NCBI GenBank assembly: GCA_937124545.1
Contig: CAKZKU010000031.1
Span: forward strand, 1-64,000
Origin: an uncultured Microbacteriaceae bacterium
Lineage (GTDB): Bacteria; Actinomycetota; Actinomycetes; Actinomycetales; Microbacteriaceae
Reading direction: 5' to 3'
DNA length: 64,000 bases
The position numbers and the translations under genes were made by a program. This document shows, in pieces, positions 1-64,000 of the stretch (positions within the stretch are counted from its first letter, which is position 1; the number at the start of each line of letters is the position of its first letter). The notes beneath the pieces were generated by a model. It was not told where the DNA came from. It saw only the letters and a program-made list of their open reading frames with translations, and did not search any database.

Positions 1-767
1 ATGCGGATATCGGGGAGCTTTTCTCGGACCTCCTGCCGGTCTCCGCAATCGCGGCGCTAGGCACCTTGCTGGTGTACGTAATTGTGGCAGGGGCATTCAC
101 CAAAAGGGGTGTCGCTCAGCTGACGGTGGGTGGGCTGGCGTCGTCCTATGTCAATGCCAACAACATTGGGCTTCCGCTCGCTGTCTATATTTTGGGGGAC
201 CCTGCCGCGGCAGCACCTGTGCTCTTGCTCCAGCTCACGGTGATGACGCCGATTGCACTCACCATCCTGGATGTTACGACCAGCGGAAAACTCTCGTTTC
301 GGCGGGTCGTGTCTCAACCCGTGCGAAATCCCCTGATTATCGCCTCTGCCCTCGGGGTCGTGGTGTCCGCCTTTGACCTCACGGTGCCAGACGTCGTGCA
401 TGAGCCTCTGGTGTTGCTGGGGGAGGCAGCTGTGCCGACCCTGCTGTTTGCTCTGGGCCTCTCGTTGACTACCCAGAAATTCTGGGACGCCCGTGAGCAA
501 CGACCTGACATTGTGTTGGCCACCTCGCTGAAGCTTTTCGTCATGCCCGTGATCGCCTGGCTTGCAGGCGCTTTCTGGTTCGATTTGGCCCCCGCACCGC
601 TCTTCACGGTCGTGATTCTTGCTGCGCTACCGAGCGCCCAAAACGTTTTCAACTACGCCCAGCGTTACGGCGTAGCGATTCCTTTGGCCAGAGATTCGGT
701 TGTCATCACTACAGTGCTCTCGCTGCCGGTGATGATGCTGATTGCGCTGTTGCTGGCGCCCGTCTAA
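1..767 (+). CDS. AEC-family (auxin efflux carrier type) permease, 5' end outside window
   Basis: The frame is open from base 3, so the gene enters from the left edge and the TTG at 66 in the ORF track is not its start. About 254 C-terminal residues are visible. They are hydrophobic with several membrane helices and include the AEC-like stretch SSYVNANNIGLPLAVYILGD. The family exports or imports small organic anions across the cytoplasmic membrane; the substrate cannot be told from sequence. The TAA stop shares CTAA (764-767) with the stop of xth on the other strand. Confidence 0.85.
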   Translation, partial: ADIGELFSDLLPVSAIAALGTLLVYVIVAGAFTKRGVAQLTVGGLASSYVNANNIGLPLAVYILGDPAAAAPVLLLQLTVMTPIALTILDVTTSGKLSFRRVVSQPVRNPLIIASALGVVVSAFDLTVPDVVHEPLVLLGEAAVPTLLFALGLSLTTQKFWDAREQRPDIVLATSLKLFVMPVIAWLAGAFWFDLAPAPLFTVVILAALPSAQNVFNYAQRYGVAIPLARDSVVITTVLSLPVMMLIALLLAPV

Positions 768-1600
768 AAAACCATGGGGCGATCATCGTCATCCCCGGCG
801 GTCTCGATTTCTACCGAGACGGGGACGTGATCGCTCGGGCTTTCGCGTGCCCTCTCGTCTCGATGGATATCGACGCCGACAACGGCGTCGGCAAAGTCGG
901 CAGAACCGTAGAGAAAATCGATTCGTAAACCGTGGTCTTTCGCGAATTTCCCTTGCTTGTAATCCCAGAAGGTGTAGCCCTCGGGAATGAGGGGGCGAAC
1001 AACATCACTGACGCCAGCACGAGCGTGAAACTCTTCCAGCGCGGAGCGTTCTTTGTCCGACGTGTGGGTCGAGCCAGGCAGCAAGAACAGAGGGTCACCC
1101 GCATCGGAATCGAGCGGCGCAACATTGAAGTCGCCGCCCACAACGAAGGGGTGTGCATCGGCGTGCCGGCTGTAGTCACCAAAAGCGGAACCTAAGCGCT
1201 CCAGCCAGTCAATCTTGTAGGCCATGTGAGGGTCATCGATTCCGCGGCCGTTCGGCACATACACGGAGCACACCCGAATTCCGTCCACCGTCGCCGAAAT
1301 TGCCCGGGCTTCTGGGGCTTGCTCCGCTGAAGGGTCTTTCGCAAAGCCCGGCATACCCGCGAAGCCTTGTTCGATATCTGTGAGCCCGAGGCGCGAGGCA
1401 ATTCCTACGCCGTTCCACTGGTTGACCCCGTAATGGGCAACGTCGTATCCGGCTTCTTCAAAAACGTCGAGCGGAAACTGATCGTCTCGGCACTTTGTTT
1501 CCTGCATGAGCAGAACATCCACATCCTGGCGGTGCAGGAAATCAATCACGAGTGTGTGCCTGGTGCGGATGGAGTTCACGTTCCAGGTAGCAATTTTCAC
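764..1600 (-). CDS. xth: exodeoxyribonuclease III
   Basis: This 278-aa protein of the endonuclease/exonuclease/phosphatase fold would cut abasic sites and degrade 3' ends in base excision repair in the cytoplasm. The start MKIATWNVNSIR, metal-binding QETK, GGDFNVAP and the terminal SPSDHVPV carrying the catalytic Asp-His are all present, and the length is normal. The GTG start at 1600 is preceded by TAGGCT and exactly 6 nt, which suggests a leaderless mRNA. It is divergent from pyrE across only 35 bp. Confidence 0.95.
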   Translation of the reverse strand: MKIATWNVNSIRTRHTLVIDFLHRQDVDVLLMQETKCRDDQFPLDVFEEAGYDVAHYGVNQWNGVGIASRLGLTDIEQGFAGMPGFAKDPSAEQAPEARAISATVDGIRVCSVYVPNGRGIDDPHMAYKIDWLERLGSAFGDYSRHADAHPFVVGGDFNVAPLDSDAGDPLFLLPGSTHTSDKERSALEEFHARAGVSDVVRPLIPEGYTFWDYKQGKFAKDHGLRIDFLYGSADFADAVVGVDIHRDERARESPSDHVPVSVEIETAGDDDDRPMVF

Positions 1601-1635
1601 CTCACCAGCCTAAGGCGCGCAGATAGGGTGGGACT
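1601..1635. promoter_or_regulatory. compact divergent promoter region, xth / pyrE
   Basis: Within 35 bp there is a minus-strand TAGGCT (1607-1612), 6 nt before the xth GTG, and a plus-strand TAGGGT (1624-1629), 6 nt before the pyrE GTG. Neither gene has room for a leader or a Shine-Dalgarno sequence. The -35 position of pyrE would fall on the xth spacer. Confidence 0.65.
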
Positions 1636-2181
1636 GTGTCTAGCACCCGGGAACAACTGATTGAGCACATCTCGCGTGATGCCGTGCATCACGGCGACTT
1701 CACTCTCACCAGCGGAAAAAAAGCCACTTTCTATATCGATCTTCGCCAGGTCAGCCTGGATCATCGCGTTGCTCCGCTCATTGGAGATGTGATGTTGCCC
1801 ATCGTCGAGGAGTTTGCCCCTATTGATGCCGTCGGCGGCCTAACAATGGGGGCTGACCCCATTGCCTCGGCCATCATGCACCGCGGGCTGCTTGACGGGA
1901 AAAACCTTGATTCGTTCGTCGTGCGCAAAGAGCCTAAAGACCATGGGCGCGGCCGCCAGATTGAGGGTCCAGATCTCTCGGGGAAAAGAGTGATTATCGT
2001 GGAGGACACCTCCACCACGGGGGGCTCTCCGCTCACGGCCGCTCGGGTTGCTGAGGCGGCCGGCGCGACAGTGGTGGCCGTGTGTGTGGTGGTCGACCGA
2101 GACACCGGGGCGGATCGCATTATTGAAGACGCTGGTTACCCGTATCGGGCAGCGCTTCATTTGGCTGACCTGGGGCTGTAG
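1636..2181 (+). CDS. pyrE: orotate phosphoribosyltransferase
   Basis: This 181-aa enzyme joins orotate and PRPP to make OMP in pyrimidine synthesis. The PRPP-binding motif VIIVEDTSTTGGS is at about residues 115-127, and the N-terminal SGKKATFYIDLR region is typical of PyrE. The GTG start is fixed by TAGGGT plus 6 nt. It lies near the purine genes but has its own promoter. Its TAG stop overlaps the GTG of the next gene by one base, so the two are probably translationally coupled. Confidence 0.95.
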   Translation: MSSTREQLIEHISRDAVHHGDFTLTSGKKATFYIDLRQVSLDHRVAPLIGDVMLPIVEEFAPIDAVGGLTMGADPIASAIMHRGLLDGKNLDSFVVRKEPKDHGRGRQIEGPDLSGKRVIIVEDTSTTGGSPLTAARVAEAAGATVVAVCVVVDRDTGADRIIEDAGYPYRAALHLADLGL

Positions 2182-2789
2182 TGGGCGAGGAATCACCCCC
2201 GCGGGTTCCCCTGCGTGCGACTCGTCGCGGGCAGAACATCATTGTTGCCTCTTCGGTCGCCGCGACGGTCGTTTTTCTTGGCGCTGCTGTCGGCGCATTT
2301 TTTGTTGGCCAGTCCTTGGCGCCTCAAACCTCCACCGGAAACGTGACGCAGGTGCAAGAAGTTCTCGAAGTTGAGCGTCCCGTCGCCGAATTTCCCTCTC
2401 TGACGGGTGGGCCGAGGGAACCGGGGGACGCCAGTTGGGCGGATCTGCGTGGTGGTGAATGCCTGCGGCCCTTTGAGACTGCTTTTGCCGAGACGTTCTC
2501 CGTTGTCGAGTGCTCGACACCACACGACGCCCAGGTGTTGGTGGCTCAGTTGGTTTCGCGCGATCGCACCGAGGCGTATCCGGGGGAAGCGGCCATGGCT
2601 CTGCGCGCCCGAGAGATTTGTGATGTCAGCGAGCTCGTGAATACCGAATACGCGGCTGAGTTTGAGAACCTTTACATCGAACCCTCTTACCCTGTGACAC
2701 AGGATCAGTGGGATGAAGGCCAGCGCGTGGTGTGGTGTTTTGTTCGCAGTGGAAGCGGTGAAGTTTTCGAACAGTCATTCCTCGACTAG
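2181..2789 (+). CDS. membrane-anchored septum-formation-family protein
   Basis: The 202-aa protein has a basic N-terminus, one membrane helix (about residues 22-45) and an outer domain. The pattern GGECLRPFE, then VVECSTPHDAQVL, and later cysteines in ICDVSEL and WCFVRS resembles the actinobacterial septum-formation family (Septum_form). A role at the division septum is the family label only. It is translated directly after pyrE (TAGTG overlap), and its stop shares CTAG with the methyltransferase gene on the opposite strand. Confidence 0.6.
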   Translation: MGEESPPRVPLRATRRGQNIIVASSVAATVVFLGAAVGAFFVGQSLAPQTSTGNVTQVQEVLEVERPVAEFPSLTGGPREPGDASWADLRGGECLRPFETAFAETFSVVECSTPHDAQVLVAQLVSRDRTEAYPGEAAMALRAREICDVSELVNTEYAAEFENLYIEPSYPVTQDQWDEGQRVVWCFVRSGSGEVFEQSFLD

Positions 2790-3628
2790 AGGTAGGGCTC
2801 TAACCGCTCGCGCATGATTTCGAGCGCTGGTTCGTGTGAATCCATCACCACGAAACGACGCTCGAGCAGTGCTGCGGCGTGAGCGGTCGAACCGCTGCCG
2901 GCAAAAGGGTCGAGGACCCAGTCGCCAGGATTGCTGGAGGCTTGAATGATCCGCCGGAGAATTCCTAGTGGTTTTTGGGTTGCGTAACCCGTCTTTTCTG
3001 ACCCGGTGGGGCTCACGATCGTGTGCCACCACACATCGGTGGGGAGTTTGCCTCGGGCCGCTTTTTCGGGGCCCACCAGCCCCGGGGCCATATAGGGCTC
3101 ACGATCGATGGCGTCGGAATTGAAGATGTACGAGGAGGGGTCTTTCACGTAGACCAAGATGGTGTCGTGTTTGGTAGGCCACCGTGTTTTGGCTTTGCCG
3201 CCGTAGTCGTAGGCCCAGATGATTTCGTTCAAAAAGTGGTCCCGACCAAAAATCAGATCGAGAGCAACCTTGGCGTAGTGGACTTCCCGCCAGTCGAGGT
3301 GGACATACAGGGTGCCGTGTGGGGCAAGTACCCGCCAGGCTTCCTCTAACCGGGGAGCGAGGAAAGACCAGTAATCGGCAAAAGCGTCGTCATAGCTCAT
3401 CAGCTTGTCGACGGTCACGTCGTAACGACGGCCACCGAAGCCACCGCGCTGACCACTCGAGGTTTGGGAGGCACGGGTTGTCTTGCGTGTCTGTGTTCTG
3501 CCCGTATTAAACGGTGGGTCCATGTAGCACAGCGTGAAGGACTCATCCGGAAGGCTTCGCAGCAGCGGAAGGTTATCGCCGGCCAAGACACGGTTGGAGC
3601 CTTGGGGTGACCACGGCTGCTCGTTCAC
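2786..3628 (-). CDS. orphan beta-class DNA adenine methyltransferase (N6/N4-MTase fold)
   Basis: The 280-aa protein carries the catalytic motif DPPF near residues 37-40 and the SAM-binding motif DPFAGSGST near its C-terminus (about 240). This IV-to-I order defines the beta class, which includes CcrM and HinfI methylases. A Gly/Arg-rich insertion follows motif IV. No restriction gene is adjacent, so it is solitary here. The ORF track starts at GTG 3634; I prefer GTG 3628 because TAGCCT (3635-3640) stands 6 nt before it. The recognition site cannot be read from sequence. Confidence 0.85.
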   Translation of the reverse strand: MNEQPWSPQGSNRVLAGDNLPLLRSLPDESFTLCYMDPPFNTGRTQTRKTTRASQTSSGQRGGFGGRRYDVTVDKLMSYDDAFADYWSFLAPRLEEAWRVLAPHGTLYVHLDWREVHYAKVALDLIFGRDHFLNEIIWAYDYGGKAKTRWPTKHDTILVYVKDPSSYIFNSDAIDREPYMAPGLVGPEKAARGKLPTDVWWHTIVSPTGSEKTGYATQKPLGILRRIIQASSNPGDWVLDPFAGSGSTAHAAALLERRFVVMDSHEPALEIMRERLEPYL

Positions 3629-3664
3629 TCCCACAGGCTACCCGTTGGTGCCTAGGCTGGTCAG
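3629..3664. promoter_or_regulatory. compact divergent promoter region, methyltransferase / trmH-like
   Basis: Minus-strand TAGCCT (3635-3640) and plus-strand TAGGCT (3653-3658) each stand 6 nt before a GTG (3628 and 3665). The 36-bp gap repeats the xth/pyrE design. Confidence 0.6.
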
Positions 3665-4291
3665 GTGACTGACGCCGGCGAGCACCCCGAAAAATCCACG
3701 CATGGAGTGGGCCCCTGGGTGGGGCCGCTGCCCGAAGGCGATCATTTTGATCCGGAACTGCTTGCGAACGGCGACTCTCGCAATGTGGTTGATCAGTATC
3801 GCTACTGGACGATGGAAGCCATCGTCGCGGATCTTGACACTCGCCGCCATGGCTTCCACGTCGCGATTGAGAATTGGCAGCACGACCTGAACATTGGCTC
3901 GATTGTCCGGAGCGCCAACGCGTTTCTTGCCGACACGGTCCACATAGTTGGCCGTCGACGTTGGAATAAACGCGGCGCGATGGTCACCGACCGCTACCAA
4001 CATGTGGTGCATCACGCGACTATCGACGACTTGCTTGAGTTTGCGCAACAGCAGTCTCTCCCGCTGGTGGCCGTCGATAACGTGGAGCGCTCGGTACCGG
4101 TGGAAAAGATGACGCTGCCGGAACGGTGCATTCTGCTTTTTGGTCAGGAGGGCCCCGGCCTTTCCCCGGAGGCATTGGCTGCCGCAGATCACGTTGTCGA
4201 AATCACGCAATTTGGTTCCACTCGATCTCTGAACGCGAGCGCCGCCGCCGCAATTGTGATGCACCAGTGGGTAGTGCAGAGACAGGACTGA
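3665..4291 (+). CDS. TrmH/SpoU-family RNA 2'-O-methyltransferase
   Basis: The 208-aa protein has the SPOUT trefoil-knot signatures NIGSIVRSANAF (motif 1), LLFGQEGPGLS (motif 2) and GSTRSLNASAAAAIVMHQW (motif 3). The family uses SAM to methylate a ribose 2'-OH in tRNA or rRNA. The exact nucleotide target is not evident, and there is no extra N-terminal RNA-binding domain of the RlmB type. The GTG start is set by TAGGCT plus 6 nt. Confidence 0.88.
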   Translation: MTDAGEHPEKSTHGVGPWVGPLPEGDHFDPELLANGDSRNVVDQYRYWTMEAIVADLDTRRHGFHVAIENWQHDLNIGSIVRSANAFLADTVHIVGRRRWNKRGAMVTDRYQHVVHHATIDDLLEFAQQQSLPLVAVDNVERSVPVEKMTLPERCILLFGQEGPGLSPEALAAADHVVEITQFGSTRSLNASAAAAIVMHQWVVQRQD

Positions 4292-4311
4292 TCCCGAAAC
4301 ACAACTATCAG

Positions 4312-4345
4312 TAGACTTGGCCGGTAAGGACGGCTAAACAAAGGA
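4312..4345 (+). promoter_or_regulatory. purA promoter -10 and Shine-Dalgarno
   Basis: TAGACT (4312-4317) lies 33 nt before the purA ATG, and AAGGA (4341-4345) gives a Shine-Dalgarno sequence with 5-nt spacing. purA therefore has a short conventional leader, unlike many of its neighbours. Confidence 0.55.
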
Positions 4346-4350
4346 TTCTG

Positions 4351-5637
4351 ATGCCCGCCGTTGTAATTGTTGGAGCCCAATGGGGCGATGAAGGCAAAGG
4401 CAAAGCCACCGACCTCATCTCCGACCGCATCGATTACGTCGTGAAGTTCAATGGCGGCAATAATGCTGGACACACCGTCGTTATCGGCGACGAAAAGTAT
4501 GCGCTTCACCTGCTGCCCTCCGGGATTTTGACGGCGGGCGTAACCCCCGTCATCTCTAACGGCGTCGTGATTGATCCCGAAGTCCTCATGGAGGAGCTCG
4601 ATGGTTTGACCGCTCGAGGCATTGACGTTTCGCGGCTCGTGGTGAGCTCCCACGCACACATCATCACCGGTTACCACCGCACACTGGACCGGGTTACCGA
4701 GCGCTTTTTGGGCAAACGACAGATCGGTACGACGGGCCGCGGGATTGGGCCGACCTATGCGGACAAAATCAACCGCGTAGGAATCAGGGTCCAAGATCTT
4801 TTTGACGAGGGGATTCTGCGGCAAAAAGTTGAGGGCGCCCTGGAGGCAAAGAACCACCTCTTGGTGAAGATTTATAACCGGAGGGCCATCGGCGTCGACG
4901 AGATCGTCGATGAGCTGCTTTCTTACGCGGACCGGTTGCGGCCGATGGTCCAGGACACAGGGCTGCTTCTTCACCGCGCACTCGAGGAAGGCAAGACGGT
5001 GCTCTGCGAGGGTGGTCAGGCGACCATGTTGGATGTGGATCACGGAACGTATCCCTTTGTGACGTCGTCCAACGCCACGTCGGGTGGGGCCAGCACGGGC
5101 ACTGGGATTGCTCCCTGGAGACTGGACAAAATCATCGGAATTGTGAAGGCCTACACGACGCGAGTGGGCGCCGGACCATTTCCCACTGAGCTGGAAGACG
5201 AGTTTGGCGAATTTTTGCGCAATAACGGCCATGAGTTTGGAACCACGACCGGTCGACCACGGAGAACTGGCTGGTATGACGCCCCCATCGCGCGCTACTC
5301 AGCGCGCATCAACGGCGTGACCGACTTTGTGCTGACCAAGCTTGATGTCTTGACGGGGCTGGAGAAGATTCCGGTGTGTGTCGCCTACGACGTTGATGGC
5401 CAGCGGGTTGAGGATATTCCTTGGTCCCAGTCGGATTTCCACCACGCCACCCCGATTTATGACTACTTCCCCGGCTGGAGCGAAGACATCACGGGCGTGC
5501 GCCGTTTTGAAGACCTGCCCCAGAATGCCCAGGATTACGTGATTGCCCTTGAGGGCATGAGCGGATCACGCATTTCCGCGATCGGTGTGGGCCCTGGGCG
5601 CGATGCCATCGTCACCCGGCATGCCCTTCTGGACTAG
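4351..5637 (+). CDS. purA: adenylosuccinate synthetase
   Basis: This 428-aa enzyme uses GTP to join IMP and aspartate, the first step from IMP to AMP. The N-terminal [14 protein letters not shown] loop with the catalytic Asp, the NGGNNAGHT segment with the catalytic His, and [12 protein letters not shown] near the C-terminus are all present at full length. It is monocistronic or followed by aroQ, which has its own promoter. The large minus-strand ORF opposite (4189-5232) is a shadow. Confidence 0.98.
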
Positions 5638-5670
5638 TCAGCTCGGCTTGCGCCTCGATAGGGTCAAGTC

Positions 5671-5967
5671 ATGACGTCTTCAGTCCCCAGCGAACTGGTT
5701 ACTTTGCGCAAAAGCATCGACAATATCGATGCCGCGCTCGTCCACCTGCTCGCGGAGCGGTTTAAGACAACCCAACAGGTGGGGCGACTAAAAGCGGAGC
5801 TATCCATGCCGCCTTCCGACCCTGCCCGCGAAGCATCCCAGCTAGAGCGGTTGAGGGAGCTTGCGACAGGGGCGGATTTGGATCCGGCCTTCGCCGAAAA
5901 GTTTTTGAGCTTTATCCTCGCTGAGGTGATTCAGCACCACGAAGAGTTAGCTGCTGGCGAGGGGTAA
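5671..5967 (+). CDS. chorismate mutase, AroQ type
   Basis: This 98-aa all-helical mutase would convert chorismate to prephenate for Phe and Tyr synthesis. The pattern LRKSIDNIDAALVHLLAERF followed by a Lys-containing second helix is typical of the free-standing actinobacterial AroQ. TAGGGT stands 6 nt before the ATG, so a leaderless transcript is likely. The 3' end overlaps the convergent YqaJ-like gene by 21 bp, an unusually long overlap for this window. Confidence 0.88.
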   Translation: MTSSVPSELVTLRKSIDNIDAALVHLLAERFKTTQQVGRLKAELSMPPSDPAREASQLERLRELATGADLDPAFAEKFLSFILAEVIQHHEELAAGEG

Positions 5968-6540
5968 TTCTCGGTAGAGGTTGTGGGAAACCTCCACCAG
6001 TCGCTCGATGAGCGCTTCATCCCGTTCCACGATGACGTATTTGGGTCCTGGCCAACCGGGAACCATAGTTCCGTTCTTCTTTTCTCGAAGCATCCAGCCG
6101 AAGACGCAGGATTGCGCGCCGGTCACATAGAGCTGCCACTGAACTTGTCGCTGGTAGTGACCCGGCACAAAGCGCCACTCTCCCCAGTCTTTACCCGTGG
6201 TCTTAACTTCGGCGATGAGGTCATGATCGGGGGACAGGCCATCGGGTGTGGCCATTTGCCATTTTCGTTCGGTGTCATCTCGAGCGATGAGCCAATCGTT
6301 GGGGTGTAGCTCAAAGCGCTCCCCGAGTTTTTCCATCAGAGATTGTTCTTGCTCCCGGCCAAACCGCATGTAGTCGTTGTCGGGGATCGCTCGAGGGTGT
6401 TTCATTTGATGGGCGATTTCGCGGAAGCCTGACGGGGTGACGGCTTTGGACACAGCCGTTGCGGTGACGCCGGAGGCCCGGACCTCGAGCCACTTCTGAT
6501 AGTCACTGGAGGGCACCAGGAAGCGGGAAGTCTCAATCAT
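5947..6540 (-). CDS. YqaJ-like PD-(D/E)XK nuclease
   Basis: The 197-aa protein matches the YqaJ/lambda-exonuclease-like fold: SGVTATAVSKAV at the start, the catalytic ATPDGL...AEVKTTG (D then ExK) around residues 98-118, and a Q-rich YQRQVQWQLY helix. The family comprises phage recombination exonucleases, but chromosomal copies without phage genes occur in actinobacteria. No recombinase or phage gene is nearby. It lies downstream of purL on the same strand with a 38-bp gap. Its substrate is unknown. Confidence 0.75.
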   Translation of the reverse strand: MIETSRFLVPSSDYQKWLEVRASGVTATAVSKAVTPSGFREIAHQMKHPRAIPDNDYMRFGREQEQSLMEKLGERFELHPNDWLIARDDTERKWQMATPDGLSPDHDLIAEVKTTGKDWGEWRFVPGHYQRQVQWQLYVTGAQSCVFGWMLREKKNGTMVPGWPGPKYVIVERDEALIERLVEVSHNLYRELPLASS

Positions 6541-6578
6541 GTTCGTGACAACCGTATAGCGAGCATCCGACAGCGACC

Positions 6579-8882
6579 CTAGGAGGTGGGGTGATAGCCC
6601 ACCACAGGGCCGAGTGCTGCGGGGAGGGTTGCGCGGGTAATCGCGTTGAGTTCGTCAATCGAGAACCTCGCGATATCAGCGATGTCGAGTTCGCCCGAGG
6701 GTAGGTCGGTAACTCCAATTCGGGAGACGGGCACTCCGCGACCCCGGCACAAACCTTGGAACTTCACGTCATCTTCCCGGGCAACTGACACCACCATGCG
6801 GGCGACACTTTCGGAGAACAAGACGGTCGTGGCATCGAGCTCGGTGCTGTCCATTACATCGCCGAGCCAGATCCTCGCTCCGACTCCGCGACGAAGAACA
6901 CCTTCGGCAAGAGTCACCAGCAACCCGCCTGATGACAGGTCGTGTGCGCTGGTCACCAAACCATCTCGTGCTGCTGCTTCCATGACCCCGGCCAGGGCTT
7001 TTTCGGCCGCCAAGTCAGGAACAGGCGGCATGCCGCCCAAATGCTGATGCAGCACTTCCGACCAGAGCGAACCGCTGAGTTCATCTTTGGTAGATCCGAG
7101 TAGATAAAGGTTTTCACCGTCGTCTTGCCAGCCACTGGGCAGGCGACGCGCCACCGTGTCGATGACTCCCATCACACCCACGACGGGGGTGGGATAAATC
7201 GGGGTGGACCCCGTTTGGTTGTAGAGGCTGACATTTCCCCCGGTGACGGGAATGCCGAGCTCTTGACATCCATCCGCCAGTCCCGTGACTGATTCGACGA
7301 ATTGCCACATCACTTCTGGGTCCTCCGGGCTGCCGAAATTCAAACAATCGCTGACGGCAACGGGTCGCGCACCTGTTGCGGCAACATTTCGGTAGGCCTC
7401 CGAGAGGGCCAGTTGGGCACCGCGATACGGGTCGAGGTAGCTATAGCGTGCGTTGGCATCGAGTGACAACGCAACTCCAAGACCGGACTCTTCGTCCACG
7501 CGGATCATCCCGCCGTCATCGGGATACGCCAGAGCGGTGTTACCCATCACATACCTGTCGTATTGGTTGGTGATCCACTCAGTGTTCGCCACCGTAGGCG
7601 AGGCAAGAACCTTCAGAATGTCCGAGCGGATGTCTTCTGGGTCGACAGACCGCTTGAGTGTGGTCGCTGAATCCGCCTGGAGTGCGTCAAGCCACTCGGG
7701 TCGGTGATAGGGACGGTCATAGACCGGTGAATCGATGGCGACAGTGGCCGGGTCAACATCGACAATGGTTTCCCCGCGCCAGTGAATGACGAGGCGACCG
7801 GTGTCCGTGACGTTGCCGAGAACGCTGGCTTCGACTTCCCACTTGCCCGTGATTTCAAGGAAACGCTCGAGCTTGTCGGGTGCCACCACGGCCATCATTC
7901 GCTCTTGGCTCTCCGACATCAAAATTTCTTCGGCCGTCAGAGTCTCGTCTCGCAGCAAAACTTCGTCGAGGGAAATCTCCATACCGGAGCCGCCATTCGC
8001 GGCGAGTTCTGAGGTGGCACAGCTAATGCCCGCGGCTCCGAGATCTTGAATGCCTTCCACAACATTTTCGGCAAAAAGCTCGAGGCAGCACTCGATGAGG
8101 ACTTTTTCGGCAAACGGGTCACCGACCTGAACGGCAGGACGCTTCGTTGGTCCCCCCTCGTCAAAGGTTTCACTCGCGAGAATCGAGGCCCCACCAATTC
8201 CGTCACCACCGGTGCGGGCTCCAAAGAGCACCACCGCGTTGCCCGCTCCCTTAGCGCTCGCTAGGTGGAGGTCTTCATGGCGGAGAACCCCCACGGCAAG
8301 AGCATTAACGAGAGGGTTTTGTTGATAGATCGGGTCAAACCAGGTCTCACCACCAATGTTGGGTAGTCCTAGACAGTTCCCGTAGAAGCTAATCCCGCTG
8401 ACCACACCGGGAGCCACGCGCGCGGTATCGGGGTGGTGCAGGTCTCCGAAGCGAAGGGCGTCCATTACGGCAACCGGTCGCGCGCCCATCGAGATGATGT
8501 CGCGAACAATGCCGCCCACTCCGGTGGCAGCACCTTGGAAAGGTTCGATAAAGCTCGGGTGGTTGTGGCTTTCGACTTTGAAGGTGACCGCCCAGCCCTC
8601 GCCGACGTCCACGACTCCTGCGTTTTCTCCCATGCCCACGAGGAGATCGCGGGTCATTTCGGGCGTGACTTTCTGCCCAAATTGACGCAAGTGCTTTTTC
8701 GAAGACTTGTAGGAGCAGTGTTCACTCCACATCACCGAATACATCGCTAGTTCGCCGGAGGTAGGCCTGCGACCAAGAATGTCTTTGATCAGCTCGTATT
8801 CGCTCTCGGTTAGCCCCAAAGCTGCGAAAGGTTGCTCTTTCTCGGGACTTGCTAGGGCTTCGGTGACGCTATCGACGCTCAT
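6579..8882 (-). CDS. purL: phosphoribosylformylglycinamidine synthase, large subunit
   Basis: The 767-aa small-type PurL uses ATP and PurQ-derived ammonia to turn FGAR into FGAM. Visible hallmarks are [32 protein letters not shown] and the later GGNVSLYN. The ORF track begins 67 codons too early at 9083; the real ATG is at 8882, inside an ATGA overlap with the DUF3817 gene. It is the last pur gene of the purS-purQ-DUF3817-purL operon. Confidence 0.97.
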
Positions 8883-9352
8883 TCGCCACCCCACTCTGTG
8901 GGTGGTCCAACGCTGAGAAGCAGGGTGATGGTTGCCGCCATCCCCACGACAATCAGGATGAAGAACCAGGCCGGGTGCCCCACCCAGAATCGAACAAGGC
9001 GGTCCAGGAATCCCGCGGGAGCAGGGTTGGTCGTCGCCGTCGTCCGCCAGGCACCCTCCAGTTTGTTTTTTCGAATCAGCCAACGGTCAAAAGGCAGGGT
9101 GGCGAAAGGGATGATGGCCATCACGACGGCCAACACGGTGGGCCCTAAGCCCCAGCGAAGATTGATCCCCACAACGAGCGCGGTGAGGCCGTAGGCGAGA
9201 AACACAATGCCGTGTGAAAGGCCGGCAACGAAAAATAGCTCGCCGTCGTAGCCAAATCCATAGCGGGCAATCATGGCCGTAATCAGCCCGGCCCAGGTAA
9301 CCATTTCTGCGGCGGCTAAAACGCCATACAGCGATGCGGGGGTCTTCGTCAC
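8879..9352 (-). CDS. DUF3817 membrane protein inserted between purQ and purL
   Basis: The 157-aa protein has about four membrane helices and the DUF3817 features [21 protein letters not shown] and [11 protein letters not shown]. Its function is unknown. It begins at GTG in a GTGA overlap with purQ and ends in an ATGA overlap with purL, so it is locked between two subunits of one enzyme. That position suggests co-regulation with purine synthesis; a direct role is only a guess. Confidence 0.8.
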
Positions 9353-10044
9353 GCGTTCACCACCGTGCCCACCACGGACTCGAACATGGTGAGTCCCTCG
9401 GTTCCCGATTTCATGGCGATGGAGGTGTCTGGTCCAAATCCTGGTTCCACGGCGTGCTCAGGGTGGGGCATCAGTCCCACGACATTGCCAGCCTCATTGC
9501 GAAGCCCGGCGATATCGTGCAGAGAACCGTTGGGGTTGACCCCGCTGTAGCGGAAGGTCACGAGGTTTTCACCCTCGATGCGCTTAAGCGTTTCGTCATC
9601 AGCGATGAAACCACCTTCACCGTTTTTCAACGGGATGGTGATTTCCTCTCCTTCGCGGTAGCCACTGGTCCACGGAGTGGAAATGTTATCCACCCGCAGT
9701 TTCTGATCGCGACAGATGAAATCTCCGTGGTCGTTGCGAATTAAACCCCCGGGCAACAGCCCGCTCTCCACCAACATTTGGAAACCATTGCAGATGCCCA
9801 GGACAGGCATGCCCCGCTGGGCCGCATCAATTACCTCGGACATGATCGGCGAGTGCGCGGCAATAGCCCCGCACCTTAGATAATCCCCATAGCTGAAACC
9901 CCCGGGAAGAACTAGGGCGTCAACGCCCTGCAGGTCGTGGTCCCCATGCCACAGAGCTACCGGGGTGCCCCCGGCCAGCTTGATTGCACGAAGCGCATCT
10001 CGGTCATCGAGCGAACCGGGAAAAGTGACAACCCCGACTTTCAT
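9349..10044 (-). CDS. purQ: phosphoribosylformylglycinamidine synthase, glutaminase subunit
   Basis: This 231-aa class I glutamine amidotransferase supplies ammonia to PurL. The nucleophile lies in VLGICNGFQ (Cys85), and the His-Glu part of the triad is in MPHPEHAVEP near the C-terminus. It overlaps purS by 4 bp upstream and DUF3817 by 4 bp downstream. Confidence 0.97.
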   Translation of the reverse strand: MKVGVVTFPGSLDDRDALRAIKLAGGTPVALWHGDHDLQGVDALVLPGGFSYGDYLRCGAIAAHSPIMSEVIDAAQRGMPVLGICNGFQMLVESGLLPGGLIRNDHGDFICRDQKLRVDNISTPWTSGYREGEEITIPLKNGEGGFIADDETLKRIEGENLVTFRYSGVNPNGSLHDIAGLRNEAGNVVGLMPHPEHAVEPGFGPDTSIAMKSGTEGLTMFESVVGTVVNA

Positions 10045-10298
10045 GCCGGGGAGTCCTCCGTCCGGATAGAGACGACATCTTCAATGACGCCGTTGGAGAG
10101 CAAATCTTCGGCGAGCGTGCGGGCTGTAGCGAGGTGAGCCTCGGTGACCTCTCCCTCGACGTGCAGTTCAAAACGTTTACCGATGCGAACCTCGTGAAAG
10201 TCCTGCACTTCTTGACGGTGCAGTGCACCTAAGACGGCTTTACCCGCGGGATCCAGAAGCTCCTTCTTCGGCATCACCTCAATAACAATGGTGGCCAT
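10041..10298 (-). CDS. purS: phosphoribosylformylglycinamidine synthase subunit
   Basis: This 85-aa PurS bridges PurQ and PurL in the three-part FGAM synthase. The KKELLDPAGKAVLGAL segment and the strand pattern are typical. It is the first gene of the operon. A GGAG Shine-Dalgarno sequence stands 8 nt before the ATG, and a TAGAAT -10 lies 40 bp upstream. Confidence 0.95.
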   Translation of the reverse strand: MATIVIEVMPKKELLDPAGKAVLGALHRQEVQDFHEVRIGKRFELHVEGEVTEAHLATARTLAEDLLSNGVIEDVVSIRTEDSPA

Positions 10299-10338
10299 GG
10301 GTCACACTCCAGAGGCGTAGAAGGCGCGGTGAACCCTT

Positions 10339-10344
10339 ATTCTA
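10339..10344 (-). promoter_or_regulatory. -10 box for the purSQL operon, overlapping an upstream stop codon
   Basis: On the minus strand TAGAAT starts with the TAG stop codon of the SGNH hydrolase gene (10342-10344). The same three bases therefore end one gene and open the -10 of the next operon. No clear -35 was found. Confidence 0.5.
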
Positions 10345-11121
10345 TCGCGGAGCCAGGTGCTCCAGTGCGCCACGCTCGAGAGCATCCTGGAACGCGAAGC
10401 GGGCCCAGTCGCGATAGCCCGTCACGCTGGGGTGAAAGCCATCCGGGGCAAAAAATCCCTCGCTATATGCCGGAGGCGGAGGCGACATAATCGCAAACGG
10501 CCTGGCTTCCACCAGCGGCCGGAGAGTCCGCTCGATGGCTTGGGAGTGTCCGTAAAGAACGGCCTTCAGGGGTTGGGGCAGTGTCGGGAACTGATTGAAC
10601 GCCGGTAGTGAAGAAAACAGAAGTTGGGCATTCGGGTGGGCCTCGTGAAGAAATTCGGTCAGTCGCTCGAACCGAGAAATGGTGGAACGCAACGGCTTGA
10701 GGTCTTTCGCGTCGTTGGCCCCGAGGGACACCATCACGATGTCGGCGGGTGTGCCGGGGGCAGCCGCGAGAAACTGCGCCAAGATTTCCTTGGACGTCGC
10801 ACCAGATTCGCCAACGGACCGCCAGGAGACACCCCGCTGCGACCACTCGTGTAGGGCTTCGGAGAACTGTGGCACCAATCCCAAGCGAGCATCAGTAACG
10901 CCCACACCAGCCACGGTGGAGTCGCCAACGCCTAATACGTGGAGCGAATTAGGCCCTTCGATAGCCCCATCCCAGGGTTCTGGGGCGGGGGGCATTTTCG
11001 GGTGGAGGCTTCGGACATAGCGACCCTGAGCTATCAGCAGGGGGCTGAGAGCCACGGCGGTTGGCCAGGCCAATCGGTGCGCCACCGTGGGGGGTTCGAG
11101 TCGAAGGGGTTCCTGGTTCAT
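10342..11121 (-). CDS. SGNH/GDSL-family hydrolase
   Basis: This 259-aa serine esterase or lipase-like enzyme has GVGDSTVAG (nucleophile Ser), SLGANDAK (Asn block) and DGFHPS (Asp-His). An early hydrophobic stretch, AWPTAVALSPLLIAQG, may anchor it in the membrane. The substrate is unknown. The ORF track start at 11193 would overlap purC; I chose ATG 11121, with AGGA 7 nt upstream and 16 bp after purC. It ends the purD-purC-SGNH run. Confidence 0.82.
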   Translation of the reverse strand: MNQEPLRLEPPTVAHRLAWPTAVALSPLLIAQGRYVRSLHPKMPPAPEPWDGAIEGPNSLHVLGVGDSTVAGVGVTDARLGLVPQFSEALHEWSQRGVSWRSVGESGATSKEILAQFLAAAPGTPADIVMVSLGANDAKDLKPLRSTISRFERLTEFLHEAHPNAQLLFSSLPAFNQFPTLPQPLKAVLYGHSQAIERTLRPLVEARPFAIMSPPPPAYSEGFFAPDGFHPSVTGYRDWARFAFQDALERGALEHLAPR

Positions 11122-11137
11122 GACGGGATCCTGGGGG

Positions 11138-12004
11138 TTAGTTCCCGGTGAATCGAGCGAGCAGTTCGTCATAGCGAGCCTTGGTTTTCTCAACGAGCTC
11201 GGCCGGCAGGCGGGGTGGACTACCGGTGAAGTCCCAGTTCTCGCTGAGCCAATTACGCACGATCTGTTTATCGAAGCTATCCAAGCGATTTATTCCACCT
11301 TGAGAATATATTTCACCATCCCAGTATCGAGAGCTATCAGATGTGAGGACTTCATCACCCAGAGTGATGGCGCCCGTGACTGTGTTTCTTCCCCATTCAA
11401 ACTTGGTGTCGGCGAGAATCACCCCACGCTCCTCACACATGCTTGCTGCCCGCATGTAGAGGTCCAGGCTGAGCTGTCTCAACGCGGCAGCGTCCTCGGG
11501 TCCCAGGAGGTCTTCGGTCTGCTCATACGTGATGTTCTCGTCGTGATCGCCCACCGCAGCTTTTGTCGCGGGGGTGTAAATCGGCTCCGGGAGCCGATCG
11601 CCCTCTTTTAGCCCCTCGGGGAGAGCAATGCCGCACACGCTGCCATCGCGCTGGTATTCCTTCCAACCGCTGCCGCACAGGTAGCCGCGCACTACGCATT
11701 CCACGGGGAACATATCGAGGGGCTCGACCACCATCGCATTGCCTGAATAGTCTTCGGGCGCAGGTTCGTCACGGAGATGGTTGGGAATGTCAGGGAATTG
11801 ACGGAACCACCACAGGGTGAGTTGCGTGAGCAGCTCGCCTTTGCCGGGGATCTCCGGCTCGAGGATGTGATCGAAAGCACTGACGCGATCTGTGGCCACC
11901 ATGAGCAACTTTTCAGCGTTACCGATGTTAGATGCCGAAACGGGAATATATAGTTCTCGAACCTTCCCCGAGTAGACGGGTTTCCAGTCGGAGAGGAAAG
12001 TCAT
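11138..12004 (-). CDS. purC: SAICAR synthetase
   Basis: This 288-aa enzyme condenses CAIR with aspartate using ATP. The start YSGKVRELY, the ATDRVSAFD signature and ECVVRGYLCGSGWKEY are clear. It overlaps purD by 4 bp (ATGA), so the two are coupled. The length fits the actinobacterial and fungal-like long form. Confidence 0.97.
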   Translation of the reverse strand: MTFLSDWKPVYSGKVRELYIPVSASNIGNAEKLLMVATDRVSAFDHILEPEIPGKGELLTQLTLWWFRQFPDIPNHLRDEPAPEDYSGNAMVVEPLDMFPVECVVRGYLCGSGWKEYQRDGSVCGIALPEGLKEGDRLPEPIYTPATKAAVGDHDENITYEQTEDLLGPEDAAALRQLSLDLYMRAASMCEERGVILADTKFEWGRNTVTGAITLGDEVLTSDSSRYWDGEIYSQGGINRLDSFDKQIVRNWLSENWDFTGSPPRLPAELVEKTKARYDELLARFTGN

Positions 12005-13245
12005 CCGATTCCTTGGGCAATGTCGCTGCGGAAGTGGGATCCTTCCAACCCAATCTTTCCGATGGCGGCGTACCCCAGGGCGCGTGCCTTCGAAAAGTCG
12101 GATCCCATCGCCACCACGCTGACCACGCGACCGCCTGTGGCGAGTAGTTCCTCTCCATCCCAGGCGGTTGCTGCGTGCGCGATGCTGACGGAATCTCCCG
12201 AGGCTTCGTCGAGACCAGTAAGCACTCGGCCTGATTGCGGGTCTTCCGGGTACCCTTCGCTGGCGAGAACAATGGTGAGGGCAACATCGTCGGAAAAGAC
12301 GGGGGCTTCGACGCTCTGCAACACTTCCGTTGCTGCCGCATAGAGCAGAGGGGCAAGCGGCGAGGACAGTCGAGCGAGCACCACCTGCGTCTCGGGGTCA
12401 CCGAATCTAACGTTGAATTCAATGACTTTGATTCCCGTGTCTGTGATCACCAGCCCGCAATAGAGCAACCCGACAAAAGGTGTCCCGCGTTGTGCCATCT
12501 CGCGAATGGTGGGTTCCGCAATCTGCTGTTGAACGGTGTCGATAAAACCTTCGTCCAACCAGGGCAACGGGGAATACGCTCCCATTCCTCCGGTGTTGGG
12601 GCCTTCATCGTTGTCGAACGCACGTTTGTAATCCTGTGCTGGGGTGAGTGGCATTACCGTCGTTCCATCGCTCAAGAAAAATAGGGACACTTCGGGTCCG
12701 GCGAGGAACTCTTCAACCAGAACGTCCCCGTGTTGAAGGTAAAACTCAGCATGCTCGATGGCGTGGTCCTTGTTGTCGGTTACCAGGACGCCTTTGCCCG
12801 ATGCCAATCCATCGGCCTTGACCACATACGGCGCACCGGTTCGCTCGAGTGCCTCCAGGAGCCCGGTGCGATCAGACACATTCCACGCCTGGCCGGTGGG
12901 CACGCCTGCTGCTGCCATAACTTCTTTGGCAAACGCTTTGGAGCCCTCGAGAGCTGCTGCGTCCGCGCTCGGCCCAAAAACGGCTACCCCCGCTTTGCGG
13001 AGCCGGTCGGCAACACCCGCGACCAAAGGTGCTTCGGGGCCAATAATGACAAGGTCGATGTCGGCGCTGACAGCAAACTCGGTGACCACTTTAGGGTTAG
13101 TCGCGTTGAGAGCCACGACCTCGGCGTCGGCAGCAATGCCCGCATTGCCGGGTGCTGCCCACAGTTGGTGCTTCTCGGGGTCTCTCCGGAGAGCCTGAAT
13201 GATGGTGTGTTCACGCGCTCCTGAGCCAACCACCAAAATCTTCAC
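12001..13245 (-). CDS. purD: phosphoribosylamine-glycine ligase
   Basis: This 414-aa ATP-grasp enzyme makes GAR from phosphoribosylamine and glycine. MKILVVGSGAREH, VKADGLASGKGV and the EFNVRFGDPETQ metal site are present. The GTG start at 13245 is fixed by minus-strand TAGGGT (13252-13257) plus 6 nt. It heads the purD-purC-SGNH operon and is divergent from the sterol-carrier-like gene. Confidence 0.97.
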   Translation of the reverse strand: MKILVVGSGAREHTIIQALRRDPEKHQLWAAPGNAGIAADAEVVALNATNPKVVTEFAVSADIDLVIIGPEAPLVAGVADRLRKAGVAVFGPSADAAALEGSKAFAKEVMAAAGVPTGQAWNVSDRTGLLEALERTGAPYVVKADGLASGKGVLVTDNKDHAIEHAEFYLQHGDVLVEEFLAGPEVSLFFLSDGTTVMPLTPAQDYKRAFDNDEGPNTGGMGAYSPLPWLDEGFIDTVQQQIAEPTIREMAQRGTPFVGLLYCGLVITDTGIKVIEFNVRFGDPETQVVLARLSSPLAPLLYAAATEVLQSVEAPVFSDDVALTIVLASEGYPEDPQSGRVLTGLDEASGDSVSIAHAATAWDGEELLATGGRVVSVVAMGSDFSKARALGYAAIGKIGLEGSHFRSDIAQGIG

Positions 13246-13285
13246 GCGATTACCCTACTCGGGCGGGCTTGCTAGCGTGTGGCAA
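13246..13285. promoter_or_regulatory. compact divergent promoter region, purD / sterol-carrier-like gene
   Basis: Minus-strand TAGGGT (13252-13257) stands 6 nt before the purD GTG, and plus-strand TAGCGT (13273-13278) stands 7 nt before the ATG at 13286. The whole gap is 40 bp. Confidence 0.6.
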
Positions 13286-13648
13286 ATGGCTCTCAAGCGA
13301 ATAGCGCAATCCGACGGGCAGGCTGCACTCCTGGCCTGGGCCGGTGGCACAGCGTCCGCTGAGGATGAGGCGCGGGCAACCCGCTACTGCTTGCAACTTC
13401 TGCGCGATGCGGCACCCGGCAAGAGCGTGGAAGTCAGGGTTCCCCCGTACGGGGCGGCCCAGGTGATTGAGGGTCCCCATCACACCCGGGGCACACCACC
13501 AGCGGTGATTGAAATGGAGCCAGAGACGTGGCTTCGGCTTGCCACCGGAGCCCAGGGTTTTGCGGAGGCTAAGGGCCAAGGTGCCGTGTCCGCCTCGGGG
13601 GAACGCGCGGACCTCACAGCCTGGCTTCCGCTTACGCGGTTACCCTAA
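13286..13648 (+). CDS. sterol-carrier-family protein of the purine cluster
   Basis: The 120-aa protein begins MALKRIAQSDGQAALLAW and contains the VRVPPYGAAQVIEGP block seen in small actinobacterial sterol-carrier-like proteins, which often sit beside purF (Rv0807 in M. tuberculosis is one I recall). A lipid ligand is not demonstrated for these. The ORF track start at 13199 is too early; ATG 13286 follows TAGCGT plus 7 nt. Its function in purine metabolism is unknown. Confidence 0.7.
   Translation: MALKRIAQSDGQAALLAWAGGTASAEDEARATRYCLQLLRDAAPGKSVEVRVPPYGAAQVIEGPHHTRGTPPAVIEMEPETWLRLATGAQGFAEAKGQGAVSASGERADLTAWLPLTRLP
13641..13646 (+). promoter_or_regulatory. leaderless -10 (TACCCT) before the small membrane protein gene
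   Basis: TACCCT ends 6 nt before ATG 13653. It overlaps the last codons and stop of the preceding sterol-carrier-like gene, so the small gene can be transcribed on its own. Confidence 0.5.
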
Positions 13649-13652
13649 AGCC

Positions 13653-13937
13653 ATGGCAGAGGAATCTTCCGCAAACCGGCAGAGCGTTCGCGTGAGGCGT
13701 TCGCCCAAGCTGTCGGCTTTCGTGGGCGTGTCTGCTGCCGTCGGGTTTTTTGGGACCTTGATCGCGACCGCATTGTTCCCCGCTGACCCTTCTGTTGGTT
13801 TTGGGGCGCTGTTTGCTTACTTTTCTCTCTACGGGATTACCGCTTCGGTTGCGCTGGGCATCTTGGTATGGCTGGGTCTTGAGGCCCTTTCGCGTAAGAG
13901 GGCGAAGGCGATCGAGATGGAGCGCGAGCAAAGCTAG
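13653..13937 (+). CDS. small two-helix membrane protein, unknown function
   Basis: The 94-aa protein has a charged N-terminus, two membrane helices (about residues 25-45 and 50-75) and a basic/acidic C-terminal tail. I do not recognise a named family. The start is ATG 13653, not 13509, because TACCCT stands 6 nt before it and it follows the previous stop by 4 nt. Its TAG stop shares CTAG with the convergent purF gene. Confidence 0.7.
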   Translation: MAEESSANRQSVRVRRSPKLSAFVGVSAAVGFFGTLIATALFPADPSVGFGALFAYFSLYGITASVALGILVWLGLEALSRKRAKAIEMEREQS

Positions 13938-15391
13938 CTAGCTTGGTTGTGCTCGACCCATTCGAGGTATTCATCGCTCACGGTGCCAGTGACGTACTCA
14001 CCGGTGAAGCACGACAGATCCAACCTGGTTACCCCTGAGCCTTCGGTGATTGCTGCTTCGAGATCTTCGACTTCCTGGTAGATCAGGTGGTCTGCACCAA
14101 TCTCGACGGCGATTTCTGGAATCGTTCTTCCCGCAGCCACTAACTCGCCCTTGTTGGGCATGTTGATTCCGTAGACATGGGGGAAGCGCACAGGTGGCGC
14201 TGCGGAAGTGAAGGTCACGGACGCCGCACCTGCATCCCGCGCCATTTCGACAATCTCGCGAGACGTTGTCCCGCGCACGATGGAGTCGTCGACAATGAGC
14301 ACGTTCTTTCCGGCGAACTCGCTCGGCAGCGCATTCAGTTTTTGACGAACGCTCTTCGTCCGTTGGGCTTGGCCGGGCATGATGAACGTGCGGCCGACGT
14401 ATTTGTTCTTGTAAAAGCCTTCGCGATACTCGATGCCTAATTTTCTGGCCACCTGCATGGCGGCGGGTCGGGCAGAATCCGGAATCGGCATCACCACGTC
14501 AATGTTGTCGGTCGGTGCGTAGCGCGCAATCGTGTCGGCAAGCTTCTCGCCCAACCGAAGCCGAGCCTCATACACCGAGATGCCGTTCATCGTGGAGTCC
14601 GGTCTCGCCAGGTACACGTATTCAAAAGAGCACGGTGCCAGTGTGGGCGATGCCGCACACTGGCGGGAAGTCATGGTGCCATCTCGGGCAATAAAGATTG
14701 CTTCGCCGGGTTCCACATCCCGAACAAGGTCGTATCCCCCGGCTTCGAGCACCAGGGATTCGCTCGCAACAACCCACTCATCACCCACCAAACCTGCTTT
14801 GCGGTGGCCCAGCACCAGGGGACGAATGCCGAACGGATCGCGGAAAGCAAGAAGCCCCTGACCGGCGATGACGGCGATCGCCGCATACGAGCCTTCTACC
14901 CTTTCGTGAACTCGGGATATCGCGGTGAAAACGACCTCGGGGCTGAAGGAATCGGTGGCACCGGCGTGCTGGAGTTCGCTCGCCAGCACGTTGACGAGCA
15001 GCTCGGTGTCCGAGGTGGTGTTGAGGTGGCGCCGATCCGTCTGCTGAATCTCCTCGGTGAGCTCGCGGGTGTTGGTGAGGTTCCCGTTATGGACAAGGAC
15101 AATTCCCCAGGGGGAGTTCACATAGAACGGTTGCGCCTCTTGCTCGGTTTTGGCCTTCCCGCGGGTCGCGTAGCGAACGTGCCCGAGGCCTACGGTTCCC
15201 GGTAGCCCTCGCATATCTCTGGTCCGGTAGCCCTCGCGGACCTGACCCTTGGTTTTGTAGACGTGCAGGGTTTGATCATCGGAGGTCGCGATACCCGTGG
15301 AATCCTGGCCACGGTGCTGGAGAAGAGCGAGAGCGTCGTAGACCTGTTGATTAACCGGAGTGGAGGAAACGATGCCGACAATGCCACACAT
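13934..15391 (-). CDS. purF: amidophosphoribosyltransferase
   Basis: This 485-aa enzyme starts purine synthesis by making phosphoribosylamine from PRPP and glutamine. The N-terminal nucleophile Cys follows the initiator Met (MCGIVGIV) with no propeptide, and the PRPP loop VLIVDDSIVRGTTS is at about 350. The C-terminal LDLSCFTGEYVTG is typical. An 80-bp upstream gap holds TAGGAT as a possible -10 and GAGGAG about 12 nt before the ATG. Confidence 0.97.
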   Translation of the reverse strand: MCGIVGIVSSTPVNQQVYDALALLQHRGQDSTGIATSDDQTLHVYKTKGQVREGYRTRDMRGLPGTVGLGHVRYATRGKAKTEQEAQPFYVNSPWGIVLVHNGNLTNTRELTEEIQQTDRRHLNTTSDTELLVNVLASELQHAGATDSFSPEVVFTAISRVHERVEGSYAAIAVIAGQGLLAFRDPFGIRPLVLGHRKAGLVGDEWVVASESLVLEAGGYDLVRDVEPGEAIFIARDGTMTSRQCAASPTLAPCSFEYVYLARPDSTMNGISVYEARLRLGEKLADTIARYAPTDNIDVVMPIPDSARPAAMQVARKLGIEYREGFYKNKYVGRTFIMPGQAQRTKSVRQKLNALPSEFAGKNVLIVDDSIVRGTTSREIVEMARDAGAASVTFTSAAPPVRFPHVYGINMPNKGELVAAGRTIPEIAVEIGADHLIYQEVEDLEAAITEGSGVTRLDLSCFTGEYVTGTVSDEYLEWVEHNQAS

Positions 15392-15471
15392 TTCGGGGGA
15401 TTTGCTCCTCGCTTGAGACTGCCTCTAGAGCAATCCTAGCGCTCTAGGAGGCCTTCCCAGCTCGCTGGAAA

Positions 15472-17022
15472 TTAGTCCCGGCGAGCCTTTCTCCGACGCC
15501 AGAAACCCAACCACCCTCCGCCCAACGCAACCGCGGCGAGACTCACGCCGAGCCAGGCCCCCGCATTCACAGGCTCAGGAATCTGGGGTTCCGCCACCCT
15601 CAGATAACTGGGGTCTGGCCAGGTGTATTCCGGTTCGGGATCGACAGCAGGGGGCACCTCGGCTGCCACGGGCTCAGGGTCTGCTGTCTCCTCGGCAACG
15701 CGGGCTGGCGGGACCTCGGGCGCTACGTCAGCGACTACCTCCGGCACTACCGGAGCGGGAGCCTGGCTCGAATTCCTGGGCGATACTGGTTCGCGAACGG
15801 GTGCCGTCGCTTCTGGTTCTGCGACAGGTTCCTCCTCCACTTCCTCGGGGGCGGGCGGAGAAGGCGGAGCGGGGGCGGCGCTAATTGTCACAGACCCTGT
15901 CACGGTGTCAGGTTGGGAGACCGTCGTAACCCCGCCGAGTATTTCCCGCCGCGTCCGGGTGATAGTCGGCGTGTAGATGCCGGGTGTGACGCTCGCCTCC
16001 GCACTGAGTGAGAAACCTGCTTGCGTGCCCGAATCGGTGCCGCGAGAAATGGTCACACCTTCTGGCAGCCCCGAGAGCTCGAGAGCAACACTTGTTCCCT
16101 CAGGGAGTCCGCCCAGGGGCAGACCGGTGTCGACGGTTGCGACGGTGGGCTCGCCGTCAGCGACGAGATTCCAGGTTGGCGCTTGCAGACAGGAGGTTTG
16201 CGCGGGCCATGCTTCCCCTAAGGACCCGGCCTTGCTCTGGGCAAAGGCGACAGCGTTGTCGGCGGAGCACGGGTCGCGGTCGACAACTCCGACGGTCACC
16301 GACAACGTGAACTCGTCAGAGGCGGTGGAGTGCACATAGAGCGTGGGGGTGAGATCCCCGTTGCTCAGTGGATCCGTGAAGGACTCGGCCCCTCCCCAGG
16401 TGACAACACCCTGTCCGCTGGAAGCATGGAGCACCAAGGTGGGGTGGGTGTGCGAGGTATCGGTGACCACCAGCGTTGAGGTTCCCGCGCCACGAAAGTC
16501 GCTTGCGAAACCACCGGCAAGACTGGTGGAGAAATACAGTCGACGACTCTCGAGCACATTTCCGTCGATGGGCTCTAGCGCCATGGTGAAACGCATGGTG
16601 TTGCCTTCGACGCGAACGGTTTGTCGCACGAAGATTGTTTCGCGTGGACTCCTTGCTACTGAACCGGCGCCAACCCACGATGAAGCGCCACCTGGGGAGA
16701 AGTTCTCTGATTCGGTACTGCCCTGGTAGGCGCGGCGCCCGATGGAACCAGCATCGTCCCACTCCAAGCCAAGGGGGCCCAATGTCGATAGCGGTGCGAC
16801 ACCCCAGCCCCTAATCCCCGAATCAAAAGCGACTGGCGCTGCCCCAGAGAGTGTTCCCAGGCTCGAGGAGAGCGCCGAGAATTCCAGGGACGATGTGGCG
16901 AGAGCGGGGGCGGCGGCGACGCTCGAGGTGGGAGTGGCGGAGGCAACTCCGGCGCCCAGGATCAGAATGCCGAGCCACGACACCCAACGGGAGAAAACGG
17001 GAGCGGAGGGCGAAGATGTCAT
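15472..17022 (-). CDS. secreted, C-terminally anchored surface protein
   Basis: The 516-aa protein has a signal peptide (hydrophobic about residues 13-35, Ala-rich cleavage region), a beta-rich body of about 350 residues, a Pro/Glu/Val-rich stalk (about 395-480) and a final membrane helix with the basic tail RRRKARRD. No LPXTG motif is seen. The body has DxxPCS and Ig-like repeats but no family I can name. It is probably displayed on the cell surface. TAGCCT stands 6 nt before the ATG. Confidence 0.7.
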   Translation of the reverse strand: MTSSPSAPVFSRWVSWLGILILGAGVASATPTSSVAAAPALATSSLEFSALSSSLGTLSGAAPVAFDSGIRGWGVAPLSTLGPLGLEWDDAGSIGRRAYQGSTESENFSPGGASSWVGAGSVARSPRETIFVRQTVRVEGNTMRFTMALEPIDGNVLESRRLYFSTSLAGGFASDFRGAGTSTLVVTDTSHTHPTLVLHASSGQGVVTWGGAESFTDPLSNGDLTPTLYVHSTASDEFTLSVTVGVVDRDPCSADNAVAFAQSKAGSLGEAWPAQTSCLQAPTWNLVADGEPTVATVDTGLPLGGLPEGTSVALELSGLPEGVTISRGTDSGTQAGFSLSAEASVTPGIYTPTITRTRREILGGVTTVSQPDTVTGSVTISAAPAPPSPPAPEEVEEEPVAEPEATAPVREPVSPRNSSQAPAPVVPEVVADVAPEVPPARVAEETADPEPVAAEVPPAVDPEPEYTWPDPSYLRVAEPQIPEPVNAGAWLGVSLAAVALGGGWLGFWRRRKARRD

Positions 17023-17089
17023 GCCCGAAGGCTAGGAAGCTCTTTTGCTCCGGCGCAGGAGTTATTCACACCCCGCCTAGACTGGTCGG
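17023..17089. promoter_or_regulatory. divergent promoter region, surface protein / purM
   Basis: Minus-strand TAGCCT (17029-17034) stands 6 nt before ATG 17022, and plus-strand TAGACT (17078-17083) stands 6 nt before the purM GTG at 17090. Confidence 0.6.
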
Positions 17090-18193
17090 GTGAGCTCCTC
17101 ATCGCCGTACGCCGACAGCGGTGTGGACACGCACGCCGGTGATCGTGCCGTAGAGCTGATGAAAAAAGCGGTCGCAGAGAGCCATTCAGCCCGGGTAATC
17201 GGTGACCTCGGTGGTTTTGCCGGCATTTATGACGCGTCGTTTCTCACCCACTTTCGCCATCCGCTGTTGACCACCTCTACCGACGGCGTTGGCACAAAGG
17301 TGGCCATTGCCAGCGCCATGGATGTTCACGACACAATTGGCTTTGATCTGGTCGGAATGGTGGTGGATGACATCGTTGTTGTCGGCGCTGTCCCGCTGTT
17401 TATGACGGACTATCTCGCCTGCGGGAAAGTGGTTCCGGCTCGCGTAGCCGCCATCGTCGAGGGCATCGCCCGAGCATGTACCCAGAGCGGTGTTTCGCTG
17501 GTCGGTGGCGAGACCGCGGAGCACCCCGGGTTACTCGGGGCAGACGAATACGATGTGGCCGGTGCGGCCACCGGTGTTGTCGAAAAAGATGACCTCCTCA
17601 CCCCTGCGCGGGTTCAACAGGGCGACGTGGTGCTGGCAATGGCCTCTAGTGGCCTGCATAGCAATGGTTTTTCCCTGGTTCGAAAAATCGTCGCCGACAA
17701 TTCCTGGTCTTATGAGCAGAAGCTCCCCGACTTTTCTCGCGAACTGGGACTAGAGCTTCTGGAGCCCACCCGGCTTTACACCGCTGCACTCGTGGAGACA
17801 TTGGGCGCCCACCCTGGCGCCATCCACATGCTGAGTCACGTCACGGGTGGCGGGATCGCGCAAAACCTTTCTCGTGTGTTACCGGAACACCTTGGTGTCA
17901 CGCTCGATCGCTCCGGGTGGTCACCCCCTGCGGTGATGAGGGTGTTGGCAGCGGCCGGTGGTTACTCGCTCGAGTCTCTGGAGAACACCTGGAACATGGG
18001 TCTGGGAATGATCGCCGTTGTCTCAGCTGATGAGGCCGACACGGTCGCTACGACCCTGCGCGAGCAAGGACATGACGTGTGGCAGGTGGGCGTGATTTCG
18101 CCCGCGGAAGACATCAGCCGATTTTCGCCCACGACGGAAGCTAAAGGTGTGCGCGGTGGCGCGGTTGCCCTCGTCGGCGAATACGCGGACTAG
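17090..18193 (+). CDS. purM: phosphoribosylformylglycinamidine cyclo-ligase (AIR synthetase)
   Basis: This 367-aa enzyme closes FGAM to AIR with ATP. The start YADSGVDTHAGDRAVELMK, the TDGVGTKV loop and VGGETAEHPG are diagnostic. The GTG start follows TAGACT plus 6 nt. The TAG stop shares CTAG with the DUF3073 gene on the other strand. Confidence 0.97.
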   Translation: MSSSSPYADSGVDTHAGDRAVELMKKAVAESHSARVIGDLGGFAGIYDASFLTHFRHPLLTTSTDGVGTKVAIASAMDVHDTIGFDLVGMVVDDIVVVGAVPLFMTDYLACGKVVPARVAAIVEGIARACTQSGVSLVGGETAEHPGLLGADEYDVAGAATGVVEKDDLLTPARVQQGDVVLAMASSGLHSNGFSLVRKIVADNSWSYEQKLPDFSRELGLELLEPTRLYTAALVETLGAHPGAIHMLSHVTGGGIAQNLSRVLPEHLGVTLDRSGWSPPAVMRVLAAAGGYSLESLENTWNMGLGMIAVVSADEADTVATTLREQGHDVWQVGVISPAEDISRFSPTTEAKGVRGGAVALVGEYAD

Positions 18194-18354
18194 TCTCGCG
18201 ACTCTTCGTCAGTCTCGTCGCTGGAGTACGAGTCTTCGTTCTCGGCGGGGTTGGTCAACTCACGCTGAAGTTGGCTGAGGTCCATGTCGGGGCTTGAGTA
18301 TTTGAGCTCCCGTGCCACTTTCGTGTGCTTTGCTTTTTGACGGCCGCGACCCAT
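18190..18354 (-). CDS. DUF3073 small protein, missing from the ORF track
   Basis: Reading the reverse strand gives a 54-aa protein: MGRGRQKAKHTKVARELKY, then an acidic Ser/Asp/Glu tail ending TDEESRD. This is the actinobacterial DUF3073 pattern, found beside purM in mycobacteria as well. GGAG stands 7 nt before the ATG. The basic head and acidic tail suggest nucleic-acid or ribosome association, but the function is unknown. The long ORF 18260-18970 in another frame is a shadow. Confidence 0.88.
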   Translation of the reverse strand: MGRGRQKAKHTKVARELKYSSPDMDLSQLQRELTNPAENEDSYSSDETDEESRD

Positions 18355-18400
18355 AGGTCACTCCTTCGTTCTCGTTGACCACTGCGAACACTGGTAGTTG

Positions 18401-18431
18401 TCTGCTGCGAGAGCAGAATGCCGCGAGTTTA
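18401..18431 (-). promoter_or_regulatory. DUF3073 promoter with stem-loop at the likely 5' end
   Basis: On the minus strand TAAACT (18426-18431) is followed, near the expected transcript start, by the hairpin TCTGCT-CTCGC-AGCAGA (18401-18417). The hairpin would cap a leader of about 65 nt that ends with a good Shine-Dalgarno sequence. Confidence 0.4.
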
Positions 18432-18456
18432 TCACGCAGCGCCTTAGCCGGAGGGG

Positions 18457-18810
18457 TTAGGACAGGGCTGTGGAGACCAACGCGAACGCGCTCCAACACG
18501 CGCCGATTCCGCCGACGCAGTGGGCCGCTGCAAGAGAGATGAGAACCAGAGGCCGACGAGAAATCTGCCCGGGAGTGAGCTGGAGCGCCACGGTCGAAAA
18601 TGTTGTGAGGCCCCCGCACAAGCCCGCAATCAGCGGGAGGGAACCAGCGACGCCGGGGAAAGCAGCGACACCACCGGCGAGTGCGGAGCCCACAATATTG
18701 ACCGCGAGAATCGCCGCCCACGGTTTGGCAGAAACCTCCACGCTGAACCATCGCACGAGAGCCCCGAGCCCTCCAAGACCCAGCGTCAGTGCCCACAGGG
18801 ACAGGCTCAC
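18457..18810 (-). CDS. crcB: fluoride channel, CrcB/Fluc family (second of pair)
   Basis: The 117-aa protein with four membrane helices contains GALVRWF, the NIVGSALAGG segment and GGLTTFSTVALQ, the Fluc pore signatures. It would export fluoride. The start is a GTG at 18810 within a GTGA overlap with the upstream crcB, not the upstream GTG of the ORF track. Paired genes suggest a heterodimeric channel. Confidence 0.85.
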   Translation of the reverse strand: MSLSLWALTLGLGGLGALVRWFSVEVSAKPWAAILAVNIVGSALAGGVAAFPGVAGSLPLIAGLCGGLTTFSTVALQLTPGQISRRPLVLISLAAAHCVGGIGACWSAFALVSTALS

Positions 18811-19190
18811 CCCGACACTCCACTCTTTGCGCGAAGTGTGCTCCCGGTGTGCCAGCCGGCCCACGCCGCCAGCACTCCGACGCTGAGTTGAAAGAGGAGG
18901 AACCCCAGGCCTGTCGACAGAGTCGCGGTAGCGACAAACAGTGACACCGCGGAAAAGGTTGTGAAGGCACCGAGGAAGCCGACTCCGATGCCCGAGCGAA
19001 GGACCTGCGAGAGCGATGGCATACCGTGTGCGGTGAGAAGGCCCAGGAGAAACGCGCCGAGCACGTTCACCACCAACGTGCTGAGAGCAGCATCGACACT
19101 CAGCAGCGCGGCCAGGTTGTCAAGGCCCACTCGAGCGGCGGTGCCGCTGGCACCGCCGGCAGCAACAGCGCCAGCCTCTCTGAATTTCAC
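18807..19190 (-). CDS. crcB: fluoride channel, CrcB/Fluc family (first of pair)
   Basis: The 127-aa partner has ASGTAARVGLD, the Asn-containing VNVLGAFLLGLL and GFLGAFTTFSAVSLF, matching Fluc channels. I moved the start from 19241 to GTG 19190, because TAGCCT (19198-19203) is 7 nt upstream and the extra N-terminus is not family-like. With so short a leader there is no room for a fluoride riboswitch. Confidence 0.85.
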   Translation of the reverse strand: MKFREAGAVAAGGASGTAARVGLDNLAALLSVDAALSTLVVNVLGAFLLGLLTAHGMPSLSQVLRSGIGVGFLGAFTTFSAVSLFVATATLSTGLGFLLFQLSVGVLAAWAGWHTGSTLRAKSGVSG

Positions 19191-19228
19191 ATAGCCGAGG
19201 CTAGTGCGTGCGCTTCTAGACTGAGGGC
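19191..19228. promoter_or_regulatory. compact divergent promoter region, crcB pair / 214-aa protein
   Basis: Minus-strand TAGCCT (19198-19203) is 7 nt before the crcB GTG, and plus-strand TAGACT (19217-19222) is 6 nt before ATG 19229. The gap is 38 bp. Confidence 0.6.
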
Positions 19229-19873
19229 ATGGCCCCCGCATCTTCTCGCGCTAAACGCGTGATCTGGGGTCTTCTGGGGTTGGTGGGAGCGCTTCTTCTG
19301 ATCATTGCCGCCTGGCTAGTGGTGCCCATTCTGACCAATTCCCCGCAGGGCCAATCCGGCCAACCCCTGCACGTTGATGGCTTCCCCACGAGTGTGAGCG
19401 CTGTGGGTGACGATGGGCGAGAACGCACCCTGGCCGTGGAGCTTGAGAGCAGCGACCGGGGGTTAGATCAGCTGCAGGCTGGTGATCGCCTCACGGTGAG
19501 CGCAGCGGGTTATGACGCGGGCTCTGGTGTTTATGTTGCGCTGTGCAAAGTCCCGGACGAACTCGGTGTGAAACCGGGCCCGTGCCTGGGGGGTGTGGGG
19601 GCGATGGAGGAGCAGGACACCGTTGTGGCCGACGTGGTCGAGTACGCGCCCTCTAACTGGATCAACGACGACTGGGCATGGCGGTTGTTTGGCTCGCGCA
19701 GTTTTGATGACCGCGAGGCTGGCACCTTTACGGCCTTTATTGAGGTGCCACCGGCGGTCGACGAAAACGTCGATTGTCGCGAGGTGTCGTGCGGGCTGTA
19801 CACACGTAACGACCACACTGCCCTGGATGACCGGGTCCAGGACCTCTACGTGCCGATTGCCTTTGGCGAATAG
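19229..19873 (+). CDS. membrane-anchored extracytoplasmic protein, unknown function
   Basis: The 214-aa protein has one N-terminal helix (about residues 11-35) and an outer domain with four cysteines, in ALCKV, GPCLGG, VDCRE and VSCGLY. The pattern LTVSAAGYDAGSGVYVALC and the ending DRVQDLYVPIAF recall Ig-like neocarzinostatin/HtaA-type surface domains, a weak resemblance. TAGACT is 6 nt before the ATG. Its last 28 bp overlap the convergent YczE gene. Confidence 0.65.
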   Translation: MAPASSRAKRVIWGLLGLVGALLLIIAAWLVVPILTNSPQGQSGQPLHVDGFPTSVSAVGDDGRERTLAVELESSDRGLDQLQAGDRLTVSAAGYDAGSGVYVALCKVPDELGVKPGPCLGGVGAMEEQDTVVADVVEYAPSNWINDDWAWRLFGSRSFDDREAGTFTAFIEVPPAVDENVDCREVSCGLYTRNDHTALDDRVQDLYVPIAFGE

Positions 19874-20463
19874 GGGCCTATTCGGTAGACCTTGATGGCG
19901 CGTTGCGCCAGCGGACCGATCATGAGGGCGAAAATTACCGTGCCCACCCCGACGGTTCCGCCGAGGAACCACCCAATGCTGAGCACGATGACTTCCACGG
20001 TCGTGCGCGCCGCCCACAGCGGCCAGCCAAATCTCGCGTTGATTCCGACCATCAAGCCATCGCGGGGGCCCGGCCCGAAACCCGCACCGATGTAAAACCC
20101 GCTGGCGATTCCCATCATGAGCAGGCCCGCCGCAAACAGCACAATTTTGTGAACCAGGAGTTCAGGCGCGTCCACGAGGGCGAGGCCCACCTCCATGCTG
20201 GGTCCGACTAGCAGAGCATTCAGAACGGTTCCAAGCCCTGGCATTTGTCGCAACGGAATCCAGAGCAACAGGACAACACCGCTTGAGATCACGACAATCC
20301 AGCCGAAACCCCAACCCCAGGTGACGTGCAACCCCTCGGCGAAGACGGTCCAGGGGTCCACACCGAGGCTTGCTTTCAGCATCATGGCTGCGGCAAAGCC
20401 GAACAGAAAGAGACCGGTAAGAAGTTGAACAAGCCTTCTGACGGTGTGGAGGGAACGAGGCAC
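19846..20463 (-). CDS. YczE/YitT-like integral membrane protein
   Basis: The 205-aa protein has five or six membrane helices and carries the YczE-type segments LGVDPWTVFAEGL and GFGPGPRDGLMVG. The family function is not established; the Bacillus YczE protein is linked to antibiotic production. The GTG start has TAGAGT 5 nt upstream. Its 3' end overlaps the convergent gene by 28 bp. Confidence 0.72.
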   Translation of the reverse strand: MPRSLHTVRRLVQLLTGLFLFGFAAAMMLKASLGVDPWTVFAEGLHVTWGWGFGWIVVISSGVVLLLWIPLRQMPGLGTVLNALLVGPSMEVGLALVDAPELLVHKIVLFAAGLLMMGIASGFYIGAGFGPGPRDGLMVGINARFGWPLWAARTTVEVIVLSIGWFLGGTVGVGTVIFALMIGPLAQRAIKVYRIGPYSPKAIGT

Positions 20464-20693
20464 AGCTCACTCTAACTCTCGCAAGCCCTAGGAATTTTGC
20501 CCTCCTCCTGTTATCGTCATCAATGGAACAAGGGTTCGCCATTGCGGGCAGAACCAGTGGTCCATCGCCTCACAATCGTGAGAGCGGCCACGTGTGTAGT
20601 TGAAACAGCCCTGGTCTGGCGTTATGTGATTTGGGTTGGTGTCCTCGTGACATCTCTTCTCCCCATCACAAACAAAGAAAGACCCACCCTGTC
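20464..20693 (+). other. long leader region of the DEAD-box helicase gene
   Basis: This 230-bp stretch is the largest gap in the window. I see no gene in it. TATCGT at 20512-20517 may be a -10, which would give a leader of about 170 nt. A short CTCAC-AATC-GTGAG hairpin lies near 20570. Long leaders are common on cold-inducible RNA helicase genes, so post-transcriptional control is possible. Confidence 0.35.
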
Positions 20694-22421
20694 ATGCCTC
20701 AAAAGAAGCAGGCTCCTTCATGGCGCCCACCCAGTAAACGAACCTCGTTCCAGGACTCCAAAAAGCGTCACGGTTCAAAGCCTCCTGCTCGCCACGGCGA
20801 GCGCACGGACGAGCACGCTCGCGGTGAGCGCAGCGAACGTACCGAGCGCCCCCACACGCCGGGCAAAAAGAAATACACCCCCCGCAGCGATCGACCTACC
20901 GGTGATTCGCGCCCCCAACGTTCAGAGCGTTCTGACCGGAATGAGCGTCCGGCTCGCGCTCAGCGCACCGAGCGCTTCGAGAAATCGGAGCGCCCCGCCA
21001 GCGAGCGTCGATCGGATCGCTTCGAGAAATCGGAGCGCCCAGCACGCCACAAGAAGTCTGAACAACCTGCCTCGGGACACCGGGGCCAGCGACGCACTTT
21101 TGAGGAGCGTCCTGCGCGCGCACCGCGCCGCGACTATGAAGGTGCTCCTCGTTCGCAGGGTCGCCCCCGCTACGACAAGCCTGAAGCCCGAACCCCTCAG
21201 CGCCCCAATGTTGTTCACGACGCTTTGGAAGCTATTGCGGTAACCGCAGACTCTGCCGAAGGACTGGCGTTTGGTGACCTCGGTTTGGGTCAGCGCATTG
21301 TTGAGACCATCGCTGATCTCGGTGCGAGCACGCCCTTTGCTCTGCAGGCAGCCACCATTCCTGTCGCCCTGGAGGGTCGTCACGTTCTGGGCCGCGGTCG
21401 AACCGGCTCGGGAAAGACGATTGCTTTTGCAGCACCCACCGTCGAGCGCCTGTTGCGTTTGAGCAACAAAGGTGTGAAGCGTGCTGTGGGCCGCGCCCCC
21501 CGGGCGCTCATTCTCGCGCCGACCAGGGAGCTTGCCCTGCAGATTGATCGCACCGTGCAGCCCATTGCGCGAAGCGTGGGGCTGTTCACCACGCAGATTT
21601 ATGGCGGGGTTCCCCTGGGTCGTCAAATTGGCGCGCTCGAGCGCGGTGTCGACATTGTGATCGGCACTCCGGGACGGATCGAGGACCTGATGGCCCGAGG
21701 CAAACTCGATGTTTCCCAGGTCGTCATCTCTGTTGTCGATGAGGCTGACCACATGTCAGAGCTTGGCTTCATTGAACCCTTGCAGCGCATTCTGTCCTCG
21801 ACCGATCCTGCGGGTCAGCGCTTGCTGTTTTCGGCAACCCTGGATCGCGGTGTTAGTTCGATTGTCAGCGAATTCCTGCCCAACCCCGCGGTCTTTGAGG
21901 TCGCTGGTGAGAATCAGGAGTCCTCGACTATTGACCACCGCGTGTATGTGGTTGACCAGCGCGAAAAGCGCAACATGGTGGTGGCTCTTGCGCGCGTCAG
22001 CGGGAAAACTCTGATGTTCACCAGGACGCGTGCCTTCGCTGAGGAGTTGGCCGATCACCTTGAGGACCATGACATTCCCGCAGTTAGCTTGCACGGTGAT
22101 TTGAACCAAGCCCGGCGTCAGCGCAACTTGGACAAGCTCACCTCAGGTCGCGTGAACGTTCTGGTGGCGACGGATGTCGCTGCCCGAGGCATTCACGTTG
22201 ACGACATCGAGACGGTGATCCAGGTTGATCCGCCAGATGATTTCAAGTCCTACGTGCACCGCTCGGGTCGAACCGGCCGCGCGGGTAAAGAAGGTGTTGT
22301 GATTACCTTGACGACAAAGCCTCGCACGAGACGAGTTGTCGACCTGTTGAAGCAGGCGGGGATTTCCGTTACGCCGCAAGACATGAAGGCTTCGCAGGTT
22401 GAGGGCCTGGCTCTCGTTTAG
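20694..22421 (+). CDS. DEAD-box ATP-dependent RNA helicase with long charged N-terminus
   Basis: The 575-aa protein has an Arg/Ser/Glu/Pro-rich N-terminal arm (about residues 1-175), then a complete helicase core: FGDLGLGQRI Q-motif region, GRTGSGKT, PTRELALQI, DEAD in VVDEADHM, SAT, VATDVAARGI and HRSGRTGRAG. It would unwind RNA in ribosome assembly or cold adaptation. ATG 20694 is preferred to 20631 since MPQKKQ begins the basic arm; the Shine-Dalgarno sequence is weak. The stop shares TTAG with the convergent EamA gene. Confidence 0.9.
   Translation: MPQKKQAPSWRPPSKRTSFQDSKKRHGSKPPARHGERTDEHARGERSERTERPHTPGKKKYTPRSDRPTGDSRPQRSERSDRNERPARAQRTERFEKSERPASERRSDRFEKSERPARHKKSEQPASGHRGQRRTFEERPARAPRRDYEGAPRSQGRPRYDKPEARTPQRPNVVHDALEAIAVTADSAEGLAFGDLGLGQRIVETIADLGASTPFALQAATIPVALEGRHVLGRGRTGSGKTIAFAAPTVERLLRLSNKGVKRAVGRAPRALILAPTRELALQIDRTVQPIARSVGLFTTQIYGGVPLGRQIGALERGVDIVIGTPGRIEDLMARGKLDVSQVVISVVDEADHMSELGFIEPLQRILSSTDPAGQRLLFSATLDRGVSSIVSEFLPNPAVFEVAGENQESSTIDHRVYVVDQREKRNMVVALARVSGKTLMFTRTRAFAEELADHLEDHDIPAVSLHGDLNQARRQRNLDKLTSGRVNVLVATDVAARGIHVDDIETVIQVDPPDDFKSYVHRSGRTGRAGKEGVVITLTTKPRTRRVVDLLKQAGISVTPQDMKASQVEGLALV
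20973..21040 (+). repeat. perfect 23-bp direct repeat in the helicase arm
   Basis: CGCTTCGAGAAATCGGAGCG plus CCC occurs at 20973-20995 and 21018-21040, offset by 45 bp (15 codons), and encodes two RFEKSERP units. The frame is preserved, so the arm can grow or shrink in whole units. Confidence 0.85.
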
Positions 22422-23287
22422 AGGGCCAGGAGGGCGCTTGCCATAAGCGCCAGCACCAATCCAACCCACTGGATAGCAGCGACACGTTCTTTGAGCCACA
22501 ACCCGGCTAGGGCGATGGTGCCCGCGGGATAAAGGGCCACCAGTACCGCCATCACGGTGAGCGAACCGACCCGTAAACCGTAGAGAACGACAACGTTGGC
22601 GAGGACGTCCAGTATGCCGGCGGCAACAATCATGACCCCCGCTGAGCGCAGGTAGGTGAGTCCTGGGAGCCGGGGGACGAGGGCTCTTCGCCAACGAAAA
22701 AGAAGCACCACGCCCACGGCAAGTGCGAGGGACGTCGTGGACACTACCCGGTTGGCGACAAGCGGTATCAGACCTGAGTCGCCGGGGGTGGCATCCAGCA
22801 GCACGATCGTAAGTCCAATGAGTGTGCCGGAAGCAACAGCCATCACGAGTCCCACCGGGCGAGGGCGCACCGCACCCTCCTCCGGAACGAAGCCAACAAA
22901 GATAATCGCCAGCAGGGCGAGCCCCAGCGCAAAGAAGAATGTTCCGCCGCCTCTTTCGCCCTGCCATAACCCAATCGATACGGGCACAAGCGCTGACAGG
23001 AACGCGGTGGTGGGCGAAAGAATACTCATCGGGCCGATGGCCAAGCTTCCATACAGCAGGCCTATGCCGAGTGCTCCCGCCAATCCCGAGGCTCCTCCGA
23101 GTAGCCACGCTGATGCGCTGGAGGAGGCGGGGACGAAGAGTGATGTGACAAGGAGACCCAGCAGGCCCACGACCGCGACGCCGGCGGTGGTGAGCAGAGT
23201 GGAGGACCGGCGTGAGGCGAGACCTCCGAAGAAGTCGGCAGCCCCATAGGTGAGAGCCCCGGTCAGACCGAGGAAGACGGTGAGCAC
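22418..23287 (-). CDS. EamA/DMT-family transporter
   Basis: The 289-aa protein has about ten membrane helices in two halves, with LTYGAADFFGGLASRRSS near the start and LYPAGTIALAGLWLKERV plus WVGLVLALMASALLAL at the end, typical of DMT exporters. The substrate is unknown. The ORF track start 23956 runs through cysK; GTG 23287 fits the family N-terminus and has a weak GAGGG 7 nt upstream. Confidence 0.82.
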   Translation of the reverse strand: MLTVFLGLTGALTYGAADFFGGLASRRSSTLLTTAGVAVVGLLGLLVTSLFVPASSSASAWLLGGASGLAGALGIGLLYGSLAIGPMSILSPTTAFLSALVPVSIGLWQGERGGGTFFFALGLALLAIIFVGFVPEEGAVRPRPVGLVMAVASGTLIGLTIVLLDATPGDSGLIPLVANRVVSTTSLALAVGVVLLFRWRRALVPRLPGLTYLRSAGVMIVAAGILDVLANVVVLYGLRVGSLTVMAVLVALYPAGTIALAGLWLKERVAAIQWVGLVLALMASALLAL

Positions 23288-23389
23288 AGGGAGACCCTCA
23301 ACTTTCTGCCGTAACAGTATGACGCATCGCTTTGCTCGCCCGGGCCGGAGCAATACGCTAGAGCTTCCCGCAGGATAAGGAGAAGCATC

Positions 23390-24325
23390 GTGGCGCTGGT
23401 TTACGGAAACATCACTGAGGCTTTTGGTAACACCCCTTTGGTTCGATTGAACCGACTCACCGAGGGCGCAGGCGCAACGGTCCTGGCGAAACTTGAGTTT
23501 TACAACCCGTCCTCTTCGGTCAAGGATCGACTGGCGATCGCCATTGTTGACGCCGCTGAAGCTTCTGGAGAGTTGCTGCCCGGTGGCACCATCGTGGAAG
23601 CCACCAGCGGTAACACGGGTATCGCGTTGGCCATGGTGGCGGCAGCCCGCGGCTACAAAGCTGTGCTGACGATGCCAGAAAGCATGAGCATGGAGCGCCG
23701 AATGCTGCTGCGCGCCTATGGGGCAGAGCTGGTGTTGACTCCGGCGCCCGAGGGGATGAGTGGCGCGCTGAGCAAGGCGGAAGAAATCGTGGCTGACATC
23801 CCCGGAGCGGTGTTGGCCAAGCAGTTCGCTAACCCGGCAAACCCCGAAATCCACCGCCGCACAACGGCAGAAGAAATCTGGCGGGACACGGATGGCGCCG
23901 TCGATGTGTTTGTGGCGGGCGTCGGAACCGGTGGGACCTTGACGGGAACCGGCCAAGAGCTCAAGTCGCGCAAGCCCGCTGTCACCGTGGTGGGCGTGGA
24001 GCCTCTCGAGTCACCACTGCTCACTGGCGGCGCTGCCGGACCCCACAAAATTCAGGGCATCGGGGCAAACTTCATTCCCGAGATTCTTGACCGCGAGGTT
24101 TATGACGAAGTCATCGACGTCTCCGCCGAGCAGGCTGTTGCGACGGCGCGTCGCCTCGGGGCGGAAGAGGGAATTCTCGGCGGTATTTCTTCGGGCGCAA
24201 CCGCTCACGCTGCCCTCGAGCTTGCGCACCGGCCGGAATATGCGGGTGCGACAATTGTGGTGATTCTGGCAAGCTTTGGTGAGCGCTACCTCTCGACCGT
24301 TTTGTATGAAGGACTTGGCACCTAA
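23390..24325 (+). CDS. cysK: cysteine synthase A (O-acetylserine sulfhydrylase)
   Basis: This 311-aa PLP enzyme makes cysteine from O-acetylserine and sulfide. The PLP lysine is in PSSSVKDR (Lys45), the phosphate/substrate loop is EATSGNTG, and GGISSG is near the C-terminus. The GTG start has AAGGAG 7 nt upstream, and TACGCT at 23353-23358 may be the -10. cysE follows without any gap, so the two enzymes of the cysteine synthase complex are made together. Confidence 0.96.
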
Positions 24326-24871
24326 ATGGATTCACCCTCGCCGCTTCGCGAAAATATTGACGCAGCGTTGCAGCGAGACCCCGCCGCCCGCACACGTCTG
24401 GAAGTGTTCCTCACCTCGCCGGGTGTTCACGCGTTGGCATGGCATCGGGTCGCGCACTGGCTATGGCGGTGGGAATGGCTGTTGCTGGCGCGCATGGTGT
24501 CCTCCCTTGCCCGTTTCATTACCGGAATTGAAATTCACCCCGGAGCCGTCATCGGCTCTCGCGTGGTGATTGATCACGGTATGGGTGTGGTTATTGGCGA
24601 GACAGCGGTTGTGGGCGACGACTGCTTGATTTACCACGGCGTCACCCTTGGCGGTAACGCGCAGGTCAGCCGGGACAAAGTGTCGGGGCGTCGCCACCCG
24701 GTTTTGTGTAAGGGCGTGCTGGTGGGCGCCGGTGCAACAATCCTTGGACCGGTGACGATTGGGGACGGCGCCAAGGTTGCCGCCATGTCGGTTGTGTTGA
24801 CAGACGTTCCTGCGGGTGCACTCGCCGTAGGCATCCCCGCTAAAGTCAAGGGGTCCGCCAAAGCCAAGTAG
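24326..24871 (+). CDS. cysE: serine O-acetyltransferase
   Basis: The 181-aa hexapeptide-repeat enzyme acetylates serine with acetyl-CoA to feed CysK. The repeats from about residue 75 ([23 protein letters not shown]) and the catalytic DHGMG His are present. It is the short form that lacks most of the helical N-terminal domain, as in EpsC-type enzymes. Its ATG directly abuts the cysK TAA. plsC follows after 6 bp. Confidence 0.95.
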
Positions 24872-24877
24872 GTCCCC

Positions 24878-25588
24878 ATGTTGAAGCAGGTCAGCAGGTT
24901 TGTGCTCACCCCGCTCGCACGGGGATTGTTCCGGGCAAAAATTGTCGGGCGCAAGAACGTTCCTCGCGAGGGAGCCGTCATCCTTGCCAGCAATCACCTG
25001 TCGTTTATCGACAGTGTGATCATTACGTTATTCGCTCCGCGAAGCGTGAGCTTCCTTGCCAAGGAAAGCTACTTCACCACCCCCGGCGTGAAGGGAACAC
25101 TCTCGCGATTGTTCTTCACCTCGATCGGCGCGATCCCGGTGTCGCGAGGTGTCGGACAGGCCGCGCAGAATGCACTGGATTCTGGACTATCTCTCCTGCA
25201 CGAGGGCGAAGCTTTTGCGGTGTACCCGGAGGGGACACGCTCACGTGACGGCAAACTTTACCGTGGCAAGACAGGGGTGGCCTGGTTGGCTCTGAATGCA
25301 GGAGTGCCGGTGGTTCCCGTGGGGTTGAAGGGCACGGACAAAGTTCAACCGGTCGGAACGTCGGGGATTCGACCTGCCAAAGTAAGCATTGAGTTTGGCG
25401 AACCGCTCGATCTGTCCCGGCACGGTTCGGCAGACTCGGGCCGTGCTCGCCGGCACGCCACCGACGAGGTGATGGACGCCATCGCGGCGCTCTCAGGTCA
25501 GGAACGCGCGGAGGGTTTCAACGAACCTCCCGCGAAGAACCTCGTGGAACGGGTGCGACGCGGCCTGTTCGGTCGAAACCGCCTCTAG
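24878..25588 (+). CDS. 1-acyl-sn-glycerol-3-phosphate acyltransferase (PlsC-like)
   Basis: This 236-aa membrane-associated acyltransferase has the HX4D motif NHLSFID at about residues 40-46, FTSIGAIPVSRG, and YPEGTRSRDG, all diagnostic for the LPLAT family of phospholipid synthesis. It follows cysE closely and may share its transcript, though the functions differ. Its TAG stop lies in a CTAG shared with trxA. Confidence 0.9.
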   Translation: MLKQVSRFVLTPLARGLFRAKIVGRKNVPREGAVILASNHLSFIDSVIITLFAPRSVSFLAKESYFTTPGVKGTLSRLFFTSIGAIPVSRGVGQAAQNALDSGLSLLHEGEAFAVYPEGTRSRDGKLYRGKTGVAWLALNAGVPVVPVGLKGTDKVQPVGTSGIRPAKVSIEFGEPLDLSRHGSADSGRARRHATDEVMDAIAALSGQERAEGFNEPPAKNLVERVRRGLFGRNRL

Positions 25589-25962
25589 TTTTTCTCGGCC
25601 TCTTTTTGCGCTTCGGCCACCTGTTTGCGGACATCCTCCATGTCGAGGCCTTTCACCGCGGTAATTACTTCCTCGAGCGACGAGGCGGGAAGTGCGCCGG
25701 GCTGGGAGAAGACCAAGATGCCGTCACGGAAGGCCATCAGTGTGGGGATGGATCGAATGTTCGCGGCTTGCGAGAGAGCTTGCTCCGCTTCAGTGTCGAC
25801 TTTGCCAAACGTGACGTCGGGGTGCTGGTTGCTGGCTTCCTCATAAACCGGGCCGAACGCTTTACAGGGACCGCACCATTCCGCCCAAAAATCCACCAGG
25901 GTAATTCCGTCCGAGGTAACGGTGTCTTCGAAGACGTCGTGGGTTAAATCGATCGTGGGCAT
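25585..25962 (-). CDS. trxA: thioredoxin
   Basis: The 125-aa thioredoxin has the active site WCGPCK (Cys30, Cys33), the cis-Pro in RSIPTLMAF and a helical C-terminal tail of about 20 residues (EDVRKQVAEAQKEAEKN) longer than E. coli TrxA. It reduces protein disulfides in the cytoplasm. AAAGGA is 6 nt before the ATG and TATACT lies upstream, partly covered by a perfect palindrome (see next entry), so it is likely repressed and induced by a specific signal. Confidence 0.95.
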   Translation of the reverse strand: MPTIDLTHDVFEDTVTSDGITLVDFWAEWCGPCKAFGPVYEEASNQHPDVTFGKVDTEAEQALSQAANIRSIPTLMAFRDGILVFSQPGALPASSLEEVITAVKGLDMEDVRKQVAEAQKEAEKN

Positions 25963-25982
25963 ACGGTGTCCTTTCGTTACTT

Positions 25983-26003
25983 TCAGTATACCCCATGGGG
26001 TAT
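25983..26003 (-). promoter_or_regulatory. trxA promoter with perfect 16-bp operator-like palindrome
   Basis: ATACCCCATGGGGTAT (25988-26003) is a perfect palindrome. On the minus strand its last bases GGTAT run into TATACT (about 25985-25990), the best -10 in this promoter. The ATACCCC/GGGGTAT form resembles operators of the CsoR/CstR repressor family. No regulator gene is in the window. Confidence 0.6.
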
Positions 26004-26089
26004 TTGGGGTGTACGCGCTCCATTACGAAACGGCAGCGTTCTGAAGGTTTAGTAGGTAGCGCACAAAACCTGGCGTCAGCGGCGGGCAA

Positions 26090-26111
26090 CCATCGTGGTC
26101 ACCGACGATGG
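26090..26111 (+). promoter_or_regulatory. inverted repeat upstream of the acyl-CoA oxidase gene
   Basis: CCATCGT and ACGATGG form 7-bp arms around 8 nt. It lies upstream of TATTCT (26137-26142), the likely -10 of the next gene, with no T-run after it, so it looks more like an operator than a terminator. Confidence 0.4.
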
Positions 26112-26174
26112 GCTGCGCGCGCCATGCTGAGTGAATTATTCTTCAGCTAGACCATCCGTCGAAGGAGAACCGGC

Positions 26175-28190
26175 ATGAGCACTCAGCTCGAGAGCCCCGC
26201 AATCGCCTCTGAGCACGTCGAGGCACACGACCTAACAGTGGACGTAGCGCAGCTGGGCGCTCAGGTCCTGGGCCAGTGGGCCGACATCCGGTCTGCTGCC
26301 AGAAAGCTGTGTGAAGACCCGGCGCTCTGGAAGATCGAGGGCCAGCCCATGGCTGAGCACCGCGAAAGGGTTTTGAGTCAGCTGGGCGTGCTCGTTGACG
26401 CAGGGGGCGTGTTGTTATCGTTCCCCGAATCGGTAGGCGGCAAGAACAACCCCGGCGGCAATATCGCCAACTTTGAGCAACTCGTGCTGGCTGACCCGTC
26501 CTTGCAAATTAAGTCGGGAGTCCAGTGGGGCCTCTTCGGCGCAGCGGTCACACACCTTGGCACTGACAAACACCACAAGCAGTGGTTGCCGGGCATCATG
26601 TCTCTGGAGACACCGGGCTGCTTCGCGATGACCGAAACTGGTCACGGTTCGGACGTTGCCTCGATCGCCACCACGGCTACCTACGACCAGGAGAGCGGTG
26701 ACTTCATCCTTCACACCCCGCATCGCGGAGCATGGAAGGACTACATCGGTAACGCTGCGCTCCACGGCAAAGCTGCCGTGGTCTTTGCACAGCTCATCGT
26801 GGCGGGAGAAAACCACGGCGTTCACGCCCTCTACGTTCCGCTGCGCGATGACAACGGTTTCTTGGAGGGAATTGGCGGGGAAGATGACGGTCCCAAAGGT
26901 GGATTAAACGGTATTGACAACGGGCGCCTGCACTTCACCCACGTGCGCGTGCCCCGCGAAAACCTATTAGATCGCTACGGCAGTGTGGACGAGTCCGGGG
27001 TGTACTCCTCGCCGATCGAGAGTCGCGGGCGCCGATTCTTCACAATGCTCGGCACCCTCGTTCAAGGTCGTGTTTCGTTGGTTGGGGCGAGCGTCGTGGC
27101 TTCCCAGCTCGCGTCCACAGTGGCCATTCGATACGGGTTGGTGCGCCGTCAGTTCCCGATTCCTGGCTCAGACGAGGAGCAGGTGTTGATGGACTACCAG
27201 ACCCACCAGCGACGCCTGGTTCCTCACCTTGCCAACACCTACGCGATGGGCTTCGCCCAAGACGAGCTTTTGGAGTTGTTCCACGATGTCTTCATCGGGA
27301 ATAAAGATTCCGAAGAAGAACGCCAAGACCTCGAAACCCTCGCTGCCGCGCTCAAGCCCTATGCCACCTGGTCGGCACTGGATAATCTGCAGGCCGGTCG
27401 AGAAGCGTGTGGTGGGCAAGGTTTCCTCTCCGAAAACCGCTTGGCCAGCCTCCGGGCTGATTTGGATGTGTACGCAACTTTTGAAGGTGACAACACTGTT
27501 CTGTTGCAGCTGGTGGCGAAGCGTCTGCTTGGCGATTACGCCAAAGCATTCAAAGCAGGAGGGCTTGGCAGCATGGCCAGCTATGTGGCCGATCATGTGG
27601 GTGAGGCCACCATCAACCGCTCGGGGCTGCGCCGGTTAGCCCAGCGAGTTGCCGACTTTGGTTCCACCGCCCGCTCGATTGGGTATGTCCGATCGACCGC
27701 CTCACAACGACAATTGCTGACCGACCGGGTGGAAACCATGGTGGGTGCGTTAGCCGATGAGCTGCGCCCTGCGTCGAAAATGGAGCCAGCTGAAGCTGCA
27801 GCGTTGATGAATAAACACCAAAGTGCGCTGATTGACGCGGCGTGGGCCCACGCGGAACTCGTCGTGTGGGAGGCCTTTACCCGCGCTGTTGTGGCGATGC
27901 CGGAAGGCGATACAAAGCAGGTCATGCGCTGGCTTCGAGACCTTCACGGGTTCATGCTGATCGAGCGCCACCGCGATTGGTACCTGATGAACGGTCGACT
28001 CAGCGTTCACCGAGCAGAAGCAATCACCGATTACATCAACAACCGTTTGTTGCCGCGTCTGCGTCCGCACCTGGGCGACCTGGTTTCCGGGCTGGGGCTG
28101 AGTGACGCCCACGTTCGCGCCCCCATTGTTCTGGGTGAAGAACACGAACGGCAAGAGCAGGCCCGAGCGCACGAATCAACCCTCGGCTAA
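26175..28190 (+). CDS. acyl-CoA oxidase/dehydrogenase-family flavoprotein
   Basis: The 671-aa length and the motifs CFAMTETGHGSDVASIATTATYD and YATFEGDNTVLLQ match acyl-CoA oxidases of the peroxisomal type better than the ~380-aa dehydrogenases. It would oxidise acyl-CoA to enoyl-CoA, passing electrons to oxygen if it is a true oxidase. GAAGGAG lies about 8 nt before the ATG. No other beta-oxidation gene is nearby. Oxidase versus dehydrogenase activity needs the glutamate and oxygen-channel residues checked. Confidence 0.8.
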   Translation: MSTQLESPAIASEHVEAHDLTVDVAQLGAQVLGQWADIRSAARKLCEDPALWKIEGQPMAEHRERVLSQLGVLVDAGGVLLSFPESVGGKNNPGGNIANFEQLVLADPSLQIKSGVQWGLFGAAVTHLGTDKHHKQWLPGIMSLETPGCFAMTETGHGSDVASIATTATYDQESGDFILHTPHRGAWKDYIGNAALHGKAAVVFAQLIVAGENHGVHALYVPLRDDNGFLEGIGGEDDGPKGGLNGIDNGRLHFTHVRVPRENLLDRYGSVDESGVYSSPIESRGRRFFTMLGTLVQGRVSLVGASVVASQLASTVAIRYGLVRRQFPIPGSDEEQVLMDYQTHQRRLVPHLANTYAMGFAQDELLELFHDVFIGNKDSEEERQDLETLAAALKPYATWSALDNLQAGREACGGQGFLSENRLASLRADLDVYATFEGDNTVLLQLVAKRLLGDYAKAFKAGGLGSMASYVADHVGEATINRSGLRRLAQRVADFGSTARSIGYVRSTASQRQLLTDRVETMVGALADELRPASKMEPAEAAALMNKHQSALIDAAWAHAELVVWEAFTRAVVAMPEGDTKQVMRWLRDLHGFMLIERHRDWYLMNGRLSVHRAEAITDYINNRLLPRLRPHLGDLVSGLGLSDAHVRAPIVLGEEHERQEQARAHESTLG

Positions 28191-28197
28191 GACAGCG

Positions 28198-28662
28198 ATG
28201 AAACCCTCGATCGCCTGGGCGCTGGTTGGCATGCAGTTTGGTGCGATCGCTGCTCTGGTGGTGTTTCCCGCAGGAACCTGGTGGGACCGAGGCGTCACCT
28301 CCGGCACGGTAGCGGCAATTTTGCTGGCCGCGGGTCTTGTGTTGGTGGCGCTCTCCGGTCAGCGGCTGGGGCGCTCGCTGACACCGTCACCAATTCCGCG
28401 CGAGGACGCAACACTGGTGACCACCGGGGTGTATTCGCGCGTTCGCCATCCGATTTACACCGGATTGTTGGTAGCGGCAGCCGGCGGTGTGGTGTGGGGC
28501 GCATCTCTTGCTCACCTCGTTGCCTGGTTGTTCCTCTTTGCTGTTTTGTCGGCAAAAGTTGCGGGCGAAGAGAGCTTGTTGCGCGAGAAGTTTGAGGATT
28601 ATGGCTCGTACGTTTCGCGAACCGGACGTTTCTTCCCGAAGTTTCCCGCGCAGACCCGCTAA
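28198..28662 (+). CDS. isoprenylcysteine carboxyl methyltransferase/PEMT-like membrane methyltransferase
   Basis: The 154-aa integral membrane protein has about four helices and the C-terminal signature GVYSRVRHPIYTG plus EESLLREKFEDYGSY, typical of ICMT/PEMT-like SAM methyltransferases. The bacterial substrate is unknown. I use ATG 28198, 7 nt after the acyl-CoA oxidase stop; the ORF track start at 28102 lies inside that gene. It is probably translated by coupling, as no Shine-Dalgarno sequence is seen. Confidence 0.75.
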   Translation: MKPSIAWALVGMQFGAIAALVVFPAGTWWDRGVTSGTVAAILLAAGLVLVALSGQRLGRSLTPSPIPREDATLVTTGVYSRVRHPIYTGLLVAAAGGVVWGASLAHLVAWLFLFAVLSAKVAGEESLLREKFEDYGSYVSRTGRFFPKFPAQTR

Positions 28663-28794
28663 CAGCAATCGGCCGAACAAGACGGCCCCGGAGGTTGGCG
28701 TTCTCTCAGCCAAAACACCCGGCTCTGCTAGTGTTGCGATGCTTATCCTCCGCGTCTTGGCAGAGGACACCACACATATTTTGAAGGCGAAGTC

Positions 28795-29964
28795 ATGATT
28801 GTTGGAGTGCTGAAAGAGCCGATTGCTGGCGAAAACAGAGTGGCCGCAACACCGGAATCGGTGAAGCAACTTGTGGGCGAAGGCCTCAAGGTCACGGTCC
28901 AAAAGGGAGCTGGCGTTGCTGCCGGTTATCCCGATGACGCGTACAAGGATGCGGGCGCAACAATCGCTGCGACTGTGGACCCGGCGAAACTCGATGTCCT
29001 TGCTCACGTCCGCCCTTTGGCCCCGGCAACCATCAAGAAGTTGAAAAAGGGCGCTATCACGATGGGGCTTGCCTCCCCCGCTTCAGAGACGGCTGCCGTC
29101 AAAGCACTGAAGGCTCAAAAAGTTACGTCCTTCGCGCTGGAGCTCGTTCCCCGAATTTCTCGTGCCCAGTCGATGGACGCTCTCACCTCCCAAGCACTGG
29201 TGGCCGGTTACCGCTGTGTCATGGAGGCGGCAATTCGCTTGCCCCGATTCTTCCCTCTCTACATGACTGCGGCAGGCACAGTCCCGCCCGCTACAGTCCT
29301 CGTCCTCGGTGCCGGTGTCGCAGGGCTTCAAGCCATTGCCACTGCCAAGCGTTTGGGCGCGAAAGTCAACGCTTACGACGTTCGTTCCGCATCCGCTGAT
29401 GAAGTTCGTTCGATGGGAGGAACATTCATCGAGCTGGATCTGGATGTGGCCGCTGATGGGGCGGGTGGATACGCCAAAGAGTTGGCTGCAGACCGTGTGA
29501 AGCGTCAGCAAGAGCTCCTCACCCCGTATGTCACAGCGGCGGATGTCATCATCACCACCGCTGCCATTCCTGGTCGTCCTGCTCCGCGTCTCATTACCGC
29601 GAAGATGATGAAAGACATGAAGCCCGGGTCGGTGGTCATCGACCTCGCCGCGGAAACTGGCGGAAACGTTGAGGGCTCGAAGCCCGGTTCCGATGTCTCG
29701 GTCACCGTGGGCAAGTCCGGCGGGAAGGTCACCTTGGTGGGAATGAAAGATGTCCCCTCAGCCATGGCTTTCGATGCATCGCGGTTGTATGCAAAAAACG
29801 TGTCCAACCTGCTGACTCTGATGACGAAAGACAAAAAGGTTTCTCCTGATTTTGAGGACGAAGTTGTCGCCGGTGCGTGTCTGACCCACGACGGGGAGGT
29901 TCGTCACGAGCCGACCGCCGAGGCGTTGGCCAAACCCGCAACCACAAAGAAAGGCACAAAGTAA
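28795..29964 (+). CDS. pntA: NAD(P) transhydrogenase alpha subunit, soluble part
   Basis: The 389-aa protein holds the NAD-binding domain I: it starts MIVGVLKEPIAGENRVAATP, has the Gln-Ser loop RISRAQSMDALTSQ, and the Rossmann VLVLGAGVAGLQA at about 170. The membrane helices are in a separate gene, so alpha is split as in many actinobacteria. Together with the next two genes it would use the proton gradient to move hydride from NADH to NADP. Confidence 0.93.
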   Translation: MIVGVLKEPIAGENRVAATPESVKQLVGEGLKVTVQKGAGVAAGYPDDAYKDAGATIAATVDPAKLDVLAHVRPLAPATIKKLKKGAITMGLASPASETAAVKALKAQKVTSFALELVPRISRAQSMDALTSQALVAGYRCVMEAAIRLPRFFPLYMTAAGTVPPATVLVLGAGVAGLQAIATAKRLGAKVNAYDVRSASADEVRSMGGTFIELDLDVAADGAGGYAKELAADRVKRQQELLTPYVTAADVIITTAAIPGRPAPRLITAKMMKDMKPGSVVIDLAAETGGNVEGSKPGSDVSVTVGKSGGKVTLVGMKDVPSAMAFDASRLYAKNVSNLLTLMTKDKKVSPDFEDEVVAGACLTHDGEVRHEPTAEALAKPATTKKGTK

Positions 29965-30269
29965 TGGAATCCATTGAGCTGTTGACCTACTTTGTCCTGG
30001 CGGTGTTCGTCGGGTTCGAAGTGGTCTCAAAAGTGTCGAGCACGCTGCACACCCCTCTGATGTCCGGCGCAAACGCCATTCACGGCATCATCCTGGTCGG
30101 TGCAGTTGTGGTGGCGGGTCACGCTGACTCCACCTGGAAGCTCATCCTGGCCTTGCTGGCGGTGCTTCTCGCCACGGTCAACCTGGTGGGTGGCTTTGTG
30201 GTGACAGACCGGATGTTGGAAATGTTCGGTGGCAATAAGAAGAAGAGCTCGGAAGGGGCTGCCTCATGA
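29964..30269 (+). CDS. pntAb: NAD(P) transhydrogenase alpha subunit, membrane part
   Basis: The 101-aa protein has three to four helices, with FVGFEVVSKVSSTLHTPLMSG and GGFVVTDRMLEMF matching the C-terminal membrane domain of PntA. The ORF track start at 29877 is too early; ATG 29964 overlaps the previous TAA by one base (TAATG). It is coupled to pntB through an ATGA overlap. Confidence 0.92.
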   Translation: MESIELLTYFVLAVFVGFEVVSKVSSTLHTPLMSGANAIHGIILVGAVVVAGHADSTWKLILALLAVLLATVNLVGGFVVTDRMLEMFGGNKKKSSEGAAS

Positions 30270-31639
30270 GTATCCTCACCCAAGAAGTCGAAGCACTTCT
30301 TTATCTGTTTGCCGCAGTCTGCTTCATCCTGGCGTTGCGCGGCCTCTCGTCGCCGAAGTCTGCGCGTCGGGGAAACCTTCTCGGTGCTCTCGGAGCGCTG
30401 GTTGGTGTTGTCACGGTCTTCCTGGCTGAGGAACTCAGCAACGTTGCCTGGATCCTCATCGTTATTGCCGTAGGTTCAATCATTTCTGTTCCTGCTTCGC
30501 GCATGGTCCAGATGACTCAAATGCCCCAACTTGTAGCACTGTTCAACGGTGTGGGTGGTGGAGCAGCGGCGGTTGTGGCGTTCCTCGAGCTGAGTGCGGC
30601 TGACACACTGGGCTTCCTCATCGCTGTGGCCTTCACCATTTTCGTGGGAAGCGTCTCGTTCTCTGGTTCGGTGATCACCTTCGCCAAGCTGCAGGAGTTG
30701 ATGACCACTCGCCCCGTGATGTTCAAGGGCCAGCCCGCGGTAATGGTGGTGCTGACCCTGGTGTCCCTGGTGGGTGCCGTGTGGTTGGTGCTGGATGGCA
30801 GCTTCCTCTTGGGCACGGCCCTCATGGCCGTCGGTCTGATCATGGGTGTTCTGGTTGTTCTCCCCGTTGGTGGAGCCGATGTTCCCATCGTCATTTCGCT
30901 GCTGAACGCTATGACCGGTCTCGCCGTGGCGGCCTCCGGTCTGGTCCTTGGCAACACCCTGTTGCTGGTGGCGGGAACGCTGGTGGGTGCTTCGGGAACA
31001 CTGTTGACCAGGGCTATGGCCAGCGCCATGGGCCGAAGCGTCAGCAACACGATCTTCGGCGCCTTCAAGGGTGGTTCCACCGCCGGCTCGACCGAGGTTT
31101 CTGATCGCCCGGTGAAGTCCGGTTCTGCGGAAGACGTTGCGATTCTCCTCGGCTACGCACAGCGTGTCATTGTTGTTCCTGGTTACGGCCTCGCCGTTGC
31201 TCAGGCTCAGCACACCATGTATGAATTGGCTAAGGCTCTCGAGGACAAGGGCATCGACGTGGTGTTTGGTATTCACCCGGTGGCCGGTCGTATGCCCGGG
31301 CACATGAACGTTTTGCTCGCAGAAGCGAATGTTCCCTACGAGGTTCTCCAGGAAATGGACGAAGTGAACCCCCAGTTCAAGACGGCTGATGTCTGTCTCG
31401 TGGTGGGCGCGAACGACGTGGTCAACCCAGCGGCAAAGACCACCGCGGGATCGCCGATTTATGGCATGCCCATCTTGGATGCGGGTGAAGCAAAGCAGGT
31501 TGTGTTCTTGAAGCGCTCGATGCGTCCAGGATTCGCGGGTATCGAAAATGACCTGCTCTACGAACCCAACACCACATTGCTTTTCGGTGACGCTAAGGAC
31601 AGCCTGTCGAAGGTGCTCGGCGCCGTCAAAGCCCTGTAG
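30266..31639 (+). CDS. pntB: NAD(P) transhydrogenase beta subunit
   Basis: This 457-aa subunit has an N-terminal half of membrane helices and a C-terminal NADP-binding domain III with VIVVPGYGLAVAQAQH and the later GANDVVNPAA segment. It completes the three-gene transhydrogenase. The 393-aa ORF opposite (30476-31657) is a shadow of its codon bias. Confidence 0.95.
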   Translation: MSILTQEVEALLYLFAAVCFILALRGLSSPKSARRGNLLGALGALVGVVTVFLAEELSNVAWILIVIAVGSIISVPASRMVQMTQMPQLVALFNGVGGGAAAVVAFLELSAADTLGFLIAVAFTIFVGSVSFSGSVITFAKLQELMTTRPVMFKGQPAVMVVLTLVSLVGAVWLVLDGSFLLGTALMAVGLIMGVLVVLPVGGADVPIVISLLNAMTGLAVAASGLVLGNTLLLVAGTLVGASGTLLTRAMASAMGRSVSNTIFGAFKGGSTAGSTEVSDRPVKSGSAEDVAILLGYAQRVIVVPGYGLAVAQAQHTMYELAKALEDKGIDVVFGIHPVAGRMPGHMNVLLAEANVPYEVLQEMDEVNPQFKTADVCLVVGANDVVNPAAKTTAGSPIYGMPILDAGEAKQVVFLKRSMRPGFAGIENDLLYEPNTTLLFGDAKDSLSKVLGAVKAL

Positions 31640-31650
31640 GAAGAGCCACC

Positions 31651-31947
31651 ATGGCACTGTTCGCGGTGATCTATCGCTATAGCGATGACACCGCGAGCCT
31701 TGATGAGCACCGCCCGGCCCACCGCGAGTACATTCGCTCGCGGGTGGGCAACGGTGTCGTGGCTAGCGGACCAATGACAACCTCCGAAGGGCCCGGCGCA
31801 CTGATTGTGTGCACCGGGGAAGACGAGGCTGAGGTGCGTTCCATGCTGGATGCGGACCCTTTCTGGGGGCGAGGGCTCATTACTGCTCGAGAGATCGCTC
31901 CGTGGAACTTGGTGATGGGCTCCATCGGACTGGAGAAAGACGATTAG
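31651..31947 (+). CDS. YciI-family protein
   Basis: The 98-aa ferredoxin-like alpha/beta protein starts FAVIYRYSDD and has the conserved RPAHREYI (His) and the DPF segment in MLDADPFWG, as in YciI proteins. Members are small, often dimeric enzymes of uncertain role. AGGAAGAG precedes the ATG, 11 nt after pntB. Its TAG stop overlaps the proposed ATT start of the SDR gene. Confidence 0.82.
   Translation: MALFAVIYRYSDDTASLDEHRPAHREYIRSRVGNGVVASGPMTTSEGPGALIVCTGEDEAEVRSMLDADPFWGRGLITAREIAPWNLVMGSIGLEKDD
31932..31947 (+). promoter_or_regulatory. Shine-Dalgarno and ATT start overlapping a stop codon
   Basis: GGAG (31932-31935) is followed by 7 nt and then ATT (31943-31945). The YciI stop TAG (31945-31947) shares the last T, giving ATTAG. 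No ATG, GTG, TTG or CTG exists in this frame between the upstream in-frame TGA (31913) and the SDR glycine motif. Confidence 0.6.
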
Positions 31948-32725
31948 CACCCCTGCGGGCCGCGCGATTGTTACGGGGGCAAGTTCAGGAATCGGCGCTG
32001 CCTGCGTGAAAGCTTTGCGGGCCGCATCGTGGGAGGTGGTTGCTGTTGCACGCCGGGCCGATCGACTGGACGCTGTGGCGGCCGAAACCGGGTGTGACAC
32101 CTTTGTCGCCGATGTGACACAGCAGGCTGACGTCGAAGCTTTGGTCTCCTACACGGAAACCCTCGGAGCGGTGGACGCGCTGATCAATGTCGCGGGCGGT
32201 GCACTGGGGGTGGACTTTGTCGCGGAAGCTGACTCTGATGACTGGTCGACCATGATGGAGCTGAACGTGGTGAGCGTTCAGCGCATGGTCAAGGCATTTC
32301 TCCCCGCTTTGCGTGCGGCTAGTTCCACACGGGGCGTGGCAGACATCGTGACAATTTCCTCAACGGCAGCCTTCATCAGTTATGAGGGGGGCGGCGGCTA
32401 CAACGCGGCGAAAGCCGGTGTGCATGCGGCCCTCGGTGCGTTGCGCCTGGAGCTCGCCGGAGAGCCGATCCGGGTGGTCGAGGTTGCGCCGGGAATGGTG
32501 AAGACCGAGGAGTTCGCGCTGAACCGACTGGGGGGTGACGCCCAGAAAGCGGAGGCTTTGTACGAGGGAGTTGAGGCTCCTCTCACCGCTGAGAATGTTG
32601 CTGACGTTGTGGCCTACGCCCTGCACAGCCCTCCCCACGTGAACCTTGATGTGATTCAGATGAAGCCGGTTGCGCAGGCCGCACAATACAAGCTCCACCG
32701 CGGCCCGCTTGCTCCGAAACTCTGA
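31943..32725 (+). CDS. short-chain dehydrogenase/reductase, probable ATT start
   Basis: The 260-aa SDR reads ISTPAGRAIVTGASSGIG from an ATT codon, which gives the normal NAD(P) motif TGASSGIG at residues 11-18. Later it has NVAGG and the catalytic SSTAAF...YNAAK (Ser, Tyr, Lys). The ORF track start (GTG 32006) would delete the cofactor motif. A Shine-Dalgarno sequence lies 7 nt before ATT and the start overlaps the YciI stop, so coupled initiation is plausible. The substrate is unknown; YdfG-like serine dehydrogenases are relatives. Confidence 0.78.
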   Translation: MSTPAGRAIVTGASSGIGAACVKALRAASWEVVAVARRADRLDAVAAETGCDTFVADVTQQADVEALVSYTETLGAVDALINVAGGALGVDFVAEADSDDWSTMMELNVVSVQRMVKAFLPALRAASSTRGVADIVTISSTAAFISYEGGGGYNAAKAGVHAALGALRLELAGEPIRVVEVAPGMVKTEEFALNRLGGDAQKAEALYEGVEAPLTAENVADVVAYALHSPPHVNLDVIQMKPVAQAAQYKLHRGPLAPKL

Positions 32726-32758
32726 GGGCCTCCCATCGCCGAGCGCTAGAGTTGGCAA

Positions 32759-33604
32759 GTGATTAGGCGCCTCGTTGAAGTGTCCCGGCCGGTGCTCTGG
32801 GTCAACACCATCGGCACCACCGTTATTGCTATGTGGCTCGCGGGCGAGCTCTGGACCTGGTCCATCGTTCCGATTCTGTTGTGGGTGAGTTTTCCGTTCA
32901 ACCTGCTGATTTATGGCATCAACGATATTTACGACCAAGACACCGATTCCGACAACGACCGCAAGGGTGGTTACGGCGGGGCAAAAATCAAGCCTCATGA
33001 GACTGCCATGATCGGCTGGGGCGTCATCCTCACCAACGTTCCCTTTTTTGTGTACTTCGCGATCACGCTCCCCTGGGAAGCAGTTGCTTGGATGGGCGCT
33101 TATGCGTTTTCGTTCTGGCAGTACTCGGCCACCCCGCTGCGCTTCAAAGGGCGACCGATTCTTGATTCGGTGTCGAACGCCGATTACGCATTCCCCCTGG
33201 TCTTTGTGCCCTTTGCCCTTGGGGGGTCTCCCGTCTGGGCGGCCGCCATTGGTTTGATGGCGTGGTCATTGGCCAAGCACGTCTATGACGCCATTCAAGA
33301 TATTGACGAGGATGCCTCGGCAGGAATCATTACGACGGCCGTGAAGTTTGGCATCAAGGGCTCGCTGGTGTGGTCCGGATTCTGGTGGGTCGTCTCCACG
33401 GTCCTGTTTGCTCTGGTAAACCTCCCCCTTGCCGCTGTCAACGCCGCGCTCGCTGGTGTTTTGGTCGTGGCACAGTGGCGTAACCCGACCATCGCCACCG
33501 CACGTCGGCTCTATCGCTACTCGGTGGCCTTCCCCTACGTAGCGGGAGCTGTGGCCGGTGTTCAGTTGGTCACTGGCCTCGTTCTCGGTGTGTATCCCGC
33601 CTGA
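32759..33604 (+). CDS. UbiA-family prenyltransferase (lycopene-elongase-like)
   Basis: The 281-aa membrane enzyme has about eight helices and the two Asp-rich motifs NDIYDQDTD (about 59-67) and DIDEDASAG (about 180-188) that bind prenyl diphosphate through Mg. Its neighbour is CrtI-like, which points to carotenoid or related isoprenoid chemistry such as C45/C50 lycopene elongation, but the other crt genes are absent here. The GTG start follows TAGAGT plus 6 nt. The stop overlaps the next ATG by one base. Confidence 0.78.
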   Translation: MIRRLVEVSRPVLWVNTIGTTVIAMWLAGELWTWSIVPILLWVSFPFNLLIYGINDIYDQDTDSDNDRKGGYGGAKIKPHETAMIGWGVILTNVPFFVYFAITLPWEAVAWMGAYAFSFWQYSATPLRFKGRPILDSVSNADYAFPLVFVPFALGGSPVWAAAIGLMAWSLAKHVYDAIQDIDEDASAGIITTAVKFGIKGSLVWSGFWWVVSTVLFALVNLPLAAVNAALAGVLVVAQWRNPTIATARRLYRYSVAFPYVAGAVAGVQLVTGLVLGVYPA

Positions 33605-35022
33605 TGACACAACGCATCACGGTTGTTGGCGGAGGCCTGGGAGGCCTCGCTACCGCTGCCATCATGGCGCGCGCCGGGCACACCGTCACGATTCTTGAGG
33701 GAAATGACTGGGTGGGTGGCAAAAGCCGACGTATTGAGATTGCCGGTCAACGCATTGACACCGGCCCCTCGCTTGTTACTTTCCCGGGCGTGTGGCAAGA
33801 GGTCTTGAACCGGTGGGATGAGCTGGGGGATGGGCCCTCTGCCGCTGACATAGCGGGGGTCACTTTGGAGCGGTTGCCCGAGGTGGGCCGCTACTACTTC
33901 CGGGGGCAGCAAGCCAACCTCCCGGTGGAAGAGGGACACGAATGGCATGAGGCCTGGCAAAGATTCGAGCGGGAGCACGGTGGGCTTGGTCCGGCGATCA
34001 CCACACTGTTGACTCACGATCCGTGGGACCCTGCGATTTTGTCCGCGGGGAAAGAATTGCTCTCCCGTTACGGAGTGCGGTTAACCACTGAGGGATACCT
34101 CAACGGGCTGCGTTGGATGCCCCAGGACCTGCGCGATGTGATCGCGATTCACACCTTGAACGCTGGAGTATCGCCGAATCAAACTCTTGCCCTGTACGCG
34201 ACGATGGCGGCCGTGATGGCCCATGACGGAGTTTTTGTGCCCCGAGGGGGTGTTTACGAAATTGCCGCGGGCCTAGAGAACTTGGCACGAGCTGCCGGCG
34301 TGAGCATTCACACGGGTGAGCACGTGGTCTCGGTCAAGAAAAATGAAGTAACCACCACGCAGGCCACCTATACCTCCGACTATGTGATCAGTGCTGTCGA
34401 TGGTGGAATTCTCGAGGGTCTTATGGGCAAGAAGTCTCGTCCACCCAAGAAGCTGTCGTGCTCGGGTGTGGCCATTTTTGGTGTTTTGGAACAGGAGCTA
34501 CCTGAAGAGATTGTTACCCACTCGGTGATGATGCCCGATCGACCCGATGAGCTTTTTGGTTCTCTTGCCTCCAGAAACAGGCCTCACGAGACCATGGCTT
34601 TTTTGAACTACTACCGCGCCGGAGAGATATACCCGAATGACCGGCCCGTGGCGGCACTGCTGTTGACCGCTCCTCCCGATGGCGAACAGTGTGACATCAC
34701 CGATGATTTTGTTCAGCGGGAATCCAGGCGCTTCTCGGATCTGTTGGGGCTAGAAAAATCCATCACCGACATGATGACCGACCATCAGATCCTGGACCCC
34801 GAGTATTTTGCGGGCTTCGGAGCCACTGGGGGTGCTCTATATGGCGCCCCGGCACCGTGGTGGCGGAGCGGACCGTTCCATTCACCCGCCTACAACAGCC
34901 CGAAGAACCCGTGGCTGTGGCGAGTAGGTTCCAGCGTGCACCCGGGTGGCGGAATCCCCGCAGTCCTCGGCGGCGTGCTCATCTCCACGAGACGGATGCT
35001 GGCGACGCTCGACAAGGGTTAG
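33604..35022 (+). CDS. CrtI-like FAD-dependent phytoene desaturase-family oxidoreductase
   Basis: The 472-aa flavoprotein has the N-terminal dinucleotide motif [12 protein letters not shown], the downstream GGKSRR, and the C-terminal carotenoid desaturase signature [17 protein letters not shown]. It would desaturate or isomerise a long isoprenoid at the membrane. It is translated with the UbiA gene (TGATG overlap). It is somewhat divergent, so classical phytoene desaturation is not certain. Confidence 0.8.
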
Positions 35023-35041
35023 CCAGAGAAGTAAAGAAGAG

Positions 35042-35114
35042 TGGCTCCGACCGGCATCGATCCGGTGACCTTTCGATTTTCAGTCGAACGCTCTACCAAC
35101 TGAGCTACAGAGCC
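35042..35114 (-). tRNA. tRNA-Phe (GAA)
   Basis: The cloverleaf is complete: acceptor GGCTCTG/CGGAGCC with one G-T pair, D-arm GCTC/GAGC, anticodon loop CTGAAAA with GAA, and T-arm ACCGG/CCGGT. The CCA end is not encoded. It is the last of three tRNAs on this strand. Confidence 0.95.
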
Positions 35115-35127
35115 ATGCTGTGAAAGA

Positions 35128-35145
35128 GCCTCTCTTTCGAGAGGC
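35128..35145 (-). terminator. GAAA-loop hairpin between tRNA-Asp and tRNA-Phe
   Basis: GCCTCTC-GAAA-GAGAGGC on the minus strand makes a 7-bp stem with a GNRA loop, followed by the short T-rich TCTTTC. It may be a weak terminator that lowers tRNA-Phe output or a processing mark in the shared transcript. Confidence 0.4.
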
Positions 35146-35156
35146 CCTTAACAACG

Positions 35157-35230
35157 CGACCCTGACGGGACTTGAACCCGCGACCTCCGCCGTGACAGGG
35201 CGGCACGCTAACCAACTGCGCTACAGGGCC
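35157..35230 (-). tRNA. tRNA-Asp (GTC)
   Basis: Acceptor GGCCCTG/CAGGGTC, D-arm GCGC/GCGT, anticodon stem CCGCC/GGCGG with loop CTGTCAC (GTC), and discriminator G are present. CCA is not encoded. Confidence 0.95.
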
Positions 35231-35249
35231 TTGCTATTAAATTATATGG

Positions 35250-35322
35250 TGACCCCAACGGGATTCGAACCCGTGCTACCGCCGTGAAAGGGCGGCGTCC
35301 TAGGCCACTAAACGATGGGGCC
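35250..35322 (-). tRNA. tRNA-Glu (TTC)
   Basis: Acceptor GGCCCCA/TGGGGTC, anticodon stem CCGCC/GGCGG and loop CTTTCAC (TTC) are present, with discriminator A. CCA is encoded (35247-35249), unlike in the other two. It is the promoter-proximal tRNA. Its anticodon stem is identical to that of tRNA-Asp. Confidence 0.95.
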
Positions 35323-35356
35323 GAAGCCTACGCCGAAGCACAAGCAACAAGCCTCG

Positions 35357-35385
35357 AGTCTAGGGTTGGGTCTGCGGGAATGCAA
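35357..35385 (-). promoter_or_regulatory. promoter of the tRNA Glu-Asp-Phe cluster
   Basis: Minus-strand TTGCAT (35380-35385), 17 nt, then TAGACT (35357-35362), about 34 bp before tRNA-Glu. This is one of the few promoters in the window with a recognisable -35. Confidence 0.6.
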
Positions 35386-35452
35386 ACGCTTCCCCTCGCC
35401 ACACCGCCACAAACACGGGCCTCCGCGGCCGTTATAGCTATCGTGAGCCTAC

Positions 35453-36667
35453 GTGAACACTCTTTTGCGCCGTCTCGGATACGTCACTGGCGCCACTCTT
35501 TCTGCCACCGCCCTGGTGTTGGCTCTCGCCGTTGCCCCCGAAGGGCCCGCGTATGCGGATGAGTACCCCACGTGGGAAGAGGTTCAAGAAGCTCGTAAAG
35601 ATGTTGCTGCCGCTGAAGCCAAGGTCAAAGAAATCCAGGAAATCCTGGCGGGACTGGAACGCGAAGCCGCGGAAGCAGAGCAAGAGGCCGCTCGCTTGGG
35701 TGAGATTTATTACGAAGCGCTGTATGAGCTCGATGAGGCCACCTACCAGCAAGCACAGCTTCAGGCTCAAGCCGACGATGCCGCGGCAACAGCGGAGGAG
35801 TCCCGTCTCCAGGCCGGCCAGTTTGTTGCAGAGCTTGCGAGGGTAGGGGGAGCAGACCTCACCGCCACATTGTTCATTAGCGGTGATGACGCCACAGAGC
35901 TGTTGTCCCGCATTGGATATGCAGCCAAGATTGCTGAGCAAACGGATGGAATTTACGCCCGAGCGCTTGCTGACCGGAACGCCGCGCAGTCGCTGACGGA
36001 TCAGGCCGAGGTGGCCCGGGAAATTCGCGAAGAACTTCAGCTTGAATCGGAGGCGGCCTTTGATGCCGCCACCGGTGCAGCACTCCGCGCCTATGACGCG
36101 GTGGAGGCGCAGTACGAAAACAGCGCCCGCCTGGAGGCCCAGCTCGCAGTGCTGGTCGAGCAGCGCGAGGCCACCGAAGAGGACTATCAAAAAGGCGTTA
36201 TCGCAAGAGCTCAATCAGAAATTGCGGGAATGATTGACCCGGGCCAGATCAGTGCCTCCGGGTGGGCTAGACCCTCGGGTGGTTACATCTCGAGCCACTA
36301 CGGTCCCCGTATCCACCCGATTTATGGCATCGCACGCTTGCACGCCGGAATCGACTTGGCGACCCCGTGTGGTCGACCCGTTTATGCGGCCAACTCTGGG
36401 CGCATCAGTTACTCGGGGTGGCTGGGGACTTCAGGAAACTTCATTCGGGTAACCCACAGCGATGGGTACACCACCGGATACGCCCACCTTCAGAGCGGAT
36501 CTCTTTATGTGAAACTCGGAGAAACGGTAGTAACCGGCCAGCTCATTGGCCGTATTGGCACCACGGGAGGTTCGACGGGTTGCCACCTGCACTTGGAGAC
36601 CAGAAAGAACATGGTCTCGCAGGACCCGTACCCGTTCTTCCTTAACCGGGGTATTCGCCTGGGCTAG
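35453..36667 (+). CDS. secreted coiled-coil M23 (LytM/NlpD-like) peptidase
   Basis: The 404-aa protein has a signal peptide (to about residue 35, AYADEYP), a long Ala/Glu-rich coiled coil (about 40-255) and a C-terminal M23 domain. Zn ligands sit in [16 protein letters not shown] and GCHLHLE, so the peptidase looks active. Such EnvC/RipA-like architecture cuts peptidoglycan cross-links at division. The GTG start has TATCGT 8 nt upstream. The stop shares CTAG with ppa. Confidence 0.88.
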
Positions 36668-37149
36668 TGCCCGGGGAAAGCAGCAATACCCGCCTCAATA
36701 ACGGCTTCAGCATCAGCACGCGAGCCCCAACCTTCGGTCTTCACCCATTTGCCGGGCTCCAGGTCCTTGTAGTGCTCAAAGAAGTGCTCGATGGCTTTAC
36801 GGGTGTATTCGGGGATGTCGTTGACATCCTGGATGTGATCCCACCGCGGGTCACCGGCGGGAACGGCAATCACTTTGGCATCACTGCCGCCGTCGTCGGT
36901 CATGTTGAAGACACCCACGGGACGTGCGGAGAGACCAACACCCGGGAAAAGTGGGTATTCGGTCAAGACCAAAACGTCGACGGGGTCACCATCGAGGCCC
37001 AGCGTGTTTTCGAAGAAGCCGTAATCGGTGGGGTAGACAAAATTTGTGTACAACACGCGATCGAGGAATACCCGGCCCGTTTCGTGGTCGACCTCGTACT
37101 TGTTGCGGCTGCCACGGGGAATTTCAATAACGGCGGGGTATTCAGCCAT
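36664..37149 (-). CDS. ppa: inorganic pyrophosphatase
   Basis: The 161-aa family I enzyme hydrolyses pyrophosphate with Mg. [20 protein letters not shown] and [10 protein letters not shown] are all present. The ORF track start at 37431 is 94 codons too early, within tilS; ATG 37149 starts the family N-terminus [11 protein letters not shown], with AGGAG 10 nt upstream. Confidence 0.95.
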
Positions 37150-37188
37150 AGCTGTCGTGCTCCTTTGAGGGGGAAAAGTTTCGTGAAG

Positions 37189-37196
37189 TAACCTTA
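37189..37196. promoter_or_regulatory. symmetric shared -10 for ppa (minus) and tilS (plus)
   Basis: TAACCTTA holds plus-strand TAACCT (37189-37194), 6 nt before the tilS GTG, and minus-strand TAAGGT (37191-37196), which suits a leader of about 35 nt for ppa. The two boxes overlap by four bases, so polymerase can engage in only one direction at a time. Confidence 0.55.
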
Positions 37197-37200
37197 CCGG

Positions 37201-38247
37201 GTGGCGCAGAAGCAGGGTTTTGGGGGTCGCCGACCCCGGTTGAGCCCCGCCATGGCCGATGTTCGACGAATCGTTCGCGAATGGGCGGCCGAACACGCCG
37301 ACTCTTCCACCCGGTACCTGGTAGCAGTCAGTGGCGGCGGAGATTCGCTCGCCTTGGCGTGGGCCATTGCCCAGGAAGCCCCGGGACTCGGGTTGGCAGC
37401 GGGTGCCGTGGTGGTTGACCACCAGTTGCAAGAAGGTTCCACCCAGAGGTCACATGACGCTGCCGAGCGCTTGTCAGGCTGGGGCCTCGGGCCGGTGATT
37501 ATCAAGCAGGTGGAGGTCGGCTCCAGCGGTGGGCCGGAGGATGCCGCCCGCACCGCACGCTATCAAGCGTTTTCCGAGGCCATGAAAGAAACTGGCGCTG
37601 GCGGCATTCTGTTGGCTCACACGAAAGATGACCAAGCAGAAACGGTTCTCTTGGGGATGGCTCGCGGCAGTGGGCCCTCGGGCTTGAAGGGTATGGCTGA
37701 ATCTGATGGTGCTTTCCACCGGCCGCTGCTCGGTACGTCCCGCGACACGTTGCGCCAGGCGTTGGTGGATGCCGGTGTTGACTGGTGGGAGGACCCCCAC
37801 AACAGTGACGAGCGGTTCACGCGCTCGCGCGTGCGCGAGGCGATCATGCCTCTGTTAGAGAAGGAATTAGGACCGGGCGTGGCCGACTCGTTGGCAAGGA
37901 CGGCAGCCCTGTTTCGGCAAGATTCGGAAGCCCTGGACGCGATCGCCGCGAGTGCGTGCGAAACCCTCGTCGACTCCACCACCGCGGGGACACGATCGGT
38001 CGATGTCGCTGAGCTTCTCGACCACGATCCCGCTATTTCATCGCGCATCCTTCGCATGATGGTGACCGGCGTCGGTGGCATTGCCCCCACGTTTGCCCAA
38101 ATGAAGCAGGTGGAGAGCGTTCTCTGGCGATGGAAAGGGCAATCGTCACTGGACTTATCCGGCGCTACCCTGGAGAGGCTTGAGGGTTCGATTGTCGTTC
38201 GCTCAGCTGGTAACCGCCCGGCGAAAGGAACCCAGCGTGGACTTTAG
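37201..38247 (+). CDS. tilS: tRNA(Ile)-lysidine synthetase
   Basis: This 348-aa enzyme puts lysine on C34 of the CAU tRNA-Ile. The PP-loop [12 protein letters not shown] is at about residues 44-55, followed by [15 protein letters not shown] and the [12 protein letters not shown] segment. The GTG start is set by TAACCT plus 6 nt. It overlaps hpt by 11 bp. The tilS-hpt-ftsH order is widely conserved. Confidence 0.92.
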
Positions 38248-38797
38248 TGACGCTCACACCGACATTGTGTCGACCGTCGTGAGTGAAGAACAGATCGCTG
38301 AGGGTTTGGCGCGAATGGCGCGGGCCATCGAGGCAGACCTTGCTGGCAAGACACCGTTGTTGGTGGGTGTGCTGAAGGGCGCGGTCATGGTCATGGCAGA
38401 TCTTGCGAGGGAATTGCGTATCCCGGTGGAAATGGACTGGATGGCGGTCTCTAGCTACGGTCGCTCGACAAAATCCAGCGGTGTTGTCCGCATCCTGAAG
38501 GACCTCGATGCGTCCCTGGAGGGACGCCACGTAGTAATCGTGGAAGACATTGTGGACTCCGGTCTTACTCTCTCGTGGTTGCTGGAGAACTTTGAGTCAC
38601 GGGGTGCTGCCTCCATTCGAGTCGCGTCGCTGTTGCGGAAGCCCGACGCTATGGCCGTGGAGGTTCCCATCGACTACCTCGGTTTTGATATTCCCAATGA
38701 GTTTGTCGTCGGTTACGGCCTTGACTTTGCTGAGCGGTACCGGAATTTGAAAGGCATCGGAGTTCTCAATCCCGATGTCTATACCGACGAGGCGTAG
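38237..38797 (+). CDS. hpt: hypoxanthine phosphoribosyltransferase
   Basis: The 186-aa salvage enzyme converts hypoxanthine and guanine to IMP and GMP with PRPP. The PRPP motif VVIVEDIVDSGLTL and LLRKPDA are clear. The start is GTG 38237 with AAAGGA 7 nt upstream; the ORF track start at 38180 lies deeper in tilS. Confidence 0.94.
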   Translation: MDFSDAHTDIVSTVVSEEQIAEGLARMARAIEADLAGKTPLLVGVLKGAVMVMADLARELRIPVEMDWMAVSSYGRSTKSSGVVRILKDLDASLEGRHVVIVEDIVDSGLTLSWLLENFESRGAASIRVASLLRKPDAMAVEVPIDYLGFDIPNEFVVGYGLDFAERYRNLKGIGVLNPDVYTDEA

Positions 38798-38843
38798 TTC
38801 TCTGCCCGAGGCGAACAGCTGGGCGCGCGTCGGTGTCAGGCGC

Positions 38844-38849
38844 TAGCCT
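38844..38849 (+). promoter_or_regulatory. -10 (TAGCCT) of ftsH
   Basis: TAGCCT lies 45 nt before the ftsH ATG in the 97-bp gap after hpt, giving a leader of about 40 nt. AAAGG is rather far (14 nt) from the ATG. Confidence 0.45.
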
Positions 38850-38894
38850 TAGCACTTCGCGATTTTCTTGTTTGGAAAGGTTCCTTGAGCCGCT

Positions 38895-40904
38895 ATGGCC
38901 ACGAAACGTCCCACTCTAAAGGCACTGCTTAAGGGCCCTCTTCCCTACATCGTCATTGGTATCGCGGTGATTGCGGTGGGCCTTTCCTTACTCGGCGCCG
39001 GTGGCTTCCGTCCGATCAGTACCCAACAGGGTTTAGAGCTTCTGCTGGAAAACCAGGTGGAAGAAGTCACCATTATCGATGGTGAGCAAAGGGTCGATCT
39101 TGAACTGAGGCAAAGCTTCCAGGGTGAGGGAACGCAGGTCCAGTTTTATTACGTCGCACCGCGAGGCGCAGATGTCGTGGCTGCTGTCGATAACTCGGAT
39201 GTCACCGAGTTCACGGATGAGGTACCGCAGACCAACTGGTTTGTGTCGCTGTTGGGCTTCATCGTCCCCTTCCTTCTTATTGGCGTAATTTTCTGGTTCC
39301 TGCTGAGCAGCATGCAGGGCGGTGGCTCGCGGGTCATGCAGTTTGGTAAGTCCAAAGCAAAACTCGTCTCGAAAGAAACCCCCAAGGTCACCTTTGAGGA
39401 CGTTGCGGGTGCTGACGAAGCGATTGATGAACTCCACGAAATAAAGGAATTCCTCCAGGATTCGGAGAAGTTCCTCTCGCTCGGGGCGCGAATCCCGAAG
39501 GGTGTCTTGCTCTATGGCCCTCCCGGAACAGGGAAGACCTTGCTGGCCCGGGCGGTAGCCGGCGAGGCCGATGTGCCTTTCTATTCGATTTCGGGATCCG
39601 ATTTCGTTGAAATGTTTGTCGGTGTGGGTGCCTCACGGGTGCGGGACCTGTTCAAAGAAGCCAAAGAAAATGCCCCCGCCATTATTTTTGTCGACGAGAT
39701 CGATGCCGTTGGTCGACACCGCGGAGCCGGCATGGGCGGCGGTCACGACGAGCGCGAGCAAACTCTGAACCAGCTGTTGGTGGAGATGGATGGTTTTGAC
39801 CCCAAAACCAATGTGATTTTGATTGCAGCGACGAACCGGCCCGACATTCTTGACCCAGCGCTCCTTCGACCCGGTCGTTTTGACCGCCAGGTTCAGGTCG
39901 ATGCACCGGATATGAAGGGTCGGGAGCAGATCCTCGCCGTTCACGCCAAAGGAAAGCCGATGGCGAAGGGTGTCGACCTCTCTGTCCTTGCTCGAAAGAC
40001 CCCCGGGTTTACCGGTGCGGACCTTGCCAACGTGCTGAATGAGGCTGCGTTACTGACTGCCCGTAGTAATGGGAAAAAGATAACTAACGAAACCCTCGAC
40101 GAGGCGGTCGATCGTGTCATGGCTGGGCCTCAACGTCGCACTCGAGTAATGAGCGACAAAGAGCGGCTCGTGACTGCGTATCACGAGGGCGGCCACGCTC
40201 TTGCTGCCGCAGCGATGCGTAACACCGACCCGGTGACAAAGGTGACCATCCTCCCGCGGGGCCGCGCACTGGGGTACACCATGGTGATGCCGTTGGATGA
40301 CAAGTACTCCGTCACCAGAAACGAGCTGTTGGACCAGTTGACCTATGCCATGGGTGGCCGGGTGGCCGAAGAGCTGGTCTTCCACGATCCAACCACCGGA
40401 GCGTCTAACGACATCGAAAAGGCCACATCGATTGCGCGACGGATGGTCACCGAATACGGCATGAGCGAGCACGTCGGCGCGGTCAAGCTAGGACAAGCCA
40501 GTGGCGAAGTCTTCCTGGGTCGCGACATGGGGCACCAACGGGACTACTCGGACTCCATTGCCGAGATGGTGGACACCCAGGTGCGGAACCTGATTGACCG
40601 TGCCCACACCGAAGCCTGGAAAGTTTTGAACCAAAACCGCGCCATTCTTGACCGGTTGGCCACGGAGCTTTTGGAAAAGGAGACACTGGATCACCACCAA
40701 TTGGCAGAGATTTTCCGTGATGTGGAGAAGCTACCGAAGCGTCCGCAGTGGCTCTCGAGCGCCAAGCGACCGGTGTCCAACGCAGGTCCGGTAGACGTTC
40801 CGAAGCGCAGAGCGGCCGCGACGAAGAAGGCTCCTGCCAAGCGTGCTGCTCCGAAAAAGACAACGGCGAAAAAGCCCCGGGCGTCACAGGGCTCTGGTGG
40901 ATAG
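38895..40904 (+). CDS. ftsH: membrane AAA+ zinc protease FtsH with basic tail
   Basis: The 669-aa protein has two N-terminal membrane helices (about 15-35 and 115-140), Walker A GPPGTGKT near 208, SRH-region [21 protein letters not shown], and the M41 zinc motif HEGGH near 430 (HEAGH is more common). It degrades membrane and regulatory proteins. The last ~30 residues are Lys/Ala-rich, unlike E. coli FtsH. It heads the folE-folP-folB-folK run. Confidence 0.95.
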
Positions 40905-41472
40905 CCAGGCAATTTCTCGAGCAGTCAGAGACATCCTGATTGCTGTCGGGGAGGATCCTTCTAGGGAAGGTTTGGGGAGTACCCCCGACCGGGTGGCTGA
41001 GCTTTTCACCGAGCTTTATGCGGGTGTCGGTGTCGACCCGGTACAGGTTCTTCGTGATGCAAAGCCTGTTGCGAGTAGCGAGTCGGAGCGCGGCGAACTT
41101 GTGGCGCTGCGAGATATTGCCTTTCACTCGATCTGTGAGCACCACCTCCTGCCTTTTGAAGGATCAGCGAGTGTTGTGTATGCACCCGCCGGTGCAATCG
41201 TGGGCCTGGGAACGCTCGCCACTTTGGTTGAAGTGAGTGCCGCGCGTCCGCAGCTTCAAGAAAGACTCGGCGAAATGGTGGTGCAGTCCCTCGTCAACTC
41301 AGCGGTGGCTGCTGGAGCACTGGTGGTTCTTTCGGCTTCGCATGGATGTGTGCGGTTTCGTGGCCCCAAACAGACCCTAACCACGGTGACGGTGGCGGCA
41401 GCGGGAACCCTCAGCGAGGGAGCCGCCCGCCACGAAGCTCTGCTCTTGGCGGGTGCGGAAGAGTCCGCGTGA
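40897..41472 (+). CDS. folE: GTP cyclohydrolase I
   Basis: The 191-aa enzyme makes dihydroneopterin triphosphate, the first folate step. Zn ligands are in CEHHLLPF and in SHGCVRFRG. The core is divergent ([26 protein letters not shown]) yet keeps the fold pattern. GTG 40897 lies inside the end of ftsH (8-bp overlap); the ORF track start at 40843 is too early. It is followed by folP in a GTGA overlap. Confidence 0.88.
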
Positions 41473-42290
41473 GCCCGCAGGCAAGACCCCAGATTTGGGG
41501 GGTTCTGAACGTCACTCCTGATTCCTTCAGCGATGGTGGCCAGTTTCTTGAGGTGGACTCGGCGCTGGACCATGCACTGCGCATGGTGGAGGCGGGCGCC
41601 ACTGTCATCGATGTGGGGGGTGAATCGACAAAACCTGGTGTTTCTCGGGTCGATGCGGCTGAGGAACAGCACCGAGTTCTTCCCGTTATTGAGCGTCTCG
41701 CGGAACAGGGCATTGTGGTGAGTATCGACACGATGCGTGCCGATACGGCGCAACGGGCACTCGATGCCGGTGCCCAGATCATCAATGACGTGTCGGGGGG
41801 AAACGCTGATTCCAACATGTTGGCTGTTATGGCGTCCTCAGGCCGTGACGTGGTGCTGATGCACTGGCGGGGACACAGCGAGCACATGGATTCGCTGGCG
41901 CACTACGACGATGTCCTCGCTGAGGTGAAACAGGAACTGACTGCGCGAGTAGAGGCAGCCCGTGAGGCAGGAATTGCGCAGGAGCGCATCATTCTTGACC
42001 CGGGACTGGGATTCGCTAAGGCCCCCGCGCATAACTGGGCACTCGCCTCTCGGATCTCGGAAGCGGTACCTGCTGGGTTCCGAACCCTCGTAGGCGCCTC
42101 TCGGAAGCGTTTCCTGGGCGAGCTCCTCCCCGAGGGTCACGCGGTCGAGGAGCGCGACAGCGTCTCTGCTCAACTCGGAGCACGTTTGGCTGACCAAGGG
42201 GTGTGGGCTCTGAGGGTCCACAATGTTAGCGAGCAGACTCGGGCCCTTAACCTCTGGCAAGCTTTTCGGGAAGGGGGTCTGAATGGCTGA
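41469..42290 (+). CDS. folP: dihydropteroate synthase
   Basis: The 273-aa TIM barrel joins pABA to dihydropterin diphosphate. NVTPDSFSDGG, DVGGESTKPG, DPGLGFAK and GASRKRFLG are textbook signatures. The true start is GTG 41469 in the GTGA overlap with folE, not 41346. It overlaps folB by 8 bp. Confidence 0.96.
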   Translation: MSPQARPQIWGVLNVTPDSFSDGGQFLEVDSALDHALRMVEAGATVIDVGGESTKPGVSRVDAAEEQHRVLPVIERLAEQGIVVSIDTMRADTAQRALDAGAQIINDVSGGNADSNMLAVMASSGRDVVLMHWRGHSEHMDSLAHYDDVLAEVKQELTARVEAAREAGIAQERIILDPGLGFAKAPAHNWALASRISEAVPAGFRTLVGASRKRFLGELLPEGHAVEERDSVSAQLGARLADQGVWALRVHNVSEQTRALNLWQAFREGGLNG

Positions 42291-42651
42291 TGTCATCCGT
42301 TTAGTGGGGATAGAAGTGTTTGCTCACCACGGGGTATTCCCCGAGGAGCGGCGTGACGGTCAAAACTTCCTGATTGATGTTGAGGTTGAGTACGACATGA
42401 CGCCAGCAGCCCGATCGGATGATGTGAGTGACGCTATTGACTATGGCGCCCTGGCTGCCGCTATCGCCGAGAACGCGTCAGCGAACCCGGTTGATCTGTT
42501 GGAGACTCTCGCTCTGCGGCTAATCCACGTCGTGATGACATTTGAGAAAGCTCTCGCGGCCACGGTGACCATCCACAAACCTGACGCCCCGATGCCGGTT
42601 CGCGTGGCTGGCTCTTCGGTGTCCTTGAGACGAGAGCGGGCCGAACTGTGA
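42283..42651 (+). CDS. folB: dihydroneopterin aldolase
   Basis: The 122-aa enzyme carries GIEVFAHHGVFPEERRDGQNFLIDVEV and the later ANPVDLLETLA Glu region of FolB. It cleaves dihydroneopterin to the hydroxymethyl pterin used by FolK. It is coupled at both ends (8 bp with folP, 4 bp with folK). Confidence 0.95.
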   Translation: MADVIRLVGIEVFAHHGVFPEERRDGQNFLIDVEVEYDMTPAARSDDVSDAIDYGALAAAIAENASANPVDLLETLALRLIHVVMTFEKALAATVTIHKPDAPMPVRVAGSSVSLRRERAEL

Positions 42652-43145
42652 CAGCCGACGGATGGACCCCCTGCGTGGTGGCACTGGGAACAAACCAGGG
42701 TGATCGGGAAGAAACCGCTTTTCGAGCCCTCGCTGACCTTCGAGCGGTTGAGGGGTTTCGCATTACCGCCCAGTCAAGCTTGCACGAGACGGTGGCGTTG
42801 ACCAGTGAGGGATTTGACCCTGACGCTCCGGGGTACATCAACCAAATTGTGCTTCTTGACTCGGCCTGGTCCCCTGAGCAAACGCTTGCGCGATTGTGGG
42901 AGGTAGAACGTGCCCACGGTCGGGTGCGCACGGGTGAGCGATACGCGGACCGCACGCTGGATCTGGACCTGATTGCCTACGGCGAACTCACTATGGAGTC
43001 CGAGACCTTGACACTGCCGCACCCTCGGGCACACGAGCGCCGATTCGTGGTGGAACCCTGGCACGAGGTCGATCCGACGGCAACTCTGCCGGGTCAGGGA
43101 CCTATCGCCGAAATCCTGGAGAGGATTCCGCGGGATTCGTCATGA
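42648..43145 (+). CDS. folK: hydroxymethyl-dihydropterin pyrophosphokinase
   Basis: The 165-aa kinase has ALGTNQGDRE, RYADRTLDLDLIAYG with the Mg-binding Asp pair, and PHPRAHERRFVVEP. It activates the pterin for FolP. The GTG start is in a GTGA overlap with folB, and its end overlaps the DUF3180 gene by 4 bp. Confidence 0.95.
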   Translation: MTADGWTPCVVALGTNQGDREETAFRALADLRAVEGFRITAQSSLHETVALTSEGFDPDAPGYINQIVLLDSAWSPEQTLARLWEVERAHGRVRTGERYADRTLDLDLIAYGELTMESETLTLPHPRAHERRFVVEPWHEVDPTATLPGQGPIAEILERIPRDSS

Positions 43146-43618
43146 GGTTTACCTCGATTCGAACGCTGGTGACGTGTGCTGCAGTCGGAGTGCTCCTTGC
43201 GGGTGGGGGGCAATGGTTACTCACGCGACTCGGGGAACAAGCCATTGTGCCTCCGCCCAGTTGGAGCGCAACCCTTGTAATCATTGGCGGAGCGATTGTG
43301 ACGTTGGCGTGGCCGGTACGGCGCAGTGTTCGTAGCGCCACCACAGTTGCCCTGGACCCTCTGTATGCAACACGCGTGGTCTTGCTCGCGAAGGCGAGCG
43401 CCTTGGCGGGGTTTGCGCTCGTGGGCGCAGCACTGGGTTTGGGACTGTTTTTCCTCACTCGTCCCGTTGTTGCTGATGATGCCCTGTGGTGGGTGGGAGC
43501 AGCTCTGATCGGCGCTCTAGTCTTAGGCGTTGGAGGAATCATCGCGGAGCGATGGTGCGCCTATCCTCCGGGTGGAGAGGATCCGCCTGGCCCCCTACTG
43601 GAAGGAGAACGCACGTGA
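43142..43618 (+). CDS. DUF3180 membrane protein
   Basis: The 158-aa protein has four membrane helices and the DUF3180 traits: RFTSIRTL start, WPVRRSV and LDPLYATRVVLLAKASALAG. It commonly follows folK in actinobacteria. The function is unknown. It is coupled to folK and to the next gene by 4-bp overlaps. Confidence 0.85.
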   Translation: MRFTSIRTLVTCAAVGVLLAGGGQWLLTRLGEQAIVPPPSWSATLVIIGGAIVTLAWPVRRSVRSATTVALDPLYATRVVLLAKASALAGFALVGAALGLGLFFLTRPVVADDALWWVGAALIGALVLGVGGIIAERWCAYPPGGEDPPGPLLEGERT

Positions 43619-44097
43619 GTGACACCGATGTTCAGTGGCAAAGCGTGAGTTCCCGGTATCAGGCGGAATTGTGGGTTATTACGGGAATCGCGTGGTTAGT
43701 GATGGTGGCGGCCTCGAGTGTGCCGTTATGGATTGTGGGGACTCGTGACAACGTCTGGGGGTGGTTCGTTGTGTCCGTGGTTGTGGCTGCGGGGCTTGTG
43801 GTCCTGGGCTTTATTCCGCGACGCGTTCGAGCACTGGGTTATGCCCTGCGAGAGGACGACCTCGTTTTTCGCAGGGGAGTTTTCTTCCAGCGCATCGTTG
43901 CGGTTCCCTATGGGCGGCTTCAGCTCGTGGACGTGGGCAGAGGACCCATTGCGCGGGCTTTAGGACTATCCCAACTCAGCCTCGTGACCGCAGCGGCATC
44001 AAGCGGCGTCTCCATTCCTGGCCTTCCGCTCGCAACGGCCGATCAGTTGCGTGACCATCTCATCGCGCTGGCTGAAACTAGGCGAGCAGGACTGTAG
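43615..44097 (+). CDS. PH-domain membrane protein (YdbS-like)
   Basis: The 160-aa protein has two N-terminal helices (about 20-60) and one bacterial PH domain (bPH2) with LREDDLVFRRGVFFQRIVAVPYGRLQLVDV. The GTG start is in a GTGA overlap with DUF3180; the ORF track start is too early. Its TAG stop overlaps the GTG of the larger PH-domain gene. In Bacillus the YdbS/YdbT pair helps resist some membrane-active peptides. Confidence 0.82.
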   Translation: MSDTDVQWQSVSSRYQAELWVITGIAWLVMVAASSVPLWIVGTRDNVWGWFVVSVVVAAGLVVLGFIPRRVRALGYALREDDLVFRRGVFFQRIVAVPYGRLQLVDVGRGPIARALGLSQLSLVTAAASSGVSIPGLPLATADQLRDHLIALAETRRAGL

Positions 44098-45554
44098 TGG
44101 CCGAGGGCACCCTTCGCGAAGCCAGCGATGCCAGCAGTGGACAGTGGCATCGGCTTCACCCGCTAACCCCGGTTCTCCAGGGGGGCGTGGTGGTGGTGGC
44201 CGTGCTCACGGCGGCGGTTTTCATTTTGTGGGAAAACCTCATCCTGCCAACCCTTTTGGTTTTCTTTGGTGTTGATGACGAGCTACCAGACCAAGATCTG
44301 TGGCGTTTCGTGCAGGAATTTCTGGGCTGGATTGCGGTGTCCGCGCTTCTCCTTGTGGTGGTGTTGGTCGTTATTTTTTGGCTGCAGTGGCGGGTTCACG
44401 TGTTTCGCATGGACGACGACGTCATTGACGTGAAAAAGGGGCTTCTGGTCAAAACCTGGCGTCAAGCTCGGCGCGACAGGGTGAACACCATCGGTGTGCG
44501 ACGTCCTCTGCTGCCTCGGCTCTTGGGTCTTGCCAAGCTTGATATCCAAGCCGCGGGAAACGACGCGAATGTGGTGTTGGAATATCTCCCCGTCACCCTC
44601 GCACAGGATCTGAGGCGGCTCATTCTCCAGGGTGATGTGTCCGAGCGGAGCGAAGAGGTCGAGCAGCGGCCCCAACGTGAAGTCGACGTTCCTCTTTTCC
44701 GTTATGTCGGCTCCCTGGTGGCCAGCGTGGAGACAGTGGTCCTGCTTACGGTGATCACCACCGTGAGCATCTTCGCCATCGCGGTGGGGGACCTTGCTGT
44801 TTGGCTGGCTGTGGTTCTGGCTCTGTTTGTCTATGTGGTTTACCTGGTCGAGCGCACCGTGAGGTGGGGGAACTTCGTGGTGGATTCGCTCTCCGGGGAT
44901 CTGAGGGTGTCCGTCGGGTTGCTCGCCACCAGCGTGGAAACGATTCCGCCCCAGCGCATTCACACACTCGAGTTCAGTCAGCCCTGGCCCTGGAAACTCT
45001 TTGGCTGGTGGCGCTTGAATGCGAATCTTGCTTCCCAACCGGGCGCCGCCACTAACAAAGCGCCCGAACACACGGTCATCATTCCGGTGGCAACCGTTGC
45101 TGAAGTGATGAAGATCGTGCGTCTTGGGATGCCAGGGATGATCCTGGGTGAGGTGGAAGAGCAGGTCGAGGGCTTGTTGTCGCAGCCGCGCAAACGCCTG
45201 ACCGGCGGGCTCGGTTCGCCCCGGCGCGGGCGCTGGAGAAACCCGTTTTCCGCACACCTCACGATGGCAGCGCTTCAACCGGGGCTCGTGGTGATGCGCA
45301 GGGGGTTACTAACCTCTCGGATTAGCGTGACGCCTTTGACCAGAATCCAAAGCGCGAGTGTGAGCCAGGGGCCCTGGCATCGGGCACTGGGTCTTTCCCA
45401 AATTCACCTCCACAGTGTCGCTGGGCCGGTATCCCTGCGGGCATCGGCACTGGACTCTGCGGACGCGAGAAAGTGGTGGGAAGAGCTCAACATTGCCACC
45501 CACACCGCCGTTTCTGCGGTGGGTTCCCGTCCCGTGAAAGGAGAGAAGGCCTGA
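44097..45554 (+). CDS. multi-PH-domain membrane protein (YdbT-like)
   Basis: The 485-aa protein alternates helix pairs with about three bPH2 domains, seen at FRMDDDVIDVKKGLLVKTW, VDSLSGDLRVSVGLL and PGLVVMRRGLLTSRISVTPLTRIQSASV. This matches YdbT. It starts at GTG 44097 (TAGTG overlap). With the smaller partner it probably forms one membrane complex; lipid or peptide-defence roles are inferred from relatives. Confidence 0.85.
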   Translation: MAEGTLREASDASSGQWHRLHPLTPVLQGGVVVVAVLTAAVFILWENLILPTLLVFFGVDDELPDQDLWRFVQEFLGWIAVSALLLVVVLVVIFWLQWRVHVFRMDDDVIDVKKGLLVKTWRQARRDRVNTIGVRRPLLPRLLGLAKLDIQAAGNDANVVLEYLPVTLAQDLRRLILQGDVSERSEEVEQRPQREVDVPLFRYVGSLVASVETVVLLTVITTVSIFAIAVGDLAVWLAVVLALFVYVVYLVERTVRWGNFVVDSLSGDLRVSVGLLATSVETIPPQRIHTLEFSQPWPWKLFGWWRLNANLASQPGAATNKAPEHTVIIPVATVAEVMKIVRLGMPGMILGEVEEQVEGLLSQPRKRLTGGLGSPRRGRWRNPFSAHLTMAALQPGLVVMRRGLLTSRISVTPLTRIQSASVSQGPWHRALGLSQIHLHSVAGPVSLRASALDSADARKWWEELNIATHTAVSAVGSRPVKGEKA

Positions 45555-46255
45555 TGGATTCGTCCCGGCTTGGTGTTGGCGTGATGGGCGCTGGAAAAAT
45601 CGGCCCGGTGTTGGCGTCCGCACTCGCGGGGGCCGGGCACGCGATTGTGGGAATCACGCCACCCAGTGATGACCGCGAACGAGTCGAAGCGATGCTGGAG
45701 GGCGTCCCCTTCCTGACGCCACAGGAAATCTGTGAACGAAGCGAACTTGTCCTGCTGGCTCTCCCGGACTCGGAACTTCCGGAATTTGTTGAGGGCCTTG
45801 CGGCAACTCACGGTTGGCGATCGGGTCAAATTGTGGCCCACACGTCGATTGTTCACGGCCTCGATGTTCTCCAGCCCGCTGTGGCGCAGGGCGCCATTCC
45901 GATTGGCCTGCACCCCCTCATGGAGTTCAGCGGGTGGAGCATGGATCGCAGCCGAATGGCAGGAGCATGGTGTGTGGTGTCGGCTCCACCGGTGGCTTCT
46001 CCTATTGCCCACGCGCTCGCAGTAGAAATGGGTTTGGAACCCCTGGCGGTGGCCGACGAGCACCGCGGTCACGTCGCCTCAGCGGTAGCTTTGGCCACCA
46101 GTTTTTCGCACACCACAATCGAGGAGGCGGCGGCGAGGCTTCGTCAAGCCGGGGTCGCTAACCCGGGCGTCGTGATGGCGGCGCTTGTTGGCTCGAGCGT
46201 CGATAACGCACTCCGCGCGGTTTCAGGCAACGAGGTCGAGCAGGGCCAAGAGTGA
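45554..46255 (+). CDS. Rossmann-fold DUF2520 protein
   Basis: The 233-aa protein starts GVGVMGAGKIGPVLASALAGAGH (NAD(P) site) and has LLALPDSELPEFV, HTSIVHGLDVL and GLHPLMEFSG, matching the Rossmann-like/DUF2520 proteins that precede panC in actinobacteria. It may be a ketopantoate-reductase-like oxidoreductase, but activity is unproven. ATG 45554 follows AAAGGAG; the ORF track start at 45473 is too early. It overlaps panC by 4 bp. Confidence 0.82.
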   Translation: MDSSRLGVGVMGAGKIGPVLASALAGAGHAIVGITPPSDDRERVEAMLEGVPFLTPQEICERSELVLLALPDSELPEFVEGLAATHGWRSGQIVAHTSIVHGLDVLQPAVAQGAIPIGLHPLMEFSGWSMDRSRMAGAWCVVSAPPVASPIAHALAVEMGLEPLAVADEHRGHVASAVALATSFSHTTIEEAAARLRQAGVANPGVVMAALVGSSVDNALRAVSGNEVEQGQE

Positions 46256-47109
46256 GTCCGATGCAGAGCATTACCGCAGTGGGCGACCTCCGCTCTCTGG
46301 TCGAGTCGTGGCGTTTGGCTGATAGGACCATCGCGTTCGTGCCCACGATGGGGGCTCTCCATGCGGGCCACCAGGAGCTTGTCCGAGTGGCCAAGGAGCG
46401 CGCGGACCGCGTCGTGGTGAGCGTGTATGTCAACCCCCTGCAATTCGGGGACGGGGAAGACTTCGACACTTACCCCCGCAACGTTGCGGAGGATGCGAAG
46501 GCTCTTGCGGGTGTGGGTGCGGACGTATTGTGGACTCCCACCGAGGCGGACATGTACCCGGAGGGCCCGGAGGGTGCTGAGCGGATAACCCCGGGCCCAA
46601 TAGGGGACCTGTGGGAAGGCGCCGAGCGACCCGGCCACTTTGCGGGTGTCCTGACTGTAGTCAAGCGTCTCGTCGATGCTGTGACTCCTGACTATCTCGT
46701 GATGGGGCAAAAAGATGCGCAACAGTTGTGGTTGGTCACCACCATGCTCGAAACACAGGCTCCTTCACTCGATGTCGTTGCGGTGCCGACGGTGCGAGAC
46801 GATGACGGGGTGGCGCTCTCCAGCAGAAACGCCTATCTGAGCGCTGACCAGCGGCAGGTAGCGCAGACCATTCCGCGCGCGCTCGACGCGGCCGGCACTG
46901 CTGGCTCACCAGCGTCTGCGGTGGAGACAGCTAAGCGTGTCCTGCAGAGTGAGCCCCTGATCTCCTTGGACTATGTCGCGCTGGTGGACGAGGACAGCTT
47001 CGAGGAGCTCCCTCCCGGCTCGCTTGCTCGTAGTGGTCGGATGTTGATTGCTGTTCGGGTGGGGAGCACCCGATTGATTGACAATGCCCGCCTGACGTTT
47101 GGTCAGTAG
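46252..47109 (+). CDS. panC: pantoate-beta-alanine ligase
   Basis: The 285-aa enzyme makes pantothenate from pantoate, beta-alanine and ATP. VPTMGALHAGHQELV with the HxGH motif, MGQKDAQQ and LSSRNAYLS are diagnostic. The GTG start is in a GTGA overlap with the DUF2520 gene. Its TAG stop opens the TAGGCT box upstream of lysS. Confidence 0.95.
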   Translation: MSPMQSITAVGDLRSLVESWRLADRTIAFVPTMGALHAGHQELVRVAKERADRVVVSVYVNPLQFGDGEDFDTYPRNVAEDAKALAGVGADVLWTPTEADMYPEGPEGAERITPGPIGDLWEGAERPGHFAGVLTVVKRLVDAVTPDYLVMGQKDAQQLWLVTTMLETQAPSLDVVAVPTVRDDDGVALSSRNAYLSADQRQVAQTIPRALDAAGTAGSPASAVETAKRVLQSEPLISLDYVALVDEDSFEELPPGSLARSGRMLIAVRVGSTRLIDNARLTFGQ

Positions 47110-47128
47110 GCTTACGGGGACATTCCCC
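47107..47128 (+). promoter_or_regulatory. lysS -10 on the panC stop codon, with adjacent small hairpin
   Basis: TAGGCT (47107-47112) begins with the panC TAG stop. GGGGA-CAT-TCCCC (47116-47128) follows at the expected transcript start, leaving a leader of about 26 nt before the lysS ATG. Confidence 0.45.
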
Positions 47129-47144
47129 TGGTTGAAAGATCCCG

Positions 47145-48641
47145 ATGACTGACGTTTCCGATGTGCCCACCGAGGGTGCGGATACCGCTGAACAGCACGA
47201 AGTAAGGCTGGCTAAACGCGCTCGCATGTTGGAGCAGGGTATTCAGCCCTACCCGGTGTCGCTCGGCATCACGACGACTATTGACGCCGTTCGTGCCGCA
47301 CATCCCGACCTGGAGCCAGAAGCCAGTACCGGTGAGATTGTTGGCCTGGCAGGCCGCATCGTTCACATGCGGGTGACCGGAAAACTGGCATTCATTTCGC
47401 TTCAAGCGGGTTCCGGTGAGCGAATTCAGGCGATGATTTCTTTTGGCGAGGTAGGCGAGGATTCCTACGCGGCGCTCAAAGACCTCGTGGATCTGGGTGA
47501 CCACCTTTTTGTGTCGGGGGAAGTGATTGCCTCGAAACGTGGCGAGCTCTCGATTATGGCCTCGCAATGGCAGGTAGCGGCAAAAGCACTCATGCCGATG
47601 CCAAACCTTCATTCCGAACTGAACGAAGAGACCCGCGTCCGACAGCGGTACTTAGATCTGATCGTCCGTGAGCAGGCTCGAGTGACCGTTCGCCAGCGCG
47701 CTGAAGTCAACGCCTCGCTTCGAGCAACGTTCGCGGAGCACGGATACCTTGAAGTGGAAACCCCCATGCTGCAAACGCAGCACGGCGGCGCCACCGCACG
47801 TCCTTTTGTCACGCAGTCCAATGCCTTTGGGACGGATTTGTTTCTGCGGATTGCTCCAGAGTTGTTCCTCAAACGCGCCGTGGTGGGTGGGCTTGAGCGC
47901 GTATTTGAGATCAATAGGAACTTCCGCAACGAGGGGGCCGACTCCACCCACAGTCCAGAATTCTCTATGCTCGAGGCCTATCAGGCTTACGGGGATTACC
48001 ACCAAATGGCGGACCTCACCCAGGAGCTAATCCAGAAGGCCGCGTTCGCGACGTCGGGTAGCCACACGGTGACGTGGGCTGATGGCACCGATCATGATTT
48101 GGGCGGTCAGTGGGACAGGCTCTCACTCTACGAAAGCCTCTCCGATGCCTGTGGCACCACGATTACTCCGGAGACGGACATGGCGACTCTGTCGGCCATG
48201 GCGAAGGCCGAAGGGATTGAGGTCGCTCAACCGACGCACGGCAAATTGGTGGAAGAGCTGTGGGAGCACTTTGTCATTGACTCGTTGACCACGCCCACGT
48301 TTGTCATGGACTACCCAGTGGATACCTCACCCTTGGTGAGAGAGCATCGGTCGAAGCCTGGTGTTGTCGAAAAGTGGGACCTTTATGTCCGCGGATTTGA
48401 ACTTGCTACCGGCTATTCCGAGCTGGTGGATCCCGTCATTCAGCGTGAGCGTTTTGTCGAGCAGGCGCGACTGGGCGCTAAGGGCGATGAGGAAGCAATG
48501 AGAGTGGATGAAGACTTCCTGCGCGCACTGGAACACGGCATGCCCCCCAGTGGCGGAATGGGAATGGGGATTGACCGCCTGATGATGGCCCTCACGGGGC
48601 TTGGCATCAGAGAGACGGTGTTGTTCCCCCTGGTGAAGTGA
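47145..48641 (+). CDS. lysS: lysyl-tRNA synthetase, class II
   Basis: The 498-aa synthetase has an OB-fold anticodon domain (about 60-150) and the class II core: motif 1 VETPMLQTQHGG, motif 2 FEINRNFRNEG, motif 3 GMGIDRLMMAL. It charges tRNA-Lys. The last 35 bp overlap the 70-aa membrane protein gene on the other strand. Confidence 0.97.
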   Translation: MTDVSDVPTEGADTAEQHEVRLAKRARMLEQGIQPYPVSLGITTTIDAVRAAHPDLEPEASTGEIVGLAGRIVHMRVTGKLAFISLQAGSGERIQAMISFGEVGEDSYAALKDLVDLGDHLFVSGEVIASKRGELSIMASQWQVAAKALMPMPNLHSELNEETRVRQRYLDLIVREQARVTVRQRAEVNASLRATFAEHGYLEVETPMLQTQHGGATARPFVTQSNAFGTDLFLRIAPELFLKRAVVGGLERVFEINRNFRNEGADSTHSPEFSMLEAYQAYGDYHQMADLTQELIQKAAFATSGSHTVTWADGTDHDLGGQWDRLSLYESLSDACGTTITPETDMATLSAMAKAEGIEVAQPTHGKLVEELWEHFVIDSLTTPTFVMDYPVDTSPLVREHRSKPGVVEKWDLYVRGFELATGYSELVDPVIQRERFVEQARLGAKGDEEAMRVDEDFLRALEHGMPPSGGMGMGIDRLMMALTGLGIRETVLFPLVK

Positions 48642-48819
48642 CGTCATCGTCCACGGGAAGCCCGCGCTTACGGCGTTCCTCGGTTTCCATTTTTTTGTAA
48701 ATCGAGCGTTCGCTCCGGTCTGCCCGGAGAATCGATCGCACCACAAACCAGAACAGCACCCCCATGAGTGCTGTGGGGGTCACCGAAAACAGGGCGTTGA
48801 GCCAGAAATTCTCGATCAC
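48607..48819 (-). CDS. small single-helix membrane protein, unknown function
   Basis: The 70-aa protein has one membrane helix (about residues 8-27) and a charged tail, SERSIYKKMETEERRKRGLP. I do not recognise the family. The GTG start follows the stop of the 34-aa ORF by 7 nt, with AGGGA just before it, so the two small genes look coupled. The C-terminal end runs antisense to the lysS end. Confidence 0.65.
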   Translation of the reverse strand: MIENFWLNALFSVTPTALMGVLFWFVVRSILRADRSERSIYKKMETEERRKRGLPVDDDVTSPGGTTPSL

Positions 48820-48826
48820 GGGTTCC

Positions 48827-48931
48827 CTAACTAATCAACGTGGTCAGTGCATAGAGACCAAAGCCGGCAAGAATTGTCACCAGAGCAATACGGGCCGGGG
48901 GCCAGGGTGATTTTTTTTGCGGTTCGCTCAT
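48827..48931 (-). CDS. 34-aa single-helix membrane protein, too short for the ORF track
   Basis: Reverse translation gives MSEPQKKSPWPPARIALVT followed by a hydrophobic helix ending TTLIS. A short polar head plus one helix is a typical small membrane protein. TAGGCT lies 9 nt before the ATG. It directly precedes the 70-aa gene on the same strand. No function is known; conservation has not been tested. Confidence 0.5.
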   Translation of the reverse strand: MSEPQKKSPWPPARIALVTILAGFGLYALTTLIS

Positions 48932-48970
48932 CGAAGTAAAAGCCTAGAGTGCGGAAATTCTTGTTCGCTG

Positions 48971-49936
48971 TTAACGACGGTTTCGCGCTTTGAGTCGAAC
49001 TCCGGGCATTTCGGGCGCGGGAAGAGGAGACATATGGGTGAGATTGCCAAACGGCCCGCGCTCTCCGGAGAGAGAGGCTTGCCATTGATTGCGGAACTCT
49101 TCGATCTCTTCGTGGCTTCGACCGATGAAGTTCCACCACATCACAAACTCTTCCTCAAAGGGCTGACCGCCTAGGAGAAGCCCGCGTGCTGGTAAGTCGG
49201 TGGTGTTGCTCAGCTCGATCTGGTGGTGTCCTGGCGCGAGGTACCCCAGTTCGTGCTGATTGAGCGCCTCCCCATTAATCGTGAGGGCTCCCGCATCCAG
49301 AAGAACGGCATGCTCGTACTCGTTTTCCACGCTGAGTGTCATCGTTCCTTTGGGGCGGAGAGAAAACTCTGCCCCTACCCCCGGCCATGCCGGCGGGATG
49401 CTCGAGCTGATGCCCTGCAGTGAGCCGAGGAAGACCTGAAGGTGGCCGTCACCCTGCTGGTGTTTGTCAATTTGCTCAGCAGCAAAGAAGGCTGGTTCGT
49501 GTCTCGAGGAATCCGGCAGAACCAGCCACAGCTGAACGCCGTGCAGGAGCCCTGTGGAGGTGGAGACCTCCGAGTGGGAGATCCCCGCACCGGCGTTCAT
49601 CAAGTTGATGGATCCTGGGGCCACGGTGGCTTCCACCCCGGTGGAATCGCGGTGTTGAACTTCCCCGTCGAAGAGCCAGCTCACTGTTTGCAGGCCGGTG
49701 TGCGGGTGGGGCGGTACAGACATCCCACCTGTGTCGGCTACATCATCAGGCCCGTAATGGTCAATGAAGCACCACGGCCCGATGGTTGTTCGACTCCGGT
49801 TGGGCAGAGTCCTCCGGACCGTCATCGCGCGAAGTCCACCGAGTGGGACATCTCGAGCGGTGGTCACCTCGAGCGCCGTCGGGTCGGGCGCCTCGGTGGT
49901 GGCGGGCGCCCAGGTTTCAGAATCCCACCGGCTCAT
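48971..49936 (-). CDS. pirin-family bicupin protein
   Basis: The 321-aa protein has the pirin metal site PPHPHTGLQTV, a later HSE (GISHSEVS) and two cupin domains, ending in LLLGGQPFEEEFVMWWNFIG. Some pirins are quercetin dioxygenases, others regulators; which applies here is open. The ORF track start at 49996 adds 20 residues; ATG 49936 is preferred as TATCCT stands 6 nt before it. Confidence 0.88.
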   Translation of the reverse strand: MSRWDSETWAPATTEAPDPTALEVTTARDVPLGGLRAMTVRRTLPNRSRTTIGPWCFIDHYGPDDVADTGGMSVPPHPHTGLQTVSWLFDGEVQHRDSTGVEATVAPGSINLMNAGAGISHSEVSTSTGLLHGVQLWLVLPDSSRHEPAFFAAEQIDKHQQGDGHLQVFLGSLQGISSSIPPAWPGVGAEFSLRPKGTMTLSVENEYEHAVLLDAGALTINGEALNQHELGYLAPGHHQIELSNTTDLPARGLLLGGQPFEEEFVMWWNFIGRSHEEIEEFRNQWQASLSGERGPFGNLTHMSPLPAPEMPGVRLKARNRR

Positions 49937-50001
49937 CGGGCCAGGATAACTGCTCACGCTGGGGGCGAACACCGGCCCATCGCCAGAATCTGCCAATTAC
50001 T

Positions 50002-50034
50002 CTCGTAACACGAGTAGTGGTGAGAAGTCTCACC
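50002..50034 (+). promoter_or_regulatory. two inverted repeats in the clpC promoter region
   Basis: CTCGT-AAC-ACGAG (50002-50014) and GGTGAG-AAGT-CTCACC (50019-50034) stand 28-60 nt before the clpC ATG. They match neither CIRCE nor HAIR consensus sequences as I know them. They could be binding sites of a stress regulator. Confidence 0.45.
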
Positions 50035-50061
50035 GATACCCCGAAATAAGGAGTGGCACAC

Positions 50062-52536
50062 ATGTTTGAGCGGTTTACCGACCGGGCGCGTCGAGTCGTC
50101 GTCCTGGCACAAGAAGAAGCCAAGATGCTCAACCACAACTACATTGGCACCGAGCACATCCTGTTGGGTCTCATCCACGAGGGCGAAGGTGTCGCCGCGA
50201 AAGCTCTCGAATCTTTGGATATTTCCCTTGAGGCTGTGCGCGAACAGGTGCAAGAAATCATCGGGCAGGGCCAGCAGGCTCCCACCGGGCACATTCCTTT
50301 TACTCCGCGTGCAAAGAAGGTCTTGGAGCTGAGTCTCCGCGAAGCGTTGCAGCTGGGCCACAACTACATCGGCACCGAGCACATCCTGTTGGGTCTCATC
50401 CGTGAGGGCGAAGGTGTTGCCGCACAGGTTCTCGTGAAACTGGGCGCAGACCTGAACCGCGTTCGCCAGCAGGTCATCCAACTTCTCTCGGGTTATCAGG
50501 GCAAAGACCCTGTCTCGGTTGGCGGGTCAGAAACTTCTAGCGACAAGGGCTCGCAGGTCTTAGATCAGTTTGGTACCAACCTCACTCACTCCGCTCGCGA
50601 GGGAAAGCTCGATCCGGTGATCGGCCGCGAGCGCGAGATGGAACGCGTTATGCAAATTCTTTCGCGTCGCTCAAAGAACAACCCCGTGCTCGTGGGTGAG
50701 CCGGGTGTCGGAAAGACCGCGGTTGTCGAAGGATTGGCGCAAGCCATCGTGAAGGGCGATGTGCCAGAGACCCTCAAAGACAAGCAGCTGTACTCGCTCG
50801 ACTTGGGGTCGTTGATTGCGGGTTCTCGCTACCGCGGTGATTTTGAAGAGCGACTCAAGAAAGTCACAAAAGAGATTCGCACCCGCGGGGACATCATCGT
50901 GTTCATTGATGAAATCCACACCCTGGTGGGCGCGGGAGCCGCTGAGGGCGCCATAGACGCCGCCAGCATCCTCAAGCCTCTGCTGGCTCGTGGTGAGCTG
51001 CAAACCATCGGAGCAACAACTCTGGATGAGTACCGCAAGCACTTCGAGAAAGATGCTGCTCTGGAGCGCCGGTTCCAGTCGGTTCAGGTCAACCAGCCCT
51101 CGCCAGCTCACACGATCAACATTCTGAAGGGGCTTCGCGATAAGTACGAAGCCTTCCACCGTGTCTCGATCACGGATGGCGCTATTGATGCAGCCGTGAA
51201 CCTGGCTGATCGTTATGTTCAGGATCGCTTCCTGCCAGACAAGGCGATTGACCTTATTGATGAGGCAGGTGCTCGTTTGAGGCTGTCGATTCTGTCGAGC
51301 CCGCCGGAATTGCGGGAGTTTGACGAGAAGATCGCCGACGTGCGGTCTCGTAAAGAAGCAGCAATTGAGGGCCAAGACTTTGAAAAAGCGGCGTCGCTGC
51401 GCGACGAGGAGAAGACGCTTCTCGGTGAGCGTCTCCAGCTGGAGAAGAAGTGGCGAAGCGGAGAAGCCGGCGGAGTCGGCGTTGTGGATGAAGGCGTCAT
51501 CGCCGAAGTTCTCGCTGCCGCTACCGGTATCCCTGTCTTCAAGCTCACCGAGGAAGAAACAGCCCGCCTCATGTTCATGGAGAAGGCGTTGCACCAGCGC
51601 GTCATTGGCCAGGAGCAGGCAATTTCAACCCTGTCCAAGACCATCCGCCGGACACGTGCGGGTCTGAAAGACCCGAAGCGCCCCAGTGGTTCCTTTATCT
51701 TTGCCGGCCCGACCGGTGTGGGAAAGACGGAGCTGGCCAAGGCGCTCGCTGAGTTCCTGTTTGACGACGAGGACGCGCTCATTGCGCTGGACATGTCGGA
51801 GTACGGCGAAAAGCACACCGTTTCTCGCCTCTTTGGTGCCCCTCCAGGATTCGTGGGCTTCGAAGATGGCGGCCAGTTGACCGAGAAGGTTCGTCGGAAG
51901 CCCTTCAGCGTGGTGCTTTTCGATGAGATCGAAAAGGCTCACCCCGATATTTTCAACTCGCTCCTGCAGGTGCTGGAAGAGGGGCGCCTGACCGATGGTC
52001 AGGGTCGTGTGGTCGACTTCAAGAACACCGTCATCATCATGACCACCAACCTCGGCACCAAGGACATCACGGGCGGCCCGGTGGGCTTCACCATGGATGG
52101 AAACGCGGAAGCCAGCTACCAGTCCATGAAAGCCAAGGTTGTTGAAGAGCTGAAGAAGAACTTCAAGCCTGAATTCCTCAACCGTGTGGATGAGACCATC
52201 GTCTTCCCGCAGTTGGTCGAAGACGAGCTCCTCCAGATCGTGCAGCTGTTCATCAAGCGGCTGGGCGATCGTTTGCTCGATCGTGACATCACGATGACGG
52301 TTTCGGATCCTGCGCGCAAGGAATTGATTTCTCGCGGGTGGGACCCTGCCATGGGAGCGCGACCGCTGCGTCGCGCTGTTCAGCAGAACGTTGAAGACGC
52401 GTTGAGTGAGCGTATTCTTCAGGGCGAACTCTCACCTGGCGACATGGTGACCGTTGACTATGACGGGATGGAGTTCACTTTTACTTCATCCAAGCGTGAG
52501 GTGGAACCAGAACCGGCGGGTGCCCTCGAGTCCTAG
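50062..52536 (+). CDS. clpC: Clp protease ATPase subunit ClpC
   Basis: The 824-aa Hsp100 unfoldase has two N-domain repeats, AAA1 with [13 protein letters not shown], a middle domain with a UVR-like motif (about 420-450), AAA2 with [14 protein letters not shown], and a C-terminal D2-small domain. It feeds proteins to Clp[13 protein letters not shown] is the usual start; ATG 50062 has AAGGAG 8 nt upstream, so the GTG at 50053 is not used. Confidence 0.96.
50133..50423 (+). repeat. near-identical 66-bp repeat encoding the two Clp N-motifs
   Basis: The 66 bp from 50133 and from 50358 (offset 225 bp, 75 codons) differ at only four positions. Both encode [14 protein letters not shown] and the following GEGVAA. 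The protein repeat is normal for ClpC; the high DNA identity is more than is needed. Confidence 0.75.
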
Positions 52537-52552
52537 CGACTACGCTGGCGGC

Positions 52553-53065
52553 GTGGCTACAGACGACGGTTTCCGGGTTCGCCCGGCGACGACCGGTGAC
52601 ATCAGGGCGATTTCTGCTCTGATTCAACCGCTCGTCGAGTCCCGTGTGCTCTTAGGTAAAGACCTTGTGGTCCTATTCGAGTCCGTTCAGGAATTCACTG
52701 TTGCTGTCGATAACGATGACCGCGTCATAGGGTGCGGTGCCCTGCACGTATTTTGGGAGGATTTGGGGGAAATCCGGACTCTCAGCGTTTCTCCCGACCA
52801 CACTCACCGTGGCGTGGGGCACGCCCTGATTGACGCTTTGGAAGCTCGAGCGGTTTCGCTGGGCTTGACCAAGCTATTTTGTTTGACCTTTGAGGTGGAC
52901 TTTTTCACCTCCCACGGTTTTGCTATTCAGCCCGATGTGGATGTGGAGCCCGATGTCTATGCCGAGCTGGTGCGATCACCCGATGAGGGGGTAGCGGAGT
53001 TCCTCGACCTTGCACGAGTGAAGCCCAACACGTTGGGTAACTCCCGGATGGTCAAGAACCTCTGA
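52553..53065 (+). CDS. argA: amino-acid (glutamate) N-acetyltransferase, Rv2747-like
   Basis: The 170-aa GNAT protein resembles the stand-alone N-acetylglutamate synthase of mycobacteria: ESVQEFTVAVDNDDRVIGCGALHV, the acetyl-CoA loop HTHRGVGHALID, and the tail GVAEFLDLARVKPNTLGNSRM. It would begin arginine synthesis. GTG 52553 follows TACGCT plus 6 nt; the ORF track start lies inside clpC. Confidence 0.88.
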   Translation: MATDDGFRVRPATTGDIRAISALIQPLVESRVLLGKDLVVLFESVQEFTVAVDNDDRVIGCGALHVFWEDLGEIRTLSVSPDHTHRGVGHALIDALEARAVSLGLTKLFCLTFEVDFFTSHGFAIQPDVDVEPDVYAELVRSPDEGVAEFLDLARVKPNTLGNSRMVKNL

Positions 53066-53137
53066 AAACACTCAGAGTCTTCAGGCTCGCCGGTCGGTAA
53101 GCGCTGATTTAGCGCTCCCCAGTCGTACCCTAGGGCT

Positions 53138-53710
53138 ATGTCCACGGTTCCCCAGAGCGTTTACTGGCGTCGTCGGTTCGCCGTTCTTGGCGGACTCGTC
53201 GCGGTCATCATTGTGGTCGTCCTCATTATTGTTCGCCCGGGGTTCGGCAATTCGGCGGCTGAAGCTCCCGAACCAGACCCCGAAGTTGCGGTGGAGGTGC
53301 TCACCCCGCCCGATTGCCTTCCTGGCCAACTCGAGCTTGTCGCCAAGACCGACCAGAGCTCTTATGCCAGTGGCGAGGCCCCCCAGCTGTGGCTGAGTGT
53401 GACGAACGTGTCCAGCCAGGAGTGCACGTTGGCTGTGGGCACCGACCAGCAGCGCTACGTGATTACGTCGGGGGATGATCAAATCTGGGCATCGGATGAT
53501 TGCCAGGAGATATCGAACCCGATGGAAATCACCCTGGCCCCGAACGAAGTTCAGGAGACGACGGCTCTGCCGTGGGATCGCACGCGGTCAACGCCGGACA
53601 CCTGTAACGATGAGCGCCCGGTGATGCCTGGTGGTGGCGCCAGCTATCACCTCACTGTGTCCCTCGGAGATGTCAGCTCCCCAGAAACCAAGCAGTTCCT
53701 GCTCGACTAG
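53138..53710 (+). CDS. membrane-anchored extracytoplasmic protein, unknown function
   Basis: The 190-aa protein has one N-terminal helix (about 15-35), a Pro/Glu linker and a beta-rich domain with LWLSVTNVSSQECTLAVG and four cysteines, reminiscent of DUF4232 or BsuPI-like Ig folds. The role is unknown. TACCCT is 6 nt before the ATG. The stop shares CTAG with radA. Confidence 0.65.
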   Translation: MSTVPQSVYWRRRFAVLGGLVAVIIVVVLIIVRPGFGNSAAEAPEPDPEVAVEVLTPPDCLPGQLELVAKTDQSSYASGEAPQLWLSVTNVSSQECTLAVGTDQQRYVITSGDDQIWASDDCQEISNPMEITLAPNEVQETTALPWDRTRSTPDTCNDERPVMPGGGASYHLTVSLGDVSSPETKQFLLD

Positions 53711-55059
53711 AAGTCGGGTTTTTGGGTCCGGCCAGGGCTGCGAGCAAAAGCGTCACTAATGGCCTTCTGAATACTGGGTTTGCTTTGGTCCAGGACCGTG
53801 TCAAAACCTAGCCTTTTCGCTTCATTAGCTCTTTGGGCAGCTTGCGAGACGCCCCTAATTTCGCCCGCGAGGCTTATTTCCCCGATAGCGGCGAGTGTGT
53901 GTGGCAACGGGATATCTTTCGCCGCGCTGGCAACCGCCAAAGCGATAGCCAGGTCAGCACCCGGTTCGTGAATCCGGATCCCGCCAACGGTAGAGACATA
54001 CACATCGGCGTTGGAGAGCGTGATGCCGGCTCGTCTCTCCAGGACCGCAAGCAACATGGCCACGCGGGAGGATTCGACTCCATTAACCACTCGTCGGGGC
54101 TGGGGAGCGCCGCTGGGCACCACGAGTGCCTGAACTTCGACCGGCAGTGCCCGTCGACCCTCGAGCGCAATGGTGGTGCAGGTGCCACTCACCGGATCTC
54201 CGGCGCCGGAGCGAAACAAACCGCTGGGGTCGGGGACCTCGACGATGCCGTCACCACTCATTTCAAAGCACCCCACTTCGTCGGTGGGGCCAAAACGGTT
54301 TTTGAGCGCGCGAACAAAGCGCAGCGCAGTCTGGCGGTCACCCTCGAACTGGCAGACAACGTCAACAAGGTGTTCGAGCGTTCGGGGGCCGGCGACCTGG
54401 CCGTCTTTGGTGACGTGGCCCACCATGATGATGGGGATTGTGGTCTCTTTGGCCACACGAATCAGTGTGGCGGCGACTTCGCGGACCTGAGCAACGCCCC
54501 CGGCGGAACCGTCAATCAGTCCGGAGGAGAGAGTCTGGACAGAATCGATGATCACTAAGTCGGGGGACGTGGATTCGATATGTCCCAGGACCGCTCCCAG
54601 ATCCATCTCGTTGGCAAGAAACAGGGTGTCTTGTAACCCGCCCGTTCGAGAAGCCCGAAGGTGAACCTGTCCGGCAGATTCCTCGGCGCTGACGTAGAGA
54701 ACGGTGTTCTCTCGGGCGGCAACTTTTGATGCCACATCCAGTAACAGGGTTGACTTGCCCACTCCGGGTTCTCCCGACAGCAGGATCACGGCGCCGGGAA
54801 CGATTCCCCCACCCAGCACGCGGTCAAACTCTCCGACTCCGGTGGGTTGGTGGCCACTGTCTGCGCCGGAGTACTCGGTAATCGGTTTAGCTACGGCTTC
54901 ACCGAGCGGAACGATTGCCTTGACCTGCTTGGATCGGGTGGTGGGCGCGGCCGCCTCCACCACAGTGCCCCAGGTCTGACACTCGCCACAGCGACCAACC
55001 CATTTCAGCGTTGTCCAGCCACACTCAGAGCAGTGGTACGGAGCCGCCGTTTTTGCCAT
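53707..55059 (-). CDS. radA: DNA repair protein RadA (Sms)
   Basis: The 450-aa protein has a C4 zinc finger (CSECGWTTLKWVGRCGEC), Walker A GEPGVGKST near 96, the RadA KNRFGPTDEVG motif and a C-terminal Lon-like domain. It helps branch migration in recombination. TAGGCT (55066-55071) is 6 nt before the ATG, so it is probably leaderless. Confidence 0.95.
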   Translation of the reverse strand: MAKTAAPYHCSECGWTTLKWVGRCGECQTWGTVVEAAAPTTRSKQVKAIVPLGEAVAKPITEYSGADSGHQPTGVGEFDRVLGGGIVPGAVILLSGEPGVGKSTLLLDVASKVAARENTVLYVSAEESAGQVHLRASRTGGLQDTLFLANEMDLGAVLGHIESTSPDLVIIDSVQTLSSGLIDGSAGGVAQVREVAATLIRVAKETTIPIIMVGHVTKDGQVAGPRTLEHLVDVVCQFEGDRQTALRFVRALKNRFGPTDEVGCFEMSGDGIVEVPDPSGLFRSGAGDPVSGTCTTIALEGRRALPVEVQALVVPSGAPQPRRVVNGVESSRVAMLLAVLERRAGITLSNADVYVSTVGGIRIHEPGADLAIALAVASAAKDIPLPHTLAAIGEISLAGEIRGVSQAAQRANEAKRLGFDTVLDQSKPSIQKAISDAFARSPGRTQKPDF

Positions 55060-55112
55060 GGTACGAGCCTAAGCGCTTGCGACGACACCTTCCTGGGCTG
55101 GCAGGTGATGTG

Positions 55113-55118
55113 TAAACT
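55113..55118 (+). promoter_or_regulatory. -10 box of tRNA-Ser
   Basis: TAAACT ends 7 nt before the first base of the tRNA, so the transcript would start at or next to the mature 5' end and need little trimming. Confidence 0.5.
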
Positions 55119-55125
55119 AGCGGGC

Positions 55126-55215
55126 GGTACCGTGTCCGAGCGGCCGAAGGTGCAACTCTCGAAAAGTTGTGTGGGTGCAAGTCCACCGTGGGTTCAAATC
55201 CCACCGGTACCGCCA
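55126..55215 (+). tRNA. tRNA-Ser (CGA)
   Basis: Acceptor GGTACCG/CGGTACC, loop CTCGAAA with anticodon CGA, a long variable arm (TGTGGGTGCAAGTCCACC region), T-arm GTGGG/CCCAC and discriminator G are present. CCA is encoded at 55213-55215. Confidence 0.93.
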
Positions 55216-55256
55216 TGTGTGTCCGCGAAACTTCAGCGGAGTGTTGCGTCCCGCGG

Positions 55257-55676
55257 CTAGGAAATCGCCTGCTTCACTCGAGCACGAAGAGTGTTGGACA
55301 CCTCATCGGTGAGATCGGTGATCGCAAACGACGTCGGCCATAGCGGGCCATCATCGAGCTTTGCCGAATCTTGAAATCCAAACGTGCAATATCTTGACTC
55401 AAACTTTGAGCCTGCCTGGAAAAAGCAGATCACTTTGCCCTGGAAGTAATACGCGGGCATTCCGTACCATGTCTTCGTCGTCAGATCGGGGGAAACCCCC
55501 AACACCAAATCATGAATCCCTCGCGCGAGTTTTTGGTCATCCGGCGACATCTCGGCAATCTTGTTCTGGACCTGCTCCTCACCGGGAAGCTTTTTGAATT
55601 CGCGGGCCTCGCGCGCCCGCTCTTTCATGGCGGCACGCTCCACCTCAGAAAACCCCGAACTATCGCTTGTGGCCAT
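55257..55676 (-). CDS. DUF1801/YdhG-like protein
   Basis: The 139-aa protein has an N-terminal charged helix and a DUF1801-like core, TTKTWYGMPAYYFQGKVICFFQAGS, related to frataxin-like iron chaperone folds such as Fra/YdhG. A role in iron handling is inferred from relatives only. AGGA stands 6 nt before the ATG. Confidence 0.72.
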   Translation of the reverse strand: MATSDSSGFSEVERAAMKERAREAREFKKLPGEEQVQNKIAEMSPDDQKLARGIHDLVLGVSPDLTTKTWYGMPAYYFQGKVICFFQAGSKFESRYCTFGFQDSAKLDDGPLWPTSFAITDLTDEVSNTLRARVKQAIS

Positions 55677-55736
55677 GCGAATTCCTTCCGGTTGGTCTGG
55701 TGGGGGACTTACACCGCAGCAGTTGCAGCCCCGCCT

Positions 55737-56450
55737 CTAGAGAGCCGTTTCTCCGCCCAGGAGAAGTCCGATTCCCCAGGTAAGCGCCAGTGCCAGTGCG
55801 CCTCCAGCGGTGACCCGCAGAATCGGCCTCAGGAGAGGGCTATGGCCGAGGTAAGCGCCCACACCTCCGGTGAGTGCCAGGGCAACGAGCGAAGCGGCAA
55901 ACGTCAGTGGAATCCTGATCTCGACAGGCGCAAGGGTAATGGCGAGCATCGGTAACAGCGCGCCTGCCAAAAAGGCCACGGCCGAGGAAATGGCCGCGTG
56001 CCAGGGGTTTGTCAGTGTGCGCTCATCAATCCCGAGCTCCGCCTCCAGGTGGGCGGACACGGCATCCTTCGCGGTGAGTTCTTTGGCGACCTGTGCGGCG
56101 GTAACCGGGCTGAGCCCTTTGGCCTCATACAGCCCCGCGAGCTCTTGGAGTTCCTCTTCCGGGTGGTCCCGCAGCTCCTCTCGCTCCCGAGCGATGAGAG
56201 ACGCTTCGCTGTCGCGTTGCGAGGAGACTGACACATATTCACCGAGTGCCATGGAAAGCGAACCGGCCACAATCCCCGCAGTACCCGCAATAAGAACCGG
56301 CAGTGTTTCCTGAGTGGCGGCGGCAACTCCCACCACGAGAGCAGCAATCGAAACGATGCCATCGTTGGCGCCCAAAACCCCTGCCCGGAGCCAGTTGAGG
56401 CGCGGCGCGATTTTCAGGGAATGCGGTTCAGGCCCGTGCTCGTTGCTCAC
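55737..56450 (-). CDS. VIT1/CCC1-family metal transporter
   Basis: The 237-aa protein has five helices; LRAGVLGANDGIVSIAALVVGVAAA and GSLSMALGEYVSVSSQRDSE are family signatures of iron/manganese transporters, with a Glu-rich metal-binding loop (EREELRDHPEEEL). The ORF track start at 56522 is too early; GTG 56450 follows TACAGT plus 6 nt. It lies beside the DUF1801 gene, which may hint at shared iron biology. Confidence 0.88.
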   Translation of the reverse strand: MSNEHGPEPHSLKIAPRLNWLRAGVLGANDGIVSIAALVVGVAAATQETLPVLIAGTAGIVAGSLSMALGEYVSVSSQRDSEASLIAREREELRDHPEEELQELAGLYEAKGLSPVTAAQVAKELTAKDAVSAHLEAELGIDERTLTNPWHAAISSAVAFLAGALLPMLAITLAPVEIRIPLTFAASLVALALTGGVGAYLGHSPLLRPILRVTAGGALALALTWGIGLLLGGETAL

Positions 56451-56606
56451 GCGACAACTGTACTCCGGCTCGAAACCCTTCGTGCGGGCGAGGGGAACGA
56501 ACTGCGCGCACCAACGGCCCATTGGGAATTGCTCCGCGCTTTTGCGCCGGGGCCGAGGGGGTCAAAGGATGACTGCCTACAATGAGCGAGACGGGAGGGG
56601 TCCAGG

Positions 56607-57758
56607 ATGAGCAATCACCCCGAAGTGCGCGATGTCGCTCAGCGCCCTGCACGATTCCCCCTGCCGGTTATTTTGGCGGCAGCGGGAGTAATTGCCACGT
56701 TTACTCTCGGTCTTGTCGTTCAGGCCACTGCTCCCAAGCCCCCACTCATTGTGTTGGCCGATTCAGGAATTTTTGCTGAAGGGTCAGAGTTTGCGGGGGA
56801 TCCTGCATTCACGCTCGACTATGTCGCAGGCCCGGAACTTTCCGGGAGCCCCGGCACGGGGTCGGTGCATGAAATGGTGGTCCAGGGATCCCCGACGGAC
56901 GTTCTCTCGCAGCTCGCACCCTTGTTCTCGCTGGAGGGTGAACCTCGAGAAAGCCGCGACTACTCCGAAGCCTGGCCCGGGTACGTGGTCGGGGACGAGG
57001 ATTGGGAGAACCCCAGCCTGCTCTTGACCTGGAAAGGCTCTGGCTCCTGGTTTTACACCAACCCCACGGCCTACCCGGAGCCGGTGTGTGAGGAGGTTCC
57101 CGCCGAGGAGGGCCTAGAGGAGTTACCGGGATGGGAGTGCTCCCCGGCAGACCCCGGTTTAGAGCTGCCCACAGCTAGTGAGGCACGGCGCATGGCTTGG
57201 GACCTCTTCCGTAACGCTGGGCTTGAGGCCAATTTCGAGGATGTGGTGGTGCTCACCGACGACGAATGGGGTGTTGGTGTCAGCGCTGCTGCGCGCGTAG
57301 CGGGAGAGAAGACGGCCCTCGAGTGGACCATGTTTTGGGCACCCGGGCCTGTGCTGGCCTCGGCTACCGGGCATAGTGCCACTCCCGTATACCGGGGCGA
57401 GTACGAGACCGTGAGTCCCCGGGACGCAGTTGACCGAGTGTCGTCCGGGAGCTGGTGGGGCGCCCCGCCCATCGATTACGAAGCCCCATACGAGGACTTT
57501 CACGCGGAAGAAAGCATGGTGCTCGATGACAGTTTTTTTGATCAGCCGATCATCATCACCGGTGCCACAACGACATCGTTGCTGATTTGGGATAGTGACG
57601 GAGGACAGTGGATTGTTCCCGGCTATGCACTGTCTTATGGCGCAAGCGATTTCGCTGCTACTACGGTGGTGTCTCTCACCGCGGATACTCTCCGCATCGA
57701 GAAACCTGAGCTGACCCAGCCATTACCAGAGCCAGACATCGCGCAGCGGAGAGGGTAA
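56607..57758 (+). CDS. membrane-anchored protein, unknown function
   Basis: The 383-aa protein has one N-terminal helix (about 18-40) and a large acidic, Trp/Tyr-rich outer domain with two cysteines (PVCEEVP and WECSPADPG). I do not recognise a domain. TACAAT (56578-56583) and GGAGG precede the ATG. The aldo/keto reductase gene follows after 2 bp, so the two share a transcript. Confidence 0.65.
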   Translation: MSNHPEVRDVAQRPARFPLPVILAAAGVIATFTLGLVVQATAPKPPLIVLADSGIFAEGSEFAGDPAFTLDYVAGPELSGSPGTGSVHEMVVQGSPTDVLSQLAPLFSLEGEPRESRDYSEAWPGYVVGDEDWENPSLLLTWKGSGSWFYTNPTAYPEPVCEEVPAEEGLEELPGWECSPADPGLELPTASEARRMAWDLFRNAGLEANFEDVVVLTDDEWGVGVSAAARVAGEKTALEWTMFWAPGPVLASATGHSATPVYRGEYETVSPRDAVDRVSSGSWWGAPPIDYEAPYEDFHAEESMVLDDSFFDQPIIITGATTTSLLIWDSDGGQWIVPGYALSYGASDFAATTVVSLTADTLRIEKPELTQPLPEPDIAQRRG

Positions 57759-57760
57759 CT

Positions 57761-58717
57761 GTGAGAGAGAACCGCACGTTGGGACCGTGGCGCTTGCCGG
57801 CCATGGGCTTGGGCTGCATGAACGTGTCGTGGCCACAGGGAGCTGCTACCGAGCCAGGCGAGCGCCGTGACAGTGCGATTGCCGGGATTCATGCTGGTCT
57901 CGACGCAGGAGTGCGACTTCTCGATACCGCGGATATTTATGCCCCCTCATGGGACACCGTCGGGCACAACGAGCTTTTTGTCGCAGAGGCGCTAGCCACG
58001 TGGGATGCGTCTGATGATGTGAAGGACTCCGTTGTGGTCGCCACCAAAGGAGGAATAACGCGCTCAGAGGGTGAAAAATGGGGCCGGAATGGCTCGCGAG
58101 ACTATTTTGTCGCCGCCGCGGAGGCGTCGCGGGAGCGTTTAGGGGTTGACCACATTGATCTCTGGCAACACCACCGATTGGACCCAGCGCTGCCTTTCGA
58201 AGACCAGTGCGAAAACCTTGCCCATCTCAAGGATCGAGGCCTTGTTTCGCAGGTGGGCGTGAGTAACTACAGCGCGGCGCAGTTGACGCGAGCCCTGGAG
58301 GTTCTGGGTGGCCCGACTGAGGGCGGTGTGGTCTCGATTCAAAACGAATTCAGCCCGCTCTACCGGCATGATTTGGACGTGCTCGAGGTGTGTGAGGAGC
58401 ACGGCGTGGCCTTTTTGCCCTGGTCTCCACTGGGAGGATCCCGAGGAATCAGGCAGGTGGAATCTGATTCCGGTATTGCCGAGGTTGCGCGGAACCGAGG
58501 CCTCTCGCCCGCAGTAGTAGCCCTGGCTTGGGTGGTGGGGACGTCCCCGGCGATCATCGCTATTCCCGGGGCTACCCGGGCGGCAACTATCCGAGAGTGC
58601 GCACAGGTCTTCGAGTGTGAATTGACCGAGAGCGAAATGGAGAGAATCTGGGCGGAGCTTCCGCCTTCGCTGGAGCGGTCTCATGAGCTCGAGCCCACGG
58701 CACCGTTTCGTCGCTAA
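57761..58717 (+). CDS. aldo/keto reductase
   Basis: The 318-aa TIM-barrel NADPH oxidoreductase has the catalytic set Asp55 and Tyr60 (DTADIYAP), Lys96 (ATKGG) and a His in WQHHRLDP, plus GVSNYSAAQ. The substrate is unknown. The GTG start is 2 bp after the upstream stop. The TAA shares CTAA with the convergent PLP-enzyme gene. Confidence 0.88.
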   Translation: MRENRTLGPWRLPAMGLGCMNVSWPQGAATEPGERRDSAIAGIHAGLDAGVRLLDTADIYAPSWDTVGHNELFVAEALATWDASDDVKDSVVVATKGGITRSEGEKWGRNGSRDYFVAAAEASRERLGVDHIDLWQHHRLDPALPFEDQCENLAHLKDRGLVSQVGVSNYSAAQLTRALEVLGGPTEGGVVSIQNEFSPLYRHDLDVLEVCEEHGVAFLPWSPLGGSRGIRQVESDSGIAEVARNRGLSPAVVALAWVVGTSPAIIAIPGATRAATIRECAQVFECELTESEMERIWAELPPSLERSHELEPTAPFRR

Positions 58718-59781
58718 GAATTCTTCCCGCGAGCGGCCACTGCCCACTCTTGTGGGGCTTGGTCCGCAGAGACCACGGTGATGCGGTCTACCAGATTGAC
58801 GGCATTACATACGTGGTTCGGAATCACCCGCAGGATGTCACCGGGTTCCCATTTCGGACCAGAATCTGGGAAGACAATCGTCGTGTGGTGTTCGGACATC
58901 GCCACAATTCGCGCATCGGGGTGTCCCAGAACACGGCCGTGGCCGGTGGCCCAGCTCGCTCTGTCAGCTCCCATGACTTTGCTTCCGGCATCCACGACGG
59001 CGGTGTTTTCTCGTGAACTGACCACGGTGGTGACAATCGACAGGGCGACGTCCTCCATGTTCATGGTGTTCAGTTCCACCTGCTGGGCGTCTCCCAGAGC
59101 ATAGACGCCCGCACGGGTTTCGGTCAGAGAGCCCTGAGTGGTGTGGAGGGATGGTGTTGACCCACCACTGCGACGAGAGACCGTGTATCCGGCTGACTCG
59201 AGGACATCGGTGGCAATGGTGAGGGCCTCGACCTCGTCCATCGACGCGGTGTCTCTGATGTCTGGATGGTAGCTATGCCCCGGGTAGGTAAATACCCCGT
59301 CGAACCGGAGGTTGTGGTGTGCGAGGGTCGCGGCCAAAGGTTCTACGGCACGGGGGTCACACCCGCTGCGATGGTGGCCGCTATCAACCTCAATCAGAAA
59401 ACCAATGGTGGTTGAGCCCAGGGTGCTCGCTGCCTGTTCAATTCCCGCGACGGAATCGACCCCCATAGTGATGTGTGCTTTTGTGGCCAGAGCGGCCAGA
59501 CGCTCTGCTTTATGAGGGGTGAGCCAGAGAGGGTAGGCCAGAAAAATGTCCGTAATTCCTGCATCGACAAACACTTCTGCTTCGCCAATGGTCGCCAAGG
59601 TGATGCCCACGGCCCCGTGGGCCAGCTGCAGGTGGGCGAGCTCGGGAATCTTGTGAGTTTTGGCGTGGGGGCGAGACGCGATCCCCCGTTCGAGAGTTCT
59701 CGCCTGGTGTGCCGCCAGATTGGTGACCAGTTGATCCCGATCGATGACCGTGAAGGGTGTGTCCAGCGCGGGAAGATCCAT
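58714..59781 (-). CDS. fold-III PLP enzyme, D-threonine aldolase/D-serine dehydratase-like
   Basis: The 355-aa protein has the alanine-racemase-type barrel with PLP Lys in RPHAKTHK (about 37-44) and a C-terminal DSD1-like domain whose metal site is formed by HHTTIVFP and PNHVCNAVNL (His and Cys). It would cleave or deaminate a D-amino acid or beta-hydroxy amino acid. TAGCCT is 6 nt before the ATG, in the 13-bp gap after the lipoprotein gene. Confidence 0.82.
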   Translation of the reverse strand: MDLPALDTPFTVIDRDQLVTNLAAHQARTLERGIASRPHAKTHKIPELAHLQLAHGAVGITLATIGEAEVFVDAGITDIFLAYPLWLTPHKAERLAALATKAHITMGVDSVAGIEQAASTLGSTTIGFLIEVDSGHHRSGCDPRAVEPLAATLAHHNLRFDGVFTYPGHSYHPDIRDTASMDEVEALTIATDVLESAGYTVSRRSGGSTPSLHTTQGSLTETRAGVYALGDAQQVELNTMNMEDVALSIVTTVVSSRENTAVVDAGSKVMGADRASWATGHGRVLGHPDARIVAMSEHHTTIVFPDSGPKWEPGDILRVIPNHVCNAVNLVDRITVVSADQAPQEWAVAARGKNS

Positions 59782-59794
59782 GCAGTCAGGCTAG

Positions 59795-60340
59795 CTAGGT
59801 TGTGCTCGAGCCCGCACCACTCAGCGAAGCCCCATCAATGCGCCAACCAGCGGGCTGTTCGCTCATTTGATACGTCAACACGAAGATCTCCCCGGCCGGG
59901 GTGGTCACCGTGACCCGTGTTTGGGCCTGAGCCATGCTCTCGAGGTGGATGCAGTCGGAGAGCACAAAGCGGGGACTCTCAAGAAGGAAGGCGTAACCAT
60001 CGGTGATCACGTTCTCGAAAGCAGCCTGGCTAAACGACGACTGAAATAAGGGGGAGGCCATCGAGTAGGCGGTAGCGAAATCGCTCGCGCTTAGAGCGTC
60101 AATTTGGGTGGAAATAGTCGCGGCAAGACCCTGCTCGATAGCAACCTCGCAGGTCGAAGGGCCTTCCTGGCTTCCGTCCTGCGAGGGGGTCGGTGCGGGA
60201 GAAGATTCGACCACCTCCGGCGGTGGCGCAGGGGCCGCCGGCAGACCGGTGCATCCCGAGATGCCCAGAGCCAGGGCTCCTAGAAGAGCGACGTTGCGCA
60301 AGTGAGTGGCCAAGAGGTCCCTTCTGTCATTCACCAGCAT
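59795..60340 (-). CDS. lipoprotein, DUF4864-like
   Basis: The 181-aa protein has a signal peptide with lipobox LGISGC (Cys at about residue 30), a Pro/Ser/Glu linker and a globular domain with SDFATAYSMASPLFQ and DGYAFLLESPRF, recalling DUF4864. The function is unknown. The exact start is uncertain: ATG 60340 lies within the palindrome CCAGCATGCTGG and has no Shine-Dalgarno sequence; GTG 60334 is an alternative. Confidence 0.65.
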   Translation of the reverse strand: MLVNDRRDLLATHLRNVALLGALALGISGCTGLPAAPAPPPEVVESSPAPTPSQDGSQEGPSTCEVAIEQGLAATISTQIDALSASDFATAYSMASPLFQSSFSQAAFENVITDGYAFLLESPRFVLSDCIHLESMAQAQTRVTVTTPAGEIFVLTYQMSEQPAGWRIDGASLSGAGSSTT

Positions 60341-60384
60341 GCTGGATTAACCTGGGTAGGTCTTGCGGCTTCTTGGTGGTGAGC

Positions 60385-60390
60385 TACCGT
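60385..60390 (+). promoter_or_regulatory. leaderless -10 (TACCGT) fixing the MMPL start
   Basis: TACCGT ends 6 nt before GTG 60397. It decides among four nearby GTG codons and places the start at VNSLIRF. Confidence 0.5.
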
Positions 60391-60396
60391 TATGTG

Positions 60397-62520
60397 GTGA
60401 ATTCACTCATTCGTTTTGTTACGGGCCCGAAAACGTCCTGGGTTACGCTTCTCATCGGACTCATCTTTGCGGCACTGTCTTTCACCGTTTTTGCTGCGGA
60501 GGCGAATGATGCAGCGCCCTCGACAGGCCTGCCGGATGATGCCGAAGTCGTTCTTGTCGAAAACGCCCTGGCGGACATGCCGAACTCAGAGGGCACGGCG
60601 GCGGTCATTGTCTTCGCCAAAGACAGCGGCGAGTTCACCGAGAGTGAGCAGCAATGGTTGCAGGGAGAGTTTGACCCGCTGACCCAGAGCCTTACCGGCG
60701 GAGTCAACGAGGTTTTCCTCGAATTCACGAATATCGAAGTAATGGGTGAGCCATTTTTGCCGCCGGCTTCCCTCTCCGAGGACAACACCACCGCTGTGGT
60801 GACCGTGCCCATGGCTGAGATTGCTGACATTGCCCCTCGGGCTGAGCGCGTGGCGGAACTTCGCGCGCTCGCCGTTGACGCGGCACTTCCAGGAATCACC
60901 GCGTATGTGACGGGACCTGAGGGCTTTCAAGTAGACCTGGCGGGGGTGTTTGACGGCGCGGACTTCGTGCTGTTGGGCGCGACAGTCCTGATCGTGATTG
61001 TCCTGCTCCTGGTCACCTATCGAAGCCCCACCCTCTGGATCGTCCCTTTGTTGGTGGTAGGAACCGCTGACGGGATGGCAGGCCAGATCGGCCGCAACGT
61101 AGCGACTTTCTTCAACCTGGCCGCGGATGGTTCGGTCACGGGAATTTTGTCCGTCCTTGTCTTTGGTGCAGGGACGAACTACGCCTTGTTGCTTATCGCC
61201 CGTTACCGTGAGGAGCTCCTCAAACTAGAGGACCGTCATGAGGCTATGGCGCGCGCCGTGAAGGGTGCCGGGCCCGCCATTCTTGCCTCCGGAGGAACTG
61301 TGGTCTTGGCGCTGCTGACACTGGTGTTTGCAGATCTTGGCGTGACTCGGGCGCTGGGTGTGGTGTGCGCCACCGGAATTGTTGTGGCCATGATTTCCGC
61401 CCTCGGAGTTCTGCCCGCCGCCATCGTGGTGTTTGGGCGAGGGCTGTTTTGGCCTTTCATCCCGCGTTTTGGCGGCGTCAACAAATCAGCGACCGGCTGG
61501 TGGGCAAAACTGGGAACTGGCGTAAGTAAGCGCCCGGTGCTGGTGGCTGTTGCCGGAGTATTGGTCCTTGGTGGCTTGGCAGCTGGTTCCACTGGGGTCA
61601 CGATTGGTATTCCCGAAACCGAGCAGTTTCGTGTGAAGCCAGAAGCAGTGGTCGGCATTGAAGTCTTGGGTGAGGCATTCCCCGCAGGCGAGAGCTCTCC
61701 GACCCAGGTTGTTGCCAATAACGACAGCACGGGCGACGTGATCGGTGCTGCGCTGGCGCTGGATGTTGTCGCCAGCGCTGAGGTCGCCAACGCAAATGAC
61801 ACCGTCTCCCGGATTGATGTGGTTCTTGACGCCGAGGGAGGAAGCGAAGAGGCCTATGCCGCCATCGTGGACCTTCGCGCGGCGGTCCAAGCTGTGCCTG
61901 GCGCTGATGCGTTAGTCGGAGGTGACGATGCCACGAGGCTTGCGGTGAAGGAAACCTATGAGCGGGATCAGCTCCTCGTTATCCCGCTGATCCTCATCCT
62001 GGTCTTCGTTGTCTTGGTTGTGCTGCTCAGGGCACTGTTAGCACCTGTGCTGTTGCTTGCCAGTGTGGTCCTGTCGTTCTTCTCGGCGATTGGCGCAGCC
62101 TGGCTGTTGTTCCAAAACGTGTTTGGAATGTCGGGGCTCGACTTCAGCGTGTTCCTCTATTCGTTCTTGTTCTTGGTGGCACTGGGTGTGGATTACAACA
62201 TCTTCCTGGTCTCTCGGGCCAGAGAGGAATCAGCCCTTTTGGCCGGCACCGTTCGCCAGCCCACCCGGCGAGCGATGATCACGGCGCTCGGTGCGACGGG
62301 CGGCGTGATTACTAGCGCAGGCATCTTGTTGGCGGCGGTCTTCGCCGTGTTGGGAGTCTTGCCGCTGATTGCGCTGTTCCAGGTCGGCATCATCGTGGGA
62401 ATTGGTGTGCTGATTGACACCCTGCTCGTTCGTACGGTGGTTGTTCCTGCGACCGCCTTCATCGCCGGCGATCGCTTCTGGTGGCCTCGGAAAAAGCTCA
62501 CCTCCAGCGCCTTCGGTTAG
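60397..62520 (+). CDS. MMPL/RND-family transporter
   Basis: The 707-aa protein has about 12 membrane helices in two halves, each led by a large outer loop; GAGTNYALLLIARYREEL and LGVDYNIFLVSRAREE carry the Asp/Tyr proton-relay-like pairs of MMPL proteins. It probably exports lipids or toxic compounds using the proton gradient. The ORF track start at 60193 adds 68 residues that overlap the divergent lipoprotein gene. Confidence 0.88.
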   Translation: MNSLIRFVTGPKTSWVTLLIGLIFAALSFTVFAAEANDAAPSTGLPDDAEVVLVENALADMPNSEGTAAVIVFAKDSGEFTESEQQWLQGEFDPLTQSLTGGVNEVFLEFTNIEVMGEPFLPPASLSEDNTTAVVTVPMAEIADIAPRAERVAELRALAVDAALPGITAYVTGPEGFQVDLAGVFDGADFVLLGATVLIVIVLLLVTYRSPTLWIVPLLVVGTADGMAGQIGRNVATFFNLAADGSVTGILSVLVFGAGTNYALLLIARYREELLKLEDRHEAMARAVKGAGPAILASGGTVVLALLTLVFADLGVTRALGVVCATGIVVAMISALGVLPAAIVVFGRGLFWPFIPRFGGVNKSATGWWAKLGTGVSKRPVLVAVAGVLVLGGLAAGSTGVTIGIPETEQFRVKPEAVVGIEVLGEAFPAGESSPTQVVANNDSTGDVIGAALALDVVASAEVANANDTVSRIDVVLDAEGGSEEAYAAIVDLRAAVQAVPGADALVGGDDATRLAVKETYERDQLLVIPLILILVFVVLVVLLRALLAPVLLLASVVLSFFSAIGAAWLLFQNVFGMSGLDFSVFLYSFLFLVALGVDYNIFLVSRAREESALLAGTVRQPTRRAMITALGATGGVITSAGILLAAVFAVLGVLPLIALFQVGIIVGIGVLIDTLLVRTVVVPATAFIAGDRFWWPRKKLTSSAFG

Positions 62521-62526
62521 GCGCAA

Positions 62527-63498
62527 CTACTGGGGCAGCAGAACCAGCTTGCCCGAGGTGGCGCGGCTGGCTAAGTCGCGGTGGGCCTGGGCTGTGTCCG
62601 CGAGCGCATAACTGTCGTGAAGGGCAAGATCGAGGGTTCCTGCCGCAACCGCTCCAAAGATTTCGCTGGCTCGCCAGCGAAGCTCCTCTGGCGTCGCAAC
62701 GAAGTGCGCGAGGCTGGGCCGGGTGAGGGAAAGAGACCCACGCTGGTTCAGTACTTGGGGGTCAAACGCTTCGACAGCGCCACTGGATTGGCCAAAAAGC
62801 GCCAGGAGGCCGCGGGTCCTTAGGCTCGCCAAGCTTGCGTCAAAAGTGCTCTTGCCTACTCCGTCGTAGACGACATCCACACCGGCTCCCCCGGTCAGTG
62901 CAGAAACCTGCTCAGCGACAGGGTCCTGGTCGTAGCGAATGACGTGGGCGGCTCCGGCAGTGCGGGCTGCCGTTTCTTTGGCTTCGGTGGACACCGTTCC
63001 AATGACAGTGCCACCGCGCTGGGAGATCAGTTGGCACAGCAATAACCCCACACCCCCTGCGGCCGCATGAACAAGAGCAGTGTGACCGGGCTTGATGTCG
63101 AAAACACTGGTGATCAGGTAGTGGGCGGTCAGGCCTTGCAGCATCAGCTGGGCGGCCTGAAGATCGGTGACTGCATCGGGGACGCGGACCAGGGTGTCCG
63201 GGTGGCGCACGACCTGCTCGGCGTAGCTTCCCATCCCCCCTGCCCACGCGACACGATCGCCGGGGGCAAAATCGCTAACATCCGGGCCGACCGCGCTGAT
63301 GGTGCCACTGCCTTCCAGGCCTGGCGTGTAGGGCAGAGGCATGTCATAAATGCCTTCGCGCTGGTAAATGTCGATGAAATTCACCCCTGCCGCAGCGACA
63401 TCAATCAGCACGTCGTCTTTGCCAACGGGGGGTTGCGCGACCTCGGTGTACTCCAGAACCTCGGGCCCACCCGCGGTACGCACCACGACTGCCTTCAT
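62527..63498 (-). CDS. quinone-oxidoreductase-like zinc-free MDR enzyme
   Basis: The 323-aa protein has AAGVNFIDIYQREGIY, the NADPH-binding HAAAGGVGLLLCQL and YDGVGKSTFDASL, as in Qor/zeta-crystallin. Catalytic zinc cysteines are missing, as expected. It would reduce quinones with NADPH. AAAGAGG lies just before the ATG and TAGCCT further upstream. Only 6 bp separate its stop from that of the MMPL gene. Confidence 0.88.
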   Translation of the reverse strand: MKAVVVRTAGGPEVLEYTEVAQPPVGKDDVLIDVAAAGVNFIDIYQREGIYDMPLPYTPGLEGSGTISAVGPDVSDFAPGDRVAWAGGMGSYAEQVVRHPDTLVRVPDAVTDLQAAQLMLQGLTAHYLITSVFDIKPGHTALVHAAAGGVGLLLCQLISQRGGTVIGTVSTEAKETAARTAGAAHVIRYDQDPVAEQVSALTGGAGVDVVYDGVGKSTFDASLASLRTRGLLALFGQSSGAVEAFDPQVLNQRGSLSLTRPSLAHFVATPEELRWRASEIFGAVAAGTLDLALHDSYALADTAQAHRDLASRATSGKLVLLPQ

Positions 63499-63538
63499 GA
63501 TTGACCTCTTTCCTGCTCGGAGGCTAGCACCGCGGCGG

Positions 63539-64000
63539 TTAGGCGAACAAAGCCCTTACAGCGGATTCCGCATCAGCAGCGTTTCGAGCGGCGAGCGCCG
63601 CATGACTGGCAATCTCAGCCTTGCTCGAGGAGAGCGAGGAGAGCGCTGTGCTCACACTCTCGATGGCACTGGGCGCGGCACTCACCGAGGCAACACCCAT
63701 CCCGGCGAACACGATGGCCAACAGAGGGTCGGCCGCGCTCTCACCGCAGACGCCTACGGGGATGCCCAAGCGTGAACCGTGGTCGCAGACCGCCTTCACC
63801 GTCCGCAGCAGGGCCGGTTGCCACGGATTGTTGAGTGCGCCCAGCTGCGGGTGCATACGATCGGCCGCAAACAGGTACTGGGATAAATCGTTGGTGCCGA
63901 TACTGACAAAACTGAGCAGCCCCTCCAGATCCGGAAGAACCGAGACGATGGCCGGGGTCTCGATCATGATCCCTACCTGAGTGATCCCGGCTTCCGCACA
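63539..64000 (-). CDS. ptsI: PTS enzyme I, C-terminal part, 5' end outside window
   Basis: About 153 residues are visible, and the frame is open to the right edge (AEAGITQVGIMIETPA). The PEP-binding barrel shows SIGTNDLSQY with a following ADR, and the proton-donor Cys in GVCGESAADP, typical of PtsI. It passes phosphate from PEP to HPr for sugar uptake. The ORF track start at 63967 is an internal Met. Other PEP-utilising enzymes are less likely given the CGES motif. Confidence 0.85.
   Translation of the reverse strand, partial: CAEAGITQVGIMIETPAIVSVLPDLEGLLSFVSIGTNDLSQYLFAADRMHPQLGALNNPWQPALLRTVKAVCDHGSRLGIPVGVCGESAADPLLAIVFAGMGVASVSAAPSAIESVSTALSSLSSSKAEIASHAALAARNAADAESAVRALFA

Follow-up and report, generated by a model that had tools for sequence, protein, structure and literature searches.

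In Escherichia coli, infC starts at AUU, encodes IF3 and autoregulates, and a non-canonical infC start is widespread. To our knowledge, natural bacterial genes with an AUU start are few apart from infC. E. coli pcnB has been reported as one of them (Binns and Masters 2002, as cited in PMC13009471). In Staphylococcus aureus, cvfC1 (AUU) and ccpN (AUA) have natural non-canonical starts with extended Shine-Dalgarno motifs, which were demonstrated by ribosome profiling and reporters and were found to give about 10% of the AUG reporter expression, with ccpN reaching as much as 30% when the medium was rich (PMC13009471). In the actinobacterium Streptomyces, sigR was shown to start at GTC behind an extended ribosome-binding site, AGGAGGTG, and its repression by IF3 was established by experiment, while infC starts at ATC, matching the reading of Pontimonas infC given below (PMC5472188). 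Overlapping stop and start codons have been described as supporting termination-reinitiation (PMC6728339, PMC12548453). Each element of the mechanism considered here, namely an AUU start, repression by IF3 and reinitiation, has its own support in the literature.

The window, a stretch of 64,000 nucleotides from an uncultured marine Microbacteriaceae bacterium of the genus Pontimonas, contains a short-chain dehydrogenase/reductase (SDR) gene that probably belongs with these cases. As in infC (AUU in E. coli; ATC in Streptomyces and Pontimonas), an AUH codon stands behind a good Shine-Dalgarno sequence; unlike infC, the gene codes for a metabolic SDR, and its unusual start is restricted to a single young lineage. 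To judge from the cited report, it resembles pcnB in being a chromosomal gene other than infC with an AUU start, but differs from it in gene and function. Like cvfC1 and ccpN, it would have a natural non-canonical start that is supported by a Shine-Dalgarno sequence and conserved between species. Unlike these two, with their extended motifs, it is known from sequence alone and has a Shine-Dalgarno core of 4 nt. It shares with sigR an actinobacterial origin and a non-canonical start, whereas sigR has GTC and an extended ribosome-binding site. The features of the locus are collected in Table 1.

Table 1. Features of the yciI-SDR junction in the window.
Feature	Position	Strand	Evidence
yciI-like gene, YCII domain, 98 aa, upstream cistron	31651..31947	+	Pfam PF03795, E 1.8e-12; TAG stop 31945-31947
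Shine-Dalgarno GGAG	31932..31935	+	pairs with the genome's anti-Shine-Dalgarno; kept in the sister species
AAG, column of the relatives' canonical start (GTG/ATG), lost here	31937..31939	+	gap-free junction comparison across the genus
ATT, proposed initiation codon	31943..31945	+	identical in Pontimonas sp. AM-384-M10 (L002, L083)
SDR gene, YdfG-like, 260 aa from ATT	31943..32725	+	PF00106, E 1.1e-40
GTG, first canonical in-frame start, rejected	32006..32008	+	downstream of the TGASSGIG motif

The SDR frame is opened by an in-frame TGA (31913-31915) and closed by a stop codon at 32723-32725 (+). The preliminary description had claimed that no canonical start lies between this TGA and the TGASSGIG motif, and its coordinates proved exact on reading the codons: TGG GCT CCA TCG GAC TGG AGA AAG ACG ATT AGC ACC CCT GCG GGC CGC GCG ATT GTT follow the TGA, the motif is encoded directly thereafter (ACG GGG GCA AGT TCA GGA ATC GGC), and inspection revealed no ATG, GTG, TTG or CTG in this interval. 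The sole AUN or ACG codons of the frame ahead of the motif are ACG 31940, ATT 31943 and ATT 31967. It had also been correctly described that ATT 31943 is preceded by GGAG at 7 nt and runs into the YciI stop to form ATTAG. The last base of ATT is the first base of TAG, giving a 5-nt overlap (31943-31947) in which start and stop codons overlap, as expected of a translationally coupled gene pair. RNA structure predicted around the SDR start was observed to be nothing out of the ordinary (z 1.2).

The protein matches the SDR profile well, and its TGASSGIG fits the TGxxxGIG cofactor motif, as in classical, YdfG-like SDRs. The best solved relatives by sequence are 2nwq (E 3e-36) and 3asu (E 7e-34). 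Against the YdfG equivalog model NF007829, the protein scores 151 bits versus a curated cut-off of 411, and is by this comparison a relative of E. coli YdfG, not an equivalog. The gene order is NAD(P) transhydrogenase genes, yciI, SDR, UbiA prenyltransferase and a carotenoid-desaturase-like gene, and the SDR may take part in NADP(H)-dependent reduction.

The genome to which the window belongs has a standard anti-Shine-Dalgarno at the 3' end of its 16S rRNA (GGATCACCTCCTTTCT / CACCTCCTTTCT). GGAG ends 7 nt before ATT, 4 nt before ACG and 1 nt before AAG, and the end of its duplex with the genome's own anti-Shine-Dalgarno was computed to lie 6, 3 and 0 nt from these codons, respectively; L091, with no start to score, and L094, on the wrong strand, were excluded from this computation. 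Because of the GGAG distances, only ATT among the three codons is normally spaced, with its Shine-Dalgarno at a distance functional for an AUU start. The same distances bear on the strongest rival explanation, initiation at ACG 31940 or at AAG 31937, the ancestral start position, instead of at ATT. Both codons are in the SDR frame, adjoin ATT and differ from ATG by a single base, and AAG occupies the exact column of the relatives' GTG/ATG, but GGAG is too close to either for normal initiation. Moreover, AAG generally ranks with the least efficient near-cognate start codons. Initiation at ACG or AAG is therefore considered unlikely. AAG, ACG and ATT (31937-31945) are consecutive codons each a single base from ATG, which is probably a matter of chance. 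ATT moreover sits right on the YciI stop: in this phase, a 5-nt overlap requires a start codon with T as its third base, which excludes ATG, GTG and TTG. The relatives have an 11-nt overlap instead, e.g., GTGATCACTAA in L084.

Among 81 homologous SDR loci compared, nearly all from Microbacteriaceae, 79 have a canonical start that precedes the TG motif by 6 to 26 codons; the exceptions are the window and its sister species, so that the missing start is more than chance. The yciI-SDR junction is gap-free in nine genomes of the genus (G002, G006, G008, G009, G010, G012, G013, G015 and G017). In all nine, the YciI stop is in the same column as in the window, and a GTG (ATG in G010) stands exactly at the column of AAG 31937-31939, which precedes ATT by two codons. 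Since these relatives keep GTG/ATG in the column of the window's AAG, the canonical start has been lost in the window's lineage. G003 and G007 have an ATG start at a different spacing to the motif; apart from the window and its sister, the genus genomes with a readable junction thus have GTG or ATG. No further orthologue with ATT was found among 19 genus genomes, and G004, G005, G011 and G018 gave no match with an E value of 1e-60 or better. L092 (G014:C37:2-586), a relative 89% identical to SDR residues 66-260, is cut by its contig end at residue 66, so that its start codon, which could tell whether ATT is older, falls outside the contig. In a complete genome from a more distant member of the genus (L096, G001), the SDR is only 54% identical and is placed differently relative to the yciI stop; because of this arrangement, the junction does not hold for the whole genus.

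In the protein tree, the window and the sister species are joined at 100/100, and G008 (GTG) is the next relative at 100/99; the row for G007 is a wrong-strand reading and some others lack the first few residues after the start codon, with the window clade unaffected. The simplest history suggested by these sequences is a single loss of the canonical start, on the branch to the window and its sister. The conservation of ATT raised in the preliminary description is accordingly shallow: the codon is identical in the sister species, whereas deeper relatives use GTG/ATG, and only one lineage of two genomes shows the feature. By this comparison, ATT is a lineage-specific replacement of the start codon. 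The relatives also bear on a second rival explanation, a +1 frameshift late in yciI that would yield a YciI-SDR fusion without a separate start. The SDR frame is indeed uninterrupted between 31916 and its own stop codon, and immediately ahead of the YciI stop it is offset from the yciI frame by a single base. However, the close relatives have separate yciI and SDR genes with GTG/ATG starts, no known slippery sequence for a +1 shift, CTT TGA for example, can be seen, and the good Shine-Dalgarno ahead of ATT speaks against a fusion. A frameshift is thus very improbable.

The closest genome is that of Pontimonas sp. AM-384-M10 (L002/L083, G016), with 93.4% nucleotide identity over 5.8 kb, and because of this value the two organisms are very probably different species. 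The yciI-SDR junction of the sister species is base-for-base identical to that of the window: CTGGAGAAAGACGATTAGCACC. This identity was not retained as proof of constraint. Positions 31897-31971, which surround the start, form an identical run of 75 nt, but three longer ones occur in the same 3.5 kb of window-sister alignment, so that this run, the fourth longest, is no signal of constraint on its own. For the SDR gene as a whole, which is uninterrupted by stops, comparison with the sister species gave dN 0.020, dS 0.29-0.34 and dN/dS about 0.06. These values indicate strong purifying selection between the two species, and therefore that the protein is made and kept. A third rival explanation, that the missing start reflects an error in sequencing or assembly, or else a gene in decay that has no usable start, could draw on the window genome being a fragmented assembly with an estimated contamination of 9%. 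Against this, the same bases recur in a different species whose genome was assembled independently, and neither the dN/dS value nor the absence of stops fits decay. An error at ATT 31943 was rejected for the identical junction, and this third explanation as a whole is extremely improbable. Equally improbable is translation from GTG 32006, the first canonical codon in the frame, since the resulting 239-aa protein would lack beta-1 and the TGASSGIG dinucleotide-binding motif conserved in homologues; this start was rejected, the loss of the Rossmann motif being at odds with a gene under purifying selection.

The earlier proposal that the SDR starts at ATT stands as the best reading, given the same bases in a second species and the Rossmann motif that GTG 32006 would lose. 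Most probably, this is a functional YdfG-like SDR whose start has moved from a lost GTG/ATG at 31937 to AUU 31943, a weak, IF3-sensitive start fed by YciI translation. In the common ancestor of the window species and Pontimonas sp. AM-384-M10, the GTG/ATG at 31937-31939 would have become AAG, and initiation would have shifted two codons downstream onto AUU. This codon would be read as a near-cognate by the initiator fMet-tRNA, giving the N-terminus Met-Ser-Thr-Pro, and ribosomes ending YciI would supply it by termination-reinitiation, so that the SDR may be made at a low level under IF3 discrimination. Of this mechanism, we infer the identity of the initiating codon, the reinitiation from YciI, the low expression and the IF3 sensitivity. 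It may further be, though this is a tentative suggestion, that termination-reinitiation at ATTAG relaxes start-codon discrimination and that AUU serves as the stable, regulated start of an ordinary metabolic gene.

With the SDR, the short list of natural cases, which comprises infC, pcnB and cvfC1, along with sigR with its GTC, grows by one. Relatives with a canonical start make an evolutionary switch from GTG/ATG to AUU visible in a gene still under selection, and the case offers a way to test if initiation at poor start codons benefits from an upstream stop codon that overlaps them. Gene callers restricted to ATG/GTG/TTG would remove the cofactor-binding N-terminus of the SDR. Overall, the case is moderately interesting for its rarity and its clear evolutionary polarity. 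With regard to rarity, a survey of 0.51 Mb, consisting of the window and sister genome pieces compared with G008, made 246 conserved genes testable, and of these the SDR alone gave convincing evidence of a conserved domain starting ahead of any canonical in-frame codon, the survey being blind to genes with such codons farther upstream, e.g., infC. The best-scoring frame was kept per place, as shadow frames otherwise yield many false candidates.

In the genus, all 13 genomes with an infC match have a conserved ATC where the IF3 protein (ISDPRINDRI) begins, and in G000 it lies 6 nt after AAGGAG. This pattern suggests that infC starts at ATC in the genus, and if so, Pontimonas cells already use AUH starts. 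IF3 itself is ordinary-looking and nearly identical to the IF3 of relatives. In several of the infC loci (L097-L109, including L107 = G000:C292), an in-frame GTG is present upstream, and automatic annotation may extend the gene wrongly.
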